From: Candidatus Polarisedimenticolia bacterium
Lineage (GTDB): Bacteria; Acidobacteriota; Polarisedimenticolia; Gp22-AA2
Reading direction: 5' to 3'
Length of the DNA stretch: 64,000 nt
NCBI GenBank assembly: GCA_036001465.1
Contig: DASYUH010000007.1
Location: 1-64,000 of the forward strand
The notes under the pieces are model-generated. The model was not told the origin of the DNA and did no database searches. It was given only the letters and a program-made list of their open reading frames with translations. Every line of letters begins with the position of its first letter. The first letter of the stretch is position 1. Shown piece after piece: positions 1 through 64,000 of the stretch. Position numbers and translations under genes: made by a program.

Positions 1-346
1 GGCTCTGCTGCGTCTGTGACTGCGGCGGGGCCTGGGGGCCGCCGAAGAAGCGCTCCATCATGTCGTTGCCGAAGAAGTCCCGGAGGTCGCGCATCCGGCT
101 GGCCTTCACGATCTTCTTCGTGTTGATGTTGACGACACCGCTGGTCTGCATCCGCGCGATGTCGCGGAACGTGTCCAGCGTGACCGGCCCCTGGGGCCGG
201 GGGGCCGTCGCCTGCGCGGCAGCGTCCGTCCCGCGCGCGAGCGCCGCCGCGGGCTGCCGGATCTGGGTCGTGACCACCGCCCCCAGCAGCATGGCCGCCA
301 TCGCCACCGTGAAGAACGATGCAAAGGTGCGGGTCCGCGTATTCAT
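1..346 (-). CDS. HtrA/DegQ-like periplasmic serine protease, N-terminus only (runs off the window)
   Basis: The visible part begins with a hydrophobic signal-anchor (about residues 8-28), then an Ala/Pro linker, then a segment with VVNINTKK and a phenylalanine-rich DFFG..MMERFFGG stretch followed by Gln/Pro residues. This order matches the N-terminus of Do/HtrA proteases ahead of the trypsin-like domain. The catalytic His, Asp and Ser and any PDZ domains would lie beyond position 1 and cannot be seen. The ATG at 346 is preceded by a strong ribosome site (GGAGGT, 356-361). It lies directly downstream of the chaperone operon on the same strand, which fits a role in envelope protein quality control. 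Identity is inferred from this short region only. Confidence 0.65.
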   Translation of the reverse strand, partial: MNTRTRTFASFFTVAMAAMLLGAVVTTQIRQPAAALARGTDAAAQATAPRPQGPVTLDTFRDIARMQTSGVVNINTKKIVKASRMRDLRDFFGNDMMERFFGGPQAPPQSQTQQS

Positions 347-582
347 CGAACTGCTACCTCCAGGGCTAGCTCGCCATCGCGAGGCAGGCCGAACGTGCTC
401 TTTAAAGGATGCAAGGAGCGTACCGATGGCGCTCCCGCAGGGGGGCTCTCGAGGCCGTCGACCGGCGTGGGATTCCTCGGAAAACACCATCCCTGCCAGA
501 TACTTACGCGCCTGCCCGGTAAAAAGTTGTCGCCGCAGCGTCCTCTGCCGATGCTCGTGTGTACGGGCACCGGGACAGCTTG
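347..582. other. Intergenic leader between groEL and the htrA-like gene
   Basis: This stretch holds the ribosome site of the htrA-like gene at its left end and the groEL terminator just beyond its right end. I found no convincing -35/-10 pair and no open reading frame with coding character. Confidence 0.5.
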
Positions 583-614
583 CCCCACGGCGGACACCCC
601 AGCCCGCCGTGGGG
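583..614 (-). terminator. Perfect 11-bp hairpin after groEL
   Basis: CCCCACGGCGG (583-593) and its exact inverse CCGCCGTGGGG (604-614) flank a 10-base loop, 26 bases after the groEL stop. No T-run follows on the minus strand, so it is either a GC-rich terminator without a U-tract or an mRNA 3'-end stabiliser. Confidence 0.6.
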
Positions 615-639
615 CGTAAACGGTTTCGAAATCACGCGA

Positions 640-2322
<1,683 letters not shown>

Positions 2323-2330
2323 TTAACTTT

Positions 2331-2386
2331 GGGAATTCTCGGCTCCGGTCGTTGGCCTGGCCGAGAATTCCTTAGCCGAGAATTCC
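2331..2386 (-). repeat. Triplicated 12-mer forming a hairpin between groES and groEL
   Basis: The 12-mer GCCGAGAATTCC (plus strand) occurs at 2360-2371 and 2375-2386, and its inverse GGAATTCTCGGC at 2332-2343. The 2375-2386 copy encodes the last four residues of GroES. On the mRNA the second and third copies can form a 12-bp stem with a 16-base loop. Beyond the stem lies the palindrome AAAGTTAACTTT and a run of six T. This looks like an attenuator or processing site, or a remnant of a short duplication. Confidence 0.7.
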
Positions 2387-2827
2387 TAGTACTTCGTCCT
2401 CTTTGAGGATCAGGTACTCGGTGCCCTCGATCTTCACCTCGGTGCCGGCCCACTTGCCGACCAGCACCCTGTCGCCCGCCTTCAGGCTGAGCGGCACGCG
2501 CGTCCCGTCCTCGAGCACGCGGCCGGAGCCGACCGCGACCACCTCCGCTTCCTGTGGCTTCTCCTTGGCGGTGTCGGGGATGATGATCCCGCCGCGGACC
2601 TGCTCCGCCTCCTCGACGCGGCGCACGAGGATGCGGTCGCGCAGCGGACGCACGTTCGCGGTGCCGGAAGCCGGCGGCGTCGACGGAGCGCGGGCCGGCG
2701 CCGTCGCGCGCGCAGCCTCGACGGCCTTCTCCCGTGGTGTCGCCGGCGGCTCCGAGCGGCCGGAGCGGGCGGCGCCGCCACCCGCTCGCGGCCTTGCTTT
2801 GTCCTTCGCGCCTTCCTTGCGCTTCAC
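2372..2827 (-). CDS. groES: Co-chaperonin GroES with an N-terminal extension or a wrongly extended start
   Basis: Lid of the GroEL chamber. The conserved body starts at [12 protein letters not shown] and contains the mobile-loop region ([17 protein letters not shown]) and the ...[15 protein letters not shown] ending. As drawn, the gene starts with a GTG whose last bases overlap the hsp20 stop (GTGA) and encodes 151 residues, about 57 more than the usual ~95. The extra part is basic and Ala/Pro-rich. An internal GTG at 2653 would give a canonical 93-residue protein but has no visible ribosome site. Translational coupling to hsp20 favours the long form; conservation favours the short one. Confidence 0.9.
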
Positions 2828-3279
2828 TTGCTGGCGTTGATGGCGATCTGCTTGGGCTTCGCCTCTTCCCTCGTGGGGAGGGTTACCTGCAGCACGCCGT
2901 CCTTGAAGTCCGCCTTGATCCGCTCGGTGTCGACCGCGTTCGGGAGCGTGAACGAACGGGTGAACGTTCCGTACGAGCGCTCCACGCGGTGGAAGTTCTC
3001 GCGCTTGACCTCGTTCTCGAACTTGCGCTCGCCGCGCACGGTCAGCACGTTGTTCTCGACCCGGATGTCGACGTCCTTCGGATCCAGGCCCGCCAGCTCC
3101 GCCTTCAGCACGATGTTGCCGTCGCGCTCGTAGATGTCGACCGCGGGCGCCCAGGAGCCGCCCAGGGCCCAGTCGTCTTCCGTACCGGTGCGCGAGCGGT
3201 ACGACTCGTCGAACAGCCTGTTCATCCGCTCCTGCAGCGAGAACAGGTCACGGAACGGTTCCCAACGAACCATTGCCAT
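2824..3279 (-). CDS. Small heat shock protein, Hsp20/alpha-crystallin family
   Basis: ATP-independent holdase that keeps unfolding proteins soluble. It has 151 residues: an N-terminal arm ([20 protein letters not shown]), then an alpha-crystallin domain with the [21 protein letters not shown] and GERKFE segments and the GVLQVTLPT strand. It lies 28 bases after dnaK and overlaps the next start by four bases, so it is part of the chaperone operon. Confidence 0.95.
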
Positions 3280-3307
3280 TGCTCTACCCTCCTCTTGATC
3301 TTTTGTT

Positions 3308-5227
3308 TCAGTGCTTTACGGTGTACTCCGCGTCCACCACGTCGTCCGGCGATCCACCGCCCGGGGCCGCCTGCGGCCCACCGGGCGCGGGGCCTCCCGG
3401 CCCGGCCTCGCCGCCGGGGGTCCCCGTCTTCTTGTAGAGCGTCTCGGCCAGCTTGTGGCTGAGCTGGGTCAGCCGCTCCAGCGCCTGCTTGATGGCGCCG
3501 GCATCGTCGCCCTCGGCCGCCTTGCGGGCCGCGGCTACGGCCTCCTCGATCGACTTCGCATCACTCTCGGGCAGCTTATCGCGGTTCTCCTTGAGCAGCT
3601 TCTCGACGCTATAGGCGAGGCTGTCGGCCTGGTTGCGGAGGTCCACGACCTCGCGCCGCTTCTTGTCGTCCTCGGCGTGCGACTGCGCCTCCCGCACCAT
3701 CCGCTCGACCTCCTCCTTGCCCAACCCCGACGAGGACGTGATCGTGATGTTCTGCGTCTTGCCGGTCGCCGTGTCCTTGGCCGAGACGTTCAGGATGCCG
3801 TTGGCGTCGATGTCGAAGGCGACTTCGATCTGCGGGACACCGCGCGGAGCCGGCGGCAGGCCGATCAGGTGGAACCGGCCGAGCGTCCGGTTGTCCCGGG
3901 CGAGCTCGCGCTCGCCCTGCACGACGTGCACTTCGACGCTCGTCTGATTGTCACCCGCCGTCGAGAAGATCTCGCTCTTGCGAGTGGGGATGGTCGTGTT
4001 CCGCTCGATCAACCGTGTCATGACGCCGCCCAGAGTCTCGATGCCGAGCGACAGCGGCGTGACATCGAGGAGGAGGAGGTCCTTGACCTCGCCGCCCAGA
4101 ACTCCGGCCTGCACCGCGGCGCCGATCGCCACCACCTCGTCGGGATTGACGCCGCGGTGCGGCTCCTTCCCAAAGTATTGCCGCACGAGCTCCTGGATTT
4201 TCGGGATGCGGGTGGAGCCGCCGACGAGGACGACCTCGTCGATGTCGGACGGCTTCAGCCCGGCGTCCTTCAGGGCCTGCGCCACGGGCGGCAGGGACCG
4301 CTCGAACAGATCGCCGGCGAGGCGCTCGAACTGGGCCCGTGACAGCTTCATCTGCAGGTGCTTCGGGCCGCTCGCGTCCGCCGTGATGAACGGCAGGTTG
4401 ATCTCCGTCTCGGTCACCGTCGACAACTCGCATTTCGCCTTTTCGGCTGTCTCCTTCAGGCGCTGCAGTGCCATCCGGTCCTTCGAGAGATCGATCCCCT
4501 GGTCCTTCTTGAACTCGGCGTTGATCCAGTCGACGATGCGCTGATCGATGTTGTCACCTCCGAGGTGCGTGTCGCCGTTCGTCGACTTGACTTCGACGAT
4601 CCCTTCCCCGACCTCCAGGATCGAGATATCGAACGTGCCACCGCCAAAGTCGTAGACCGCGATGACCTCGTCCTTCTTCTTGTCCAGGCCGTACGCCAGC
4701 GCCGCCGCCGTCGGCTCGTTGACGATGCGCTCGACCTCGAACCCGGCGATGCGACCGGCGTCCTTGGTAGCCTGCCGCTGGGCGTCGTTGAAGTAGGCCG
4801 GCACGGTGATCACGGCGCGGGTCACTTTCTCGCCCAGGTAGTCCTCGGCCGATTGCTTCATTTTCTGGAGGATGTACGAGGAGATCTGCTCCGGGCTGTG
4901 GTCCTTGCCCCGGATGCGCACGCGGACCGCGTTCGCGGGTCCGGCCACGACGCGGTACGGGACCATCTTCATCTCTTCCGTGACTTCCTCCATCCTCCGT
5001 CCCATGAAGCGCTTGATGGAGAAGATCGTGTTCTCAGGGTTGGTGATCGCCTGCCTTTTGGCGACCTGACCGACGAGAAGCTCGCTCTTTTCGGTGAATG
5101 CCACCACCGAAGGGGTGGTCCGTGATCCTTCGGCGTTGGGAATGACGACCGGTTTGCCGCCTTCCATGATGGCGACCACAGAGTTGGTCGTCCCGAGATC
5201 GATGCCGATTATTTTGCTCATACTCAA
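3308..5227 (-). CDS. dnaK: Molecular chaperone DnaK (Hsp70)
   Basis: Cytosolic ATP-driven chaperone, 639 residues. Nucleotide-binding motifs are visible: [10 protein letters not shown] near the N-terminus and [10 protein letters not shown] near residue 195. The interdomain linker [13 protein letters not shown] and a Gly/Pro-rich tail ending [12 protein letters not shown] are also present. It is the first gene of the operon behind the strong promoter at 5265-5294. Its usual partners grpE and dnaJ are not adjacent, so dnaK is here linked with hsp20 and groESL instead. Confidence 0.98.
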
Positions 5228-5264
5228 CCTCCCTGTCGTGCTGATTTGATGTTAGTCATGCCGG

Positions 5265-5294
5265 AGTATAAATGTTGAGTCTATCATTGTCAAG
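5265..5294 (-). promoter_or_regulatory. dnaK promoter overlapped by a HAIR-like operator
   Basis: On the minus strand -35 TTGACA (5288-5293) and -10 TATACT (5265-5270) are separated by exactly 17 bases, in a locally AT-rich 120-base gap. The segment 5274-5294 reads CTTGACA-N7-ACTCAAC, which matches 11 of 14 bases of the HspR-associated inverted repeat CTTGAGT-N7-ACTCAAG with the correct spacing. It covers the -35 box and most of the spacer. No CIRCE element (TTAGCACTC-N9-GAGTGCTAA) is present. The promoter is clear; the operator is an inference from known HspR sites. Confidence 0.8.
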
Positions 5295-5350
5295 TTTGTG
5301 TAATAAGAAACTGCATGTGCAAATACTTTATATATCAATAGCTTGAACAA

Positions 5351-6589
5351 CTATTCCTTGGGAGCCTCCGGAGAAGTGAGGATCTCGATCGTGGCTCCGT
5401 CGGCCCCTGCAGCGGGACATGCGATCCGATAACCCCCCGGGAGCACCTGGTACTCGAAGGACCTCCCCAGGGGATCCACGATGGCGGAGGGGCGGAGGAG
5501 GTGAGCGGTCACCAGGTACTTCAGGTTTTCCGGGTAGCCGCGGTTGAGCAGATAGTAGACCTGGATGGCGAAGTCGATTCGCTGCATCCGGCTCCGGGCG
5601 ATCGCATCGCTTATTGATTGCACCTCCTGCATGCCAATCAAGGGTGCGAGATACGGAGCCGCGGCCCGGCTCGAAAGCAGGCCGGTCGCGATCGTCTGGA
5701 CCCGCCGGGCCAGAAGGCCGGCCGCCCCCAGGATGAGGACGAGATACCCGATGGCCAGGAGCGCCCGCGGCAGAACCCGCGGCGCGCGCCCCTCGGGCGC
5801 GATCGTGGGCGCAGCGGCGGCCTTCGGTCGGGCTGCCTTCACCTCCTCCAGGAGGTCCCGGCTGACCAGATCGTAGAGATTCCGGCAGGTGTCGAACTCG
5901 CTCAGCGCGCAGCGATCGATGATCTCCTGCACCGTGCGCCGGCCGTCCACCAGGCCGTACACCTTGCCCTCCTGATCGTTCAGCGTCACGCCCCGGGCCG
6001 CCTCATCCTCCTTCCCGGATGTCCCTCCCTTCGCTCCCGCCGCGATTTCGACGTTGGCCCGCTGGAAGACCGCGGAAAAGGACCCGATGCCCTTTTCGAT
6101 CATCGGCCATTCGTCGAGGATGCGGGCCCCCTCCATCAGGATGCTCTCGGCCGACATCGGGGTGACGTATTCCTTGTCGTAGTCGACCCGCTCTTCCTGG
6201 GAGAAGTCGTATTCCCCGTCCCGCCAGCGGAACAGCCGGTAGACCATCTGGCTGATTTGAATATGCAGGGCGTCACGGAGACCCTCCGGATCGATGTAGT
6301 TCTGCTCCACCAGGATACTGCCCATGCGTTTGAGCGTGCTCTTCTGGACCTTCAGCGCCGACTGGAGCTGCGCCTCCGTGATGCGCCCCGACTTGACCAG
6401 CACCGTGCCGAGGCGGTCCTCCAGCCTGCGGTGCAGCGCGTCGGCCGATACGACGCTGCCGTCCACGAACGACACCGTCACGACCTCCTTGTCGTTCTTG
6501 AGTGTCAGGACGCCGGTCTTCTTCTGGATGCCGATGAGCTGGAAGATGTCGGCCAGGCTGAAGTCCTTGAGTGTGCCCTTAAGCGCCAT
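5351..6589 (-). CDS. DUF4388 (PATAN-type) protein with a membrane segment and GspG-like C-terminus
   Basis: 412 residues. Residues 1-60 form a DUF4388 domain (MALKGTLKDFSLADIFQLIG...), a module found in signalling and gliding proteins. A helical region (about 65-120) resembles the bacterial 'increased rigidity in cells' part of type II secretion ATPases (LVKSGRITEAQLQSAL). After a second DUF4388-like portion comes one membrane helix near residue 275-300. The last ~75 residues contain a YPENLKYLV...DPLGRSFEYQV pattern like the soluble domain of GspG pseudopilins. It is followed in the operon direction only by dnaK, which has its own promoter. The function is unknown; surface or signalling roles are plausible. 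Confidence 0.7.
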   Translation of the reverse strand: MALKGTLKDFSLADIFQLIGIQKKTGVLTLKNDKEVVTVSFVDGSVVSADALHRRLEDRLGTVLVKSGRITEAQLQSALKVQKSTLKRMGSILVEQNYIDPEGLRDALHIQISQMVYRLFRWRDGEYDFSQEERVDYDKEYVTPMSAESILMEGARILDEWPMIEKGIGSFSAVFQRANVEIAAGAKGGTSGKEDEAARGVTLNDQEGKVYGLVDGRRTVQEIIDRCALSEFDTCRNLYDLVSRDLLEEVKAARPKAAAAPTIAPEGRAPRVLPRALLAIGYLVLILGAAGLLARRVQTIATGLLSSRAAAPYLAPLIGMQEVQSISDAIARSRMQRIDFAIQVYYLLNRGYPENLKYLVTAHLLRPSAIVDPLGRSFEYQVLPGGYRIACPAAGADGATIEILTSPEAPKE

Positions 6590-6595
6590 GGCGGA

Positions 6596-8599
6596 TCACT
6601 CCGGCACCGATTCGTGGGACGACAGGTTGCCCAGAAGCCACGCGAGAGCCGCCGCCATGCCCGGCACCGCCAGCGACAGGATTCCCGGGGCGCCGATCTC
6701 ACCGGAAGGAACCAGGAGCTGGCCATGCAGCAGCAGGCTCAGCCAGGCCGCGCACCAGACGATCAGGAGGAGGGCGCCGAACAGGGTGCGTCCCCCCACC
6801 ACGTGGCCGCCTCCGGGCACGGCGAGACTGAGCAGGCGCTCTCCGATCCAGACCCGCCGGCGGTGGCGCACGACCTGATCCATCTTCTGGGTCTTGATGT
6901 TCGGCGCCAGACCGTCGCGGAGGATGAAGAGGTGCATGCACTGGGAGCAGTGATCGGGGTGCTTGGTGGGGACCTGGCAGCGCCGGCAGAAGGCGCGGCC
7001 GCAGCGCCGGCAGCGCCGGGTCGTGGCCGCGCGCGGAGCGATGAGAAGCCCGGGCAGGAGCAGCGTCAGGGCCAGGCCGGTCCCGCCGGCGAGCGTTCCA
7101 GGCGCCCGCAGCGCCCGCGCCCATGCGGCGCGCAGGCCCTCGTCCAGGCGAAGCACGAACACCCTCTTCCAGATCTCGGAGGATGCGTAACGGACGTCCA
7201 TGGGCGTCCTGCGGGCGCGGCCCTCGTTGCCCTGGGCCAGGAGTGTGGTGACCAGCGCCTCGTCGACCCGGCGGGCCGCCTTCAGCTCCTGTTCCGCCGA
7301 CTCCAGGTGGAACGCCTCGAGATGCGCCAGGTGGCTGTTGTAGTGCGCGATGGCGAGCGAGGGATCGGCCTCGCCCGCCTTCCGATAGAAACCCTGCGCA
7401 ATGGCGAACTCCTGCCGCAGGGTGTGAAGGTTCGCCAGGTTCACCATGGCACGGGCGTGCCGCGGGTCGATCTCGAGCGCGCGGCGGTACATGGCCATCG
7501 CCTCGTCAAAGCGCCCGGCCATGCGGTGCATCGATCCGAGGAGGAACGGGAACATCGCGTCATCCGGGTGGGACGACGCGAGCTTTCGCAGGGCCTGCTC
7601 GTCCTGCAGGTCGTAGCCGCCCCGGGTCGAATGGAGGAGGGCCCGGGCTCCCGGATCGACGGAGGTCCCGGCCGCCCATTCCATCAGGCAGCCCGCCGGA
7701 CCCGCAGCGAGGAGGAGGATCAGGGCGACGCGGGTGACCATCCTCTCGGTCCTGCGCAGGTACGGGAACATCAGGGCCGACCAGGCCGCCAGCAGCCAGA
7801 CGACCGGCCCGAACACCAGAACGGGCAGGGCCAGGATTCCCCAGCCGACCAGGTGGGCCGATTCCTCCGTCAGGATTCCCGGGAACCGCTCCCGCAGGTC
7901 GTGAAAGAACGACGGCGCGGCCTTCAGACAGATCAGGAGGAGCGCCGCCGACGTTCCGAAGCAGAGGGCGAGGTACAGGATGAGGAACCCGTTCCCGCCC
8001 CGCTGATACATCGAGCCGACGTCCCCGATGGCGACCGCGAGAGCCGAACCGGTCTGGCGCACGGCGCCGCGCAGGTCGCGATCGCCCCGGAGGAGGGCCA
8101 GCGCCAGTCCCGAATGCGCCGCCGTCAGGGACGGATCGAAGCTCCCGGCGAGACGGAAGCCCTCCTCGGCTTTGCGATATTGACCCTCGTCGAGATCCTT
8201 CCGCGCGTCCGCGAGGAACGCGCCGGCGATCTCGGGAGCGGCGCGCAGGCCTTCGCGCTGCATGAACTCGAGGGCCGCTTCGATCTGGCGCGCCGCCTCC
8301 GCCGTCTCTCCATGCCGCACCAGCGCCCGCTGCTTGAACCACAGGTCGGCGATCACCTCGCGCGCGTTGACGCCGTCCTGGGGAGACCCGCCGGCGCCGA
8401 GCGGCACGGCGGCCGGCCCGCTCTCGACGGGCGGCGCCACGGTTCCCGGATCCTGGATCAGGGGCCGGTTCGGATCGATGACGATGACTTCAGGTTCCTG
8501 GGCTCGAGGCGCGACGACCAGCCCGGCCGCCAGCAGCCCCGACGCCAGGGCCAGCCAACGGCCTGCTCGCCGCGTCATGCAGCGTGGACGCCCGGCCAT
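6596..8599 (-). CDS. TPR-repeat membrane protein with a cysteine-rich zinc-ribbon-like segment
   Basis: 667 residues. A signal sequence (about residues 10-30) precedes a Pro-rich linker and helical TPR-like repeats (YRKAEEGFRLAGSFDP). Several membrane helices follow, then further TPRs (AMAMYRRALEIDPRHARAMV) and more membrane helices at the C-terminus. A cluster CRRCGRAFCRRC...HPDHCSQCMHLF between membrane segments looks like a treble-clef or zinc-ribbon. An alternative ATG at 8578 gives a cleaner signal peptide. It sits six bases from the DUF4388 gene, so the two are probably cotranscribed. Its role is unknown; protein assembly at the membrane is a guess. Confidence 0.7.
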   Translation of the reverse strand: MAGRPRCMTRRAGRWLALASGLLAAGLVVAPRAQEPEVIVIDPNRPLIQDPGTVAPPVESGPAAVPLGAGGSPQDGVNAREVIADLWFKQRALVRHGETAEAARQIEAALEFMQREGLRAAPEIAGAFLADARKDLDEGQYRKAEEGFRLAGSFDPSLTAAHSGLALALLRGDRDLRGAVRQTGSALAVAIGDVGSMYQRGGNGFLILYLALCFGTSAALLLICLKAAPSFFHDLRERFPGILTEESAHLVGWGILALPVLVFGPVVWLLAAWSALMFPYLRRTERMVTRVALILLLAAGPAGCLMEWAAGTSVDPGARALLHSTRGGYDLQDEQALRKLASSHPDDAMFPFLLGSMHRMAGRFDEAMAMYRRALEIDPRHARAMVNLANLHTLRQEFAIAQGFYRKAGEADPSLAIAHYNSHLAHLEAFHLESAEQELKAARRVDEALVTTLLAQGNEGRARRTPMDVRYASSEIWKRVFVLRLDEGLRAAWARALRAPGTLAGGTGLALTLLLPGLLIAPRAATTRRCRRCGRAFCRRCQVPTKHPDHCSQCMHLFILRDGLAPNIKTQKMDQVVRHRRRVWIGERLLSLAVPGGGHVVGGRTLFGALLLIVWCAAWLSLLLHGQLLVPSGEIGAPGILSLAVPGMAAALAWLLGNLSSHESVPE

Positions 8600-8621
8600 G
8601 CGGGAGGCGCCTTCGGTCGGC

Positions 8622-9080
8622 TCACGAGCTCTTCGACGTCTTCTTTTTCTGGAGGTTCACCACCGCCATCTTCAGGTCGTAGAGCAGAGAATCGAGCAGA
8701 CGCGTTTCGTCGGCCGTGAGGTTGCCTCGCGTCTTGAGCTGCAGGGCCGACAGGAGCTCGATGACCTGTCGCGCGCCGTCGAGGTCCACTTCCACCTGGC
8801 CGGTGAACGGACTGGGCATCTCGCCGAGATTGGCGGCGGCGGTGGCGGCAAGATTTCGGACCAGGTTCACGAACTGCGCCGAGGCCGCCTGGTCCTCCCG
8901 GGACGGCGGCGCCCCGGAAGCCCGGGGAATCTCGCCGGTGGCGACGCGGCCGCCGGGAGCGACCTCCTTCATGGGCTCGTCGACGGGGGCGTCCGGGGTG
9001 CGCCTTTGACCGTCGGACGTGAAGGTACGGCGGTCGATGACCCGGACCTCCTCCCGCTTCTTCTCGTCCTTCCTTTCCAT
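8622..9080 (-). CDS. DUF1844 domain protein
   Basis: 152 residues from the ATG at 9080, chosen because AGGAGA lies about 12 bases upstream. The first ~60 residues are charged and disordered. The rest matches DUF1844: FVNLVRNLAATAAANLGEM, then IELLSALQLKTRGNLTADE and a terminal LLYDLKMAVVNLQKKK helix. The family is common in Acidobacteriota and Deltaproteobacteria and has no assigned function. It heads the DUF1844-TPR-DUF4388 cluster and is divergent from mazG. Confidence 0.8.
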   Translation of the reverse strand: MERKDEKKREEVRVIDRRTFTSDGQRRTPDAPVDEPMKEVAPGGRVATGEIPRASGAPPSREDQAASAQFVNLVRNLAATAAANLGEMPSPFTGQVEVDLDGARQVIELLSALQLKTRGNLTADETRLLDSLLYDLKMAVVNLQKKKTSKSS

Positions 9081-9152
9081 CGTCGTGGAACCGTCTCCTC
9101 TCGCCGGCGCGGCGCGCGATGGTAGCACCCCGGTGCGGCGGAACACAAGCCG

Positions 9153-9181
9153 TTGCCCCGCGGAATGGGCTGGGCTAAGAT
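9153..9181 (+). promoter_or_regulatory. Probable mazG promoter
   Basis: TTGCCC (9153-9158) and TAAGAT (9176-9181) with a 17-base spacer, ending 24 bases before the mazG start. Confidence 0.55.
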
Positions 9182-9205
9182 GCGCCGCGATTCGGGAGCG
9201 GCGGC

Positions 9206-10063
9206 GTGTCGGAGATGGATCGGCTCAAGCAGATCATGGATCGCCTGCGCGGTCCGGGCGGCTGTCCGTGGGACAGGGAGCAGACGCTCGAGAGCCTCGC
9301 CACGTTCCTTCTCGAGGAGACTCATGAGGTGCTGGACGCCATGAGTTCCGGGACGCCAGCCGCGCACCGCGAGGAGCTCGGCGACCTTCTCTTCCAGATC
9401 GTGTTTCAGGCGCGCGTGGCGGAGGAGCAGGGCGCCTTCGACCTCGACGACGTCATGCGGGACATCGGCGACAAGATCATCAGACGCCATCCGCACGTCT
9501 TCGGTGAAGGAAGCCTCGACACGTCCGAACAGGTGCTGAAACAATGGGAGCAGATCAAGGTGGAGGAGCGCCGCTCCAGGGGGGACTCCTCGATGTTCTC
9601 CGGCGTCCCCAGGCAGCTGCCGGCGCTCCTCAAGGCGCTGCGCATCTCGTCCAAGGCCGCGCGCGTCGGCTTCGACTGGCCCGATCGGGACAGCCTCCTC
9701 GAGAAGCTCGAGGAGGAGAGGGGCGAACTGCTCCGCGCCATGCGCCACGGGGCGAAGGCGGCCGTGCAGGAGGAGATCGGCGATCTCCTGTTCACCCTCG
9801 TCAACCTGGCCCGCCAGGCCGGCATCGATCCGGAAAGGGCCCTGCAGGAGTGCAATCGCAAGTTCCTGCGCCGCTTCCGCCACATCGAGGACGGGCTGAA
9901 GAAGAAGGGGCTCGCCCCCGCGCCGGAGCACCGCCAGCTGATGGAGGAGCTGTGGAACGAGTCCAAGCAGGGAGTCAGAAGAACTTCGCCTGGCCGAAGG
10001 TCCCCATCCGCCGGAACTTCTGGTAGCGCGTCTCGACGAGCTCGGAAGACGGCACGATCCTGA
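9206..10063 (+). CDS. mazG: Nucleoside triphosphate pyrophosphohydrolase MazG
   Basis: Cleaves non-canonical or excess NTPs to NMP and pyrophosphate. The 285-residue protein has two MazG domains. The first shows [10 protein letters not shown], then [12 protein letters not shown] and [14 protein letters not shown] (Mg-binding Glu/Asp residues). The second shows [21 protein letters not shown] and [15 protein letters not shown]. The GTG start has GGGAG upstream; an ATG at 9215 is possible. The basic C-terminal ~25 residues run past the usual family end and overlap the convergent accA gene by 89 bases. Confidence 0.95.
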
Positions 10064-10937
10064 GATCTTCGAGCGCGGCCATCAGGTGCTCGTCGAGGAT
10101 CTGCGCCTGCCGCGCAGGGTCCGCCTGGGCCCCGCCGGCCGGCTCGGGGACGATGGCGTCGATGATCTCCAGCTCCTTGAGGTCCGGTGCGGTGATCCTC
10201 ATGGCACGCGCCGCCTCGCGTGACTTCCCCTGGTCGGACCACAGAATCGCCGCACATCCCTCGGGGCTGATCACCGAGTAGACCGCGTGCTCCAGCATCA
10301 GGATGCGGTCGCCGATGGCGATCGCCAGGGCCCCGCCGCTTCCCCCTTCCCCCGTCACCGTGACGATCGTCGGCACGCTCAGGCGCGCCATGGTGCGCAG
10401 GCTCACCGCGATCGCCTCGGCCTGACCCCGCTCCTCGGCGCCTTTGCCCGGATAGGCGCCCGGCGTGTCGACGAACGTGAACAGCGGCCGTCGGAATTTT
10501 TCCGCCAGCTCCATGACGCGCACCGCCTTGCGGTAGCCCTCGGGCCGCGGCATCCCGAAGTTGCGGCGCACCTTCTCACGGGTATCGCGCCCCTTCTGGT
10601 GACCGATGAGCGCCACCGGCGCTCCCTTGTAGATGGCGAAGCCCGCGACGATGGCCGGATCGTCGGCGTACTTCCGATCGCCGTGGATCTCGACGAAGTC
10701 GGTGAACAGGAGCCCGATGTAATCCAGAGTGTAGGGGCGCTTGGGGTGGCGGGCCACGAGGGCGCGCTGCCAGGGCGTCAATCGCGCGTAGACTTCCTGG
10801 CGCAGGACCTGGAGGCGGCGTTCCAGCCGCTCGATTTCGTCGGCGCGATCCTCGCCGCCCGGCACGCCGGAGAGCTCCTCGATCTTCTTCTCCAGCTCGC
10901 GCAGCGGCCGTTCGAAATCGTCTTCCTCGGCGGCCAT
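9975..10937 (-). CDS. accA: Acetyl-CoA carboxylase carboxyltransferase subunit alpha
   Basis: Forms the carboxyltransferase with AccD and makes malonyl-CoA for fatty-acid synthesis. The 320 residues from the ATG at 10937 match the usual ~319. An N-terminal coiled coil ([18 protein letters not shown]) precedes conserved blocks such as [37 protein letters not shown] and [12 protein letters not shown] longer reading from TTG 10973 is unlikely. It is the last gene of murJ-dtd-xerD-accA; accD is not in the window. Confidence 0.97.
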
Positions 10938-11017
10938 GTCGGTAGTCAAGCACACGCGCTCGAACGGTGTCAAGCAACCGGACGGACGATCCGGTTCCGC
11001 CGGCGGTCGTCGCCGCG

Positions 11018-11914
11018 TCAGGCGCGCGGGTGGAAGTCCCTGTAGATCTTCCGCAGCCGCTCGCGGTTGATGTGCGTGTAGATCTGCGTCGTGGAAATGT
11101 CGGCGTGGCCCAGCATCATCTGGACGGAGCGCAGATCCGCGCCGCGCTCCAGCAGGTGGGTTGCGAACGAGTGGCGGAGCACGTGCGGGCTGAGCTTGCC
11201 GCGCAGCCCGACCGTCCTCCCGTAGCGCTTGAGGATCTTCCAGAAGCCCTGGCGGCTCAGGCCGCGGCCGCGGCTGTTGAGGAAGAGCGCCGGGTGGCCC
11301 CCGCCGCTCTCCACGATGCGCGGGCGCCCTCCTTCCAGATAGGCGCGCAGCTTCTGCGAGGCCTGCCGCCCCATCGGCACCAGACGCTCCTTGCTCCCCT
11401 TGCCGACGCAGCGCAGGTAGCCAGCCTCCAGGTTGAGGTCGCGAAGGCGCAGGGACACCAGCTCGGAGACGCGCAGCCCGGTCGCGTACAGGAGCTCGAC
11501 CATCGCCGCGTCGCGCAGGCCCAGGGGCGTCCCCGTGTCCGGCGACCCGAGCAGCCGATCCACCTCTTCGAGCGTCAGATAGCGCGGCAGGGACTTGAGC
11601 GTACGGGGCGAGCGGACCAGCGCCGTGGGATCGTCGCTCACCACCTTCTCGGCCACGAGGAAGCGGTAGAACATCCGCACCGTGTTCAGGGCGCGGGCGA
11701 TCGAACGGGCGGACAGCCCGTCCTTCGACAGGCGGCGCGCGAACTCGTCGACCTCCCCCTGCCGGATCTGCCGCGCGCTGCGCGCCTTGAGATTCATGAA
11801 GCGGCCGAACTTCGCGAGATCGTGCCCATACGCCAGGACGGAGTTCTTCGCCAGGCCGCGCTCGACGGTCAGGTAGTGCAGGAAGTCCTCGATGAGCGGA
11901 CCGTTGTTCTTCAT
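11018..11914 (-). CDS. xerD: Tyrosine recombinase XerD/XerC family
   Basis: Resolves chromosome dimers at dif. The 298 residues equal the length of E. coli XerD. An N-terminal SAM-like domain ([18 protein letters not shown]) precedes the catalytic Arg ([13 protein letters not shown]), Lys ([13 protein letters not shown]), [26 protein letters not shown] and the nucleophilic Tyr. All catalytic residues are present, in contrast to the element integrase at 19638. The ATG overlaps the dtd stop (ATGA). Confidence 0.93.
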
Positions 11915-12354
11915 GGCCGGTTCTCGAGGATCAGGGTCACGGGACCGTCGTTCACCAGCTCGACCTCCATGTGCTCCCTGAAGCGGCCGGTGGCGATCGT
12001 GAGCGGACACCGCCGGAGCCGCTCCACGAACGCGTCGTAGAGCGGCTCGGCCTCCTCGGGAGGCGCGGCCCGCTCGAATCCGGGGCGGCGGCCCCGGCTC
12101 AGATCCCCGGCGAGCGTGAATTGCGACACGACGAGAATCCCGGCGCTCGTTTCCAGGGCCGAACGGTTCATCTTCCCCGCGCTGTCTTCGAAGATGCGCA
12201 TATGTATCACCTTGTCGGAAAACCAGTCAAGGTCCGAGGCGCGGTCGCCCCGTTCGAACCCGATCAGCACGAGCAGGCCCCGTTCGATGCGGCCGACGAC
12301 CTCGCCCTTCACACGCACCTCGGCGCGGGACACCCGCTGGATCACGCCCTTCAT
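11911..12354 (-). CDS. dtd: D-aminoacyl-tRNA deacylase
   Basis: Removes D-amino acids (and glycine) from mischarged tRNAs in the cytosol. The 147 residues carry the two DTD signatures: SQFTL, with its active-site Thr, and NDGPVT near the end. It starts at [15 protein letters not shown], overlapping the murJ stop by four bases, and overlaps xerD in the same way at its end. Confidence 0.96.
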
Positions 12355-13910
12355 CGCGGAGGCCTCACGACCGACGCCAGCAGGCGCACCTCCTGGCTCC
12401 CCAGCAGAACGAGCACGAGGACATAGACGGCTCCGCCGCCGGCGATGAGCGCGCCGAGCGCCAGGGCCTGCGCGCCAATCCCCTGCAGGGAGACGACATT
12501 CACCCAGAGAAGGGCGAGGAGCAGCGACGCGGTCATCGCCGCTCCTCCGGCGAGCGTGTGCCACGCGGTGCGCACCACGTCCCGGTCCAGGAAATTCCCT
12601 GCGCGCCGGCGCAGCATGAAGGCGAGGAGCGCCGCGTCCGCGAGAGCCGAGATCGAGGTGGACAGCGCGATGCCTCCGTGCCGCATCGGCCCGCGCAAGG
12701 CGAAGTTCAGCGCCAGGTGGAGAAAAAACGTCAACGCGCCGATCTTCACGGGAGTGCGCGTGTCGCGGTGCGCGTAGAACGCGGTCGCCAGGACGCTCAC
12801 GCCGGCGTAGGGCAGGAGCCCGATGGCGTAAAAGGCCAGGGCTCCCGAGGTCAGGACCGTGTCCTCGTGGGTGAAGCGGCCGCGCTCGAACAGCACCTGG
12901 ATGATCGGCACCCGCAGAACGATGAGCCCCAGGGTGGCCGGGATGCTGATGAACATCAGGAGCCGCATCGCCGTGGACAGGATGGATCGCACGCTCTCCC
13001 GGTCCTGTTCCGCCGTGGCTCGGGAGAGGGTGGGCAGGATCACGGTCGACAGGCTGATGACGAAGATCCCCAGCGCCAGCTCGGTCACCCGGTTGGCGTA
13101 ATACAGGAACGAGACGCTGCCGCTCTGGAGCGACGTGGCGAACTGGGAATCGATGACCAGGTTCACCTGGATGATCCCGACCCCGAACACGCGCGGCAGG
13201 ATCAGCCGGCCGATCTCCCGGAGCCCGTCGAGATCCAGGTCGTCCGGCGGGCGCAGGCTCATCCCCTGTCGCAAGAGCGCCGGGATCTGCACCGCCAGCT
13301 GCAGGAAGCCCCCCAAGATGACCCCGATCGCAAAGCCGTATGCCGGATCGGCGAACCGGTCCCGCAGCAGCCACGCCATGACGATGATCGACAGGTTCAG
13401 GAGCACCGGCGTGAACGCGGGCAGCGCGAACACATCGAAGGCGTTCAGGACCCCTCCCACCAGCGCCGCCAGCGAGATGAAGAAGATGTACGGAAACATC
13501 AGGCGGTTGAGGGAGACCGTGAGCGCCATCTTCTCCGGCGACACGGTGAATCCCCAGGCGAGGAGGCGAACCAGCCAGGGCGACAGCGCGATCCCCAGGG
13601 CGGTGATCACCGCCAGGACCGCGGCCATGGCGTACAGGACCGAGGACGAGAACCGCCACAGGGCCTTGCGATCGCCGGCCCTGAGGTAGCGCGCGAACGT
13701 CGGCACGAATGCCGAGGTCAGGGCCCCCTCGCCCACCAGACGGCGCAGCATGTTCGGGATGCGGTACGCGATGACGAATGCGTCGGACGAGTTGGCGGCG
13801 CCGAGAATGGCCGCCTGCAGGCTGTCCCGGAAGTAGCCGGCGATCCGGCTGAGCGTCGTCATGACGCTCATCGAGCCGGCCGCGCGGATCAATCCGCGCT
13901 CCTTGTCCAT
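12351..13910 (-). CDS. murJ: Lipid II flippase MurJ
   Basis: Integral membrane protein of the MOP superfamily that flips lipid II for peptidoglycan synthesis. It has 519 residues from the ATG at 13910, which is preceded by GGGAGGAGC. Conserved N-terminal motifs are [34 protein letters not shown] and [13 protein letters not shown], followed by repeated hydrophobic helices. It is the first gene of murJ-dtd-xerD-accA and is divergent from ssb. Confidence 0.96.
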
Positions 13911-14043
13911 GCTCCTCCCGGCGGCCCCGGGGGCGCCCCGGAGCGGGGGGATTCTACGTGCCGGGAGCGGGCCTTGCAACCCGGGCAACGCGTCGGGTGT
14001 GATAACCTATCTGTCGGGAGCGATCGGAAACTGGGGGACGGTC

Positions 14044-14469
14044 ATGGCAAGCGTCAACAAGGTGATTCTCATCGGCAACCTCGGCCGGGATCCTGAGGTG
14101 CGCTACACGCAGAACGGCACCGCGGTGGCCAACTTCACGCTGGCCACGAACGAGGTCTGGAACGACAAGAGCGGTGAGCGCCAGGAACGGACCGAGTGGC
14201 ACCGGATCGTGGTGTGGGGCAAGCAGGCGGAGATCGCGCGCGAGCACCTGTCCAAAGGGAAGCAGGTCTACATCGAGGGATCGATCCAGACCCGCCAATG
14301 GGACGACCGCGAGGGGAACAAGCGGACCACCACCGAGATCAAGGCCCAGCGACTGATGATGATGGGCCGGGCCGATGCCGGCGAGTCCCGGATGAACGCC
14401 GCCGCCCCGCCCCCGGACGCGGCGCCCGAGGAGCCCGGCCCGCCGCCGGACGACGACATCCCCTTCTGA
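14044..14469 (+). CDS. ssb: Single-stranded DNA-binding protein
   Basis: Binds ssDNA in replication and repair. The 141 residues contain an OB fold ([20 protein letters not shown]...[12 protein letters not shown]...[15 protein letters not shown]), a short Pro-rich linker and the acidic tail DDDIPF that recruits partner proteins. The start is set by homology and by GGGGGAC upstream. Confidence 0.97.
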
Positions 14470-14677
14470 GCCTCTGAACGGCCGGCGGAGCGGATTCCCC
14501 CTGTCGAGGCCACTCTCTCAATGGCGCCTTGTCTTCCTGCCGGGCGTCGGGGGGTGGTGCGCGCGCCGCCTGCCGCGAGACGTCTCCTTCACGGCTGGCC
14601 GGAGGCGGACCGCCGGGGGCCGTCGGGCCGCGGCCATCCTGCCGCTCTTCGCCATGTTCACGTAGCGGCGCATCGCG
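14470..14677. other. Intergenic region between convergent ssb and the YfgM-like gene
   Basis: About 200 bases of GC-rich sequence. No gene, RNA or clear terminator could be recognised. Confidence 0.5.
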
Positions 14678-15403
14678 TCAGGAGAGATCGTCGATCTTCT
14701 TGCGCGCCTCGAACTGGTAGTCCGAATCGGGGAAATCGCTGACGATCTTGCGATAGGTCTTGATCGCCTCGTCCTTGCGGCCCAACGCCTCCTGGCACCG
14801 GGCGACCCCCATCAGCCCCTCTTCCTTCGGGAAGACCCCCTGGGCGTCCTCGGCCAGGGCCTGGTACTGAACGAGCGCCTCCGAGACGTTTCCCTCCTGC
14901 TCCCGCAGTCGACCCAGCTGGAAGCGCCCCATGGGGGCCAGGAAGTCTTCGGGATAGCGCGTCACGAGGTCGAGCAGCGCCTTGGTGGCGTCCTCCGGCT
15001 TCTTCAGGCCGGCCAGGGCGAGCCCCTTGTAGTAGAGCGCCTTGGGCGCGGCGCGCGAGGATCCGTGGCGCGACAGCAGCTCGTCCGTCAGCTCGAGCAG
15101 ACGCTGGTCCCGCTCCTCGGTCGTCGTGTACGTCTTCGTCCCGGGCGTCGCCTGCTGGAGCGACTCCAGGGAGGCCGCCACCGGCGCGCGGTAGGTCTCG
15201 ACGATCTGCCCCAGAAGGAAGGAGGCCTCCTCTTCGCTGGCGTTCATCCAGGAGCGCGCGGCGAAACCGGCGATCGCCAGCAGGACCACGCCGCCGGCCA
15301 CGAGCGCCATGGTCCGGGCGTGGTCTTCCACGTAGAGGGTGGATCGTTCGAAGACCGTCATCAGCTCATCGCGTTTGATGAGGTGTCGCTCCGACTTTTT
15401 CAT
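14678..15403 (-). CDS. YfgM-like membrane-anchored TPR protein
   Basis: 241 residues: a cytoplasmic N-terminus (KKSERHLIKRDELM), one membrane helix at about residues 33-52, then periplasmic TPR repeats (SRAAPKALYYKGLALAGLKKPEDATKALLDL and KDEAIKTYRKIVSDFPDSDYQFEA). This architecture matches YfgM/TPR_21 proteins that assist the Sec translocon and envelope folding. The function is inferred from architecture only. Confidence 0.75.
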   Translation of the reverse strand: MKKSERHLIKRDELMTVFERSTLYVEDHARTMALVAGGVVLLAIAGFAARSWMNASEEEASFLLGQIVETYRAPVAASLESLQQATPGTKTYTTTEERDQRLLELTDELLSRHGSSRAAPKALYYKGLALAGLKKPEDATKALLDLVTRYPEDFLAPMGRFQLGRLREQEGNVSEALVQYQALAEDAQGVFPKEEGLMGVARCQEALGRKDEAIKTYRKIVSDFPDSDYQFEARKKIDDLS

Positions 15404-15432
15404 GCTCTCCGCCTCACCGGCTCCTTCGAGGA

Positions 15433-15509
15433 TGGTGGGCCTGGCGTGACTTGAACACGCGGCACCCGGATTAGGAATCCGGTGCTCTATCCACCTGAGC
15501 TACAGGCCC
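15433..15509 (-). tRNA. tRNA-Arg (anticodon CCT)
   Basis: 77-nt cloverleaf on the minus strand. The acceptor stem GGGCCTG pairs with CAGGCCC, the discriminator is A and CCA is encoded. The anticodon loop TTCCTAA sits on a CCGGA/TCCGG stem, giving CCU for AGG codons. The T-arm carries GTTCAAGTC. Confidence 0.97.
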
Positions 15510-15522
15510 GTCGAGGGGCATC

Positions 15523-15552
15523 ACTCTACCGCCCGGCAGTGATCCCCGTCAA
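15523..15552 (-). promoter_or_regulatory. tRNA-Arg promoter
   Basis: TTGACG (15547-15552) and TAGAGT (15523-15528) with an 18-base spacer, ending 13 bases before the tRNA. The same TTGACN-N18-TA architecture is seen at both tRNA-Pro loci. Confidence 0.7.
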
Positions 15553-15660
15553 GCCGAGCGCCAGCGCCCTTCCCGCGGAATGCCGCTCGCCCGTTCGACG
15601 CTGGCGCGCTCGGGTGAAGGTGTGCGAGACTGACGGGGCGTTCGCGGAACGGGAGGAATC

Positions 15661-17385
15661 GTGCGCCGGCACCGTCCCATCGTCCTCGCCTGGACGCTGG
15701 TGCTCACCCTCGGGTCCATCGGATGCCTGGGGACCGCCCCGCCGTCCCCCGCGCCGGCGTCCCTCCGCGGCGCCGTGGCGTCGGCGGAGCCGGCGGCGAC
15801 GGCCGCCGGGCTCGGCATCCTCCGCGACGGAGGCAACGCCGTCGACGCCGCCGTGGCGGTGGCTCTGGCGCTGGCCGTCGTCCATCCCCAGGCGGGGAAT
15901 CTCGGCGGCGGCGGCTTCGCCCTGGTCAAATCGGGTGACCAGGTCGAGGCCCTCGATTTCCGGGAGGTCGCGCCGGCGGCTGCCTCGGCCTCGATGTATC
16001 TCGACAGCCAGGGGCAGCCCCGGGCCGAGGCCTCGCTCATCGGGCCCCTGGCCGCGGGCGTCCCGGGGTCGCCGGCCGGGCTCTACGAGCTGCACCGGCG
16101 CCATGGGACCCTCCCCTGGCCGGCCGTCGTCGCGCCGGCGCTGGAGCTTGCCAGAAACGGGTTCACGGTCACGCCGCGGCTGCAGGCGGCCCTCGAACAG
16201 TATCGCGACACCCTGGCCCGGTTCCCCGAAACGGCCGTGCTCTGGCTGCCCGAAGGAAGACCCCTCGCGGCCGGCATGGTCCTGCGGCTGCCGGACCTCG
16301 CCGCAACGCTCGAGGCGTACGCCGAGCGCGGGCCTCCCGCGCTGATGACCGGGAGGATCGCCGCGGCGGTCGAGGCGGCGTCGACCGTCCACGGCGGCAT
16401 CCTCACGGTCCGGGACCTCGGATCGTACCGCCCCCTGTGGCGCGACGCCCTCCGCTTCCGCGCCTTCGGCTGGGACGTCGCCTCGATGCCGCTCCCCTCG
16501 TCCGGCGGTCTCATCCTGGCGCAGAGCCTGGAGATGCTCGAGCGGCTGGACATCGACGCGGTTCCGGACGACAGCGCCGACCGGGATCACCTTCTGGCCG
16601 AGACCTGGCGGCGGGCCTTCGCCGATCGCTTCCTTCTGGGAGATCCCGCCCACACGAAAGCGGGCGCGTCGGAGCTTCTGGCCGCCGACTGGATCGCCTC
16701 CCGCGCCGCCGGGATCAATCCGAAGCAGGCCACTCCATCACGGGAGGTCCATCCCTGGCCGGGGGACGCCGGTTCGCAGGGGATCCCCGCCATGCGGCCG
16801 GCGGCCACGACGCATTTTTCCGTGGCCGACGGATCCGGGATGGTGGTCAGCCTCACGACCACGCTGAACGAATGGTTCGGTTGCGGACTCTATGTGCCGG
16901 GTGCCGGCTACTTCCTGAACAATGAGATGGACGACTTCGCGAGCGCGCCCGGCACGCCGAATCTCTACGGCCTGGTCCAGGGGGACGCGAACGCCGTCCG
17001 TTCCGGGGCGCGCATGCTCTCCTCGATGAGCCCGGTCGTGGCCTGGGGCAGGGGCGAGACCGTCGCCCTGGGGTCGCGCGGCGGAAGCCGCATTCCGACC
17101 GTCACGCTCCAGGTCCTGCTGCGCCTGATCCTGGGCCGCGAGACCCTGCAGGCGGCCGTCGATCATCCGCGCATCCACCACCAGTGGCTTCCCGACGAGA
17201 TCGTCGTCGAGCCGGACGCGCTCGGGCCCGAGGTGCTCGCCGACCTCGAGCGCCGGGGCCATCACGTGCGCAGCACGGCGGGGCTGGGGGAGGTGGCCGC
17301 CGTCCGCATCCTGCCGGACGGCCGGCTCGAGGCGGCGGCCGACGATCGTCGCAACCCCGGAGGCTCGGGAGTCCTGCAGCCCTGA
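15661..17385 (+). CDS. ggt: Gamma-glutamyltransferase (glutathione hydrolase), lipoprotein
   Basis: Transfers or hydrolyses the gamma-glutamyl group of glutathione and related peptides in the envelope. It has 574 residues. The signal peptide ends in a lipobox (GSIGC), suggesting a lipid anchor. The N-terminal block AEPAATAAGLGILRDGGNAVDAA is split here by function: it leads the large subunit. AATTHFSVAD contains the Thr expected to be the nucleophile and self-cleavage site. A Gly-rich SRGGSRIPT stretch lies near the end. The GTG start has GGGAGGAA upstream. Confidence 0.93.
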   Translation: MRRHRPIVLAWTLVLTLGSIGCLGTAPPSPAPASLRGAVASAEPAATAAGLGILRDGGNAVDAAVAVALALAVVHPQAGNLGGGGFALVKSGDQVEALDFREVAPAAASASMYLDSQGQPRAEASLIGPLAAGVPGSPAGLYELHRRHGTLPWPAVVAPALELARNGFTVTPRLQAALEQYRDTLARFPETAVLWLPEGRPLAAGMVLRLPDLAATLEAYAERGPPALMTGRIAAAVEAASTVHGGILTVRDLGSYRPLWRDALRFRAFGWDVASMPLPSSGGLILAQSLEMLERLDIDAVPDDSADRDHLLAETWRRAFADRFLLGDPAHTKAGASELLAADWIASRAAGINPKQATPSREVHPWPGDAGSQGIPAMRPAATTHFSVADGSGMVVSLTTTLNEWFGCGLYVPGAGYFLNNEMDDFASAPGTPNLYGLVQGDANAVRSGARMLSSMSPVVAWGRGETVALGSRGGSRIPTVTLQVLLRLILGRETLQAAVDHPRIHHQWLPDEIVVEPDALGPEVLADLERRGHHVRSTAGLGEVAAVRILPDGRLEAAADDRRNPGGSGVLQP

Positions 17386-17389
17386 GCGA

Positions 17390-18709
17390 TCAGGGAGCCT
17401 GGAGATTCTCCAGGACCGCCGCGAGCGCGGCGCGCACGCCGCTCCGGATGGACGCCTCGCGATCGGGGGCGTACAGGGAGGAATGGAGGGACGGAAGCGG
17501 CGTCCCGCCCGGCCGTCGGCTCTCCTCGATGCGCTGCGGCGCGATGGTTCCCAGGTTGAACATGAAGGCGGGGATCCCCTGCCGGCCGTAGTAGGTGAAG
17601 TCCTCCGACCCCATGATGGGAGGGACCTCCACGACGCGGTCGTCTCCCAGGGCCCGCTTCAGGCCCTGCACGGTGCGGCGCACCAGCTCGGGGTCGTTCA
17701 CGGTGGCCGGCGTGCTCTCGCCGATCGTCACGTCGGGCGGGCGCGGGGCCGCCGCCCCCGTGGCCTCGGCCAGCACGTTCCGCCGGATGCCGTCCAGGAG
17801 CCGCCGGCGGGTCTCGTCGCTGTACGAGCGCACGGTGAGCTGCAGATCCACGATGTCGGGAATGATGTTGTGCTTCGTCCCGCCGTGGATCGAGCCGACC
17901 GTGACGACCGCGGCCTCGATCGGGTTGATCTCCCGCGCGACGATCGTCTGCAGGGCCATGACGATGCGCGCCGCGATCACCACCGGATCGACCGTGGTGT
18001 GCGGCGCGGAGCCGTGCCCTCCCCGTCCGTACACGCGGATGTCGACGCTGTCCACGTTGGCGAACGCCGGGCCGGCGCGGTAGCCGACGACGCCCGTGGG
18101 CAGGTCGTCCTTGACGTGCATTCCGAGGACGGCGTCGGGCCGCGGAAAGCGCGAGAACAGACCGTCCGCGATCATCGCCTGGGCCCCCTTCACCCTCTCT
18201 TCCGCCGGCTGCCCGATCAGCACCACGGTCCCCGTCCACTGCGTCGACAGGGCGTTGAGGGCGCGCGCCAGCCCGACCAGGGTCGTCATGTGGATGTCGT
18301 GGCCGCAGGCGTGCATCACCGGCACCGGGCGGCCGGAATCGTCCGTCGCCATGACCGTGCTGGCGTACGGAAGGCCGGTCTCCTCCCGGACGGGAAGCGC
18401 GTCGAGGTCGGAGCGCCACATCACCGTCGGCCCCGCCCCGCGTTGGAGGACGGCCACCACACCGTGGCCGCCAACGCCGGGGGTCACCATGAAGCCCGCC
18501 GCCTTCAGCTCCGACGCGATGCGCGCGGCCGTCTCCTGCTCGTGCAGTGACAGCTCGGGGTGGGTGTGCAGGTGCCGGTAGAGCCCGTCCAGGAAGGCGT
18601 AATCCCTGTCGATGAGCCGGTCCAGCTCGGCCGGTGCGGGACCCGCTGCCAGGGAGGCCGCCGGGGCGGTCGCCAGGAGGGCGCAGAGGAGCGTCGCGAT
18701 CCGCGGCAT
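17390..18709 (-). CDS. M20 family amidohydrolase (hippuricase/IAA-amino acid hydrolase type), secreted
   Basis: Zinc amidohydrolase predicted to cut N-acyl amino acids. The 439 residues begin with a signal peptide (ALLATAPAASLAAG). M20D motifs are visible: LHTHPELSLHE, WRSDLDALPV, HACGHDIHMT (metal ligands), GQPAEER and MGSEDFTYYG. The gene ends four bases from the convergent ggt, and both may process extracellular peptide conjugates. Confidence 0.9.
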   Translation of the reverse strand: MPRIATLLCALLATAPAASLAAGPAPAELDRLIDRDYAFLDGLYRHLHTHPELSLHEQETAARIASELKAAGFMVTPGVGGHGVVAVLQRGAGPTVMWRSDLDALPVREETGLPYASTVMATDDSGRPVPVMHACGHDIHMTTLVGLARALNALSTQWTGTVVLIGQPAEERVKGAQAMIADGLFSRFPRPDAVLGMHVKDDLPTGVVGYRAGPAFANVDSVDIRVYGRGGHGSAPHTTVDPVVIAARIVMALQTIVAREINPIEAAVVTVGSIHGGTKHNIIPDIVDLQLTVRSYSDETRRRLLDGIRRNVLAEATGAAAPRPPDVTIGESTPATVNDPELVRRTVQGLKRALGDDRVVEVPPIMGSEDFTYYGRQGIPAFMFNLGTIAPQRIEESRRPGGTPLPSLHSSLYAPDREASIRSGVRAALAAVLENLQAP

Positions 18710-18714
18710 GGGGG

Positions 18715-19248
18715 TCAGTATGCGATGAGGCTGACGACGTCGATGCCGGGGAGCCGCGCGCGCCCCTCGAGAAAAGTCAGCTCGACGAGAAAACCGGCTC
18801 CGACGACGTGCCCCTGAAGCCTCTCGATCAGCCTGCGGGTGGCCGAGGCGGTGCCGCCGGTGGCCAGCAGATCATCCACGATCAGGACCCGCTCACCGGG
18901 ACGGATGGCGTCCTCGTGGATCTCCAGGCGGTCCGTGCCGTACTCGAGGGTGTATTCCTCCGTGACGCGCTTCCACGGGAGCTTCCCCGGCTTGCGCACC
19001 GGGACGAAGCCGGCGTCCAGGCTGACCGCGATCGCCGGGGCGAAGATGTAGCCGCGCGACTCGATGCCGACCACCTTCGCGATCCCCGACCGGTCGAAGC
19101 GCCCGGCCAGGGCGGTCATGGCGCGCTTCAGCGCCTCCTTGTCCATCAGAAGCGGCGTGATGTCCTTGAAGACGATTCCCTGCTTGGGAAAATCGGGGAC
19201 GTCCCGGATGTACTTCCGCAGCCCCAGATCGGAATCCTTGGTCGTCAA
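18715..19248 (-). CDS. apt: Adenine phosphoribosyltransferase
   Basis: Salvages adenine with PRPP to AMP. The 177 residues show YIRDVPDFPKQGIVFKDITPL and the PRPP-binding loop VLIVDDLLATGGTA. The start is a TTG that overlaps the acyP stop (TTGA), with GAGGTG upstream, so translation is coupled to acyP. Confidence 0.95.
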   Translation of the reverse strand: MTTKDSDLGLRKYIRDVPDFPKQGIVFKDITPLLMDKEALKRAMTALAGRFDRSGIAKVVGIESRGYIFAPAIAVSLDAGFVPVRKPGKLPWKRVTEEYTLEYGTDRLEIHEDAIRPGERVLIVDDLLATGGTASATRRLIERLQGHVVGAGFLVELTFLEGRARLPGIDVVSLIAY

Positions 19249-19517
19249 TAGCGCACCTCGAATTCTGAAGGGTCGGGGTCGATCTCGACCTCGCTCTCCT
19301 CGACGCCGCTGACCATGGCGCCGCGCGGCCCGTTCGCCAGGTGCTCGCGCAGCAGGCGGACGCTTTCCGCGGGCCCCGCCGCCAACACCTCGACCCGGCC
19401 GTCGGACAGGTTTCGCGCAAACCCCTTGAGCCCGAGACCCCGGGCGGCGCGCACGGTGAAGAAGCGGTACCCGACGCCCTGGACCACACCGCTGACCAGG
19501 AACCGGCTCGCCTTCAT
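19245..19517 (-). CDS. acyP: Acylphosphatase
   Basis: Small enzyme hydrolysing carboxyl-phosphate bonds. The 90 residues from ATG 19517 contain the signature VSGVVQGVGYRFFTVRAA, with the catalytic Arg, and LKGFARNLSDGRVEV, with the catalytic Asn. Only 11 bases separate the encoded tRNA-Pro CCA end from this ATG and no Shine-Dalgarno is seen, so it is probably read from the tRNA transcript. Confidence 0.93.
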   Translation of the reverse strand: MKASRFLVSGVVQGVGYRFFTVRAARGLGLKGFARNLSDGRVEVLAAGPAESVRLLREHLANGPRGAMVSGVEESEVEIDPDPSEFEVRY

Positions 19518-19528
19518 AGGAGAATGAA

Positions 19529-19605
19529 TGGTCGGGGCGAGTGGATTTGAACCACCGACCACCTGGTCCCGAACCAGGTGCGCTACCAGGCTGCGCTACG
19601 CCCCG
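19529..19605 (-). tRNA. tRNA-Pro (anticodon CGG), reconstituted at the element junction
   Basis: 77-nt cloverleaf: acceptor CGGGGCG with CGCCCCG, discriminator A, CCA encoded. The anticodon loop TTCGGGA on the CCTGG/CCAGG stem gives CGG. Bases from the anticodon loop to the 5' end belong to the 42-bp repeat also found at 27841-27882, so the 5' half is shared with the integrated element. Upstream DNA is the element's int gene. Confidence 0.97.
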
Positions 19606-19608
19606 ACT
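19567..19608. repeat. Left attachment site (attL), 42 bp
   Basis: Covers the tRNA-Pro(CGG) anticodon loop through its 5' end plus three upstream bases. It is identical to 27841-27882. The preceding and following bases differ at the two copies, so the repeat is exactly delimited. Confidence 0.93.
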
Positions 19609-19637
19609 TTAGAATCAACAACTTGTGCGCGGCAATG

Positions 19638-20786
19638 TCAAACGGTACCAAGTGCATTACCATATAGCTGCCAGTCAGAATCGAGCGCCCCGGCTGCGGC
19701 TTCGGCCGTCTGTGGCAGCGCGCCCAGATAGTGCCGCTCGAATACGTCAACCGTGTTCCCCGTCATCTGCGCCATCACCGCGACCGTAAATCTCCCCGAC
19801 GCTGCCAGCCGTGTAGAAAAAGTATGGCGGCAGGTATTGAACAGGTCCGGGTCAAGCTCGAACTTTTCCGTGACTGCCTCGCGCACCCTGCGCAGCTCGT
19901 CGCGAGGGTCAATCCCCTTGCCGTCTGGCCCACAGAAAACCAGGGAATCCGCCTTGATGGCGCGCGGCCTTCTCCCGAGGATCTGAGTCAGGCGAACGCT
20001 CAGGGTCAGCGGGATCGTTCTGAGCCCCCCGGTTTTCCCAGACAGAACGTGGATCTGATTAGTCCGCCGGTCAATATCCTGCCAACGAAGGGCCAGGATT
20101 TCGTTTAACCTCATCCCAGAATAGAGCGCCCACTCTACCATGTCTTTATAGAGCGGCGGAAGAGCGGCCAGGACGGCGGGCTCAATCTCACCGGGCAGAA
20201 GAGTGATCCGCCTTTTCCCCGGCTTAGGCGGTCGCTTGAATCCGACCAACGGGTTATCGAGCCTCAGGCCGCGGTTTCCCCTTGCCCACAGATAGATCCC
20301 GCTCAGGGCGGTCAGTTCCTTCCGGATGGTATTGTCGCGGACCTTGCGCTCCCCTTCCGCATCCCTGCGCGCCCTGCGCTGCGCGACGTAGGCCGTCAAA
20401 TGCTCCGGCCCGATAGCCGCCGGCTGCATCTGCCCGAAAAACGCCCGGAGCGGCCCGGAAATGTCGGCATAGTAGGCCGTACCGCCCCGGGTCGCCTTGT
20501 TCGCCAGGAAATCATCTAACAGGCTTCCGAAGGTTGCCCCGGTCGGTCTGATCCCCCGTAGCTCCTGGCGGATTACCACGGGGTTATGCGTTCCGGCCGC
20601 AATCTCGTTTTCGATTCGCAGCCTGAGCGCCTTGGTAGCTTCTTCGCTCGACCCGGACCGGAACCTGTGCCGCTTGGCGATTGCCTTGCCAGTCGGCCCG
20701 AGTTTCGGCTTTCCCTGGTCGTCCAATTCCAGGCCGTGGAAATAGTCGATCCACCATTCGCCCTTGCGTGGACTGTAGATTCTCAT
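19638..20786 (-). CDS. int: Tyrosine-recombinase integrase of the element
   Basis: 382 residues from ATG 20786, which overlaps the upstream stop (ATGA). An arm-binding-like N-terminus is followed by a core-binding domain (GSLLDDFLANKATR...) and a catalytic domain. Arg226 (YSGMRLNEIL), a Lys at 251 (SGKTGG), Arg320 (NTCRHTFST) and the Tyr nucleophile at 353 (ERHYLG) are visible. Asn317 stands where family members usually have His, and Asn344 (MTGN) where they have His or Trp. The gene ends 32 bases from the tRNA 5' end and points at it, and its last codons contain a TTGACA that could drive the tRNA. Confidence 0.93.
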   Translation of the reverse strand: MRIYSPRKGEWWIDYFHGLELDDQGKPKLGPTGKAIAKRHRFRSGSSEEATKALRLRIENEIAAGTHNPVVIRQELRGIRPTGATFGSLLDDFLANKATRGGTAYYADISGPLRAFFGQMQPAAIGPEHLTAYVAQRRARRDAEGERKVRDNTIRKELTALSGIYLWARGNRGLRLDNPLVGFKRPPKPGKRRITLLPGEIEPAVLAALPPLYKDMVEWALYSGMRLNEILALRWQDIDRRTNQIHVLSGKTGGLRTIPLTLSVRLTQILGRRPRAIKADSLVFCGPDGKGIDPRDELRRVREAVTEKFELDPDLFNTCRHTFSTRLAASGRFTVAVMAQMTGNTVDVFERHYLGALPQTAEAAAGALDSDWQLYGNALGTV

Positions 20787-20956
20787 CCCCTGCCCCCTTT
20801 CCGTTTCGCCCGTTCCTTGTCCCATCTTGCCCGTGCAGCCCTGCGTGCGCTCTCCCGTCTGTGCGCCGCAGTCAACGCCCTCTTGCGCGCCTTGCCGCCC
20901 TTGCTTCCCAGCTTTCGGAACAGCTCCAGGATCTTCGGATCTCGAATCTTTGTCAT
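20783..20956 (-). CDS. Small basic GGKAR-type protein, possible excisionase or regulator
   Basis: 57 residues: MTKIRDPKILELFRKLGSKGG followed by KARKRALTAAHRRESARRAARARW and a lysine-rich end. This GGKAR...LT..R.E.AR.AARARW pattern recurs in small proteins beside integrases in high-GC bacteria. Its last codon overlaps the int start, so they are one operon. A role in excision or int control is inferred from position only. Confidence 0.65.
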   Translation of the reverse strand: MTKIRDPKILELFRKLGSKGGKARKRALTAAHRRESARRAARARWDKERAKRKGGRG

Positions 20957-21094
20957 GCCTGGATCATAATGCGAGGCCGCTACGCATGTCAAGCCACATT
21001 GCCTCCGTGATGTCCCTGATTGCAGCCGTTGTGCTTGTTGTGCGTAGTTTGCAAAGAATTGCACTAAATACCCGAAATGCGCTTCCTTGGGCCT

Positions 21095-21126
21095 AACGTG
21101 ACTCTATTGGTCAAACGCGACTCTAT
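21095..21126. promoter_or_regulatory. Two tandem 13-bp repeats in the divergent control region
   Basis: AACGTGACTCTAT (21095-21107) and AACGCGACTCTAT (21114-21126) match in 12 of 13 bases and begin 19 bases apart. They lie in the 281-base gap between the leftward int operon and the rightward sigma/rep operon, where an element regulator would be expected to bind. Confidence 0.5.
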
Positions 21127-21237
21127 AGCGCCATTTTGTCTATGAGAATCAACGCACGCGGACAAATCTTCACGCCGATGGAATTTTGATCGTCGCGCGC
21201 CTTGACGACGCATTTTCGCGCCGCGATATTGGCGGTC

Positions 21238-22389
21238 ATGAGCTACGGCAGATCGTGGGCGTCGTGGTACCGCGAGGCGATCAAGTGGTATCCGATTCTC
21301 CCGACCGTCGAGCAACGGCGATTGGCGCGGAACGGGCAGATCGATCGGATCATCGAATCAAACCTTCGCTTCGTCCTCGCCATCGCGAAAAAGCGCGGCG
21401 GATGGTACGGCCTATGGATCGGTGACGCCGTGGGGATCGGGAATCTCGCCATTGTCGAGGCCGCCGCGCGCTACCGCCCGGAGTGTCGGGCCACCTTCAC
21501 CACCTACGCCAAGGAATGGATCGAGGGGGCGATTAAGCGGGCGGTGTTGAAGCGGAGCGAGATCGTACCGCATGAGATCCAGCCCCACATTCAGAGCGAC
21601 GGCGAAGGGGACGCCGACCGGGACGGGCTCAGTCCATTCGAGGCCGCTGTCTCCAGCAAGATCGATCCTGAGCCCGAGACGATGCAGCCGCATTCAATAA
21701 CCCCAGACCCGGAGCGCGAGCTGCAGCGGGTCGAGCGGATGGCCGAGATCCGTATGGCCGTTCAAAGGCTCGAATGGCCAGAGCGCCACGTCATTGATAT
21801 GCGGTACGGCCTGGACGGCGGGGAGGGCCTGACGCGTCTGGAGGTTGCAGAGCGGTTATTTCAGATCGACGGACTCGTCGTCACGGAGGACGGAGTCCGG
21901 CAGATCGAAAAGCGAGCGCTCAAGCGTCTGCGGAAGCATGGCGGCTGGCGAATGCGGAAACCGAAGGAGCCGAGACCGCCGGCCAGGGTGCCGAAGGAAT
22001 TGCCATGCGAACATACCAGGAACGATCGGCATGGGGACCGCTGGCCGTGGCCGTTCGCCTGCCCCGTCCTCAAGTACCCGTTCCGCTACATGGAGGACGA
22101 GCTAGAGCGGACGCCGGACAGACCGAAGCCCCCAGCCCCGCCCGTGATTTGGATCGCCCGCTACGGTCACTTAATTCACTTGCACTTGGAGAGCGGCAGG
22201 CCGTACATGATCCCATCAGGGAACCTAGGCGGGCCGTCCTGGCCGTGGCGGACCACCAGGGTAAGAAAGACGCACGAAAGAATCCCGAAACATCGTTGCG
22301 GCCGTCATATTCAAGGTATACGCGCAATCACCGAACGGCCGGCGCGGGCCAAGCTCAAGAGGATCAAAGTGTGTTCATCAGCGGCATGA
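21238..22389 (+). CDS. Element-encoded sigma70-family sigma factor with a long C-terminal extension
   Basis: 383 residues from ATG 21238 (a TTG at 21202 is possible). Residues ~35-102 match sigma region 2 (IIESNLRFVLAIAKK, then FTTYAKEWIEGAIKRAV). After an acidic linker (~120-165), residues ~172-233 match region 4 (LEWPERHVIDMRYGLDGGE and GVRQIEKRALKRLRKHG), with a short insertion between the two helices. Residues ~240-383 are a Pro/Trp/Arg-rich tail with scattered Cys and His (PCEHTRNDRHGDRW and KHRCGRHIQG) unlike any sigma domain I know. First gene of the rightward module; likely transcribes element genes. The family is secure; the target promoters are unknown. Confidence 0.85.
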   Translation: MSYGRSWASWYREAIKWYPILPTVEQRRLARNGQIDRIIESNLRFVLAIAKKRGGWYGLWIGDAVGIGNLAIVEAAARYRPECRATFTTYAKEWIEGAIKRAVLKRSEIVPHEIQPHIQSDGEGDADRDGLSPFEAAVSSKIDPEPETMQPHSITPDPERELQRVERMAEIRMAVQRLEWPERHVIDMRYGLDGGEGLTRLEVAERLFQIDGLVVTEDGVRQIEKRALKRLRKHGGWRMRKPKEPRPPARVPKELPCEHTRNDRHGDRWPWPFACPVLKYPFRYMEDELERTPDRPKPPAPPVIWIARYGHLIHLHLESGRPYMIPSGNLGGPSWPWRTTRVRKTHERIPKHRCGRHIQGIRAITERPARAKLKRIKVCSSAA

Positions 22390-22571
22390 ACGCGGCCGAT
22401 CTACTACTCCCCTGCCTGACCTGGGCAGGCGATGCGGTAGTCCGGCACGGTGACGGCCGTATCGAGATGATCCGCGACGTCATCACCAAGGGCGCAACGG
22501 AGAGCGGCTACGCCTTCAAGGTTTCGTTTAAGCCGGCCAAGAAACTGCGCAAGAGACGCCGACATGATTAA
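22386..22571 (+). CDS. Small unknown protein coupled to the sigma gene
   Basis: 61 residues beginning MNAADLLLPCLTWAGDAVV and ending in a basic LRKRRRHD tail. Its ATG overlaps the sigma-factor stop (ATGA) and its end overlaps the next start by eight bases, which supports real translation. No family recognised. Confidence 0.65.
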   Translation: MNAADLLLPCLTWAGDAVVRHGDGRIEMIRDVITKGATESGYAFKVSFKPAKKLRKRRRHD

Positions 22572-23529
22572 CGGCCGGGCCCTAGTCGAGCTGGACATGG
22601 CCGCGATGCTGGAGGACGGCATCCCTGAACAACGGTTTGATCTCGCCGGCCTTCTTGTTCAACGGGCATTCACGTATCTGACCGGCGCGCCCAAGCAGTT
22701 CAAGACCTTCCTTGCGTTGGCTTGGTCGATCTGCCTTGCGAGTGGGGAACCATTCGCGGGGCGAGCGGTCAGCGGGGATCACCGCGTCCTGTTTATCGAG
22801 GCGGAGAACTGGAGGCAGATCCCCAAGCGATTCGCGCAACTCTGCGCCGGTTACGACGTAGATCATCGAACCGCGCTGAAGTCGATCCGCTTTTTCAAAC
22901 CAAATCGACCCCTGCGCCTGGAGAACGAGGCCCACGCGGCGGAATTGATCCAGATCGCGAAGGGCTGGGGCGCGACGTTGACCGTCATCGACTCGTTCGT
23001 GCGCGTGCATGGCCTGGACGAGAACTCCTCGAAGGACATGGCGCTGCTCGCGAACGTTGGCCTGCTCCCGCTCCGCGATGAGGCCAAGTGCGGGATTCTC
23101 GCGCTGGATCACACGCCGAAAGGTCACTACGGCAAACAGCGAACCGGCGGAGAGCAAGTCCGGGGGAGCGGAGAGAAATTGGCCGCGGCCGACGCTCACC
23201 TTGACGTTGACGTGCATCGGAAGGATGGGCAGACGGTGATCGAGACCAAGGTTGAATCGTTCCGGCTTGCCGAAGAGCCCGAGGATTCCTTGTACCTCCG
23301 ACCGCATCACACGCCGAACGGCGGCCTGTGGTTCGCCAAACGCGGCGCGCCGGAGTGGCTGTCCAGAGGCAGGCGGCCGACGCAGAGGACCGGGGCTGCG
23401 GAGATCATCAAGGCGGCCAGAAAAATCAATCCTGAGCTGTCCCAGGCGCGCGCAATAGACCTTGCCGTGGCGGCCGGCTATACAGAGTCAACCGCGAAAC
23501 GAGCGTACAACCAAGAGACAGCCGCGTAA
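22564..23529 (+). CDS. RepA-like AAA ATPase (AAA_25 family), probable replication helicase
   Basis: 321 residues of RecA-fold ATPase. Walker A is GAPKQFKT (residues 41-48) and Walker B is LTVIDSF (about 139-145). LALDHTPKGHYG resembles the sensor segment of RepA hexameric helicases. The C-terminal ~60 residues look like a helix-turn-helix (LSQARAIDLAVAAGYTESTAKRAY). RepA-type ATPases unwind plasmid or phage origins, and repeats right after this gene could be such an origin. Confidence 0.82.
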   Translation: MINGRALVELDMAAMLEDGIPEQRFDLAGLLVQRAFTYLTGAPKQFKTFLALAWSICLASGEPFAGRAVSGDHRVLFIEAENWRQIPKRFAQLCAGYDVDHRTALKSIRFFKPNRPLRLENEAHAAELIQIAKGWGATLTVIDSFVRVHGLDENSSKDMALLANVGLLPLRDEAKCGILALDHTPKGHYGKQRTGGEQVRGSGEKLAAADAHLDVDVHRKDGQTVIETKVESFRLAEEPEDSLYLRPHHTPNGGLWFAKRGAPEWLSRGRRPTQRTGAAEIIKAARKINPELSQARAIDLAVAAGYTESTAKRAYNQETAA

Positions 23530-23634
23530 GGTTCAGAAGGTCCAGAAGTCTAAATGAACCTTTCGGACCCTGTTCATGCGGGCGGCTCGAAGGGTCCAGA
23601 AGGTCCACCACTCTACAGAGTGGACCTTTGGACC
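23530..23634. repeat. GGTCC-rich iteron-like cluster after the RepA-like gene
   Basis: Direct 9-mers: GGTTCAGAA and GGTCCAGAA abut at 23530-23547, and GGTCCAGAA and GGTCCACCA abut at 23593-23610. Inverted copies TGGACC follow at 23621-23626 and 23629-23634, the first making an imperfect hairpin with 23602-23610. The rest of the gap to 23773 holds no recognisable gene. This fits an origin or operator but is not proven. Confidence 0.6.
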
Positions 23635-23773
23635 TTCGGCCCCGTGACAGGGCGGTGTGATTCAAGGCCACAAACCGCGCGCGACGCGCCGCCCAAGCTG
23701 AAAACGAACTCGGATCGTCTGCCCCGGACAGTCCCATCCCGCGCACTTGCTACCATACCAAGGGTAACTATTG

Positions 23774-24316
23774 ATGCCAAAAGACTTGACAGATCCAACT
23801 GCCACACCGTTGCCAGACATGGTCCCGACTGACCCGCCCGAACCTCCCGCCAGAAGCGAACCAGACGCCGACCTGACCCCGGCCCCCCCAGCCGCTGACG
23901 CCGAAACCGATCAATCGCCCGCGAAACTTTTGTCAGATCCGGGAAAGTCGCGCCGACTGGCGAACCTGAAGCCCGGCGACAACGAGCATGCCAGGGCAGC
24001 CCGGGAAGCGAAGCGGGCCAGACCCGCCAGACCCGAGACCCTTACTCGCCAAGACGTGCTCGACATTCTCAAGCAGATCGCGGCCGATGATGACGAGTCT
24101 GGGGCCTACAGAGTCGCGGCGGCCCGGTTACTGCTCACTCCAGAAGCCCAGGCCGGTAATTGGTCCTGTCCGCTTCCATGCTGCCAAGGCCGGCCATTCA
24201 AGAGCGTCACGGCATGGATCGAAGCGATGGGGGCAGCGGACAAGATCGCACCAAGAGAGATTTCTAAGAGTGTTGACGAATGGCTAGAGGGCCTCGACTC
24301 AAAGGCCGAAAACTGA
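23774..24316 (+). CDS. Unknown element protein with disordered N-terminus
   Basis: 180 residues. The first ~85 are Pro/Asp/Ala-rich and probably disordered. Then comes a helix LTRQDVLDILKQIAADDDE and a segment NWSCPLPCCQGRPFKSVTAW with a CxxxCC cluster. The ATG at 23774 is preceded by AAGGGTAA. No family recognised. It is the first gene after the iteron-like cluster. Confidence 0.6.
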   Translation: MPKDLTDPTATPLPDMVPTDPPEPPARSEPDADLTPAPPAADAETDQSPAKLLSDPGKSRRLANLKPGDNEHARAAREAKRARPARPETLTRQDVLDILKQIAADDDESGAYRVAAARLLLTPEAQAGNWSCPLPCCQGRPFKSVTAWIEAMGAADKIAPREISKSVDEWLEGLDSKAEN

Positions 24317-24332
24317 AGAGGAGGATCGAAAG

Positions 24333-24497
24333 GTGCCCAAACCAAGAGTAGCAGACGCAAATCGAAGGATTGCCGGCATAGCCAAACCGAAGCCACCGAA
24401 GCCCGACGGCGGGGAGATCGTGACCTTCAGGGCGAGAGGGAAGATCGTTTCATTCAAACGGCGCAAGGCCGTGCAGAAGGAGGCAGTAGGTGAGTAG
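24333..24497 (+). CDS. Small basic unknown protein
   Basis: 54 residues starting at GTG 24333 behind an AGGAGG site. The sequence is Lys/Arg/Pro-rich (MPKPRVADANRRIAGIAKP) with a central EIVTFRARGKIVSFKRRKA strand pattern. It overlaps the next start by eight bases. No family recognised. Confidence 0.6.
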   Translation: MPKPRVADANRRIAGIAKPKPPKPDGGEIVTFRARGKIVSFKRRKAVQKEAVGE

Positions 24498-24777
24498 AAA
24501 CGGGATTGAGGACGTTCCGCATTTCGGATCGCCCGTCAGTTTTACGCATGCTGTCGGCCGCTTTGTCGATCTGATGAGGGGCCTCCCGAACACGCCAGAG
24601 CATCGGCAAGAGGCTTACGGCAAGCTGGACGAAGCCACCGGCGCGGCGCTCATGAAGGAAGCGAATCGGCAGGGCTGGAGCGCCGGCGAGATCGATGAAC
24701 GTTTGGCAGAATTGGCCGGCGACACAGAGGCAGCGGAAGGAAGCCTAGACGGCGGAGCGCCATTCTTTTGGAAGTAA
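24490..24777 (+). CDS. Unknown element protein
   Basis: 95 residues from GTG 24490, which lies within the end of the preceding gene. Predicted mainly helical (VGRFVDLMRGLPNTPEHRQ, then EIDERLAELAGDTEAAEG). No family recognised. Confidence 0.55.
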   Translation: MSRNGIEDVPHFGSPVSFTHAVGRFVDLMRGLPNTPEHRQEAYGKLDEATGAALMKEANRQGWSAGEIDERLAELAGDTEAAEGSLDGGAPFFWK

Positions 24778-24806
24778 CAACGCGGCCACGGCCGCAGGAG
24801 GATTAG

Positions 24807-25004
24807 ATGTCAGCAACCGATGGATGGACTTACCCAGCACTTGAAGGACCGATGATTCCGCAGCCGGGAGACAGTAATGCACAGGGCTATGTCGAGGCGG
24901 TACCGATCCCCGGCAATGACCAGGCAACACAGACGGATCAACCGATTGGACCCGAACCTGCTAGGCCGGCCGCGCCGCCCGACCATTTCACGGATGGCAT
25001 GTGA
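24807..25004 (+). CDS. Small Pro-rich unknown protein
   Basis: 65 residues, Pro/Gln/Asp-rich, no predicted fold. A very good ribosome site (GCAGGAGGATT) before the ATG is the main support for translation. Confidence 0.5.
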   Translation: MSATDGWTYPALEGPMIPQPGDSNAQGYVEAVPIPGNDQATQTDQPIGPEPARPAAPPDHFTDGM

Positions 25005-25007
25005 CAA

Positions 25008-25274
25008 ATGGGCGGACCCTGGAAACTGGAGGGCATGGGACTCGATCCTCCACCGGCGCCTGAGCCGGAGCCAGAATTGCCGACACGGCCGCCGGATCGA
25101 GTGCGCCCCGGAGTAGCCGTGCAATACACCTGGACGGAAGGCTCGAACGTGAGGAACCTTAGCCCGTTGGATCGTCATCTGCTCGGCTTCAGCTTCGGAG
25201 ACTTCACACAGACGCACCCGCACGACGCAGCGCCTAGAAGGCTTTGGTTGCCATATCAAGGAGATCGATCTTGA
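25008..25274 (+). CDS. Small unknown element protein
   Basis: 88 residues starting three bases after the previous stop. A Pro/Glu-rich beginning is followed by VAVQYTWTEGSNVRNLSPLD. Its stop overlaps the next start. No family recognised. Confidence 0.5.
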   Translation: MGGPWKLEGMGLDPPPAPEPEPELPTRPPDRVRPGVAVQYTWTEGSNVRNLSPLDRHLLGFSFGDFTQTHPHDAAPRRLWLPYQGDRS

Positions 25275-25735
25275 AATTCAAGAACTTCATGAAGGGCGCT
25301 ATTGAGTCGCCAACGCCCGCGCCGGCCGGCTACATCCCGTTTTCAGCCGACCGCATGCCGACGCGCAAGCAAGTCGAGGCCGCACTGGCCGAACGGGAGC
25401 CGTGTCCGCAGGAGCTTGGTCTAGCCGACGTGTGCGATTGCCGGAACCACTACGGTGAGCCCATTCACGGCTTCAGAGAGTATGGTCAGGGAATGGGTCG
25501 ATTGACTGGTGACGGGAGCAACATCTTTCCGCCGGGATCTGCCTCTGCAATGCAGCATGTTGACGTCCAGCATGTCAACGCTCAGATAGTGGCTGCGGTG
25601 GAGGCCGCACGGGAGGCGCAGGATCGGATCGATGAACGAGAGGCAGCTGCGGCAAATGCTCCGATGGCGTTGGCGGAAGCGGAGCAGGCTTTAGCCGACG
25701 AAATGCAACGTCTGCGCGAGGAGGCCGGGGGCTAG
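25271..25735 (+). CDS. Unknown element protein with C-terminal coiled coil
   Basis: 154 residues from TTG 25271, chosen because AAGGAGA lies upstream and it overlaps the previous stop (TTGA). The N-terminal half has a cysteine pair (VCDCRNHYGEP). The last ~65 residues form a long Ala/Glu/Gln helix (AAVEAAREAQDRIDEREAAA). The overall look is phage-like, but no family was recognised. Confidence 0.55.
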   Translation: MKFKNFMKGAIESPTPAPAGYIPFSADRMPTRKQVEAALAEREPCPQELGLADVCDCRNHYGEPIHGFREYGQGMGRLTGDGSNIFPPGSASAMQHVDVQHVNAQIVAAVEAAREAQDRIDEREAAAANAPMALAEAEQALADEMQRLREEAGG

Positions 25736-25745
25736 ACGGAGAGTC

Positions 25746-26675
25746 CTACCATCTGATCAGTAAAAAACTCTCGGCTACGAAGATTGCAAGTGTGATGGCC
25801 ATGAATACCTTGTAGCCCAATCCTGGACGTTCAAACAGTGCTCTGAGGGACCCATCAATTTCCTTATGTCTCTCCTCTGGTGCCTTGCCATCTGCCGGAA
25901 GTGTCATGATGAGCGCCCGCGCTTTTGACCTGCTCTCTGGAGTCATGTGATCAAATACCTTTTCCAAAAACTCAAGGTAGGCTGCCGTGCTGGCGTTCTG
26001 GGGCACTCGAATTATCCCAGCCCGATAAAGCTGAACGATCTTTCTGACTGCGAAGTATTCGCTTGCGGCGGCCATCTGGAAAAGGGTCGCCAGGGCAATG
26101 AGGAATGCAATGCCCGTTCGAGACCGTGGGGGCTTCGTCTTGGTATTAAGGCCAGTCGTCTTGTCTACTAGAGTCAAATCCGAGATACCAGCAATTCGAG
26201 CCTCCGCCTTGAAGGTCGGCACGGTACCGGACACCAGGACTCCGAATTGAATCCGCTCGTTTGGATTGAGGAGAGGAAAGGCGATTTCGACTCTGCGACC
26301 AACTGGGTCGAGCATGTGCGTATAGGCCAAGTTTGACGGGGTTTGGCGTACCTCACGGAATTCGAGTAAGTCTCCACCGGTCCCAAACGTGAGGCGGGGT
26401 TGCGAGATTACGTCATGGTCGAGAATTGCAGATCGGCCCGAGTTCACTAGCGCAAACTCCATCAAGGACACGCTGGGTATAGGCTTTGTGTCATAGAAAA
26501 TCTTGAGGCGCTCAAAATCTTTGGAGCCTTCAACAAGCGTGGTAGTTGCCAGGTGTTGAAGTTCGATCGATGCCCTCGACTTGTACCACTCCATTACGAT
26601 GGGTGTAATGATGGCAGCCGCAGGGAGCCCGACACCAACTAACAACGCCCAAGGCCGTATCTTCGTGAGGGTCAT
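25746..26675 (-). CDS. AT-richer membrane protein, element cargo
   Basis: 309 residues, clearly lower in GC than its neighbours. One N-terminal membrane helix (about 8-27) is followed by a ~170-residue predicted outside beta-rich domain (FALVNSGRSAILDHDVI, RRVEIAFPLLNPNERIQFGV). A second helix near 195-215, a cytoplasmic helical part and a final C-terminal helix follow. It is transcribed against the rightward genes, as cargo genes of islands often are. No family recognised; an exclusion or defence role is only a guess from position. Confidence 0.7.
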   Translation of the reverse strand: MTLTKIRPWALLVGVGLPAAAIITPIVMEWYKSRASIELQHLATTTLVEGSKDFERLKIFYDTKPIPSVSLMEFALVNSGRSAILDHDVISQPRLTFGTGGDLLEFREVRQTPSNLAYTHMLDPVGRRVEIAFPLLNPNERIQFGVLVSGTVPTFKAEARIAGISDLTLVDKTTGLNTKTKPPRSRTGIAFLIALATLFQMAAASEYFAVRKIVQLYRAGIIRVPQNASTAAYLEFLEKVFDHMTPESRSKARALIMTLPADGKAPEERHKEIDGSLRALFERPGLGYKVFMAITLAIFVAESFLLIRW

Positions 26676-26727
26676 GAAACGCCTCGATTTAGTGAATTGA
26701 TCGGGGGATTCGGAATAGAGAGGAGTG

Positions 26728-26749
26728 GGGCCCGGCCAGGACCGAGCCC
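26728..26749 (-). terminator. GC hairpin after the 52-residue gene
   Basis: An 8-bp stem with one G-T pair (26728-26735 with 26742-26749) and a six-base loop, just after the stop of the small leftward gene. No T-run. Confidence 0.4.
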
Positions 26750-26761
26750 TCCCCGTCGCGC

Positions 26762-26920
26762 TTACTTCTTGTCGTACCGTCCGGAATCGCCGTACCCCGG
26801 ATTCGGCATCCTCTCGCGGGTCACGTTGTCCGGGTTACGCCGTTCACCGTCCCTCTTCGGGATGAGCTGCCCAGATTTCGGGTCACGGTAGACGATGTGA
26901 CTCTTCGGTCTGTCTGACAT
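26762..26920 (-). CDS. Small conserved-looking hydrophilic protein
   Basis: 52 residues: MSDRPKSHIVYRDPKSGQL, then ERRNPDNVTRERMPNPGYGD and a YDKK end. GGAGG lies nine bases before the ATG. Short proteins of this style (HIVYRDxKSG...) occur in many genomes with no known role. Confidence 0.6.
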   Translation of the reverse strand: MSDRPKSHIVYRDPKSGQLIPKRDGERRNPDNVTRERMPNPGYGDSGRYDKK

Positions 26921-27070
26921 TTCTAAAACCTCCAACAGCTGTGATCGGCTCTTTCTCTCTCTGCGAGATTATACTCCTCGCAAGAGCGCTCCGATACCGC
27001 CCAGCCCGTACCCTTCACCCTCAGAAGATCGCGCGTCCTGAGCGAACGTGGCGCGTCCGTTCCGCCGGCC

Positions 27071-27364
27071 CTACGTCTTACTGGGCCAAGATCGCGGACC
27101 CATGATGGTCTCGTACTGTGTTTTGAGATCCCGCATTGCTGCCTCCACGTCTGCAACAGAGATTTTGCCCGCGCTCATCCCCCTGATCTTCTCGAAATGC
27201 TCCTCCAGGCTGGGCCAGCAATCGACGGCGAAAAATGGAGATCTGTATTGCGGGTCCTCCACCCCGAATCTCGCGACATCGGCCCCGCGCTTGATCAGGT
27301 GACGGCCGCAGCCGCACTCCGGGGTGCTGTCCGTCTTGTCGAACACCACATTGATCTTTTTCAT
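27071..27364 (-). CDS. Unknown element protein with CxC motif
   Basis: 97 residues from ATG 27364, with GGAG eleven bases upstream. Starts MKKINVVFDKTDSTPECGCG; PECGCGRH could bind metal. The C-terminal half is helical (SVADVEAAMRDLKTQYETI). No family recognised. It is the last gene before the right attachment site. Confidence 0.6.
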   Translation of the reverse strand: MKKINVVFDKTDSTPECGCGRHLIKRGADVARFGVEDPQYRSPFFAVDCWPSLEEHFEKIRGMSAGKISVADVEAAMRDLKTQYETIMGPRSWPSKT

Positions 27365-27840
27365 GATTATCCACTCCGCCTTTGTCCATAGCTTGGTTGA
27401 TGGGTCGGTTTGGACAGACGGGGGGTGCGCGGGTACTACAAAAGAAGTGCGGTCGGCCTCATGGTTGACATCTGTACCACCGGGCACCTTGGCGCGTCAA
27501 GCTCTAGCTGTTGCCCTTCCCTGAAATCTCCAGAGGGGAGGGTCCAGGGTGCGGGATTGTGTGCGGGGGCCGAGCGGGTCTCGATGGTCCTGCCTTCGGG
27601 GTGCTGTGTGACTGCTTTGGTGCCTCTCCTGGCCGGCCTTTCTTACTCCCCCAGACTAGCAGCGCTCCCGGCCCAAGGCCAAGTGCGATTGGGTACCAAG
27701 TGCGCTGCCACATAGCTGCCAACCAGGGAGCCAAATTAGGCGTATTTACACCAAGTAGCCTATTTTAGCTTTAATAATAACGTAAGCCGTGACAGCAAGT
27801 TACGCCAGGGCAAGAAAATAGCGCACCCGCGGGCTATCGC
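27365..27840. other. Right end of the element without an intact gene
   Basis: About 475 bases. They hold the integrase-tail remnant (27692-27721) and an AT-rich stretch (27735-27830) with short inverted repeats such as CGTAA...TTACG, a plausible place for integrase arm sites. No intact reading frame with coding character is seen. Confidence 0.5.
27692..27721 (-). pseudogene. Remnant of a second integrase 3' end
   Basis: These 30 bases match the end of the resident int gene (19644-19673) in 26 positions. Read in frame they give WQLCGSALGT against WQLYGNALGT. Three of the four changes are synonymous or conservative, so this looks like a diverged copy of an integrase tail and not a recent duplication. 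The frame continues a few codons to a TAG. No upstream integrase sequence remains. Confidence 0.65.
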
Positions 27841-27882
27841 TCCCGAACCAGGTGCGCTACCAGGCTGCGCTACGCCCCGACT
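27841..27882. repeat. Right attachment site (attR) with orphan 5' half of tRNA-Pro(CGG)
   Basis: Identical 42 bases to attL. On the minus strand it is the tRNA 5' end through the anticodon loop, with no matching 3' half beside it, so it cannot make a functional tRNA. Confidence 0.93.
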
Positions 27883-27904
27883 CCCGGCCTTGCATGGACT
27901 GCGA

Positions 27905-27934
27905 ATCTTAGTCGACCGGGTGGAAAGGGGTCAA
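27905..27934 (-). promoter_or_regulatory. Native tRNA-Pro(CGG) promoter, stranded by the element
   Basis: TTGACC (27929-27934) and TAAGAT (27905-27910) with an 18-base spacer, pointing at the orphan tRNA 5' half. Same architecture as the tRNA-Arg and tRNA-Pro(GGG) promoters. Confidence 0.65.
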
Positions 27935-27951
27935 GGCAGAGAGGCGCGCCC

Positions 27952-28692
27952 TCAGGCGGAGTCCGGTCGCACCCGGCTGCCGGGGACCAGCGCGTCCCGG
28001 CCGTCGTCGAATCGGACCCAGGCCTTTGTCCCACCGTCATAATCGCGGGCCAGGACGACGAGACGCGCCGGCCGCCCCAGTGCGACGCACCGCCCGCTCC
28101 CCTCGGCATCGCGGCCGGTCATCGCCCTGATGAACGGATTCCCCTCGCGCTCCGCCCCGACCGTCGTCGGCCCGGAGTGGCCCGGATGGATCGGCGTCCC
28201 ATCCGGGAGGGAGAGAATCCTCGCGACCGCGCGGCGCGCATCCTCGAAGCCGCTGGCTCCCTCCCCGACCGTGCCCCCGAGAGATCCGGCGAAGAGGCAG
28301 TCGCCCGTGAACAGGCCCACCCCTTCGATCAGGTACCCGGCGTGCCCCTCCGTGTGACCGGGAAGCGGCACCGCCCGCACGCGCAGCCCGCCCCAGGTCC
28401 GTTCCTCCTCCGCCTCAAGCGGCGTGGCCCCGGAGACGTGCGGCGCCTCCGGCCGGAGCGCGAGGATGGCCGCGCCGGTCCTGCGGGACAGCTCGGGATG
28501 GCCCTGGACGTGATCGACGTGCCGGTGAGTGGTCAGGATTGCCGCCAGGGTCAAATGGTGCCTTTCGAGCGCCGCGAGGAGGGGGCCGAGCGGAGCGCCG
28601 CTGTCCACGACCACGGCGGAACCTCCCGCCCGGTCGCCGACCAGATACGCGTTCGACAGCCAGCGGGAATCCATGGACCGTTCCTGGATCAT
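27952..28692 (-). CDS. MBL-fold metallohydrolase, glyoxalase II-like
   Basis: 246 residues from ATG 28692. The metal site is visible: THRHVDHVQG (HxHxDH), LPGHTEGHAGY, LFTGDCLF and HPGHSGPTT. This pattern matches hydroxyacylglutathione hydrolase-like enzymes that cleave thioesters. The ~60 residues after the last ligand differ from glyoxalase II, so the substrate is uncertain. It ends just outside the element on the chromosomal side. Confidence 0.88.
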   Translation of the reverse strand: MIQERSMDSRWLSNAYLVGDRAGGSAVVVDSGAPLGPLLAALERHHLTLAAILTTHRHVDHVQGHPELSRRTGAAILALRPEAPHVSGATPLEAEEERTWGGLRVRAVPLPGHTEGHAGYLIEGVGLFTGDCLFAGSLGGTVGEGASGFEDARRAVARILSLPDGTPIHPGHSGPTTVGAEREGNPFIRAMTGRDAEGSGRCVALGRPARLVVLARDYDGGTKAWVRFDDGRDALVPGSRVRPDSA

Positions 28693-28753
28693 CTCCCGCA
28701 GTCTACCGCGTTCCGGCGACGACGCCGAGGGGCGCGGACGCCAGGACAGGCAC

Positions 28754-28782
28754 TTGACCCTGCGGAAGGTTGCGGGTAGCCT
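28754..28782 (+). promoter_or_regulatory. maoC-citE promoter, nearly leaderless
   Basis: TTGACC (28754-28759) and TAGCCT (28777-28782) with a 17-base spacer. Only ten bases separate the -10 box from the maoC ATG, so the transcript would have almost no leader. Confidence 0.55.
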
Positions 28783-28792
28783 CAGCGCGCCT

Positions 28793-29248
28793 ATGCCCGG
28801 CAAGCATTTCGAAGATCTGGCGCCCGGACAGCGCCTGCGTCACGCCATCGGCCGGACGGTCACCGAGGCCGACAACACGCTCTTCTGCGCCCTGACGATG
28901 AACACGCAGCCGCTGCACCTGAACCGGGATTTCGCCGCCAGGTCGGAATTCGGCCAGCGCATCGTCAACGGCATCTTCACGCTCGGGCTGGTGGTCGGCC
29001 TGACGGTCCCGGACCTCACCGAGGGGACCATCGTCGCCAACCTCAGCTACGATCGGGTGGTGCATCCGAACCCGGTCTTTCTCGGGGACACGATCTACGC
29101 CGAGACCGAGGTCCTCGAGACCCGGCCGTCGTCCTCCCGGCCCGATCGCGGCATCGTGCGCCTGCGGCACCGCGGGCTGAACCAGGACGGCACGGTGGTG
29201 GTCGAGATCGAGCGCTCCGTCCTGTTCCTGAGGCGTCCGGCGCCGTGA
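28793..29248 (+). CDS. MaoC-family (R)-specific enoyl-CoA hydratase/dehydratase
   Basis: 151-residue single hot-dog domain: FEDLAPGQRLRHAIGRTVTEADN, then the hydratase motif region NTQPLHLNRDFAARSEFGQRI, with the Asp/His pair in variant form, and VFLGDTIYAETEVLE. It overlaps the CitE-like gene by four bases. Such MaoC-CitE pairs accompany methylcrotonyl-CoA carboxylase genes in, for example, mycobacteria. No ribosome site is visible. Confidence 0.85.
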   Translation: MPGKHFEDLAPGQRLRHAIGRTVTEADNTLFCALTMNTQPLHLNRDFAARSEFGQRIVNGIFTLGLVVGLTVPDLTEGTIVANLSYDRVVHPNPVFLGDTIYAETEVLETRPSSSRPDRGIVRLRHRGLNQDGTVVVEIERSVLFLRRPAP

Positions 29249-30195
29249 GTCCGGCGACGACGCGGTCCCGCCCGTCGACTGCCGCCGCGCGTCGCCACGC
29301 CACCGGCCCCTCCCGACCGCGGCGGGCGCTGCTCTTCTGTCCCGCCACCGAGCCTGGAAAAGCCGAGAAGGCGGCGAGGCTTCAGGTCGACGGCGTCATC
29401 CTCGATCTCGAGGATGGCGTGGCCCTCGGGCGCAAGGAGGAGGCGCGCCGCGAGGCGGCACGCGCCCTGTCCAGCCTCGATTTCGGGCGCGCCGAACGCC
29501 TGGTGCGGGTCAATCCCGAAGAGGAGGGTCTCGAGGAGGACGTCCGGATCACCGGCGAGGCCCGTCTGCCGCCGGATGCCTACGTCCTCCCGAAAGCCGA
29601 ATCACCCGAAGCCATCCGAAGGCTCTCCCGCCTCCTGTCCCGGATCGAACGACGGCACCGGCTGCCCGGGCGGACGATTCGAATCCTCGCCATCATCGAG
29701 ACCGCGCGGGGGGTGGTCCGGCTGGAATCGATCGCCGCCTCCGACCCGCGGATGGTGGCGCTCCTGTTCGGCGCCGAGGATCTCTGCGGCGATCTGGGGG
29801 GCGTGCGGATGCGCGACGGACGGGACATGCTCTATGCCCGGAGCGCCGTGGCGATCCACGCGGCCGCCCGGCGGCTGCAGGCCATCGACACGCCGTTCGT
29901 CGACCTCGACGACGAAGCCGGCCTGGTGGCCGAGACGCGCGACGCCCTGTCCCTCGGGTACTCGGGGAAGCTCGCCATCCACCCGTCCCAGATCGCCCCC
30001 ATCCACGGCGTGTTCACCCCGGGCCCCGACGAGATCCGTGCGGCGCAGCGCCTGCTCGACGAGCACCAGCGGCACCAGAGCGAGGGGAAGGGGGTGTTCG
30101 TCATGGAGGGGCGGATGATCGACATGCCGATGGTGCGCGCCGCGCGGGCGGTCCTGGCGCGCGCGCGACTGACCGGGATCGAGCCTCAGTCCTGA
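29245..30195 (+). CDS. HpcH/HpaI (CitE-like) acyl-CoA lyase
   Basis: TIM-barrel C-C lyase acting on beta-hydroxyacyl-CoA esters such as malyl- or citramalyl-CoA. The 316 residues show RALLFCPATEPGKAEKAA, DGVILDLEDGVA (metal-binding Glu/Asp), IETARGVV, FGAEDLCGDLG and GKLAIHPSQI. The first ~25 residues are a basic extension. The GTG start overlaps the maoC stop; its end overlaps the convergent biotin-carrier gene by ten bases. Confidence 0.9.
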   Translation: MSPATTRSRPSTAAARRHATGPSRPRRALLFCPATEPGKAEKAARLQVDGVILDLEDGVALGRKEEARREAARALSSLDFGRAERLVRVNPEEEGLEEDVRITGEARLPPDAYVLPKAESPEAIRRLSRLLSRIERRHRLPGRTIRILAIIETARGVVRLESIAASDPRMVALLFGAEDLCGDLGGVRMRDGRDMLYARSAVAIHAAARRLQAIDTPFVDLDDEAGLVAETRDALSLGYSGKLAIHPSQIAPIHGVFTPGPDEIRAAQRLLDEHQRHQSEGKGVFVMEGRMIDMPMVRAARAVLARARLTGIEPQS

Positions 30196-30707
30196 CAGCC
30201 GGGCTGCGCCGCTCCCGCCGGCTCGATCTCGACGAGGGTCCGGCCCCGTTCGACGACGTCTCCCGGGGCGCAGTGGAGCCGTCTCACCCTGCCCGCGAAC
30301 GGCGCCACCACACGAATCTCCATTTTCATCGCCTCGAGGACGACGAGGGCGGCTCCCGCCGGCACGAGGTCTCCTTCTTTCGCTCCCACGGCCACGACCT
30401 GCCCGTCCATGACGGCGGCGACGAGGCCCTCGCCCGCGGGCGTGGTGGGAATCCCGTCGCGGCCGGGAATCGTGCGCTCCAGGGTCACCGGGTCGCTTCC
30501 GTCGAGCTGGACGACGCGTCGATCGTGATCCCGCACCGCGTACGCGCCACAGAGACGCCCGTCGATCAGGATCTCCACGCGCGGCCCCCGGACGTGGCGG
30601 AGCGCCACCCGTGCCGGCCGGCCGTCGAGGACGACCCGGTACCCCTCCGTCGAACGCTCGATGCTCACCGTGCGGACCTGCCCCTGCACGCGGTAGTGGA
30701 CGATCAT
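30186..30707 (-). CDS. Biotin carboxyl carrier subunit of an acyl-CoA carboxylase
   Basis: 173 residues. The C-terminal biotinyl domain has the EAMKME biotin site. The N-terminal half (VSIERSTEGYRVVLDGRPARV) resembles the BT-type linker domain of MCC/PCC alpha subunits. The ATG overlaps the biotin carboxylase stop (ATGA). In most bacteria this part is fused to the alpha subunit; here it is separate. Confidence 0.92.
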   Translation of the reverse strand: MIVHYRVQGQVRTVSIERSTEGYRVVLDGRPARVALRHVRGPRVEILIDGRLCGAYAVRDHDRRVVQLDGSDPVTLERTIPGRDGIPTTPAGEGLVAAVMDGQVVAVGAKEGDLVPAGAALVVLEAMKMEIRVVAPFAGRVRRLHCAPGDVVERGRTLVEIEPAGAAQPGCQD

Positions 30708-32245
30708 GCCGCCGACCCGGGCCTGAAACCGTCGGAGCGGTTCCACGGACTGAAGGCGTCCGCCTCCTCGTCGATCCCCTCCGGGGACGCGCCGCCTGCG
30801 CCGGCGTCGACCGCGGCCCCCGGCAGGAGCTCGGACAGAGCGGCGACGATCAGGACCTCATCTCCGGGCGCGGCGGGCGCCGGCCCCCAGCCTGCCATGT
30901 CGCGTTCCACGAAGGCGGTCGTGGCCCGGCCGGCGCGAAACACCGGGTGGCCGAGGATGGCGCGCAGGTGTGGCAGGTTGGTCTCGACCCCCAGGATGGC
31001 CGTGCTCTTGAGGGTCTGCTCCATGAGCTCGATGGCGGCAGCGCGATCGTCCGCGTGCACGACGATCTTGGCGAGCAGCGAATCGTAGTGGGGGCTCACA
31101 CGATCCCCGCTCTCCACGCCCCGGTCCACCCGGATCGCCGGCCCTTCCGGGAACGCCGCCAGGAGGATGCGACCGCTGGCCGGGAGGAACCCCCGGGAGG
31201 GATCCTCCGCGTTCACGCGGCACTCGATGGCGTGACCCGCCTGCCGCAGCTCGGCCTGCCGGAAGGGCAGCGGCTCCCCCGCCGCGATCCGGATCTGCGC
31301 CTCGACGAGATCGACGCCGGTCACCCATTCGGTGACCGGATGCTCCACCTGGATCCGGGTGTTCATCTCCAGGAAATGGAATCGCCGGTCCGCGCCGACC
31401 AGGAATTCGATCGTCCCGGCGTTCACGTAACCACAGGCGCGCGCCGCCCGGACGGCGGCCACCCCCATCGCCTCCCGGAGCGAAGGGTCCAGGAGGGGCG
31501 AGGGGGATTCCTCCACGAGCTTCTGGAAGCGCCTCTGGATCGAACAGTCACGCTCGAACAGGTGGACGCATTCGCCCGTGGAGTCCGCCAGGATCTGCAC
31601 CTCGACGTGACGGGCGTCCACGATCTGTTTCTCCAGGAACAACCGGCTGTCGGCGAACGCCTTCTCGGTCTCCCGCCGGGCGGCCTCGATCGCCTCCGGC
31701 AGCTCCCCGGGCGAGCCGGCGACCCGCATCCCCCGGCCGCCTCCACCCCCGGCCGCCTTGACGAGCACGGGATACCCGATCCGGTCCGCCTCGCGCCTCA
31801 GCGCCGGCTCGTCCTCGTCGCCCCGTCCTTCGAATCCGGGGACGATCGGGACCCCGGCCCCCGCCATGGCGCGGCGGGCGGCGATCTTGTCCCCCATCAG
31901 CCGCATGGCGGCGGGGGGCGGCCCGATGAAGATCAGTCCGGCGGCGGCCACCGCCTCGGCGAACTCGGCGCTCTGCGACAGGAAGCCGTAGCCCGGGTGG
32001 ATGGCGTCGCAACGGTGCCCGAGGGCGGCCGCGATCAGGCGATCGCCCCGCAGGTAGCTGTCGGCCGGAGGAGCGGCGCCGATGAGAACCGTCTCGGCCG
32101 CCTGGCGGGTGTGCAGGGCCCCGCGGTCCGCTTCGCTGGCGACGGCCACCGGAGTGATGCCCAGGCCGCGGCAGGCCCGCGCGACGCGCACGGCGATCTC
32201 CCCGCGGTTGGCGATCAGGAGTCTCCGGATCGGCCGGGGGGCCAT
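30704..32245 (-). CDS. Biotin carboxylase subunit (methylcrotonyl/propionyl-CoA carboxylase type)
   Basis: ATP-dependent carboxylation of biotin. The 513 residues start RRLLIANRGEIAVRVARAC and contain HPGYGFLSQSAEFAE, the Gly-rich KAAGGGGGRGMR loop and EMNTRIQVEHPVTEW. It is slightly longer than AccC because of a C-terminal extension towards the carrier gene. It follows the carboxyltransferase gene after three bases. Confidence 0.95.
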   Translation of the reverse strand: MAPRPIRRLLIANRGEIAVRVARACRGLGITPVAVASEADRGALHTRQAAETVLIGAAPPADSYLRGDRLIAAALGHRCDAIHPGYGFLSQSAEFAEAVAAAGLIFIGPPPAAMRLMGDKIAARRAMAGAGVPIVPGFEGRGDEDEPALRREADRIGYPVLVKAAGGGGGRGMRVAGSPGELPEAIEAARRETEKAFADSRLFLEKQIVDARHVEVQILADSTGECVHLFERDCSIQRRFQKLVEESPSPLLDPSLREAMGVAAVRAARACGYVNAGTIEFLVGADRRFHFLEMNTRIQVEHPVTEWVTGVDLVEAQIRIAAGEPLPFRQAELRQAGHAIECRVNAEDPSRGFLPASGRILLAAFPEGPAIRVDRGVESGDRVSPHYDSLLAKIVVHADDRAAAIELMEQTLKSTAILGVETNLPHLRAILGHPVFRAGRATTAFVERDMAGWGPAPAAPGDEVLIVAALSELLPGAAVDAGAGGASPEGIDEEADAFSPWNRSDGFRPGSAA

Positions 32246-32248
32246 CCG

Positions 32249-33859
32249 TCACATCCGGAACACGCCGAAGCGCGAGGCCTCGACCGGCGCATTCAGGCAG
32301 GCGGAGAGGGCCAGCCCCAGGACGCGCCGGGTCTCCGGGGGATCCAGAACGCCGTCGTCCCACAACCGGGCCGTGGAGTAGTAGGGGCTGCCCTCGCGCT
32401 CGTAGCGCTCCAGGATCGGCCGCGTGAAGGCCTCCGCCTCCGCCGCGCTCAGCGCGGGCTCCCCGCGCCGGGCGCGCTGATCCTGCTGCACGGTGAGCAG
32501 CACGCTGGCCGCCTGCTCCTTCCCCATCACGCCGATGCGGGCGTTCGGCCACATGAACAGGAACCGCGGCGCATAGGCGCGACCGCACATGCCGTAGTTG
32601 CCGGCGCCGAAGCTGCCGCCGATGATCACCGTGAGCCGGGGAACCGCCGCGTTGGCCACCGCGTGGACGAGCTTGGCGCCGTCCTTGGCGATGCCCCCCT
32701 GCTCGTATTCCCTGCCGACCATGAAGCCCGTGATGTTCTGCAGGAAGAGAATCGGGATGCCGCGGGCGGCGCAGAGTTCGATGAAATGCGTCCCCTTGAG
32801 CGCGCTCTCGCTGAACAGCACGCCGTTGTTGGCAAGAATGCCGACCGGGTATCCCTCGATCCGCGCGAAGCCGCAGACCAGCGTCGTCCCGTAGCGCGCC
32901 TTGAACTCCCTCATGTTGCTGCCGTCCACGATGCGCGCGATGACCTCGCGCACGTCGTACACCTCGCGCAGGTTCCTCGGCACGACCCCGTAGAGCTCCT
33001 GAGGATCGCAGCGCGGCTCCTCCGGGACGGCCCGATCCACAGTGACCCTCTTGCGCGCGTTCAGCGTGGCCACGATGGCGCGCGCCTGCTGCAGCGCATC
33101 ATCGTCATCCGCCGCCCAGTGGTCCGCCACCCCGGACCGGCGCGTGTGGACGTCGGCTCCGCCCAGCTCCTCGGCGGTCACGTCGACACCCGTGGCGGCC
33201 TTGACCAGGGGCGGGCCTCCGAGAAAGATCGTGCCGGTCCCGCGGACGATCAGGGTCTCGTCGCTCATCGCCGGAACGTAGGCCCCCCCGGCGGTGCACG
33301 AGCCCATGACCACGGCAATCTGCGGGATGCCGAGGGCGCTCATGCGCGCCTGGTTGTAGAAGATGCGGCCGAAGTGATCGCGGTCGGGAAAGACTTCCGC
33401 CTGCAGCGGCAGGAACGCCCCTCCCGAGTCCACCAGATAGAGACAGGGCAGCCGGTTCTGCTCCGCGACCTCCTGGGCCCGCAGGTGCTTCTTCACGGTG
33501 ATCGGGAAATAGGTCCCGCCCTTCACCGTGGCGTCGTTGGCGACGACCAGGCACTCGCGGCCGCTGACACGCCCGATGCCGGTGACCAGGCCGGCCGCCG
33601 GCGCCTCCCCCCCGTACATGTCCCACGCCGCCAGGGGTGACAGCTCCAGGAACGGCGATCCCGGGTCGAGAAGGCGATCGATCCGATCGCGCACGAACAT
33701 CTTCCCCTGCGAGGCGTGGCGCTCGTGGGCCTGCGCATCCCCCCCGCGACGGACCGCTTCCAGGCGTTCGCGCAACTCGACCGCGAGCGCCCGGTTGGCC
33801 GATTCATTCGTCTTGTAGTCGGGATCGGTGGTGCGGATCTTCGATTCGATCGGAGTCAT
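32249..33859 (-). CDS. Carboxyltransferase, probable methylcrotonyl-CoA carboxylase beta subunit
   Basis: Transfers CO2 from biotin to an acyl-CoA, probably 3-methylcrotonyl-CoA of leucine breakdown. The 536 residues equal the usual MCC-beta length, with [54 protein letters not shown] and QDQRARRGE. Choosing MCC over propionyl- or geranyl-CoA carboxylase rests on length, these motifs and the MaoC-CitE neighbours. First gene of the three-gene operon; no ribosome site. Confidence 0.9.
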
Positions 33860-33869
33860 GACGGGGCGG

Positions 33870-33898
33870 ATATTACAGTCGGGGGGCCCCCGGCGCAA
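33870..33898 (-). promoter_or_regulatory. Carboxylase operon promoter, nearly leaderless
   Basis: TTGCGC (33893-33898) and TAATAT (33870-33875) with a 17-base spacer. Ten bases separate the -10 box from the ATG, the same distance as at maoC. Confidence 0.55.
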
Positions 33899-33942
33899 CC
33901 GTCGCGCCGGCCGGCGACGGCGCCCCGCCCGGGAGCCTGTCC

Positions 33943-35082
33943 TCAGCCGAGCAGGCGGGCGGCGTCCCCCCGGATGAGATCGGCCCTCCAGGCGCGCAGG
34001 CCCGGGATCTGCTCGGGGGCCTCGAAGGCCCTGGGACCCGAAGCCGCGAGCGCCTCGAGCGTGGACTGGGGAAAGAGGACGCCGGGGTCGATGCCCAGGG
34101 ATGCGGCGCGCTCCTTGCGCCATCCGCGCAGGCGCTCCAGGCGCGCCTGGAACAGCGCCGAGCGCCGGTTGCCGCGCGGCTGTCCGCGCGGGGGCGCGGG
34201 CAGGTCGGATTCGGGGACCGCAAGTCCGGCGCTCACGGCCTGGAGGATCTCCTCTCCGATCCGGCGGCGGACCAGGGGCGTGACGCCGCGAATGCCTCCC
34301 AGATCGTCGCCGTGCCGGGGCGATTTCTTCGCCAGCGCAAGCAGCGCTTCGTCCGAGATGATCCGGAAGGGGGACAGATCGGCCTCGACCGCGCGACGAT
34401 CGCGCATGGCGTAGAGCTCGCGCAGGACCGCGGCCTCGCGCGGCGCGAGGTCGCGGGCGCCCTTGACCCCCCAGAACATGTCCGGATCGAACACCCGCGG
34501 CTCCCAGGCGCGCCGGGCGACCAGCCCGAATTCCTCCTCGGCCCACGCCAGCCTCCCGAGGGCCTCCAGCTCACCGCGCAACGCGTCGCGCAGCCGGATG
34601 AGGTGGCGCACGTCCTCGGCCGCGTAGATCTTCTGCCGCTCGTTCAGGGGCCGGCACGACCAGTCGTCGCGCTGCGATCCCTTGTCCAGCTTGACCTCGA
34701 AATGCGCCAGGAGGAGGCTCGCAAGGCCGATCCCCTTCTTGCCCAGGAGCTGCGCGGCGATCATCGTGTCGAAGAGCGGCTCGAGGTGGAAGCTGAAGTC
34801 GCGCCTCAGGTACAGGACATCCTGCTCGGCGGCGTGGAGGACCTTGACGTTGCGCCTCGACCCCAGCGCCTCGCCGAGCGGCTCCAGGCGCTTCAGGGCC
34901 AGGGGATCGACGAGATAGACCGTCTCTGCGTCCGCGATCTGGATGAGGCAGCACTTGTGGAAATAGTGATAGAACGAGTCGGCCTCGGTGTCCACGGCGA
35001 GGGCGTCCGCCCGGGACAGCGAGTCCGCGGCCCGCTCGAGATCGCGGGGCGTGTCGATCCAGACGTAGGGAGCGTCGGGCAT
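33943..35082 (-). CDS. rnd: Ribonuclease D
   Basis: 3'-5' exoribonuclease for tRNA 3' maturation. The 379 residues have DEDD-family motifs [22 protein letters not shown] and [18 protein letters not shown] domains follow: [19 protein letters not shown], and a second, weaker one. The ATG shares one base with the dedA stop (TGATG). Confidence 0.93.
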
Positions 35083-35717
35083 CAGCGGGCTCCTCCGGGG
35101 GAGGCCTCGTCCCCGGACAGGTGCCGGCGAACCCACCACACGCCGCCGGCGAGCAGCACGGCGCCGATCAGGATGTCGAATTTCCGGAAGGTGCCCTCGA
35201 GGCTGTGCCAGTGCTCTCCCAGCCTGTAGCCCACATAGGCCAGCGCATAGCAGAAGGGATACGATCCAAGGAAGGTGTACACCGAGAAGCGGACCAGCGG
35301 CATGCGCGCCAGGCCCGCGGGGAGCGAGATGAAGGTGCGCACCACCGGCAGCAGCCGGCTGACGAAGATGATCGGGCTGCCGTAGCGCGCGAACAGGCGC
35401 TCGGACATCTCGAGGTCGCGCCGCGAGATGAGCACGTAGCGGCCGTAGCGTTCCACCACGGGGCGGCCGCCCCAGGCCGCGACCGCGTACGCCGCCCACG
35501 AGCCGAACACGCATCCCAGAGCCCCCCAGAACGCGGCGCCGTGCAGGGTGAACTCTCCCCGATACACCAGGTACCCCGAGAACGGCATGATGATCTCGGA
35601 GGGCAGGGGGATGGCGGCGCTCTCGATCGCCATCATGAGGAACACGCCGAAATACCCCAGGCCGCTGATGGCGGCCGTGATGAAGGCGGCGATCCACTTC
35701 AGGACGTCGGTGACCAC
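35082..35717 (-). CDS. DedA-family membrane protein
   Basis: 211 residues and several membrane helices. DedA signatures include ESAAIPLPSEIIMPFSGYL, FGSWAAYAVAAWGGRP, FVSRLLPVVRTFISLPAGLA and MPLVRFSVYTFLGS. DedA proteins act in undecaprenyl-phosphate or phospholipid flipping and membrane-potential maintenance. A GTG start follows directly after the surE stop. Confidence 0.92.
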   Translation of the reverse strand: MVTDVLKWIAAFITAAISGLGYFGVFLMMAIESAAIPLPSEIIMPFSGYLVYRGEFTLHGAAFWGALGCVFGSWAAYAVAAWGGRPVVERYGRYVLISRRDLEMSERLFARYGSPIIFVSRLLPVVRTFISLPAGLARMPLVRFSVYTFLGSYPFCYALAYVGYRLGEHWHSLEGTFRKFDILIGAVLLAGGVWWVRRHLSGDEASPGGAR

Positions 35718-36479
35718 CTATCCGATCTCCAGGTTCCAGCCCCTGACCTGGTCCATCACCTTGTGGTTGGTGAGATCCAGGTGCAGCGGGGTGACCGAGA
35801 TGTAGCCATCCTCCAGGGCCGCGAAATCGCTCCGGGGGTCGTCTTCCCACTCGGCCGACTGGCCGCCGATCCAGTAGTAGACACGCCCCTTCGGATCCAG
35901 GCGTTCGATCACCCCGCCCGGGTAGAGCCGCTTTCCCTGATGCGTGATCCGCACGCCGCGCGGGCGCCGCCTCGGAACATTGACGTTCAGGAGCGTGTCG
36001 GGCGGCATGCCGCGCTCCAGCACCTCATCGGCCAGCCGTCGAGCGAAGCGCGCCCCCGCCTCGAAGTCAACCGGCGCTCCTTCCCCGAACTCCTGGGAGA
36101 TGGCGAACGCGGGCAGGGCCATGAGCGTGGCCTCGAAGGCGGCCGAGACGGTTCCCGAGTACGTGATGTCGTCTCCCAGGTTGTAGCCCCGGTTGATGCC
36201 GCTCACCACGATCCTCGGGCGCGCCTCATCCTTCAGGATCGTGTGCACCGCCAGGTACACGCAGTCCGTCGGCGTCCCCTGGACCACGAATTGGCGGGGG
36301 GCCCGCTTGTGGAAACGGAGCGGGTGGTTCAGCGTCAGGGCGTGTCCCTGGCCGCTCTGCTCGCGGTCGGGCGCGACGACCCACACGGTCCCGAGCGACT
36401 CGAGGCTCGCTTCGAGCGCCTTCAACCCTTCGGCGCCGTAGCCGTCGTCGTTCGTGATCAGGATATTGACGGGCTCCAT
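35718..36479 (-). CDS. surE: 5'/3'-nucleotidase SurE
   Basis: Metal-dependent phosphatase for nucleoside monophosphates, linked to stress survival. The 253 residues start MEPVNILITNDDGYGAEG (metal-binding Asp pair) and contain VVAPDREQSGQGHALTL and VVSGINRGYNLGDDITYSGT. It heads surE-dedA-rnd. Confidence 0.95.
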   Translation of the reverse strand: MEPVNILITNDDGYGAEGLKALEASLESLGTVWVVAPDREQSGQGHALTLNHPLRFHKRAPRQFVVQGTPTDCVYLAVHTILKDEARPRIVVSGINRGYNLGDDITYSGTVSAAFEATLMALPAFAISQEFGEGAPVDFEAGARFARRLADEVLERGMPPDTLLNVNVPRRRPRGVRITHQGKRLYPGGVIERLDPKGRVYYWIGGQSAEWEDDPRSDFAALEDGYISVTPLHLDLTNHKVMDQVRGWNLEIG

Positions 36480-36593
36480 GCGGCCCCGTGACGCCTCCGG
36501 GCCATCGTATCGCCGCGGCCCGCACCGGACCCGGGCGGGCCGCGGCGCCTTCGCGCGGCATTCCGCCCCGGTCCACGCCGACTTGATCTGGAT

Positions 36594-36670
36594 TGGTCGG
36601 GGCGACTGGATTTGAACCAGCGACCACCTGCACCCCAAGCAGGTGCGCTACCAGGCTGCGCTACGCCCCG
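36594..36670 (-). tRNA. tRNA-Pro (anticodon GGG)
   Basis: 77-nt cloverleaf: acceptor CGGGGCG with CGCCCCG, encoded CCA. The anticodon loop TTGGGGT on the CCTGC/GCAGG stem gives GGG. Positions 36640-36671 (32 bases) are identical to part of the element's attachment repeat. Confidence 0.97.
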
Positions 36671-36729
36671 AAATGTCCACCGTGCCGCGCACCGCCCGAT
36701 CCTCCGGGTGGGGGCGCGAAAGAACGGTC

Positions 36730-36759
36730 ATTGTAGGCGTGGCTCCGCGCGGGCGTCAA
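36730..36759 (-). promoter_or_regulatory. tRNA-Pro(GGG) promoter
   Basis: TTGACG (36754-36759) and TACAAT (36730-36735) with an 18-base spacer, about 60 bases before the tRNA 5' end. Confidence 0.7.
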
Positions 36760-36834
36760 GCGGATGCGGCGAGGCGCGGCGACCCTCACCGCGGTCGTTC
36801 GACCGACGAACCGTCCGAAACGCGCCGGGCGCGG

Positions 36835-36862
36835 TTGCGAAGCCGCCATCGATCCCTATATT
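36835..36862 (+). promoter_or_regulatory. Probable yfiR-TonB receptor promoter
   Basis: TTGCGA (36835-36840) and TATATT (36857-36862) with a 16-base spacer, about 65 bases before the YfiR-like start. Confidence 0.5.
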
Positions 36863-36928
36863 TGAGCATGGCCAGGCGCCGATACGATTGTGTGATCCGC
36901 CCGGACACCACCGGGCCGGAGACCGCGC

Positions 36929-37543
36929 ATGCACCAGGGCGAGCCGACCGGCTCGAGTCGCCGACGTTTCCGCGTCCCTTCGCGCGGGCCGTCCTCCGTG
37001 GTTCTTCTCCTGGCTCTCTTCGCCCTGTCCTCTTTTCCGGCGGCTCAGGAGTCCTCGGCGGACCTTGAGCACCAGGTCAAGGCCGCATTTCTCTACAACT
37101 TCGCCCGATTCGTCGAGTGGCCGCCTGACACGCCGTCGGGCGAGGCCTCGTTCGTCATCGGCATCCTGGGCTCCGACGCCACCAGCCTCGCCCTGGAGGA
37201 GACCGTGCAGGGCAAGTCGGTCGGCGGCAGGACCATCCGCGTGCGCCCTGTGAAGACCCAGGAGGAAGCCACCCAGTGCCACATGCTCTTCGTCGGATCG
37301 GAGACCCCCGACCGGCTGGCCCGCCTTCTCAAGGCCGTGCGCGGCTCGGCGGTCCTCACGGTCGGGGACAGCGACACCTTCGCCCGCGAGGGCGGCATCG
37401 TCAACTTCGTCATGCAGGACCACCACGTGCGTTTCGCCGTGAACACCGACGCAGCCGAGCGCGCCGGACTGAAGATCAGCTCCAAGCTCTTGCAGCTCGC
37501 CATCATCGTCCACGATGAACAAGGCCGGGAGGAAACCAAATGA
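36929..37543 (+). CDS. YfiR family periplasmic protein (DUF4154)
   Basis: 204 residues with a signal peptide (VVLLLALFALSSFPAAQ). The YfiR hallmark QVKAAFLYNFARFVEWP follows, then ILGSDATSLALEE and a C-terminal AGLKISSKLLQLA. In Pseudomonas YfiR restrains a diguanylate cyclase from the periplasm. No YfiN-like cyclase is next to it here; it is coupled to a TonB receptor by an ATGA overlap. Confidence 0.88.
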   Translation: MHQGEPTGSSRRRFRVPSRGPSSVVLLLALFALSSFPAAQESSADLEHQVKAAFLYNFARFVEWPPDTPSGEASFVIGILGSDATSLALEETVQGKSVGGRTIRVRPVKTQEEATQCHMLFVGSETPDRLARLLKAVRGSAVLTVGDSDTFAREGGIVNFVMQDHHVRFAVNTDAAERAGLKISSKLLQLAIIVHDEQGREETK

Positions 37544-39534
37544 ACACGTCCAGGATGAATCGAATCGTGTCGTGCGCCAGGTCCGTGCTGCTGGCCCTCG
37601 CGTGCCTCCTCGTCCCGTCCGGGGCGGAGGCGCAGGACCTTCCCGAGGACCTCACCCAGCTGCCCCTCGAGCAGCTGATGGCCATCGACGTGGTCTACGG
37701 CGCGTCGAAGCACGACCAGAGAACCACCGAGGCGCCGTCCTCGGTGAGCGTCGTCACGGCCGCCGACATCGAGCGGTACGGCTACCGCACCCTCGCGGAC
37801 GTCCTGCGCAGCGTGCACGGCTTCTATTCCACCTACGACAGGAACTACACATACGTGGGGATCCGCGGCTTCAGCCGACCCTCCGATTACAACAGCCGGT
37901 TCCTGCTGCTCGTCGACGGCCACCGCGTTAACGACAATTTCTACGGCAGCGGCTACATCGGTCCCGAGGGGCTCATCGACCTGGATCTCGTCGATCGCGT
38001 CGAGGTGATCCGCGGGCCGAGCTCCTCGCTGTACGGCACCAGCGCCTTCTTCGCGGTGGTGAACGTCATCACGCGCATGGAGCCGGACGTTCCCCGGCTC
38101 CAGTTCAGCGGCCTGGGGGCGAGCTACGGCACGCCCGCGGGGCGGGTCACCTTCGCGCACGCCTTCGAGGACGGGCCGAAGTTCCTCGTGTCCGGCTCCG
38201 CGTTCCGCAGCGATGGCCAGCGCCTGTTCTACAAGGAGTACGACGACCCGCTGAGCAACAACGGCGTCACGCAGCACAGCGACGACGAGAGGAACTACCG
38301 TCTCTTTTCAACCATGACGTTCCGTGATTTCACCGTCCAGCTTGCCGCCAACAGCCGGGAGAAGGGGATCCCGACGGGCGCCTACGGCACTCCATTCAAC
38401 GACCCCGGGGCCCGGACGGTGGACGACCGGAGCTATCTGGACGTCAAGTACGACCATGCGTTCGCCGGAGGGACGGGCGTGCAGGCGCGCGTCTACGTGG
38501 ACCGGTACTACTACCGGGGGGACTATCCGTACTACTCCCCCTACCCGACCATCATCCGTTACCGGGAGCACTCCTGGGGGGACTGGTGGGGCACCGAGGC
38601 CAAGGTCATGATGAAGGCGGGAACGCGGCAGACGGTGACTGCCGGGATGGAATTCCGCGACAACCTGAAGCAGCACTTCCGCTGGAAGAACGTCGATCCC
38701 GGCCCGCTGGATTTCGACTCGCAGCGAAGCTCCCGCGAGGGAGGCCTGTACTTCCAGGATGAAATGAAGGTCTCGGACCAGGTCGCCGTCAGCGTGGGCG
38801 TGCGCCATGATCACTACGAGACCTTCGGGGGCTCGACCCACCCGAGGGCGGCGCTGATCCTCATGCCCTTCGAGCGCACGGCGCTGAAGCTCCTCTACGG
38901 AAGCGCCTTCCGAGCGCCAGTGGTGTACGAGCTTTACTACGGCTCGCACGCCAACCCCGACCTGAAGCCGGAATCGATCCGGACGTTCGAGGTGGTCCTC
39001 GAGCAGTACGCCCTGGGGAACCTGCGCCTGACCGGCTCCGCCTACTACTACGCGATCGACGACCTGGTGAGCGTGGACACGGTCTCCAATCTCTTCGAGA
39101 ACATCGACGAGGTCACCGCCAAGGGGGTCGAGCTCGAGGTGGCGAAGCGTTTCAAGAACGGCTTCGAGGTGACCTACAGCTCCACGCTCCAGGAGAACCG
39201 CGACCAGGGGACGGATCGCATCCTGACCAATTCCCCGCGCCACCTGGCCAAGCTCAATGCCTTTTTCCCGATCAAGAGGGACAAACTCGGCGTGGGAGCC
39301 GAGGTCCAGTACACCAGCCGGAGACTGACCCTCAGCGGCAACGACGCGCCGGGCTTCGCGGTCGCCAACCTGACGTTTCTGAGCCGGCAGCTCGCGAAGG
39401 GGCTCGATCTTTCCGCCAGCGTCTACAACGTCTTCGACAAGAAATACGGGGACCCCGGCGGACCCCAGCACCTTCAGGATGTCATCGAGCAGGACGGCCG
39501 GAGCTTCCGCCTGAAGTTCACCTGGGGCTTCTGA
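37540..39534 (+). CDS. TonB-dependent outer-membrane receptor
   Basis: 664 residues: signal peptide ending GAEAQ, a short lead (DLTQLPLEQLMAIDVVYG), then a plug domain (EAPSSVSVVTAADIERYGYR, VEVIRGPSSSLYG) and a 22-strand-type barrel that ends in a C-terminal Phe (FRLKFTWGF). The lead with LEQLMAIDV is typical of receptors paired with YfiR-like or sensor proteins. The ligand is unknown; no siderophore or cobalamin signal is visible upstream. Confidence 0.92.
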   Translation: MNTSRMNRIVSCARSVLLALACLLVPSGAEAQDLPEDLTQLPLEQLMAIDVVYGASKHDQRTTEAPSSVSVVTAADIERYGYRTLADVLRSVHGFYSTYDRNYTYVGIRGFSRPSDYNSRFLLLVDGHRVNDNFYGSGYIGPEGLIDLDLVDRVEVIRGPSSSLYGTSAFFAVVNVITRMEPDVPRLQFSGLGASYGTPAGRVTFAHAFEDGPKFLVSGSAFRSDGQRLFYKEYDDPLSNNGVTQHSDDERNYRLFSTMTFRDFTVQLAANSREKGIPTGAYGTPFNDPGARTVDDRSYLDVKYDHAFAGGTGVQARVYVDRYYYRGDYPYYSPYPTIIRYREHSWGDWWGTEAKVMMKAGTRQTVTAGMEFRDNLKQHFRWKNVDPGPLDFDSQRSSREGGLYFQDEMKVSDQVAVSVGVRHDHYETFGGSTHPRAALILMPFERTALKLLYGSAFRAPVVYELYYGSHANPDLKPESIRTFEVVLEQYALGNLRLTGSAYYYAIDDLVSVDTVSNLFENIDEVTAKGVELEVAKRFKNGFEVTYSSTLQENRDQGTDRILTNSPRHLAKLNAFFPIKRDKLGVGAEVQYTSRRLTLSGNDAPGFAVANLTFLSRQLAKGLDLSASVYNVFDKKYGDPGGPQHLQDVIEQDGRSFRLKFTWGF

Positions 39535-39570
39535 GACCGGGGCACGACCCGTCATTTCGATCCCCCGCGG

Positions 39571-39600
39571 TTGCCACCGCCTCGGGCGGCTCGCTATAAT
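39571..39600 (+). promoter_or_regulatory. tdh-kbl promoter
   Basis: TTGCCA (39571-39576) and a perfect TATAAT (39595-39600) with an 18-base spacer, about 68 bases before the tdh ATG. Confidence 0.65.
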
Positions 39601-39668
39601 CCGCGCGTCCGGCGCGATCCCTCGATCGCGCAGTCCCTGGATTCATCTCCCCGCGCCCAGGTTCGAAC

Positions 39669-40808
<1,140 letters not shown>

Positions 40809-40823
40809 AAGGGACGGGGATCC

Positions 40824-42011
40824 ATGAACGGCAGGATGGCGTCGTACCTGGAGGCGGAGGTCGGGGCGCTCAAGGCCAAGGGGATCTTCCGCCGTCCCCG
40901 GGTCCTCGAAACGGCCGCGGGCCCGCGGGTGCGCATGGACGGCCGGGACATCATCCAGCTGTCCTCGAACAACTATCTCGGACTGACCCGGCATCCCAAG
41001 GTCGTGGCGGCCGCCCGCCGCGCCGTGGAGGAGTTTGGCGCCGGGCCGGGCGCGGTGCGCACCATTGCGGGGACCATGTCGCTGCACCTCGAGCTCGAGA
41101 CGCGGCTGGCGCGCTTCAAGTCCACGGAAGCCGCCCTGGTCTTCCAGTCCGGGTACACCGCGAACGTCGGGGTCGTCTCGACCCTGATGCAGGAGGGGGA
41201 TCTCATCGTCTCCGACGAGCTGAACCACGCCAGCATCATCGACGGCTGCAGGCTCTGCAAGGCGGACAGGGCCATCTACCGCCACCTGGACTACGGCCAC
41301 CTGCGCGACATCCTGCAGGCCGCCCGGCGCAAGAGCACGGGCAAGATCCTGGTGGTCGCCGACGGGGTCTTCTCGATGGACGGCGACGTCTCGGATCTCA
41401 AGGCGATCCACGATCTGTGCCGCGAATTCGACGCCATCCCGATGGTGGACGACGCGCATGCCACCGGAGTCCTCGGGACGTCCGGGCGCGGGTCCGTGGA
41501 CCATTTCGGCCTCACCGAGGACTGGGACATCCAGATCGGCACGATGTCCAAGGCGTTCGGCGTGATGGGGGGCTACGTCTGCGGGCCGCGCCTCCTGGCG
41601 GACTTCTACATCCACAAGGCGCGGCCGTTCCTGTTCTCGTCCTCCCACCCGCCCGCCGTCATCGCCGCCTGCAGCGCCGCGGTCGAGGTCATGGAGACCG
41701 AGCCGGAATGGCACGCCAGGCTGTGGGACAACACGCGCTTTTTCAAGGAGGGGCTGCGGCGCCTGGGCTTCAACACCGGCGCCTCCGTGACGCCCATCAC
41801 GCCGGTGATCGTCGGATCCGGCGCGAAGGCGGCCCGCTTCTCGGACGAGCTGTTCGAGGCCGGCGTGTTCGCCCAGGGGATCTACTTCCCGATGGTGGCC
41901 GAGGAGAAATCCCGGCTGCGGACCATCGTCATGGCCACGCACACGCGCCGGGATCTCGAAGAGGCGCTCGGAGCGTTCGAGACGGTCGGCCGGAAGGTCG
42001 GCGTGATCTAG
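40824..42011 (+). CDS. kbl: Glycine C-acetyltransferase (2-amino-3-ketobutyrate CoA ligase)
   Basis: PLP enzyme of the alpha-oxoamine synthase family that splits aminoketobutyrate into glycine and acetyl-CoA. The 395 residues match Kbl length. Motifs: LSSNNYLGLTRHPKV, GTMSLHLELE, MVDDAHATGVLG and the PLP lysine in GTMSKAFGVMGGY. With tdh it completes threonine-to-glycine breakdown. Confidence 0.95.
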   Translation: MNGRMASYLEAEVGALKAKGIFRRPRVLETAAGPRVRMDGRDIIQLSSNNYLGLTRHPKVVAAARRAVEEFGAGPGAVRTIAGTMSLHLELETRLARFKSTEAALVFQSGYTANVGVVSTLMQEGDLIVSDELNHASIIDGCRLCKADRAIYRHLDYGHLRDILQAARRKSTGKILVVADGVFSMDGDVSDLKAIHDLCREFDAIPMVDDAHATGVLGTSGRGSVDHFGLTEDWDIQIGTMSKAFGVMGGYVCGPRLLADFYIHKARPFLFSSSHPPAVIAACSAAVEVMETEPEWHARLWDNTRFFKEGLRRLGFNTGASVTPITPVIVGSGAKAARFSDELFEAGVFAQGIYFPMVAEEKSRLRTIVMATHTRRDLEEALGAFETVGRKVGVI

Positions 42012-42029
42012 CGTCCCGGCACGGGGACG
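42012..42029. terminator. Small hairpin after kbl
   Basis: CGTCCC and GGGACG flank a six-base loop immediately after the kbl stop, in the gap between convergent genes. No T-run. Confidence 0.4.
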
Positions 42030-42052
42030 GCCCTGGCTGCCCGCCGTGCCGC

Positions 42053-42952
42053 CTACTGCAGGGGCTCCGCCCGCTCCCCCATGTCCCCTGGGAGCGGCTC
42101 CGGGCTGTTGAAGTACGCGTCCGGAAGGGAGTCGTACACCTCCAGGATGGGGTGGACGATCTTCACGGTCTCCCCCTTGCGGCTCGTCACCTTTTCCGGG
42201 CAGAGGAGGATGCGACCGCGACGGGTCCATCCTTTCCAGTCCCAGACCGTCGGCTCGCTCCCCGGCGGGTCGTCCTGCAGGACGTAGGACCAGCGATCCA
42301 TCAGGTGGGTCCTGCGATTGACGTGCGCCCAGTACCGATCCCCCGGCGTCAGGCCGACACCGGCGAAGGTCAGCTCCACGAGGTCATAGTCCGAGCCGTC
42401 CCGTCTCACGTCCCCCGCGTACCTCAAGCGGACGCCCGGATCCTTCATCTTGTACGGCATGAGCACCCAGTAGGTGTCGTTGATCCAGCTCTCGTACGCC
42501 TCGGTGAGGAGCAGCCGCTCCGCCTCCGGTTCGAAGCGCGCCGGGGCGCGGTCGCGCGGGGATCCCTGCGCCGGCGCCTCGCGCGACAGGCGGTACGCCT
42601 CCCCCGTGCGCGATTCGAGGTCCAGCAGGACGACGAACGGAGTTCCGTCCTTGCCCGTGGCCTGGTAGCGCAGTCGCCCCTCCCAGCGGTCCCACAGGTG
42701 GGTGCGGAACACGGTGCGCCCGGACCGGCGCTCGACGGCAAACGCGAAATGCAGGAAGCGGGTCTGCTCCCAGGCGCGCGGACCGCCCATCGCGGCCAGT
42801 ACCAGATCGGCGATCGCCACGGCGCGCGGGTCGGACTGCGTCGGATCGAAGACCTGGGGCGCCGCCCCCTGTGCGGGCTGCGCCAGGAGGACGGCGAGCA
42901 GGAGGGCCGGCAACGGGTACGCCCTCGGCGTGCGGGCGCGCGGCGAGGTCAC
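42053..42952 (-). CDS. Secreted protein of unknown function
   Basis: 299 residues with a signal peptide ([15 protein letters not shown]). The mature part has [26 protein letters not shown] when taken in pieces and beta-rich repeats ([29 protein letters not shown]). It resembles LolA/LppX-like or DUF6503-type outer-membrane-associated proteins, but I cannot assign a family firmly. The GTG start overlaps the merR stop (GTGA). Confidence 0.65.
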
Positions 42953-43365
42953 TTCCTCTCCCGCAGCCGCCGATCGGTCGCCTCCATGATCTCGAGGATC
43001 TCCTCGAGGTTCTGGCTCACCGTGGAGAGCACCGTGCCCAGGGGCCGCACGGGCTCCGGCAGGCGCCCGGGCTCGTCGACCGGGGCCGGATCGAACAGAT
43101 CATCGAGGGCCCCCTGTCCACCGCCCAGGCCGAGCTTCTTGCGGGCGCTGGCGATGGTGAAGCCGTCCTCGTAGAGGAGCCTCTTGATCTGGAGCACGAG
43201 ATCGACGTCTTTCTGTCGATAGAGGCGCTGGCCCGTCCGGCTCTTCCTCGGGGCGAGCTGGGGGAACTCCGATTCCCAGAATCGCAGGACGTACGGCTGC
43301 GTGTCGGTCAACTGGCAGACCTCACCCAGCTTGTAGAGCGTCTTGCGCGGGATGTTGCCGGACAT
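42949..43365 (-). CDS. MerR-family transcriptional regulator
   Basis: 138 residues. The winged-helix DNA-binding domain is at residues ~9-80 ([39 protein letters not shown]). The ESEFPQLAP...RTGQRLYR pattern is that of MerR proteins commonly found near ihf or tRNA genes. A flexible linker precedes a C-terminal helix. No metal-binding cysteines. The target is unknown; it is not an obvious HspR, so its link to the dnaK operator cannot be claimed. Confidence 0.9.
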
Positions 43366-43469
43366 GGTCAGGACCCTGTGCGCGGGCCGGCCTGCCCCGC
43401 CGCCGGTTCATGCAACCGGGATTCTCCCACGAAACCCGCGGAATGACTCCTCAAATCTGGGATCCCGTG

Positions 43470-43838
43470 TCAAGGCTCCGGGGCCTTCGGGGCCCGGCCG
43501 TACCGGTCCTCCAGGCGGACGACGTCGTCGAGCTCGGGAGTGCTCACCTCGAACAGCACGCACTCGGTGATCGCCTCCATCCGATGCCGCGTGCCGGGCG
43601 GGAACCGGACGGCGTCCCCCGCCTCGAGCCGGGTCTCCGACTCGGGGCCGTCCGCGCCGGGCTGGACCCTCAGCCGCAGCGATCCCTGGAACAGGTAGAG
43701 GCTCTCGTCCTTGCGTTCGTGGTACTGCAGGCTGAGCGCCTCACCGGCGCGAATCCGGAGAATCTTTCCGGCGTAGCGCTCGGTATGGGCGAAGATGGTC
43801 TCCTCGCCCCACGGCTTCGGCACCCGGCGGATGCTCAC
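43470..43838 (-). CDS. Cupin protein, mannose-6-phosphate isomerase type II-like
   Basis: 122-residue single cupin domain: VPKPWGEETIFAHTERYAGK, then LSLQYHERKDESLYLFQG (metal His/Glu) and VRFPPGTRHRMEAITECVLFEVS. This matches the isomerase half of bifunctional mannose-phosphate enzymes. Its start overlaps the ptsI stop by four bases, so it is the last gene of the PTS operon and may link it to sugar-phosphate metabolism. Confidence 0.82.
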   Translation of the reverse strand: MSIRRVPKPWGEETIFAHTERYAGKILRIRAGEALSLQYHERKDESLYLFQGSLRLRVQPGADGPESETRLEAGDAVRFPPGTRHRMEAITECVLFEVSTPELDDVVRLEDRYGRAPKAPEP

Positions 43839-45634
43839 GACCGCCCCCCCAGGGCGGCCGCGGGTTCCGCCGGCGCCAGGTCGGCCACCCGCTTCCGCGC
43901 CAGGGCCTCGATCTCCGCGGGCGAATCGAGACGCAGGGCCTCTTCGACCAGGGCGCGCGCGTCCGCGAGACGGATGGCCCGGATCACCTGCTTCACCGAG
44001 GGAATGGCCGCGGGGTTCATGCTCAGCTCGGTGACTCCAAGTCCCGCCAGGATGACGGCGGCGACCGGATAGGCCGCCATCTCGCCGCAGACCGACACCC
44101 TTACGCCGGTCTTCGCGGCGGCCTCCACGACCCGACGGATCAGGTGGAGAATCGCCGGGTGCATCGGCTGGTAGAGATACGCGACCGATTCGTTGCCCCG
44201 ATCGATCGCCAGGGTGTACTGAATGAGGTCATTGGTTCCGATGGAGAAGAAATCGACCTCGCGCGCCAGCCGGTCGGCCGTGAGCGCGGCCGCCGGCACC
44301 TCGATCATGATCCCGATCGGCACCTCCGGCTCGAACGGGACCCGCATCACCCGCAGCTCGTCCTTCACCTCGTTCACGATGGCACGGGCGCGCCGGAGCT
44401 CCTCCAGGCCGCTGATCATCGGGAACATCAGGCGCACCTTGCCGTGCGCCGCCGCCCGGAGAACCGCGCGGATCTGCGTGCGGAACAGGTCCTCCCGCCG
44501 GAGGCACAACCGCACGCCCCGAAGCCCGAGGACGGGATTGGGCTCGCGGCGCTCGGGGATGGTGGAGAAGGACTTGTCGCCTCCGAGGTCCAGGGTCCTG
44601 ATGACCACGTCGTGCGGCAGCGCCTTTTCGGCCAGCTCCCTGTAGGCGCGGTAATGCTCCTCCTCGTCCGGGAACCCCGGCGCCCCGCGCAGGTAGAGGA
44701 ATTCGGAGCGATACAGCCCGACTCCTTCAGCGCCGAAGCGGCGGGCCGCCAGCATCTCCTCGACCAGCTCGATGTTGGCCTGCAGGCGCACCCGCGCCCC
44801 CTCCCGCGTGACGGCGGGCTGATCGCGCAGCATCATGAGGTCGAGCTCCCGCTGGGCGAGACGCGAGCGCCGTTCGCGCCAGACGGCGGCGACCTGTTCC
44901 GCGGGGTTCACGAGCAGGCGGCCTTCCGATCCGTCGAGCACCAGAAGGTCGCCCGTGCGAATCCGGGCGCTCGCGTCACGGAGCCCGGCCACCGCCGGGA
45001 TGCCCAGGGCGCTGGCGATGATGGCGGTGTGCGACGTAGGGCCACCGCCGTCGATTGCGAGGCCGATGACGCGCTCGCGGTTGAGGCCGGCGGCATCGGA
45101 GGGACCGAGGGTGGCGCTGACGACGATCACGTCCTCCATCAGCTCCGAGAGGTCGTGCCGCTTCCGGCTGCCGGCCAGGATCGCCTGGACCCGTGCCTCC
45201 ACGTCTTCGATGTCGGTGCCGCGGTCCTTCAGGGCCGGCTCCCCGAGCTGCGCGAAGACCTGCGTGTACCGCCCGACGACCGTGTGGAAGGCCCACTCGG
45301 CGTTCACGTGCTCCCGCAGGATGAGTGCGGCGGTCTCCTGATGCAGCGCGCGGTCCCGGAGTATGAGGATCTGCGCCTCGAAGACGCGGGCATACGCCTC
45401 CCCCGCCTCGTTTCGGACGCGGTCCCGGAGGTGCCGGAGCTGGCGCCAGGCGAGCCGGATCGCACGCTGGAAGCGCGTCACCTCGCCGGCACCCGATGCC
45501 GGGGACAGATCCAGCCGGAAGATGGCCACGTCCGGCCCTTCCAGGACGAGGGCCCTCCCGATGGCGATCCCCGGCGACACCCCGACGCCTCCCAGGGCGA
45601 TCGTCCCGTCCTCCGTTCCCGCCGGCTCCGTCAA
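43835..45634 (-). CDS. ptsI: PTS enzyme I (phosphoenolpyruvate-protein phosphotransferase)
   Basis: Passes phosphate from PEP to HPr. The 599 residues show GVGVSPGIAIGRALVL, the phospho-His at 202 (GGPTSHTAIIA), RTLDLGGDKSF, FFSIGTNDLIQYTLA and the active-site Cys in VSVCGEMAAYP. It overlaps ptsH and the cupin gene by four bases each. Confidence 0.96.
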   Translation of the reverse strand: MTEPAGTEDGTIALGGVGVSPGIAIGRALVLEGPDVAIFRLDLSPASGAGEVTRFQRAIRLAWRQLRHLRDRVRNEAGEAYARVFEAQILILRDRALHQETAALILREHVNAEWAFHTVVGRYTQVFAQLGEPALKDRGTDIEDVEARVQAILAGSRKRHDLSELMEDVIVVSATLGPSDAAGLNRERVIGLAIDGGGPTSHTAIIASALGIPAVAGLRDASARIRTGDLLVLDGSEGRLLVNPAEQVAAVWRERRSRLAQRELDLMMLRDQPAVTREGARVRLQANIELVEEMLAARRFGAEGVGLYRSEFLYLRGAPGFPDEEEHYRAYRELAEKALPHDVVIRTLDLGGDKSFSTIPERREPNPVLGLRGVRLCLRREDLFRTQIRAVLRAAAHGKVRLMFPMISGLEELRRARAIVNEVKDELRVMRVPFEPEVPIGIMIEVPAAALTADRLAREVDFFSIGTNDLIQYTLAIDRGNESVAYLYQPMHPAILHLIRRVVEAAAKTGVRVSVCGEMAAYPVAAVILAGLGVTELSMNPAAIPSVKQVIRAIRLADARALVEEALRLDSPAEIEALARKRVADLAPAEPAAALGGRS

Positions 45635-45900
45635 TGCTCCTCCCCGAACCGGGCCTCCACCAGCTCGATGAGAGAGCGCAGCGCCTCCTTCTCATCCGAG
45701 CCGTCGGCGCTGATCGTCAAGCGCGCGCCCTGCCCCCCGATCAGGGCCAGGAGCCCGAGAATCGACTTGCCGTCTGCGGTGCGTCCGGCGTGCGCCAGGC
45801 GGATCCGGCTCTTGAACCGGCTCGCCACCTGCACGAAGCGCGCCGCGGCCCGCGCGTGCAGGCCGAGGGCGTTTCGCACCACGACCTCCTGTTGCGTCAC
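45631..45900 (-). CDS. ptsH: HPr phosphocarrier protein
   Basis: 89 residues. His15 in NALGLHARAA receives phosphate from enzyme I, and Ser46 in DGKSILGLL is the target of HPr kinase. Both sites are present, matching the upstream hprK. Confidence 0.96.
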   Translation of the reverse strand: MTQQEVVVRNALGLHARAAARFVQVASRFKSRIRLAHAGRTADGKSILGLLALIGGQGARLTISADGSDEKEALRSLIELVEARFGEEH

Positions 45901-45913
45901 GCCGCTCCCCTCC

Positions 45914-46357
45914 TCACGGGCGATCCGCGGGACCGAGGTACTCCGTGGCGATCGCGATCGATCGCTGGCCCTCCTCCTTGATGCGCACCGCCGCCTCCCG
46001 GAGCGCGCACCTGTCCCGGAGGTTCGCGAACTTGATCAGCATCGGCAGGTTCACGCCGGTGACGATTTCGATGCCCTCGCGCAGGAACGCCAGCGTGACA
46101 TTGGTGGCCGTTCCCCCGAACATGTCGGTCAGGATCAGCACGCCGCCGCCGGGATCGACCTCGACGATCGCCTCCTCCACCGCCTTGCGGGCCGCCGGCA
46201 GGGCGTCGTCCCAGCCAATCGTCAGGGCCCTCAGCCCCTCCACCTTGCCGACGATTCGCTCCAGGGCGCGCACCAGCTCGAAGGCCAGCCCCCCATGGGT
46301 AACCACCAGGACGCCGAAGCGTGTCTCCCCCGCCGCTTCGGCCACGAGGTTCGTCAC
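45914..46357 (-). CDS. PTS EIIA, mannose family
   Basis: 147 residues. The Rossmann-like EIIA-Man fold carries the phospho-His at about residue 21 (VLVVTHGGLAFELV) and ILTDMFGGTATNV. No EIIB, EIIC or EIID gene follows, so it is probably a regulatory phosphate acceptor. The first ~12 residues may not be translated. Confidence 0.93.
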   Translation of the reverse strand: MTNLVAEAAGETRFGVLVVTHGGLAFELVRALERIVGKVEGLRALTIGWDDALPAARKAVEEAIVEVDPGGGVLILTDMFGGTATNVTLAFLREGIEIVTGVNLPMLIKFANLRDRCALREAAVRIKEEGQRSIAIATEYLGPADRP

Positions 46358-47244
46358 TCCTTCTCCAGGTCGCGGTGCGAGGCCTTCACCTCGTAGCCGC
46401 TGCCGCGCAGGGACGCGCTGACGGCCTCCGCCATGACGACCGACCTGTGCCGGCCTCCGGTGCAGCCGATCGCCACGGTGAGATAGCTCTTCCCCTCCCG
46501 CATGTACTGGGGGATGAGAAAGACCATCAGCTCCACGATGCGCCGGTGGAACTCGTGGTAGACGGGCATCGCCTCCAGATACCCGCGCACGTCGGGATCG
46601 AGCCCGCTCTTGCCCCTCAGGCCGTCCACGAAGAACGGGTTGGGGAGGAAGCGGGTGTCGAACAGGAGGTCGGCCTCGGCCGGCACGCCGTGCTTGTAGC
46701 CGAAGGAGACGATGGAGATGCCGATGGCCTGCGACCCCGCCTGGGGCGCGAAATGGTCCTGGATGTACCGCCTGAGCTCGTGGACGTTGAAGCGACTGCT
46801 GTCGATGATCAGGTCGGCCCGCTCCCGCAGCGGCGCCAGGGCCTGGCGCTCGCGGCGGATGCCTTCCTCGAGCCCGCCGCCCGCCGCCAGGGGGTGCGGG
46901 CGGCGGGTCTCCGAGAAGCGGCGGATGAGCGCGTCGTCATCGGCCTCGAAGAAGAGCAGGCGGACGCGTCGCCCGCGGGTCCGGCGCAGGTCGTCGAAGA
47001 TGGCCGGGAACTCCTTCAGAAAGGTGCCTTCGCGGACGTCCACCACGAGCGCGACGCGGCTGACATCGGGGCGGCCCGCGCACAGGTCGGCGAACACGGG
47101 AATGAGCGCCACGGGCAGGTTGTCGACGCAGAAGTGCCCCATGTCCTCGAAGGCCCGGATCGCGAGCGTCTTGCCCGATCCGGAGAGGCCGGTGATGACG
47201 ACGATGTCCAGCACCCGGTCGGGGCCTGCTTCGCGGGCCGTCAC
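46354..47244 (-). CDS. rapZ: RapZ/YvcJ family P-loop nucleotide-binding protein
   Basis: 296 residues from GTG 47244, which overlaps the hprK stop (GTGA). P-loop GLSGSGKT at ~19-26, then FVDN-type CVDNLPVALIP and, at the C-terminus, SFGYKHGVPAEADLLFDTRF and AIGCTGGRHRSV. In E. coli RapZ directs sRNA decay according to cell-wall precursor levels. Here only the family can be stated. A conserved neighbour of hprK and EIIA. Confidence 0.95.
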   Translation of the reverse strand: MTAREAGPDRVLDIVVITGLSGSGKTLAIRAFEDMGHFCVDNLPVALIPVFADLCAGRPDVSRVALVVDVREGTFLKEFPAIFDDLRRTRGRRVRLLFFEADDDALIRRFSETRRPHPLAAGGGLEEGIRRERQALAPLRERADLIIDSSRFNVHELRRYIQDHFAPQAGSQAIGISIVSFGYKHGVPAEADLLFDTRFLPNPFFVDGLRGKSGLDPDVRGYLEAMPVYHEFHRRIVELMVFLIPQYMREGKSYLTVAIGCTGGRHRSVVMAEAVSASLRGSGYEVKASHRDLEKE

Positions 47245-48194
47245 CCCTTCCTCCCCAGCGCGTCCGAGATGCGGCCCGCGAGCTCCCGGGCGGCGTGGTA
47301 GCCCCGGCGCTTCAAGAGATGGTGCCGGGCCGCCACCTCGAGGAGAATCGACAGGTTCCGTCCCGGACCGACCGGCATTTCGATGAAGGGAAGCTCGACG
47401 CCGTGGATGGAGTACATCGTCTCGTCCAGGCCCAGGCGATCGTACTCCTTGTCCTCCTGCCAGGCGTCCAGCTTGACGACCAGGTCGAGGTCCTTGCGCT
47501 CGCGCACCGCCGCCACGCCGTAGAGATCCTTGATGTTGATGATCCCCAGGCCGCGGAGCTCCATGTGGTATCGGCTCACCTCGGGCCCCGTCCCGTTGAG
47601 CAGGGAGCCGACGCGCCGGATGGTCACGGTGTCGTCGGACACGAGCCGGTGCCCCCGCAGGATCAGCTCGAGCGCCGATTCGCTCTTGCCGACCCCGCTC
47701 TCCCCGAGAATGAGGACACCGACCCCGTAAATGTCGATGAGCGTGCCGTGCAGCGTGATGGTCGGGGCGAGCCGGTCCTCGAGGTGGCGGCCCAGGACCT
47801 CGATGGAGCGCTCGGTCGGACGGGACGTGAGCAGGAGCGGCAGGCTGTGCCGCTCGCAGGCATCCAGGAGATCGCTGTGCGGCGGGTGACCCTGGGTCAC
47901 GAGCAGGCAGGCGATCGGAGCGGCGCCGAGCCGGTCCACGAGGGCGCGCCGGGGATCGTGAGGGAGCTGCGCCAGATAGGCGACTTCGCTCTTCCCGAGG
48001 ACCTGCACCGTTCCGGCCTGCAGGGTTTCGGGATGTCCGGCGAGGGCCAGCCCCGGGCGCTCCGGGACCGCAACCGTGATCTCCCTCTTGAGTCCCGCCT
48101 TGCCGCCGGCCAGTCGCAGCGCGAGATCCGGCAGCGGCTCGGCAAGCAAATCGCCGACTGGCAGGCTGGGACGGGGCGCTTCGCGCTGGCTCAT
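47241..48194 (-). CDS. hprK: HPr kinase/phosphorylase
   Basis: Phosphorylates and dephosphorylates HPr on Ser46. The 317 residues from ATG 48194 have the catalytic His at 149 (TLHGTLIDIYG), P-loop GESGVGKS (164-171) and the signature RGLGIINIKDLYGVAAVR. First gene of the operon behind a near-consensus promoter. Confidence 0.96.
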   Translation of the reverse strand: MSQREAPRPSLPVGDLLAEPLPDLALRLAGGKAGLKREITVAVPERPGLALAGHPETLQAGTVQVLGKSEVAYLAQLPHDPRRALVDRLGAAPIACLLVTQGHPPHSDLLDACERHSLPLLLTSRPTERSIEVLGRHLEDRLAPTITLHGTLIDIYGVGVLILGESGVGKSESALELILRGHRLVSDDTVTIRRVGSLLNGTGPEVSRYHMELRGLGIINIKDLYGVAAVRERKDLDLVVKLDAWQEDKEYDRLGLDETMYSIHGVELPFIEMPVGPGRNLSILLEVAARHHLLKRRGYHAARELAGRISDALGRKG

Positions 48195-48258
48195 CCGGGT
48201 CCTCCGCGCCCCGCAAAGGCGCCCGGGGGCGCTCGCGACAAAGCCGCAAATCACGGCC

Positions 48259-48287
48259 ATTCTAGGAGATGGGTGCTGCCCTGTCAA
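48259..48287 (-). promoter_or_regulatory. hprK operon promoter
   Basis: Perfect TTGACA (48282-48287) and TAGAAT (48259-48264) with a 17-base spacer, about 65 bases before the hprK start. Confidence 0.75.
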
Positions 48288-48366
48288 GAAAACCGCCGCC
48301 GCCCGGAGGCGCCACCGGCCATCCGGACCGGATATTCGAAGTGCGGCCCTCAGGGGTTTTCCTTCA

Positions 48367-48395
48367 TTGACCGGGGCAGCAGGGGATGGTATCTT
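48367..48395 (+). promoter_or_regulatory. Promoter of the type II GAPDH-like gene
   Basis: TTGACC (48367-48372) and TATCTT (48390-48395) with a 17-base spacer, 23 bases before the ATG. Confidence 0.6.
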
Positions 48396-48418
48396 TCAAC
48401 CCTGGACAGGAGATCGGA

Positions 48419-49492
48419 ATGGCTTCGAAAAAGGTCGTCCACATCATCGGCACCGGGACCATCGGCGAACCCCTGATCGGACTGTTCTCCGATCGCAAGG
48501 AGCTCCTGGGCTTCGACGAGGTCACGTTTCACAAGCGAACGCCCCTGCTCACGGACCGATCCAAGGTCGTGAACCTGATGAAGAGGGGGGCGCGTCTGGC
48601 GTGCGACGATTCGTCCCGGCGGGGCTTCCGGGACATCGGCATCGAGCCGTCCTACGAGCATCATGAAGCGCTCCGGCAGGCGACGGTGGTGATCGACTGC
48701 ACGCCATCGGACGTCGGGCTGCAGAACAAGAAGGAAATCTACGAGAAGTACGCCGACAACACGCTGGGCTTCATCGCCCAGGGCTCGGAGTTCGGCTTCG
48801 GAAAGATGTATGCCCGGGGGATCAACGACGGCACACTCCGGCACGGCGTGGATCAGTTCATCCAGGTCGTGTCGTGCAACACGCACAACCTGTCGGTCCT
48901 CATCGATCTCATCGGCCTGCGCGAGGGAGGACCCGGGAACTTTGTCGAGGGGCGGTTCACCTGCCTCCGGCGCGCGAACGACATCAGCCAGGACACCTCC
49001 TTCGTGCCGTCGCCCCAGGTCAATCGCCACAAGGACGAGCGCTTCGGGACCCACCATGCCCGGGACGCGTGGCACCTTTTCAACACGCTGGGCTACGACC
49101 TCAATCTGTTCTCCTCGGCCCTGAAGGTCAACAGCCAGTACATGCATGCGATCCACTTCAACATCCGGCTGCGCAAGCCCACCTCCGTCGAGGCGATCCT
49201 GGCGCGGCTGAAACAGGATGATCGCATGGCGCTGACCTACAAGCAGTCGGCCAATTCCGTCTTCTCCTTCGGTCGGGACTACGGACACTACGGCCGCATC
49301 CTGAACCAGGGGGTGCTCGTGGTGCCGACCCTCACCGTCCACAAGGGAACCGAGGTGGTCGGCTTCTGCTTCACGCCGCAGGACGGCAACGCGCTGATCA
49401 GCAGCGTGGCCGCCGCCACGTGGTTCCTGTACCCGGAGTCCTACGAGTCGAAGCTGAACTGCCTGAACGACTCGATCTTCGACGAGGTTTGA
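48419..49492 (+). CDS. Archaeal-type (type II) glyceraldehyde-3-phosphate dehydrogenase-like protein
   Basis: 357 residues from ATG 48419 with AGGAGA upstream. The N-terminal Rossmann motif is VVHIIGTGTIGEPL. Cys153 lies in VVSCNTHNLSVL, matching the SCNTT catalytic site of type II GAPDH. RRANDISQD and HHARDAWHLFNT fit the catalytic domain. The sequence is longer and clearly different from standard bacterial GapA. It may be a GAPDH or a related semialdehyde dehydrogenase; the substrate is uncertain. Confidence 0.78.
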   Translation: MASKKVVHIIGTGTIGEPLIGLFSDRKELLGFDEVTFHKRTPLLTDRSKVVNLMKRGARLACDDSSRRGFRDIGIEPSYEHHEALRQATVVIDCTPSDVGLQNKKEIYEKYADNTLGFIAQGSEFGFGKMYARGINDGTLRHGVDQFIQVVSCNTHNLSVLIDLIGLREGGPGNFVEGRFTCLRRANDISQDTSFVPSPQVNRHKDERFGTHHARDAWHLFNTLGYDLNLFSSALKVNSQYMHAIHFNIRLRKPTSVEAILARLKQDDRMALTYKQSANSVFSFGRDYGHYGRILNQGVLVVPTLTVHKGTEVVGFCFTPQDGNALISSVAAATWFLYPESYESKLNCLNDSIFDEV

Positions 49493-49494
49493 AG

Positions 49495-49512
49495 GGCCCG
49501 CGCCCGCGGGCC
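49495..49512. terminator. GC palindrome between convergent genes
   Basis: GGCCCGCG and CGCGGGCC are separated by two bases, three bases past the GAPDH-like stop. It could end transcription from both sides. No T-run. Confidence 0.45.
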
Positions 49513-49526
49513 TCTGAGACGGGGTC

Positions 49527-50768
49527 CTACTTCTCGAACTTCTTCAGGACCAGGGCGGCGTTCGTGCCGCCAAACCCGAACGAATTGTTGAGCCCGAAGC
49601 GCACCGTCATCCGGCGCGATTCGTTCGGGACGTAATCCAGGTCGCATTCCGGGTCGGGGGTCGTGTAATTGATCGTGGGAGGCACGTGATCGCGCTCGAC
49701 CACCAGGGCCAGGATCGCCGTCTCCAGGCCCCCGGCACCTCCGAGAAGATGGCCGGTCATCGACTTGGTGCTGCTCACCGCGACCTTGCGGGCGCGCTCG
49801 CCAAATACGGTCCGGATGGCCCGCGTCTCCACCGCGTCCCCCTGGGGCGTCGAGGTGCCGTGCGCGTTGACGTAATCGATGGCCGAGGCATCGATCCCGG
49901 CGTCCCGGATGGCGCGCTGCATGACGCGCACCGGGCCGTCGCCGTCCTCCGACGGCGCCGAGACGTGGAACGCGTCCCCCGACGTGCCGTAGCCCGCGAC
50001 CTCGGCGTACACCTTCGCGCCGCGCCGGACGGCATGGCCGAGCTCCTCGAGGATGACCACGCCGGCCCCCTCGCTGATCACGAATCCGTCGCGCTCCCGG
50101 TCGAAGGGGCGCGACGCGCCTTTCGGATCCTCGTTGCGCGTGGACAGGGCGCGCATGGCGGAAAACCCTCCCACGCACAGGGGTGCGATCACCCCCTCGC
50201 ACCCGCCGGCGATCATCACGTCGGCGTCCCCGCGCTTGATGATCTCGAAGGCGTCTCCGATGGCGTGCGTCCCCGTGGCGCATGCCGTGCAGGCGGCCTG
50301 GTTCGGACCCTTCGCCCCGTAGCGGATGGAGACCTGCCCCGAGGCCATATTGACGATGAGACCGACGATGAAGAAAGGGGAGATCCGCCGCGGCCCTTCG
50401 CGAAGCAGGATGGCATGCTGCCGCTCGATCGAGGGGAGCCCGCCGATCCCCGAACCGATGAACACGCCCACCCGTTCGGCCTCCGAAGGCGACACCTGGA
50501 ATGCCGCGTCGCGCATGGCGATCTCCGACGCGGCCATGGCGTAGTGGATGAACAGGTCCATCTTCTTGACGTCTTTCTTGGGGACCCAGTCCTCCGGGTT
50601 GAACCCCTTCACCTCTCCGGCGATGCGGCAGGCGTACTCGGAGGCGTCGAAACGGGTGATCGGTCCGATCCCGGAGCGCCCCTGGATCAGCCCCTCCCAG
50701 TTCTCCTGGTTGCCGATCCCGAGCGGCGAGACCATGCCGACCCCGGATATGACGACGCGACGTTCCAT
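49527..50768 (-). CDS. fabF: Beta-ketoacyl-ACP synthase II
   Basis: Elongating condensing enzyme. The 413 residues have the active-site Cys in AACTACATGTHAIGD, His in NAHGTSTPQGD and His in KSMTGHLLGGAGG. C-terminal NSFGFGGTNAALVLK. Last gene of the fatty-acid operon. Confidence 0.97.
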   Translation of the reverse strand: MERRVVISGVGMVSPLGIGNQENWEGLIQGRSGIGPITRFDASEYACRIAGEVKGFNPEDWVPKKDVKKMDLFIHYAMAASEIAMRDAAFQVSPSEAERVGVFIGSGIGGLPSIERQHAILLREGPRRISPFFIVGLIVNMASGQVSIRYGAKGPNQAACTACATGTHAIGDAFEIIKRGDADVMIAGGCEGVIAPLCVGGFSAMRALSTRNEDPKGASRPFDRERDGFVISEGAGVVILEELGHAVRRGAKVYAEVAGYGTSGDAFHVSAPSEDGDGPVRVMQRAIRDAGIDASAIDYVNAHGTSTPQGDAVETRAIRTVFGERARKVAVSSTKSMTGHLLGGAGGLETAILALVVERDHVPPTINYTTPDPECDLDYVPNESRRMTVRFGLNNSFGFGGTNAALVLKKFEK

Positions 50769-50794
50769 GCCCGCTCCGTCCCGGCCGTGCGCGA

Positions 50795-51031
50795 TCAGGC
50801 GTGGGTCTGGATGTACTTGACGGCGTCGCCGACCGTGTGGATCTTTTCGGCGTCCTCGTCGCTGATCTCGATCTTGAATGCTTCCTCCAGGGCCATCACC
50901 AGCTCGACGGTGTCGAGGGAGTCGGCGCCCAGGTCGTTGACGAAGGAGGCGTCTGCGGTGACCTCCTCCGGATCGACCCCAAGCTGCTCGACAATGATGG
51001 CCTTGACCTTGTCATCGATGCTCTGCGCCAT
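50795..51031 (-). CDS. acpP: Acyl carrier protein
   Basis: 78 acidic residues. Ser38 in [17 protein letters not shown] carries the phosphopantetheine. It sits between fabG and fabF, with about 107 bases to fabG. Confidence 0.97.
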
Positions 51032-51138
51032 TCTGCTGTCCTCCCCGGGTGCCTGTCCCGGCTCTCCGACGTTCGGAACAGCCGCCGGCGCCCTTCCAAG
51101 CGCCCCGCCGCGGCCGCCTGATTATTGTTCGCGCACCC

Positions 51139-51888
51139 TCACATGTAAAGACCGCCGCTGATGTTCAGGACCTCCCCGGTGACGTAGGCGGCTCCGGGGC
51201 CCACGAGAAACGCCACCCCGGCCGCCACGTCCTCGGGGGTTCCCAGCCGCCCGAGGGGTATGAGGCCGGACATCTTATCGCGCGCCTCCGGTGAAAGCGC
51301 GCGTGTCATGTCCGTGTCGATGAAGCCGGGCGCCACCGCGTTGACCGTGATGGACCGCGACGCGACCTCGCGGGCCAGGGACTTCGTGAATCCGACCAGC
51401 CCGGCCTTGGCCGCGCAATAGTTCGCCTGCCCCGGGTTCCCCATCAAGGCCACCACCGAGCTGATGTTGACGATCCGTCCGTACCGCGCCCGGACCATGA
51501 CCGGCAGGACGGTCCGCGTCATCTCGAAGGCCCCCGTCAGGTTCACCGCGAGCACCCGGTCCCATTCGTCGCGCTTCATGCGCAGCAGGAGCCCGTCGCC
51601 CGTCACGCCGGCGTTGTTCACCAGGTGATCGAGCCGGCCGAATTCCTTCAGGGCCCGCTCCGTCCCCGCCGCAATCGATTCGGCCGCCGCCAGATCGATC
51701 GGCAGAGGGCGGGCCCGCACCCCCCGCCCCTCGCACTCGCGGGCGACCGACTCGAGGTCCTCCATGCGGCGCGCCGCGAGCACCATGTCGGATCCGCGGT
51801 CCGCCAGGGCGAGCGCGATGGCGCGGCCGATCCCGCGCGAGGCGCCGGTCACCAGGCTCACCCGTCCCGAAAGCTCCTTCGAGCTCAT
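51139..51888 (-). CDS. fabG: 3-oxoacyl-ACP reductase
   Basis: NADPH-dependent SDR enzyme, 249 residues. Cofactor motif VTGASRGIGRAIA, NNAGVTGD, the catalytic Ser in INISSVVALMGNPGQ and YxxxK in NYCAAKAGLVGFTKS. Ends TGEVLNISGGLYM. Overlaps fabD by four bases. Confidence 0.97.
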   Translation of the reverse strand: MSSKELSGRVSLVTGASRGIGRAIALALADRGSDMVLAARRMEDLESVARECEGRGVRARPLPIDLAAAESIAAGTERALKEFGRLDHLVNNAGVTGDGLLLRMKRDEWDRVLAVNLTGAFEMTRTVLPVMVRARYGRIVNISSVVALMGNPGQANYCAAKAGLVGFTKSLAREVASRSITVNAVAPGFIDTDMTRALSPEARDKMSGLIPLGRLGTPEDVAAGVAFLVGPGAAYVTGEVLNISGGLYM

Positions 51889-52868
51889 GCCGTATCCCCG
51901 CCCCCCCAGCCGAGCGCCTGGCGCGCGTTCGCCAGGGATGCCGGATCGTCCACGTTCAGGAGGGGCATCCCCGGGACGATCCGCTTCGCCAGGCCGGAGA
52001 GAACGCGCCCCGGTCCGATCTCCAGGAGGCCTTCGACCCCCATCTCCTTCATGTGGATCACGCTCTCGACCCAGCGCACCGGCCGGGTCACCTGCTCGAT
52101 CAAGGCCCGCCGAAGGGCCTCCGCGTTCCTCTCCGGCCGTCCAGTGACGTTGAGCACGACGGGAACGCGGGCGTCCCGGATGCGCAGCGCCTCCAGATCC
52201 TTCGCCAGCCTCTCCTGCGCCGGCGCCATGAGGTCGCAGTGAAAGGGAGCGCTCACCGGCAGGAGAACGGTTCTCTTGGCGCCGCGCCCCTTGGCGAGGG
52301 CCGCGAGCCGGTTGACGGCCGCGGCGGTCCCCGCCACGACGGTCTGGTCCGGAGCGTTGAGGTTCGCGGGGGCGAGGACCTCACCCTCGGCGGCCTCCGC
52401 GCAGAGCGCCTCCACGTCCTGAAGGGCCATCCCGAGGACGGCCGCCATGGCCCCCTGTCCCACCGGTACCGCGTCCTGCATGTACTCGCCGCGCCGCTTC
52501 ACGGTCCGGACGGCGTCTTCGAGCTCCAGAGCGCCCGCCGCGACCAGCGCCGAGTACTCGCCGAGAGAATGGCCGGCGGCGCAGACGATGCCCTGGCGCC
52601 ATTCCGAAGGCCCCTGCGCGACAAGCGCCTCGAAGCAGGCGATGCTGGTCGCCAGGATCGCCGGCTGCGTCACCGCGGTCAATCGCAGGGTCTCTTCCGG
52701 CCCTTCGAAGCAGGCGCGCCCGAGAGCAAAGCCCGCCGCCCGATCGGCCCGCTCGAAAATCGCGCGGGCCTTGGAATCCGCGTCGAACAGGGACCGGCCC
52801 ATCCCGACGGCCTGAGAACCCTGCCCGGGAAAGATCAGTCCGACGCGGCGCGGGTTCAAAAGCCCCAC
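51885..52868 (-). CDS. fabD: Malonyl-CoA:ACP transacylase
   Basis: Loads malonyl onto ACP. The 327 residues have FPGQGSQAVGMG, the nucleophile in GHSLGEYSALVAAG and the catalytic His in SAPFHCDLM. The GTG start lies 13 bases inside the fabH end. Confidence 0.96.
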   Translation of the reverse strand: MGLLNPRRVGLIFPGQGSQAVGMGRSLFDADSKARAIFERADRAAGFALGRACFEGPEETLRLTAVTQPAILATSIACFEALVAQGPSEWRQGIVCAAGHSLGEYSALVAAGALELEDAVRTVKRRGEYMQDAVPVGQGAMAAVLGMALQDVEALCAEAAEGEVLAPANLNAPDQTVVAGTAAAVNRLAALAKGRGAKRTVLLPVSAPFHCDLMAPAQERLAKDLEALRIRDARVPVVLNVTGRPERNAEALRRALIEQVTRPVRWVESVIHMKEMGVEGLLEIGPGRVLSGLAKRIVPGMPLLNVDDPASLANARQALGWGGGDTA

Positions 52869-53851
52869 TTGCAGACGGCCGCGCCCCAGGTCAGGCCGGT
52901 GCCGAAGGCGGCGAACAGGAGATTGTCCCCCTGGTGCACCAGGCCCCGCCGCACCGCCTCGTCGAGCGCCACCGGAATCGACGCGGCCGAGGTGTTCCCG
53001 ACCCGCTCGATGTTGACGTAGACCTGGTCCTCGCGCAATCCGAGACGCGTCCCGACGGCGTCGATGATCCGGCGGTTGGCCTGGTGCGGGATGAACAGGT
53101 TCACGTCGGCGGGGCTCAGGCCCGACTTCTTCAGGACGGCGCGCGAGGTCTCCTCCATCGAGCGGACCGCCATCTTGAAGGTCTCGTTGCCCTTCATGCG
53201 GATGAAGTGACGCCTCTCGGCGACGGTGCGCTCGGAGGCCGGCTCCCGCGTGCCTCCCGCCGGAACGTAAATGAAATCGGCCATGCTGCCGTCCGCGTGC
53301 ATTTCCGAGGCGAGCACGCCGTACGGGGCCTCCCCGGGCGTCAGCAGCACCGCCCCGGCGCCGTCGCCGAAGAGGACGCAGGTGGTGCGGTCGCGAAAAT
53401 CCGTGAACTTGGACAGGAGCTCTGCCCCGATGACCAGGACCGCCCGGTAGTCTCCCGAGGCGACGAAGCGCTTGGCGACGGCCAGCGCATAGATGAACCC
53501 GGAGCAGCCGGCCGCCAGATCGAACGCGGCCGCCCCCGTGGCGCCGAGGTTGTGCTGCACGATGCAGGCGGTCGCCGGGATCGGCATGTCCGGCGTGACC
53601 GTGGCGCAGACGATCAGGTCCACGTCGGAGGCGGGCACGCCGGCCGACTCCAGCGCCTGTTCGGCCGCCCGCGTCGCAAACTGGGACATGTACTCGTTCT
53701 CGCGGGCGACGCGCCGTTCGCGGATGCCGGTTCGCGAGGTGATCCAGTCGTCGGACGTGTCCACCATCCTCTCGAGATCGAGGTTGGTCAGGATCTTGTC
53801 CGGGAGCGACGACCCGGTCCCCCGGATGACGGCGCGCTTCTCACCCGGCAT
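52856..53851 (-). CDS. fabH: Beta-ketoacyl-ACP synthase III
   Basis: First condensation of fatty-acid synthesis. The 331 residues from ATG 53851 have DDWITSRTGIRERR, the active Cys in LAAGCSGFIYALAVA, His in IPHQANRRIIDAV and Asn in RVGNTSAASIPVAL. It overlaps plsX by 11 bases. Confidence 0.97.
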   Translation of the reverse strand: MPGEKRAVIRGTGSSLPDKILTNLDLERMVDTSDDWITSRTGIRERRVARENEYMSQFATRAAEQALESAGVPASDVDLIVCATVTPDMPIPATACIVQHNLGATGAAAFDLAAGCSGFIYALAVAKRFVASGDYRAVLVIGAELLSKFTDFRDRTTCVLFGDGAGAVLLTPGEAPYGVLASEMHADGSMADFIYVPAGGTREPASERTVAERRHFIRMKGNETFKMAVRSMEETSRAVLKKSGLSPADVNLFIPHQANRRIIDAVGTRLGLREDQVYVNIERVGNTSAASIPVALDEAVRRGLVHQGDNLLFAAFGTGLTWGAAVCKWGF

Positions 53852-54911
53852 CTTCGGTTCCCTCCGCGACGGCGCGGGCGCCGGCCGGCACCGGCGAGCG
53901 GGGCTCGCGGGCCGCCGCGATCCGGACGATTTCTTCATGGATCCGATCGTTCACCTGATTGCGTACGAAGTCGAGCGTGACCCGCACGGCGTTCTTGATG
54001 GCGCGCACCGAGGAGCCGCCGTGGCAGATGATCGCCGCTCCACGCACGCCCAGGAGCGGCACGCCGCCGTATTCGGCATAATCGATCTTCTTGCGGAAGT
54101 TGCGGAACGCCGGCCGGGCCAGCACGTAACCCATCTTCGCCAGGAGGGACTTCGAGATCTCCTCCTTCATGAAATGCAGGATGGCCTCGGCGGCGCTCTC
54201 CACCGCCTTGAGCGACACGTTGCCGATGAACCCGTCGCACACGATGACGTCGGTCTTGCCGTTGAAGATGTCGCGTCCCTCGACGTTGCCGATGAAATTC
54301 AGGGGAGTCTCCCTGAGGATCCGGAACGCCTCGCGCGTCACCTCGTTCCCCTTGCTGTCCTCCTCCCCGATGCTCATCAGCCCCACCCGGGGATTCTGCA
54401 CCCCCAGCACCTCACGGGAATAGAGGTGCCCCATGATGGCGAATTGAACCAGGTGCTCCGGCCGGCAGTCGATGTTGGCCCCGATGTCCAGCCAGACGGA
54501 GGGGCCCTTCAGGTTCGGAACCACGGCGCACAGCGCCGGCCGTTCGACGCCTTCCAGGACGCCGCAGATCATCTTGACCGTGGTCATGACGGCGCCGGTA
54601 TTGCCCGCGCTGACCACCCCTGCGGCCTGCCCGTCCCGTACCAGGGTCGCCGCCACGCGGATGGACGAGTCCTTCTTGCGGCGGAAGGCCGTCACCGGAG
54701 ACTCGTCCATGGCGACCGCTTCGCTGGCGTGGACGATCTCGATCGGGAGCCTGGAGGCGCGGTGCTTGGCGAGCTCGGGCTCGATGGCGTCGCGCCGTCC
54801 GACGAGGATCAGGTGAGCGCCGTATTCCCGGGCCGCCAGGACCGCGCCGGCAACCGGGTGGGCGGGGGCGAAATCCCCTCCCATCGCGTCGATGGCGATT
54901 CGAATCTCCAC
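53841..54911 (-). CDS. plsX: Phosphate acyltransferase PlsX
   Basis: Makes acyl-phosphate from acyl-ACP for phospholipid synthesis. The 356 residues begin IAIDAMGGDFAPAHPV and contain VSAGNTGAVMTT, ALCAVVPN and VCDGFIGNVSLKAVES. The GTG start matches the conserved N-terminus. Confidence 0.96.
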   Translation of the reverse strand: MEIRIAIDAMGGDFAPAHPVAGAVLAAREYGAHLILVGRRDAIEPELAKHRASRLPIEIVHASEAVAMDESPVTAFRRKKDSSIRVAATLVRDGQAAGVVSAGNTGAVMTTVKMICGVLEGVERPALCAVVPNLKGPSVWLDIGANIDCRPEHLVQFAIMGHLYSREVLGVQNPRVGLMSIGEEDSKGNEVTREAFRILRETPLNFIGNVEGRDIFNGKTDVIVCDGFIGNVSLKAVESAAEAILHFMKEEISKSLLAKMGYVLARPAFRNFRKKIDYAEYGGVPLLGVRGAAIICHGGSSVRAIKNAVRVTLDFVRNQVNDRIHEEIVRIAAAREPRSPVPAGARAVAEGTEDAG

Positions 54912-55028
54912 TCGAGGACCCTTCCCGGAAGCGCACGCCTTATCGGATGAGGCCCCACGCAGCGTGCAGCGCGGGACGCCGGTCGTCGTGCGGGCCGGCG
55001 AGGCCGGAACGGGCGGCTGTTCCCTGCC

Positions 55029-55211
55029 TCAGGCCTCGCCGACCTCGATGACTTCCCTCCCCTTGTAATGGCCGCAGTGCGGACAGACCCTGTGAGGCAA
55101 CTTGGCCTCGTGACAGTGCGGGCACTCCGAAAGGATGGGGCGGGTCAGTGCGTCGTGGGCTCGCCTCTTGTCGCGGCGCGCGCGCGAATGACGTCGTTTG
55201 GGATTCGGCAT
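55029..55211 (-). CDS. rpmF: Ribosomal protein bL32
   Basis: 60 basic residues (MPNPKRRHSRARRDKRRAHD) with a zinc ribbon CPHCHEAKLPHRVCPHC. Classic order yceD-rpmF-plsX. Confidence 0.97.
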   Translation of the reverse strand: MPNPKRRHSRARRDKRRAHDALTRPILSECPHCHEAKLPHRVCPHCGHYKGREVIEVGEA

Positions 55212-55229
55212 CGTCTGGTCCTTGTGGCT

Positions 55230-55745
55230 CTAGAGGAGGCTCTTGAGGATCCAGAGGCGAGGATCCTCGGTCCTCTCCTCCGCGCAGGTGCAGTCGCCCG
55301 CGTTCAGGTTGGTGCCGCACTTCGGGCACAGGCCCCGGCAGTCCGGACGGCACAGGGGCTTGAGCGGCAGGCCGAGGTACACCTGCTCCGACAGCAGCGA
55401 CTTGAGATCGATGCGCGTGCCATCCATGTGGACTCGGGTCACCATCTCATCGTCGAGCCGTCTCTCGTCTCCCGGCGGCGTCTCGGGGCCGGTCGTGTAG
55501 ACCAGTTCGAACGGCAGGTCCAGGGGCAGGGAATACTCCTCCAGGCACCGGCTGCAGGCCAGGGTGGCGCGCGTCTCGATCCGGCCCGCGAACGAGACGC
55601 CGTCCACGTCCTTCAGCAGCTCGCCGTTCAGGTGCACGGTATCGATCCAGATCGACTCCTCGCCGCTCAGCGGAAGGCGAAAACCGTCGATCGAGCGACT
55701 GACAACCAGCCCCTCGGGTCCTATCTCCTTTGTTTCTATGAACAT
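55230..55745 (-). CDS. YceD family protein (DUF177)
   Basis: 171 residues. Contains CSRCLEEYSLPLDLPFE and a C-terminal cysteine cluster CRPDCRGLCPKCGTNLNAGDC with a further C. YceD is required for 23S rRNA/ribosome assembly in some species and is a constant partner of rpmF. First gene of the fatty-acid operon. Confidence 0.93.
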   Translation of the reverse strand: MFIETKEIGPEGLVVSRSIDGFRLPLSGEESIWIDTVHLNGELLKDVDGVSFAGRIETRATLACSRCLEEYSLPLDLPFELVYTTGPETPPGDERRLDDEMVTRVHMDGTRIDLKSLLSEQVYLGLPLKPLCRPDCRGLCPKCGTNLNAGDCTCAEERTEDPRLWILKSLL

Positions 55746-55771
55746 GAGGCTTCGATCCAGACGAACGGCGC

Positions 55772-55799
55772 ATTATAGCACGAGGGGGTCTGGTGTCAA
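55772..55799 (-). promoter_or_regulatory. yceD-rpmF-fab operon promoter
   Basis: Perfect TTGACA (55794-55799) and perfect TATAAT (55772-55777) with a 16-base spacer, 26 bases before the yceD ATG. The best promoter match in the window. Confidence 0.85.
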
Positions 55800-55849
55800 C
55801 GAGGCGGCTGGCGGGGCTTTCCGACCAGGTACCGGCCCGACACCGGCTC

Positions 55850-57403
55850 CTAGTGTTTCTCTTTCTCCAGCTCCTTCAGGCAGGCCCGGGCTTCGGAGTG
55901 GGAGGGCATGAGCTCGAGGGTCTTCTCGAACTCCTTCTTCGCCTTGGCGTACAAACCGTGAGTTCGGTAGAAGTGACCGAGGGTGACGGAGTGGGCGGGG
56001 TTGAAGGGCTCGAGCTCGGCGGCGCGCAGGAGGGCCCCCTCGGCCCGCTTCTGCCAGCGGTAGTCGGGGTTTCTCTGGAGCGACTGGCCGAGGAGGCTGA
56101 ACACCTGCGCGTTCTTGTCGCTGTAGGACGTGGCGAACTCGCAGTAGCGAATGCAGTTGAAGAAATCACCCATCTTGAAGTAGTCCCTCGCCTTGCCGAA
56201 GAACTGCTCCGCCCTTCGGGCCTTTTCCTCCTCGAACGACTGTTTCTCGGTCTTCGTCAGCTCCTTGCGCATGGACAGGGAATCGAGGTCGAGGTTCACC
56301 ACCCGCTCGGTGCTGGAGCCGGCCGCGCGCGCCGCGCCGAGCTTCTGCTCGCGCACGGCGAGGAAGGACTCCAGGAGTCGCGCCTCGATGATCTGCAGCT
56401 CCTCCTTGAGGTCCTGCTGCACCTTCTTCATGAAGCGCGACGGGTGATACCTTTCCTTCCGCTCCATGTACGCCGCCTTGATCCGGTCCGCGCTGGCCGC
56501 CTCGTCGATGCCCAGGATCGTCTGGGGGGGGCTTTCGCGGGCCAGGCGGTAGAAGTCGCGCACCTCGGACAGCTCGCGTTCCTCGCGCCGCCGCTTCTCC
56601 TCCTCGCCGCGCACCAGGTCGCCGCAGCTGAGGGGACCGGCGGAGATGGCCGGCACGAAGTTGATCATGCCGAGAATCAGGAGGCCGAAGAGGAACCGCG
56701 CGGCCAGATCCTCCTCCCCGGGCGGCACCTGCGCGAGGACGTCCCGAACCTTGGTCTGTCCGTCGACCCGGGATAGAAGGTAACCCTCGATGGGCGCCAG
56801 CGTGAGACGGTCGATCGGCAGATAGATCTGGTCGGACAGGCGGAGGACACGGTCCTGACGCAGGAGCGCCTCCCGGATCGGCTCGAATCCGACCATGGAT
56901 CGCAGGGCGTGAATGATCATCTCGAAGCTGGCCACGACATCCGTCTGCAGAAGCCCGGCGGTGACGGAGCCTTCGTCGAAACGGTACTCGATCTCCTCCC
57001 AACGGAACAGGGCGGTGAGGATGCGCTGCGCCAGCTCGCGGTTGGCTCCCAGGAGCGTCTCGTGCGTCACCAGGCCCCGGCGCGCGGCGACCTCCGCCAC
57101 CTGGGAATCGGCGAGACCCTTCAGGGTCTCGGCCTCCTCGATCCGCATCCATCCCTTCTCGACCAGAAGGGCCGACAGCCGCTCGTCGGGGAGCGACGAC
57201 GAGGCGGTCAGGATCATCCCGCGGTCCAGCAGGATCCGCTTCTCCACGCCGCTTCGGCCGAGAACGAGGACGCCGGTCTTCTCGTCCATGTAGAGGTCAC
57301 GGATGAGCTCGGCCAGGGCCGGGGGCGAGCAGAAGCCGCGAGCGCTCCTGTCCGGCGAGGTGCCCGCGTCTCCCGTCGTCACGGTGGCCCCTTCGCCGCT
57401 CAT
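55850..57403 (-). CDS. DUF4388 - J-domain-like - TPR signalling protein
   Basis: 517 residues from ATG 57403 (ATGA overlap with the kinase gene). Residues ~20-190 form a DUF4388-type domain (LIRDLYMDEKTGVLVLGRSG, LDRGMILTASSSLPDE). A J-domain-like segment near 315-360 reads TILGIDEAASADRIKAAYM with HPS in place of HPD, so it should not stimulate Hsp70. After a coiled coil come TPRs to the end (AELEPFNPAHSVTLGHFYRT). It is the last gene of a two-component operon and is likely an output or scaffold protein. Confidence 0.8.
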   Translation of the reverse strand: MSGEGATVTTGDAGTSPDRSARGFCSPPALAELIRDLYMDEKTGVLVLGRSGVEKRILLDRGMILTASSSLPDERLSALLVEKGWMRIEEAETLKGLADSQVAEVAARRGLVTHETLLGANRELAQRILTALFRWEEIEYRFDEGSVTAGLLQTDVVASFEMIIHALRSMVGFEPIREALLRQDRVLRLSDQIYLPIDRLTLAPIEGYLLSRVDGQTKVRDVLAQVPPGEEDLAARFLFGLLILGMINFVPAISAGPLSCGDLVRGEEEKRRREERELSEVRDFYRLARESPPQTILGIDEAASADRIKAAYMERKERYHPSRFMKKVQQDLKEELQIIEARLLESFLAVREQKLGAARAAGSSTERVVNLDLDSLSMRKELTKTEKQSFEEEKARRAEQFFGKARDYFKMGDFFNCIRYCEFATSYSDKNAQVFSLLGQSLQRNPDYRWQKRAEGALLRAAELEPFNPAHSVTLGHFYRTHGLYAKAKKEFEKTLELMPSHSEARACLKELEKEKH

Positions 57404-58602
57404 GCTGCGGAGGCTCCGGAAGCCGATGGGGCGGTGCCGGTGGCCGGCCCGGAAATGCGCAGCGACACGAAGACCGTGGTCCCTTCCCGGACCTTGCTTT
57501 TCAGCCAGATCCGGCCGCCATGACATTCGACCGCGAGCCGGCAGAACGTCAGCCCCAGCCCCGAATCATTCAGAAGGCGCTTGCCCGATTCCGAGTCGCC
57601 CGCCACGAATTTCTCGAAGATCCGGGGCTGCAACTCTTCCGAGATCCCCTCTCCCGTGTCGCTGACCGTCAGGGTGACGTGGTCCCCCTCTTTCAGGGCG
57701 TCCACCACGACGCGCCCTCCGCTCGGCGTGTGTTTGAACGCATTGCTCAGGAGGTTGGCGATCACCCGGCTCACCAGCTCGCGATCGGCGACGGGCGCGG
57801 GGAGATCGGGGTCGACGCGGTTCTCCAGGCGGATCCCGTCGCGCGCGCTCAGGCCCATCATCTCGTCGGCGTTCTCCTGGACCACCGCATGCAGAACGAC
57901 GGACTCCAGGCGCAGGGGCATTTTGCGCTCCTCCAGCCTGCCGATCTGCAGGATGTTCAGGATCATCCGCATCATCTGCCGGGCGCTCTCGTGCGTGCGC
58001 TGCAGGAGCTCCGCCAGCCGGGCGGGGGTCAGCGACTCGTGGCTCTGCATCTGGATGAGCTGGATGTTCCCCGTGATGCTGGCCAGGGGATTCTTGAGGT
58101 CGTGCACCACCATCTGCATCATCGATTCCTTGAATCCCTGCATGCGCACCAGCTCCTGGTTCGCGGCCTCGATCTCCGATTTTCGGCGCTCCAGCTCGTC
58201 CTGCAGCGCCTTCACCCTGAGGACGGAACGCACCTTGGCGAGGAGCTCGAGCTTGTTGATCGGCTTCGTCAGGAAATCGTCGGCCCCGTATTCGAGGGCC
58301 TGGACCTTGTCCTCGAGCGCGTTCAACGCCGTGACCATGATGACCGGCAGGAGGCGCGTCTCGTAGCGCCCCTTCAGGCGCTGGCACAGCTCGAAGCCGC
58401 TGACCCGGGGCATCATCACGTCGAGGACCAGAAGATCGGGGTGCTCGGTTTCGACCATGCCGAGCGCTTCCTCGCCGTTGTAGGCCTTGATCACGCGGTA
58501 GCCGCTCCCCTTCAAGATCGACTCGATGAGGCGCACGTTGCGATGATCGTCGTCCACCACCAGGACCGATGCGCCGGGGGCGTCCTGCTGTGCGCTCATC
58601 AT
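57400..58602 (-). CDS. Receiver-histidine kinase hybrid, soluble
   Basis: 400 residues: receiver domain at ~12-125 (VLVVDDDHRNVRL, phospho-Asp in LLVLDVMMPRVSG, Lys in DFLTKPI). A coiled coil leads to a HisKA domain (MMQMVVHDLKNPLASITGN) and an HATPase domain (VIANLLSNAFKHTPSGG, DTGEGISEEL, NDSGLGLTFCRLAV). No membrane segment. The receiver-first order suggests it is controlled by phosphorylation from another kinase, perhaps the one next to it. Confidence 0.93.
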   Translation of the reverse strand: MMSAQQDAPGASVLVVDDDHRNVRLIESILKGSGYRVIKAYNGEEALGMVETEHPDLLVLDVMMPRVSGFELCQRLKGRYETRLLPVIMVTALNALEDKVQALEYGADDFLTKPINKLELLAKVRSVLRVKALQDELERRKSEIEAANQELVRMQGFKESMMQMVVHDLKNPLASITGNIQLIQMQSHESLTPARLAELLQRTHESARQMMRMILNILQIGRLEERKMPLRLESVVLHAVVQENADEMMGLSARDGIRLENRVDPDLPAPVADRELVSRVIANLLSNAFKHTPSGGRVVVDALKEGDHVTLTVSDTGEGISEELQPRIFEKFVAGDSESGKRLLNDSGLGLTFCRLAVECHGGRIWLKSKVREGTTVFVSLRISGPATGTAPSASGASAA

Positions 58603-58633
58603 CCTCTCCTGGCGCGGTCCGCGCCGCAGGCAG

Positions 58634-60604
58634 TCAATTGGAGTGGAGTCCCGGACCCTGGTTCAGAAAGGCCGCGATCTGCTTGGCCAGCTCCCCCGGC
58701 TGGATCGGCTTCGAGATGTACCCCGCGCACCCGGCCTCCTTGGCCCTGGCCTCGTCCCCCTTCATGACGTGGGCCGTCAGGGCGATGACGGGAATGTGAC
58801 TGGTCTCCGGGTTGTCCCGAAGGAGACGCGCCGCCCGGAGCCCGTCCATCCCCGGGAGCTGAATGTCCATCAATATGAGGTCCGGGCGTATGAACTTCAA
58901 GGCATCGAGGGCTTCTTCGCCGGTGGTCGATTCCGCCACGCGGTACCCGCTCTGCTTCAGGATGTCCCGGACCAGCTTGAGGTTGATGGGGTTGTCCTCC
59001 ACCACGAGGATCAGGCCTCCGGTGGTGCTCGCGCCCTTCGTCATCGGGTTGACGCCACTCCCTTTCCCGGCCGTCTGGACCGCCTCAGCCGCGGGCGCCG
59101 GAGCGACCGCTCCCGGAATGGTGAACGTGAAATCGCTCCCCTCCCCGAAGCGGCTTTTCAGGGTCAGACGCCCGCCCTGCATCTCCACGAATTTCTTGAC
59201 CAGGGTGAGCCCGAGACCGGTGCCCTGGTAGCGGCGCGCATAGGAGCCGTCCACCTGCGTGAACGCCTGAAAGATGCGCTCCTGGTCCTCCTCCTTGATG
59301 CCTATCCCGGTGTCGATGACCGAGACCGCCACCCGCTCCCCCTGGTGGCAGGCGCGCAGCGTCACGCGGCCTCCCGGATGCGTGAATTTCACGGCGTTGC
59401 TGAGCAGGTTGTTGAGGATCTGTCTCACCTTGCCGCGGTCCGCCCGCACCTCGACCTCCGACTCCTCCACCTCGGCGACGACCTCGATGTGCTTGCGACC
59501 GGCCTCGACGCGCAGCAGCGCCATGACCTCCTCGATCACCGGGCCGATCTCGAACTCCTCCAGGTTCAGCTTCATCTTGCCCGCTTCGATCTTCGAGAGG
59601 TCGAGGATCTCGTTGATCAGCTCCAGGAGGTGCCGCCCGCTGCTCAGGATGTCCGTGACGTAGTCCTTCTGATCCTCGCTGAGAGCCCCGGAACCGGTGT
59701 CGAGCAGCAGTTCGGAGAATCCGATGACCGCGTTCAGCGGCGTGCGCAGCTCATGGGACATGTTCGCGAGGAATTCGCTTTTCAGCGAGTTGGCGCGCTG
59801 CAGCTCCAGATTGGAGTTCTGCAGCTTCTGGTTCACCACCTCCAGCTCCTGCGTGCGCTCCTTCACCTTGCGCTCCAGATCGGCGTTCATCCGCTCGATG
59901 TCTTCGAGGTGCTGCCTCCTTTCCTCCAGCTTGTCCAGGTACAGCTTGTACGAGTAATAGATGAGGACGCAAAAGGGCAGGGACAGGACGAACGAGTAGA
60001 TGCCGAATCGCCCCAGGAAGTAGGACATCGCCAGGGCCAGCGACCCTCCCGCGAAGAACGAAGGGGCCGACCAGAGGAAGTTGTCGTGCCACACCTTGAA
60101 GAGGTTCGACCGGTTGCTGAGCGCCACCACCCCCGAGATGCTGTAGGTGTTCACGAGGTAGAAGACCAGGGTCGCCACCATCAGGGCGACCAGCGGATAA
60201 CCCCCGATGGACCCCTCGCTCCTGCCGCCGACGAACGTGTAGGTGGTGCAGGTCAGAAACGTGGTGATCACGAACGAGCTGATGTTGAACAGGGCGCGGT
60301 AGAACTCCATGCGCGGGGCGCGGATGAAGCACAGGCTGCTGATGCAGAGGATGGAGATGAACACCGCATTGGCGGTGCCCAGCTGGATCATCGTCGCCAG
60401 GATGAACGGATGCGAGATCGACATCTCGACCCGCATCCCCAGGTGCACCGTGTGCGGCGCCATGATCGCGCCGATGAGGGCCAGCATCAGGAATTCGGTG
60501 CTGAACGTCAGGGTGCCGGAATGGAGAACGTGGAGCAGGATGACCAGCGCCGCCGCGTAGGTCGCCAGGATGTAGATCCGGGTGCCCCGGTTCAAGTCCT
60601 TCAT
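58634..60604 (-). CDS. Membrane hybrid histidine kinase
   Basis: 656 residues. About eight hydrophobic helices fill residues 1-215 with no recognised ligand domain. A coiled coil ([20 protein letters not shown]) leads to HisKA ([20 protein letters not shown]), HATPase ([33 protein letters not shown]) and a C-terminal receiver ([15 protein letters not shown], phospho-Asp in [13 protein letters not shown]). All catalytic residues appear intact. Confidence 0.93.
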
Positions 60605-60661
60605 GCGTTCACCCCGGCACCGGCGGGCCGGGGCAGGCTTCCTCCGGCCGCTCGAGCCGCC

Positions 60662-62062
60662 TCAGTTCATCGGGTTGCGCCCGATGTCGTACTTCTTGAG
60701 CTTGCTGTAGAGGCTGCTACGATTGATGCCGAGCACCGAGGCGGCCAGCTTCTTGTTCCAGTTGCACTCGGCAAGGGTCTTGAGGATGTAGAGGCGCTCG
60801 TTCTCATACAGCGAGAGCTTGACCTCGGCCCCTTCGGTCGCGCCGTCCTTGAGGTTGGGAGGCAGGTCGCTCAGATCGATGAGATCCCCCTTGGCGAGGA
60901 TCACCGTGCGCTCGATGACGTTCTCCAGCTCGCGGACGTTCCCCGGCCAGGAGTACCGCGTCATGCCCTCCATCGCCTCGCTCGAGAAACCGCGCATCGT
61001 CTTGCCGATCTTCTTGGACACCCGCTCGAGGAACTCCATGCTCAGGGTCGGAATGTCCTCGACGCGCTCGCGCAGGGGCGGGATGTGGATCGGGATGACG
61101 TTCAGTCGGTAGAACAGATCGTTGCGGAAGCTGCCGCGCTCCATCCCCTCCTGCAGGTTCTTGTTGGTCGCCGCAATGACGCGGACGTCGACCTCGATGG
61201 TCTGCTCGCCGCCCACGCGCTCGAACCGCCTTTCCTGGAGGAAGCGCAGGAGCATGAGCTGCGTCGCGGGGGAGATGTCGCCGATCTCGTCCAGGAAGAT
61301 GGTCCCCGAGTCGGCGAGCTCGAAGCGGCCCTTCTTCTGCTTGACCGCGCCCGTGAAGGCCCCCTTTTCGTGTCCGAAGAGCTCCGAATGGAGGATCCCC
61401 TCGGAGTAGACGGCGCAGTTGGCCTCCACGAAAGGACGCTCGGCCCGCAACGAGTTGTAGTGAAGGATGCGGGCCAGCAGGCCCTTGCCGGTGCCGCTCT
61501 CTCCCATGACCAGGACGGTTGAGTCGGTGCCCGTGACCTCCTGCAGCAGGTCGTGAATCTGCTTCATCTTCGGGCTCTTCCCGAGGATGGCGCTGAACGC
61601 ATACTGGCCTTGCAGGTTGCGTCGCAGCTCGAAGTTCTTCACCTTCTCCGTCTGCAGCTCCTCGAGCGCCCGACGCCGCTCGCTTCCCATCTGCTTGAGC
61701 TGCGCCGCCCTCTCGGCGAGCGCCAGGAGCTCGTCCTCCGCGATCGGCTGCTTGAGGAAGTCATACGCCCCCTTGCGGAGCGCCAGGATGGTCGTCTCGA
61801 CCTCCGGTCGCGCCGCCGTCAGCACCACCGGAATCTCGGGAGACGATTCCTTGATCCGCGCGAGCAGTTCGATGCCGCTCAAGTCCGGCAGGTCCATCGC
61901 GACGATCGCGAGATCGAACCCCTGGGCGCGCAGGCGCTCGAGCGCCAGCGCGCAGCGATCGACCGCCACGAGGCGGTGACCGCCGCGAGTCAGGATTCCC
62001 GTCTGATTGCGGACCGAGTCCGCGTCCGCATCAACGATGAGGATATTGGCCTTGGGATGCAC
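60662..62062 (-). CDS. NtrC-family sigma54-dependent response regulator
   Basis: 466 residues: receiver (phospho-Asp in AIVAMDLPDLSG, Lys in DFLKQPI; the acidic pair is VDAD), AAA+ domain (P-loop GESGTGKG, GAFTGA loop, LFYRLNVIPIHIPPLRER) and a Fis-type helix-turn-helix (NKKLAASVLGINRSSLYSKL). Activates sigma54 RNA polymerase. GTG start with AGGAGG upstream; first gene of the signalling operon. Confidence 0.94.
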   Translation of the reverse strand: MHPKANILIVDADADSVRNQTGILTRGGHRLVAVDRCALALERLRAQGFDLAIVAMDLPDLSGIELLARIKESSPEIPVVLTAARPEVETTILALRKGAYDFLKQPIAEDELLALAERAAQLKQMGSERRRALEELQTEKVKNFELRRNLQGQYAFSAILGKSPKMKQIHDLLQEVTGTDSTVLVMGESGTGKGLLARILHYNSLRAERPFVEANCAVYSEGILHSELFGHEKGAFTGAVKQKKGRFELADSGTIFLDEIGDISPATQLMLLRFLQERRFERVGGEQTIEVDVRVIAATNKNLQEGMERGSFRNDLFYRLNVIPIHIPPLRERVEDIPTLSMEFLERVSKKIGKTMRGFSSEAMEGMTRYSWPGNVRELENVIERTVILAKGDLIDLSDLPPNLKDGATEGAEVKLSLYENERLYILKTLAECNWNKKLAASVLGINRSSLYSKLKKYDIGRNPMN

Positions 62063-62386
62063 TCTGCCCTCCTGAGTGACGTGTCCAGAAGAGCAGCAAG
62101 AAGCGTTCCATGGTCACGGCGGGCCCCGGTTCGCGGAACCCAAGCTGGAACAGGGCCTTGCGCCGATGACGAAGGTGAAATCACCGGCCGGGGCGCTCCG
62201 GAAAACGCTTTGGACATCGCCGACGACACAAACTGTAACGGGATGTCCGAACGGCGCCGCCCCGCGGGACCGCGTCCTGACTACACTCAGGACACGCGTC
62301 ATGCCCTCGACGGGAACCGACCAGGGGTTGGGCGCGTCCCGGAGGCGCGGCAGGCCGTCGCCCGGGGCTATGGTAGGCTTGGAGAC
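62063..62386. other. Divergent intergenic region
   Basis: About 320 bases between the sigma54 regulator and the TPR gene. It contains the ribosome sites of both genes. No sigma54 box of correct spacing, no convincing sigma70 promoter and no RNA gene could be recognised. Confidence 0.5.
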
Positions 62387-63850
62387 GTGTCGCGCCCTGT
62401 CCTGTCACGCCCGCGCGCCCGCCGCCTGGCCGCCGCGGCCCTGGCGCTCGCCGCCGCACTTCCCGCGCGGGCCGCGACCCCTCCCCCCGATTCCGGGAGC
62501 CTCATACGCTCCGGTCTCAAGGAGCTCCACGACGGTCTCTACGGGAAGGCCGAGGCGACCTTCCGCTCCGCCGCCCGCGCGGCGCCAGACGATCCGGCGC
62601 CGCAGATGTTCATCGCCTTCACGTACTGGTGGCGCACGCTGGAGGATCGCGGCGATCGCTCGTGGGACGCTCCGTTCCTGTCGGCGGTGGAGAGCGCGGT
62701 GGCGTCGGGCGAGCGCCTCCTGGAGGTCGACCCCCGCGATCGCCGCGTCCTCGTTGCGGTCGGCACGGTGCATATCCTCAGGTCCCAGGTCGAAGCGATG
62801 CGCAAAAACCTCTTCAAGGCGGGACAGGAAGCCCGACGCGGGAAGAAAAAACTGGAGGCCGCGCTCGCGGTCGATCCGGGTTATGCCGACGCGCTGTTCG
62901 GGCTGGGCGCCTACAACTACTACACCGAGAAGATTCCGGGCCTGGCGCGAGGGCTCCTGTTCATGCCGCGCGGCGATTCCGAGCTGGGGCTCGCGCAGCT
63001 GAAGACGCTCGCCGCATCGGACGCCTATTTCAGCGCCGACGCCCGCCTTCTCCTGGCCCTCATCTGCGGGCACCGCGACGAGCGCTGCTACGGAGACGCC
63101 ATGGCGCACCTGAAGGAGGCGCGCCGGAGAAATCCCGACTCGCCGCTGGTCCAGGGATCGATGGCCGGGCTGGAGATGCGCCTCGGGGAGTACTCGAGCG
63201 CCGTACGCGACCTGGACTCGGCCCTGGCGGCGGCCGCCGGCCCCGGGAAGGAGCGTCTCCGGCAGCGCCGCACGCTGCGGGTCTACCTGGCGGACGCCCT
63301 GGTGTCGGACTGGCGCCTGGACCGGGCCGAGGGGATCCTGCGCACGGTGGGCGACCCGGCCTCGCTGCCGCCCCGCGAGCGGCAGGTGGTGGAGCGGCTG
63401 AGAGTCGAGCTGGCCTTCAAGAGGGGCGACGGGGCCGGCGGGTCCGCTGGCGGAGGGCCGTCCCTGCGCTCTCTCGTGGAGTCCGCCCTGCGCGCCCAGG
63501 ACGGGAAGCGGGATGAAGAGGCCCGCCGCCTTCTCGCAACTGCGGCCGGGGCGTTCCCACAAAGCCCTCTGCCCCGCTTCCTGTCAGGGCGACTCGAATT
63601 CCTGGCGGGCCGCTACCAGGAGGCCGAAGGCTCGTTCCAGGCGGCGCTCGAGCGCGCGCCGAGTCCGCCGCCATGGATGTCGGGATGGATCCTGCTGTAC
63701 CGCGGCCTGTCCGAGAAGGCGCTCGGTCGCCGCCTGGGCGCGCGCGCGCATTTTCAGGCGGCCAGCGAAGTGCGGCATTTCCGTTCGATCGATCGCGCGT
63801 GGCTCGAGCTTCAGGAAGGGGTGCCCCCGCACGGGCGGTGCGCACCCTGA
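62387..63850 (+). CDS. Secreted TPR-repeat protein
   Basis: 487 residues from GTG 62387 (GGAG just upstream). Signal peptide (AAAALALAAALPARAA), then multiple TPR-like helices: LYGKAEATFRSAARAAPDDP, ALAVDPGYADALFGLGAYNYY, GRYQEAEGSFQAALERAP. FKAGQEARRGKKKLEAALA fits a tetratricopeptide scaffold. No catalytic motif. Function unknown. Confidence 0.75.
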   Translation: MSRPVLSRPRARRLAAAALALAAALPARAATPPPDSGSLIRSGLKELHDGLYGKAEATFRSAARAAPDDPAPQMFIAFTYWWRTLEDRGDRSWDAPFLSAVESAVASGERLLEVDPRDRRVLVAVGTVHILRSQVEAMRKNLFKAGQEARRGKKKLEAALAVDPGYADALFGLGAYNYYTEKIPGLARGLLFMPRGDSELGLAQLKTLAASDAYFSADARLLLALICGHRDERCYGDAMAHLKEARRRNPDSPLVQGSMAGLEMRLGEYSSAVRDLDSALAAAAGPGKERLRQRRTLRVYLADALVSDWRLDRAEGILRTVGDPASLPPRERQVVERLRVELAFKRGDGAGGSAGGGPSLRSLVESALRAQDGKRDEEARRLLATAAGAFPQSPLPRFLSGRLEFLAGRYQEAEGSFQAALERAPSPPPWMSGWILLYRGLSEKALGRRLGARAHFQAASEVRHFRSIDRAWLELQEGVPPHGRCAP

Positions 63851-63856
63851 GGTGGC

Positions 63857-64000
63857 CTAGCGCGACAGGGCGCGCGTCACCCGCACCACGTACTGCTCGG
63901 TCTCACGGAACGGAGGGATCCCGCCGAACCGATCGACCGCCTGCTCGCCCGCGTTGTAGGCCGCCAGAGCGAGACGGACCTGCCCGCTGTACCGTTCGAG
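63857..64000 (-). CDS. Lytic transglycosylase (SLT family), C-terminus only
   Basis: The last 47 residues are visible: [20 protein letters not shown] followed by [22 protein letters not shown]...GGIPPF.ET..YV is the conserved C-terminal block of Slt70/MltE-type enzymes that cut peptidoglycan glycan strands. The catalytic Glu lies beyond the window. Confidence 0.85.

Follow-up and report, generated by a model that had tools for sequence, protein, structure and literature searches.

Sigma factors of the ECF41, ECF42 and CorE/ECF238 groups carry an extra domain after sigma4 (PMC8999054). CorE-like sigmas require both a CXC motif in the sigma2-sigma4 linker and a cysteine-rich domain, and the ECF sigma EcfP, which is without the acidic residues of region 2.2, is inactive until phosphorylated (PMC8999054). 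Phage sigma factors are encoded in about 13% of the phage genomes in VOG (PMC9429907). Sigma factors are known from many phages but are unexpected in 8-kb integrative islands, and the literature on satellites and small islands offered no direct precedent. Here, we describe a sigma-70-family protein of 383 aa, P0001, encoded at positions 21238..22389 (+ strand) of a 64,000-nucleotide stretch of DNA from a Candidatus Polarisedimenticolia bacterium, which as a whole is referred to as the window.

The reading frame at 21238-22389 is intact and has strong GC3. Translation of the ORF, profile and PDB matches, AlphaFold2 and Foldseek were combined to characterize its product. The preliminary description had called sigma70 regions 2 and 4 clear, and both exceed their Pfam gathering cut-offs: residues 39-107 (21352..21558, + strand) match Sigma70_r2 at 3.3e-8 (33.7 bits against a cut-off of 24), and residues 177-233 (21766..21936, + strand) match Sigma70_r4 at 1.5e-7 (31.3 bits against 24.1). 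In addition, PHROG 351 (phage sigma factors) covers residues 19-238 at 1.8e-25, the NCBIfam model TIGR02937 matches at 2e-21, and SigA and RpoS chains were the sequence matches in the PDB. With an alignment of 33 viral sigma sequences, AlphaFold2 gave pLDDT above 90 for most of residues 11-110 and 165-233 and modelled the linker 115-144 as disordered; run with no alignment, it gave a pLDDT of 36 and no usable model. Sigma-S and sigma-32 headed the Foldseek list of the model against the PDB, and the prediction has the sigma2/sigma4 fold. P0001 is a genuine sigma-70-family homologue, as these family matches, the model and the structural search together establish. Its layout is compact: region 1.2/2 is followed by an acidic linker and then by region 4.

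The sigma gene lies within an integrative element. An exact 42-bp repeat occurs at 19567..19608 (attL), where it covers the 5' half of a tRNA-Pro(cgg) gene (19529-19605, - strand), and again at 27841..27882 (attR). Alignments with congeners stop at attL, the left-flank match in same-genus genomes ending at the tRNA end, and in the same-genus genome G002 the site is empty, the tRNA being joined directly to sequence equivalent to 27883 onwards. From the exact repeats and the empty site, the element is 8,274 bp long and inserted in the 5' half of tRNA-Pro. Integrase, att repeats and an empty site in a relative are thus all present, and the sigma is element-borne, as first described. The tyrosine integrase is encoded at 19638..20825 (- strand; PF00589 at 4e-16, PHROG 1 at 8e-41). 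In front of it, at 20783..20956 (- strand), lies a gene for a 57-aa basic protein, its ORF re-started at ATG 20956; the protein is Lys/Arg-rich (GSKGGKARKRAL...) and may be a DNA-binding regulator of the divergent promoter. Close to attR, 35 nt at 27692-27726 share 83% identity with the integrase gene at its 3' end (19644-19678), a match that points to a vestige of a related element, whether earlier or in tandem.

Among the ORFs of the element none matched a head or packaging gene, and this gene content, with an integrase and replication genes, would fit a phage satellite or a prophage in reduced form. The accessory ORFs are orphans; those at 23774-24316 and 25244-25735 had no relative in 41 genomes of the class. 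A 309-aa membrane-protein-like product with hydrophobic N-terminal and C-terminal stretches (25746-26675, - strand) had no family match and is possible cargo. Also near attR, a 98-aa ORF (27074-27367, - strand) with a ECGCGRHLIKRG motif had no PADLOC match and lies on the strand opposite to the sigma operon.

Close homologues of P0001 were found neither in genome contigs nor in IMG/VR by pattern search and tblastn, and 396 genomes of the phylum contained just ordinary sigmas, the best about 33% identical over regions 2-4. A relative of the element's helicase is found in genome G008, where a primase-helicase encoded by a prophage-like element shows 45% identity to it in its C-terminal part; the integrase of that prophage-like element is 41% identical to that of the window, and a terminase small subunit and a head protease are encoded there too. 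No sigma was found in this related element. The other sampled loci with a relative of the helicase neighbour were likewise without a sigma, save for one chromosomal RpoD, which agrees with the initial view that a sigma is unusual in such islands. Another prophage of the class (locus L046) encodes a 316-aa protein with a helix-turn-helix-like end (LTDRQKALLGLRDQGMTYAQIAARL) at 7509-8459 (- strand), upstream of excisionase-like and AAA_25 genes. P0001 is a real but isolated oddity.

The sigma gene is the first of an overlapping trio and so leads the replication module, as had been proposed. Its stop codon overlaps the ATG of a 61-aa ORF (22386..22571, + strand; ATGA at 22386-22389, with GTG 22370 as an alternative start), which in turn overlaps, at 22564, the start of an AAA_25 RepA/DnaB-like helicase domain protein (22564..23529, + strand; PF13481 at 1e-24). 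A separate GC3 signal marks the 61-aa frame (p = 0.008). Two putative sigma-70-type promoters were placed in the divergent region, where four promoter-like matches were found against 2.3 expected, a number near chance. One, TTGACA-18-TATGAT (20963..20992, - strand), is a consensus match only (11/12) and lies 6 nt before ATG 20956; the other, the weak TTGACG-17-GATATT (21202..21230, + strand), lies 7 nt before the sigma ATG, and its 9/12 matches are near chance level on their own. Both placements would fit leaderless starts by a housekeeping-type polymerase. Two exact AACGYGACTCTAT boxes, 19 bp apart (21095..21126, + strand), lie in the same divergent promoter region as a possible operator and are the sole two matches in the window, even when 2 mismatches are allowed.

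Downstream of the helicase gene, the gap at 23530-23773 had been suggested as one to test for sigma-directed transcription. Direct and inverted repeats of the GGTCCA type with a strong hairpin were found there instead (23528..23640), and they fold well as single-stranded DNA (z = -5.2). The stretch looks like an iteron-type origin rather than a sigma target. In the G008 element, GGGTCA repeats of either orientation immediately follow the primase-helicase gene (locus L045, 8850-9260), in parallel to the arrangement in the window. Our search for a shared sigma-dependent promoter motif, or a candidate family of target promoters for P0001, found none.

Within the sigma core, positions of both region 2 and region 4 that are generally involved in contacts are replaced. 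E. coli residue numbers and contact roles (E407, W433, Q437, E585, R586) are used here as general background. In region 2.2, DLIQEGN has become DAVGIGN, with G66/I67 in place of Q/E, I67 as the E407-equivalent and D63 as the sole residue kept among the beta' contacts, so that the conserved core-binding residues of this region are not retained. In region 2.4, the equivalents of W433 and Q437 are E93 and G97. The E585/R586-equivalents in the -35 helix of region 4 are D218/G219, and the turn of the helix-turn-helix has six extra residues. Forty columns were at least 80% conserved across 63 homologues; P0001 mismatches 18 of them and ranks first of the 64 sequences, in a comparison biased by a viral sample that was fetched with region 2 peptide patterns and therefore favours conserved sequences. 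The viral sigma L104 is nearly as deviant (17/41 conserved columns mismatched).

The replaced 2.2 residues lower the claim of normal core binding and leave the sigma-70 homology standing; the region 2.2 motif is not strictly defining, since EcfP is also without the acidic motif. The promoter-contact residues differ from those of housekeeping sigmas, as expected of another specificity. The proposal that the island brings its own RNA polymerase specificity is weakened, because the core-binding patch and the -10 and -35 contact positions are all replaced.

The C-terminal tail (residues 236-383, 148 residues; 21943..22386, + strand) is without a homologue. No match was found in Pfam, NCBIfam, PHROGs, PADLOC or the PDB; in Pfam there was none at E below 1, and neither a SnoaL_2 nor a TPR domain was recognised. 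Tail-only searches of phages, plasmids, IMG/VR, the PDB and the 396 phylum genomes returned just weak matches of the composition type. All sampled chromosomal and viral homologues aligned through region 4 end 6-24 residues after it, which makes the extension exceptional in the sample. AlphaFold2 gave no confident fold: residues 238-383 have pLDDT below 50 almost throughout, and the short helix and beta hairpin modelled there are of low confidence. The tail has 32 K+R against 13 D+E and a pI of 10.9, and contains 4 dispersed Cys, 8 His and 6 Trp. It is basic and predicted to be mostly disordered. Of the novel Cys/His/Trp-rich tail announced in the preliminary description, the novelty and the unlikeness to known sigma factors stand, as the tail has neither a family match nor a database relative; the enrichment in Cys, His and Trp is moderate, and Pro/Arg-rich and basic describes the composition better.

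Three explanations concern this tail. In the sigma frame, GC3 is in excess over residues 236-300 and again over 301-340 (p = 0.001 each, permutation), so that the tail seems to be true coding sequence as far as about residue 340. Over residues 341-383 (22258-22386) the coding signal is absent in every frame, and these last 43 residues may be drift. The tail could then be largely neutral, an ordinary phage-type sigma having drifted into downstream sequence so that the two sigma domains alone matter. Its orphan status, its low complexity, its disordered model and a run of 148 open codons, no great rarity at this G+C (p about 0.01), agree with this; the clear periodicity of residues 236-340 and the overlap of the sigma stop codon with the next start (ATGA) speak against it, and we consider it unlikely. 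A frameshifted neighbour, or an error in the assembly, is a highly improbable source of the tail, even though a +2-frame ORF (22005-22571) that includes the 61-aa gene is also open through the tail and the codon signal fades past residue 340: this +2 frame has no GC3 signal before 22386 and the sigma frame has it to about 22257, and the in-frame signal at residues 236-340 argues that the tail is no such neighbour. Finally, the tail had been thought able to bind metal, and C257, H259, H265 and C275 might form a single four-ligand site, in which case P0001 would be a sigma of the CorE/CorE2 kind that senses metal through its tail. No two Cys are spaced as CxC or CxxC, the sigma2-sigma4 linker is without Cys, four dispersed Cys fall short of what CorE needs (PMC8999054), and the C257-C275 site has no confident predicted fold; we give this explanation hardly any weight.

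The reading we prefer, for which the chances seem to us even, is that P0001 is an alternative sigma which the element encodes and which is made early, with a specificity that has diverged. It probably still acts on the host polymerase on behalf of the element, with altered contacts. The promoter match and the overlapping genes suggest that the host RNA polymerase would read the sigma gene early, together with the 61-aa ORF and the RepA-like helicase gene. P0001 would then bind the host core polymerase and guide it to promoters that differ from housekeeping ones, in all likelihood those of its own operon or of downstream genes of the element, and this redirection would couple replication with later gene expression. 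In the weakest step of the scheme, the basic disordered tail might help through non-specific contact with DNA or polymerase, or might keep the sigma inactive. The domain matches, the confident core model, the GC3 signal, the operon overlaps, the delimited element and the promoter match before the sigma ATG favour such an alternative sigma; the replaced 2.2 residues, the highest number of mismatches in the comparison with the 63 homologues, and the want of a target promoter family and of a close homologue weigh against it. In the chief rival, P0001 is a regulator descended from a sigma, which keeps the fold but no longer works as a sigma in the normal way; it would repress or activate the replication operon through region 4 and the tail, or act as a weak polymerase decoy. 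The replaced core-binding, -10 and -35 positions (I67, E93, D218/G219), the six extra helix-turn-helix residues, the 18/40 mismatches and the two operator-like AACGYGACTCTAT boxes upstream point that way; yet both domains model confidently and score above the family cut-offs, some functional alternative sigmas are likewise highly diverged, and the mismatch comparison is biased by the pattern-fetched viral sample. We regard such a regulator as possible but doubtful. It is quite unlikely that the added basic tail took over the engagement of polymerase or DNA from the replaced contacts, P0001 now reading exclusively the promoters of the element. If active as an alternative sigma, P0001 would show how a very small element captures the host polymerase and would offer a natural system, small in size, for testing which sigma contacts are replaceable; if inactive as a sigma, it would illustrate how a sigma can become a regulator of a different kind.

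Among known systems, the phage sigmas of PHROG 351 and TIGR02937 have regions 2 and 4 arranged as in P0001 and likewise occur in mobile elements. The 33 aligned viral sigmas are 19-27% identical to P0001, and the ones whose alignment extends through region 4 stop no more than about 17 residues past it, without a tail of the P0001 type. The compact chromosomal group 2/3 sigmas L002 and L068 of related genomes are 32-33% identical and have the region 1.2 motif, regions 2 and 4 and a reduced region 3 in common with P0001, but they keep the 2.2, 2.4 and 4.2 positions, have no tail and, as far as seen, lie in no mobile element. ECF41, ECF42 and CorE sigmas share a C-terminal extension after sigma4; theirs is SnoaL-like, TPR or Cys-rich with a linker CXC, whereas the P0001 tail matches none of these and its core resembles groups 1-3 rather than ECF. 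As a candidate CorE-like metal-dependent sigma, P0001 fails on both features, its linker being without Cys (no CXC) and its tail, with 4 dispersed Cys in 148 residues, not being cysteine-rich. Similarly, EcfP (ECF43) is without the acidic sigma2.2 residues needed for core binding but has a phosphorylatable STTA motif, and the matching stretch of P0001, LWIGDAVGIGN, contains no Ser or Thr. The sigma regions of MzaA, the sigma of the MZA defence system, also match, P0001 scoring far below the family cut-off of the MzaA model, and none of the neighbouring ORFs tested matched a PADLOC model. Given the extended ECF sigmas (PMC8999054) and the common phage sigmas (PMC9429907), a protein of this kind is already known; what is new is the combination, in which a strongly diverged protein with an orphan tail belongs to a small tRNA island.
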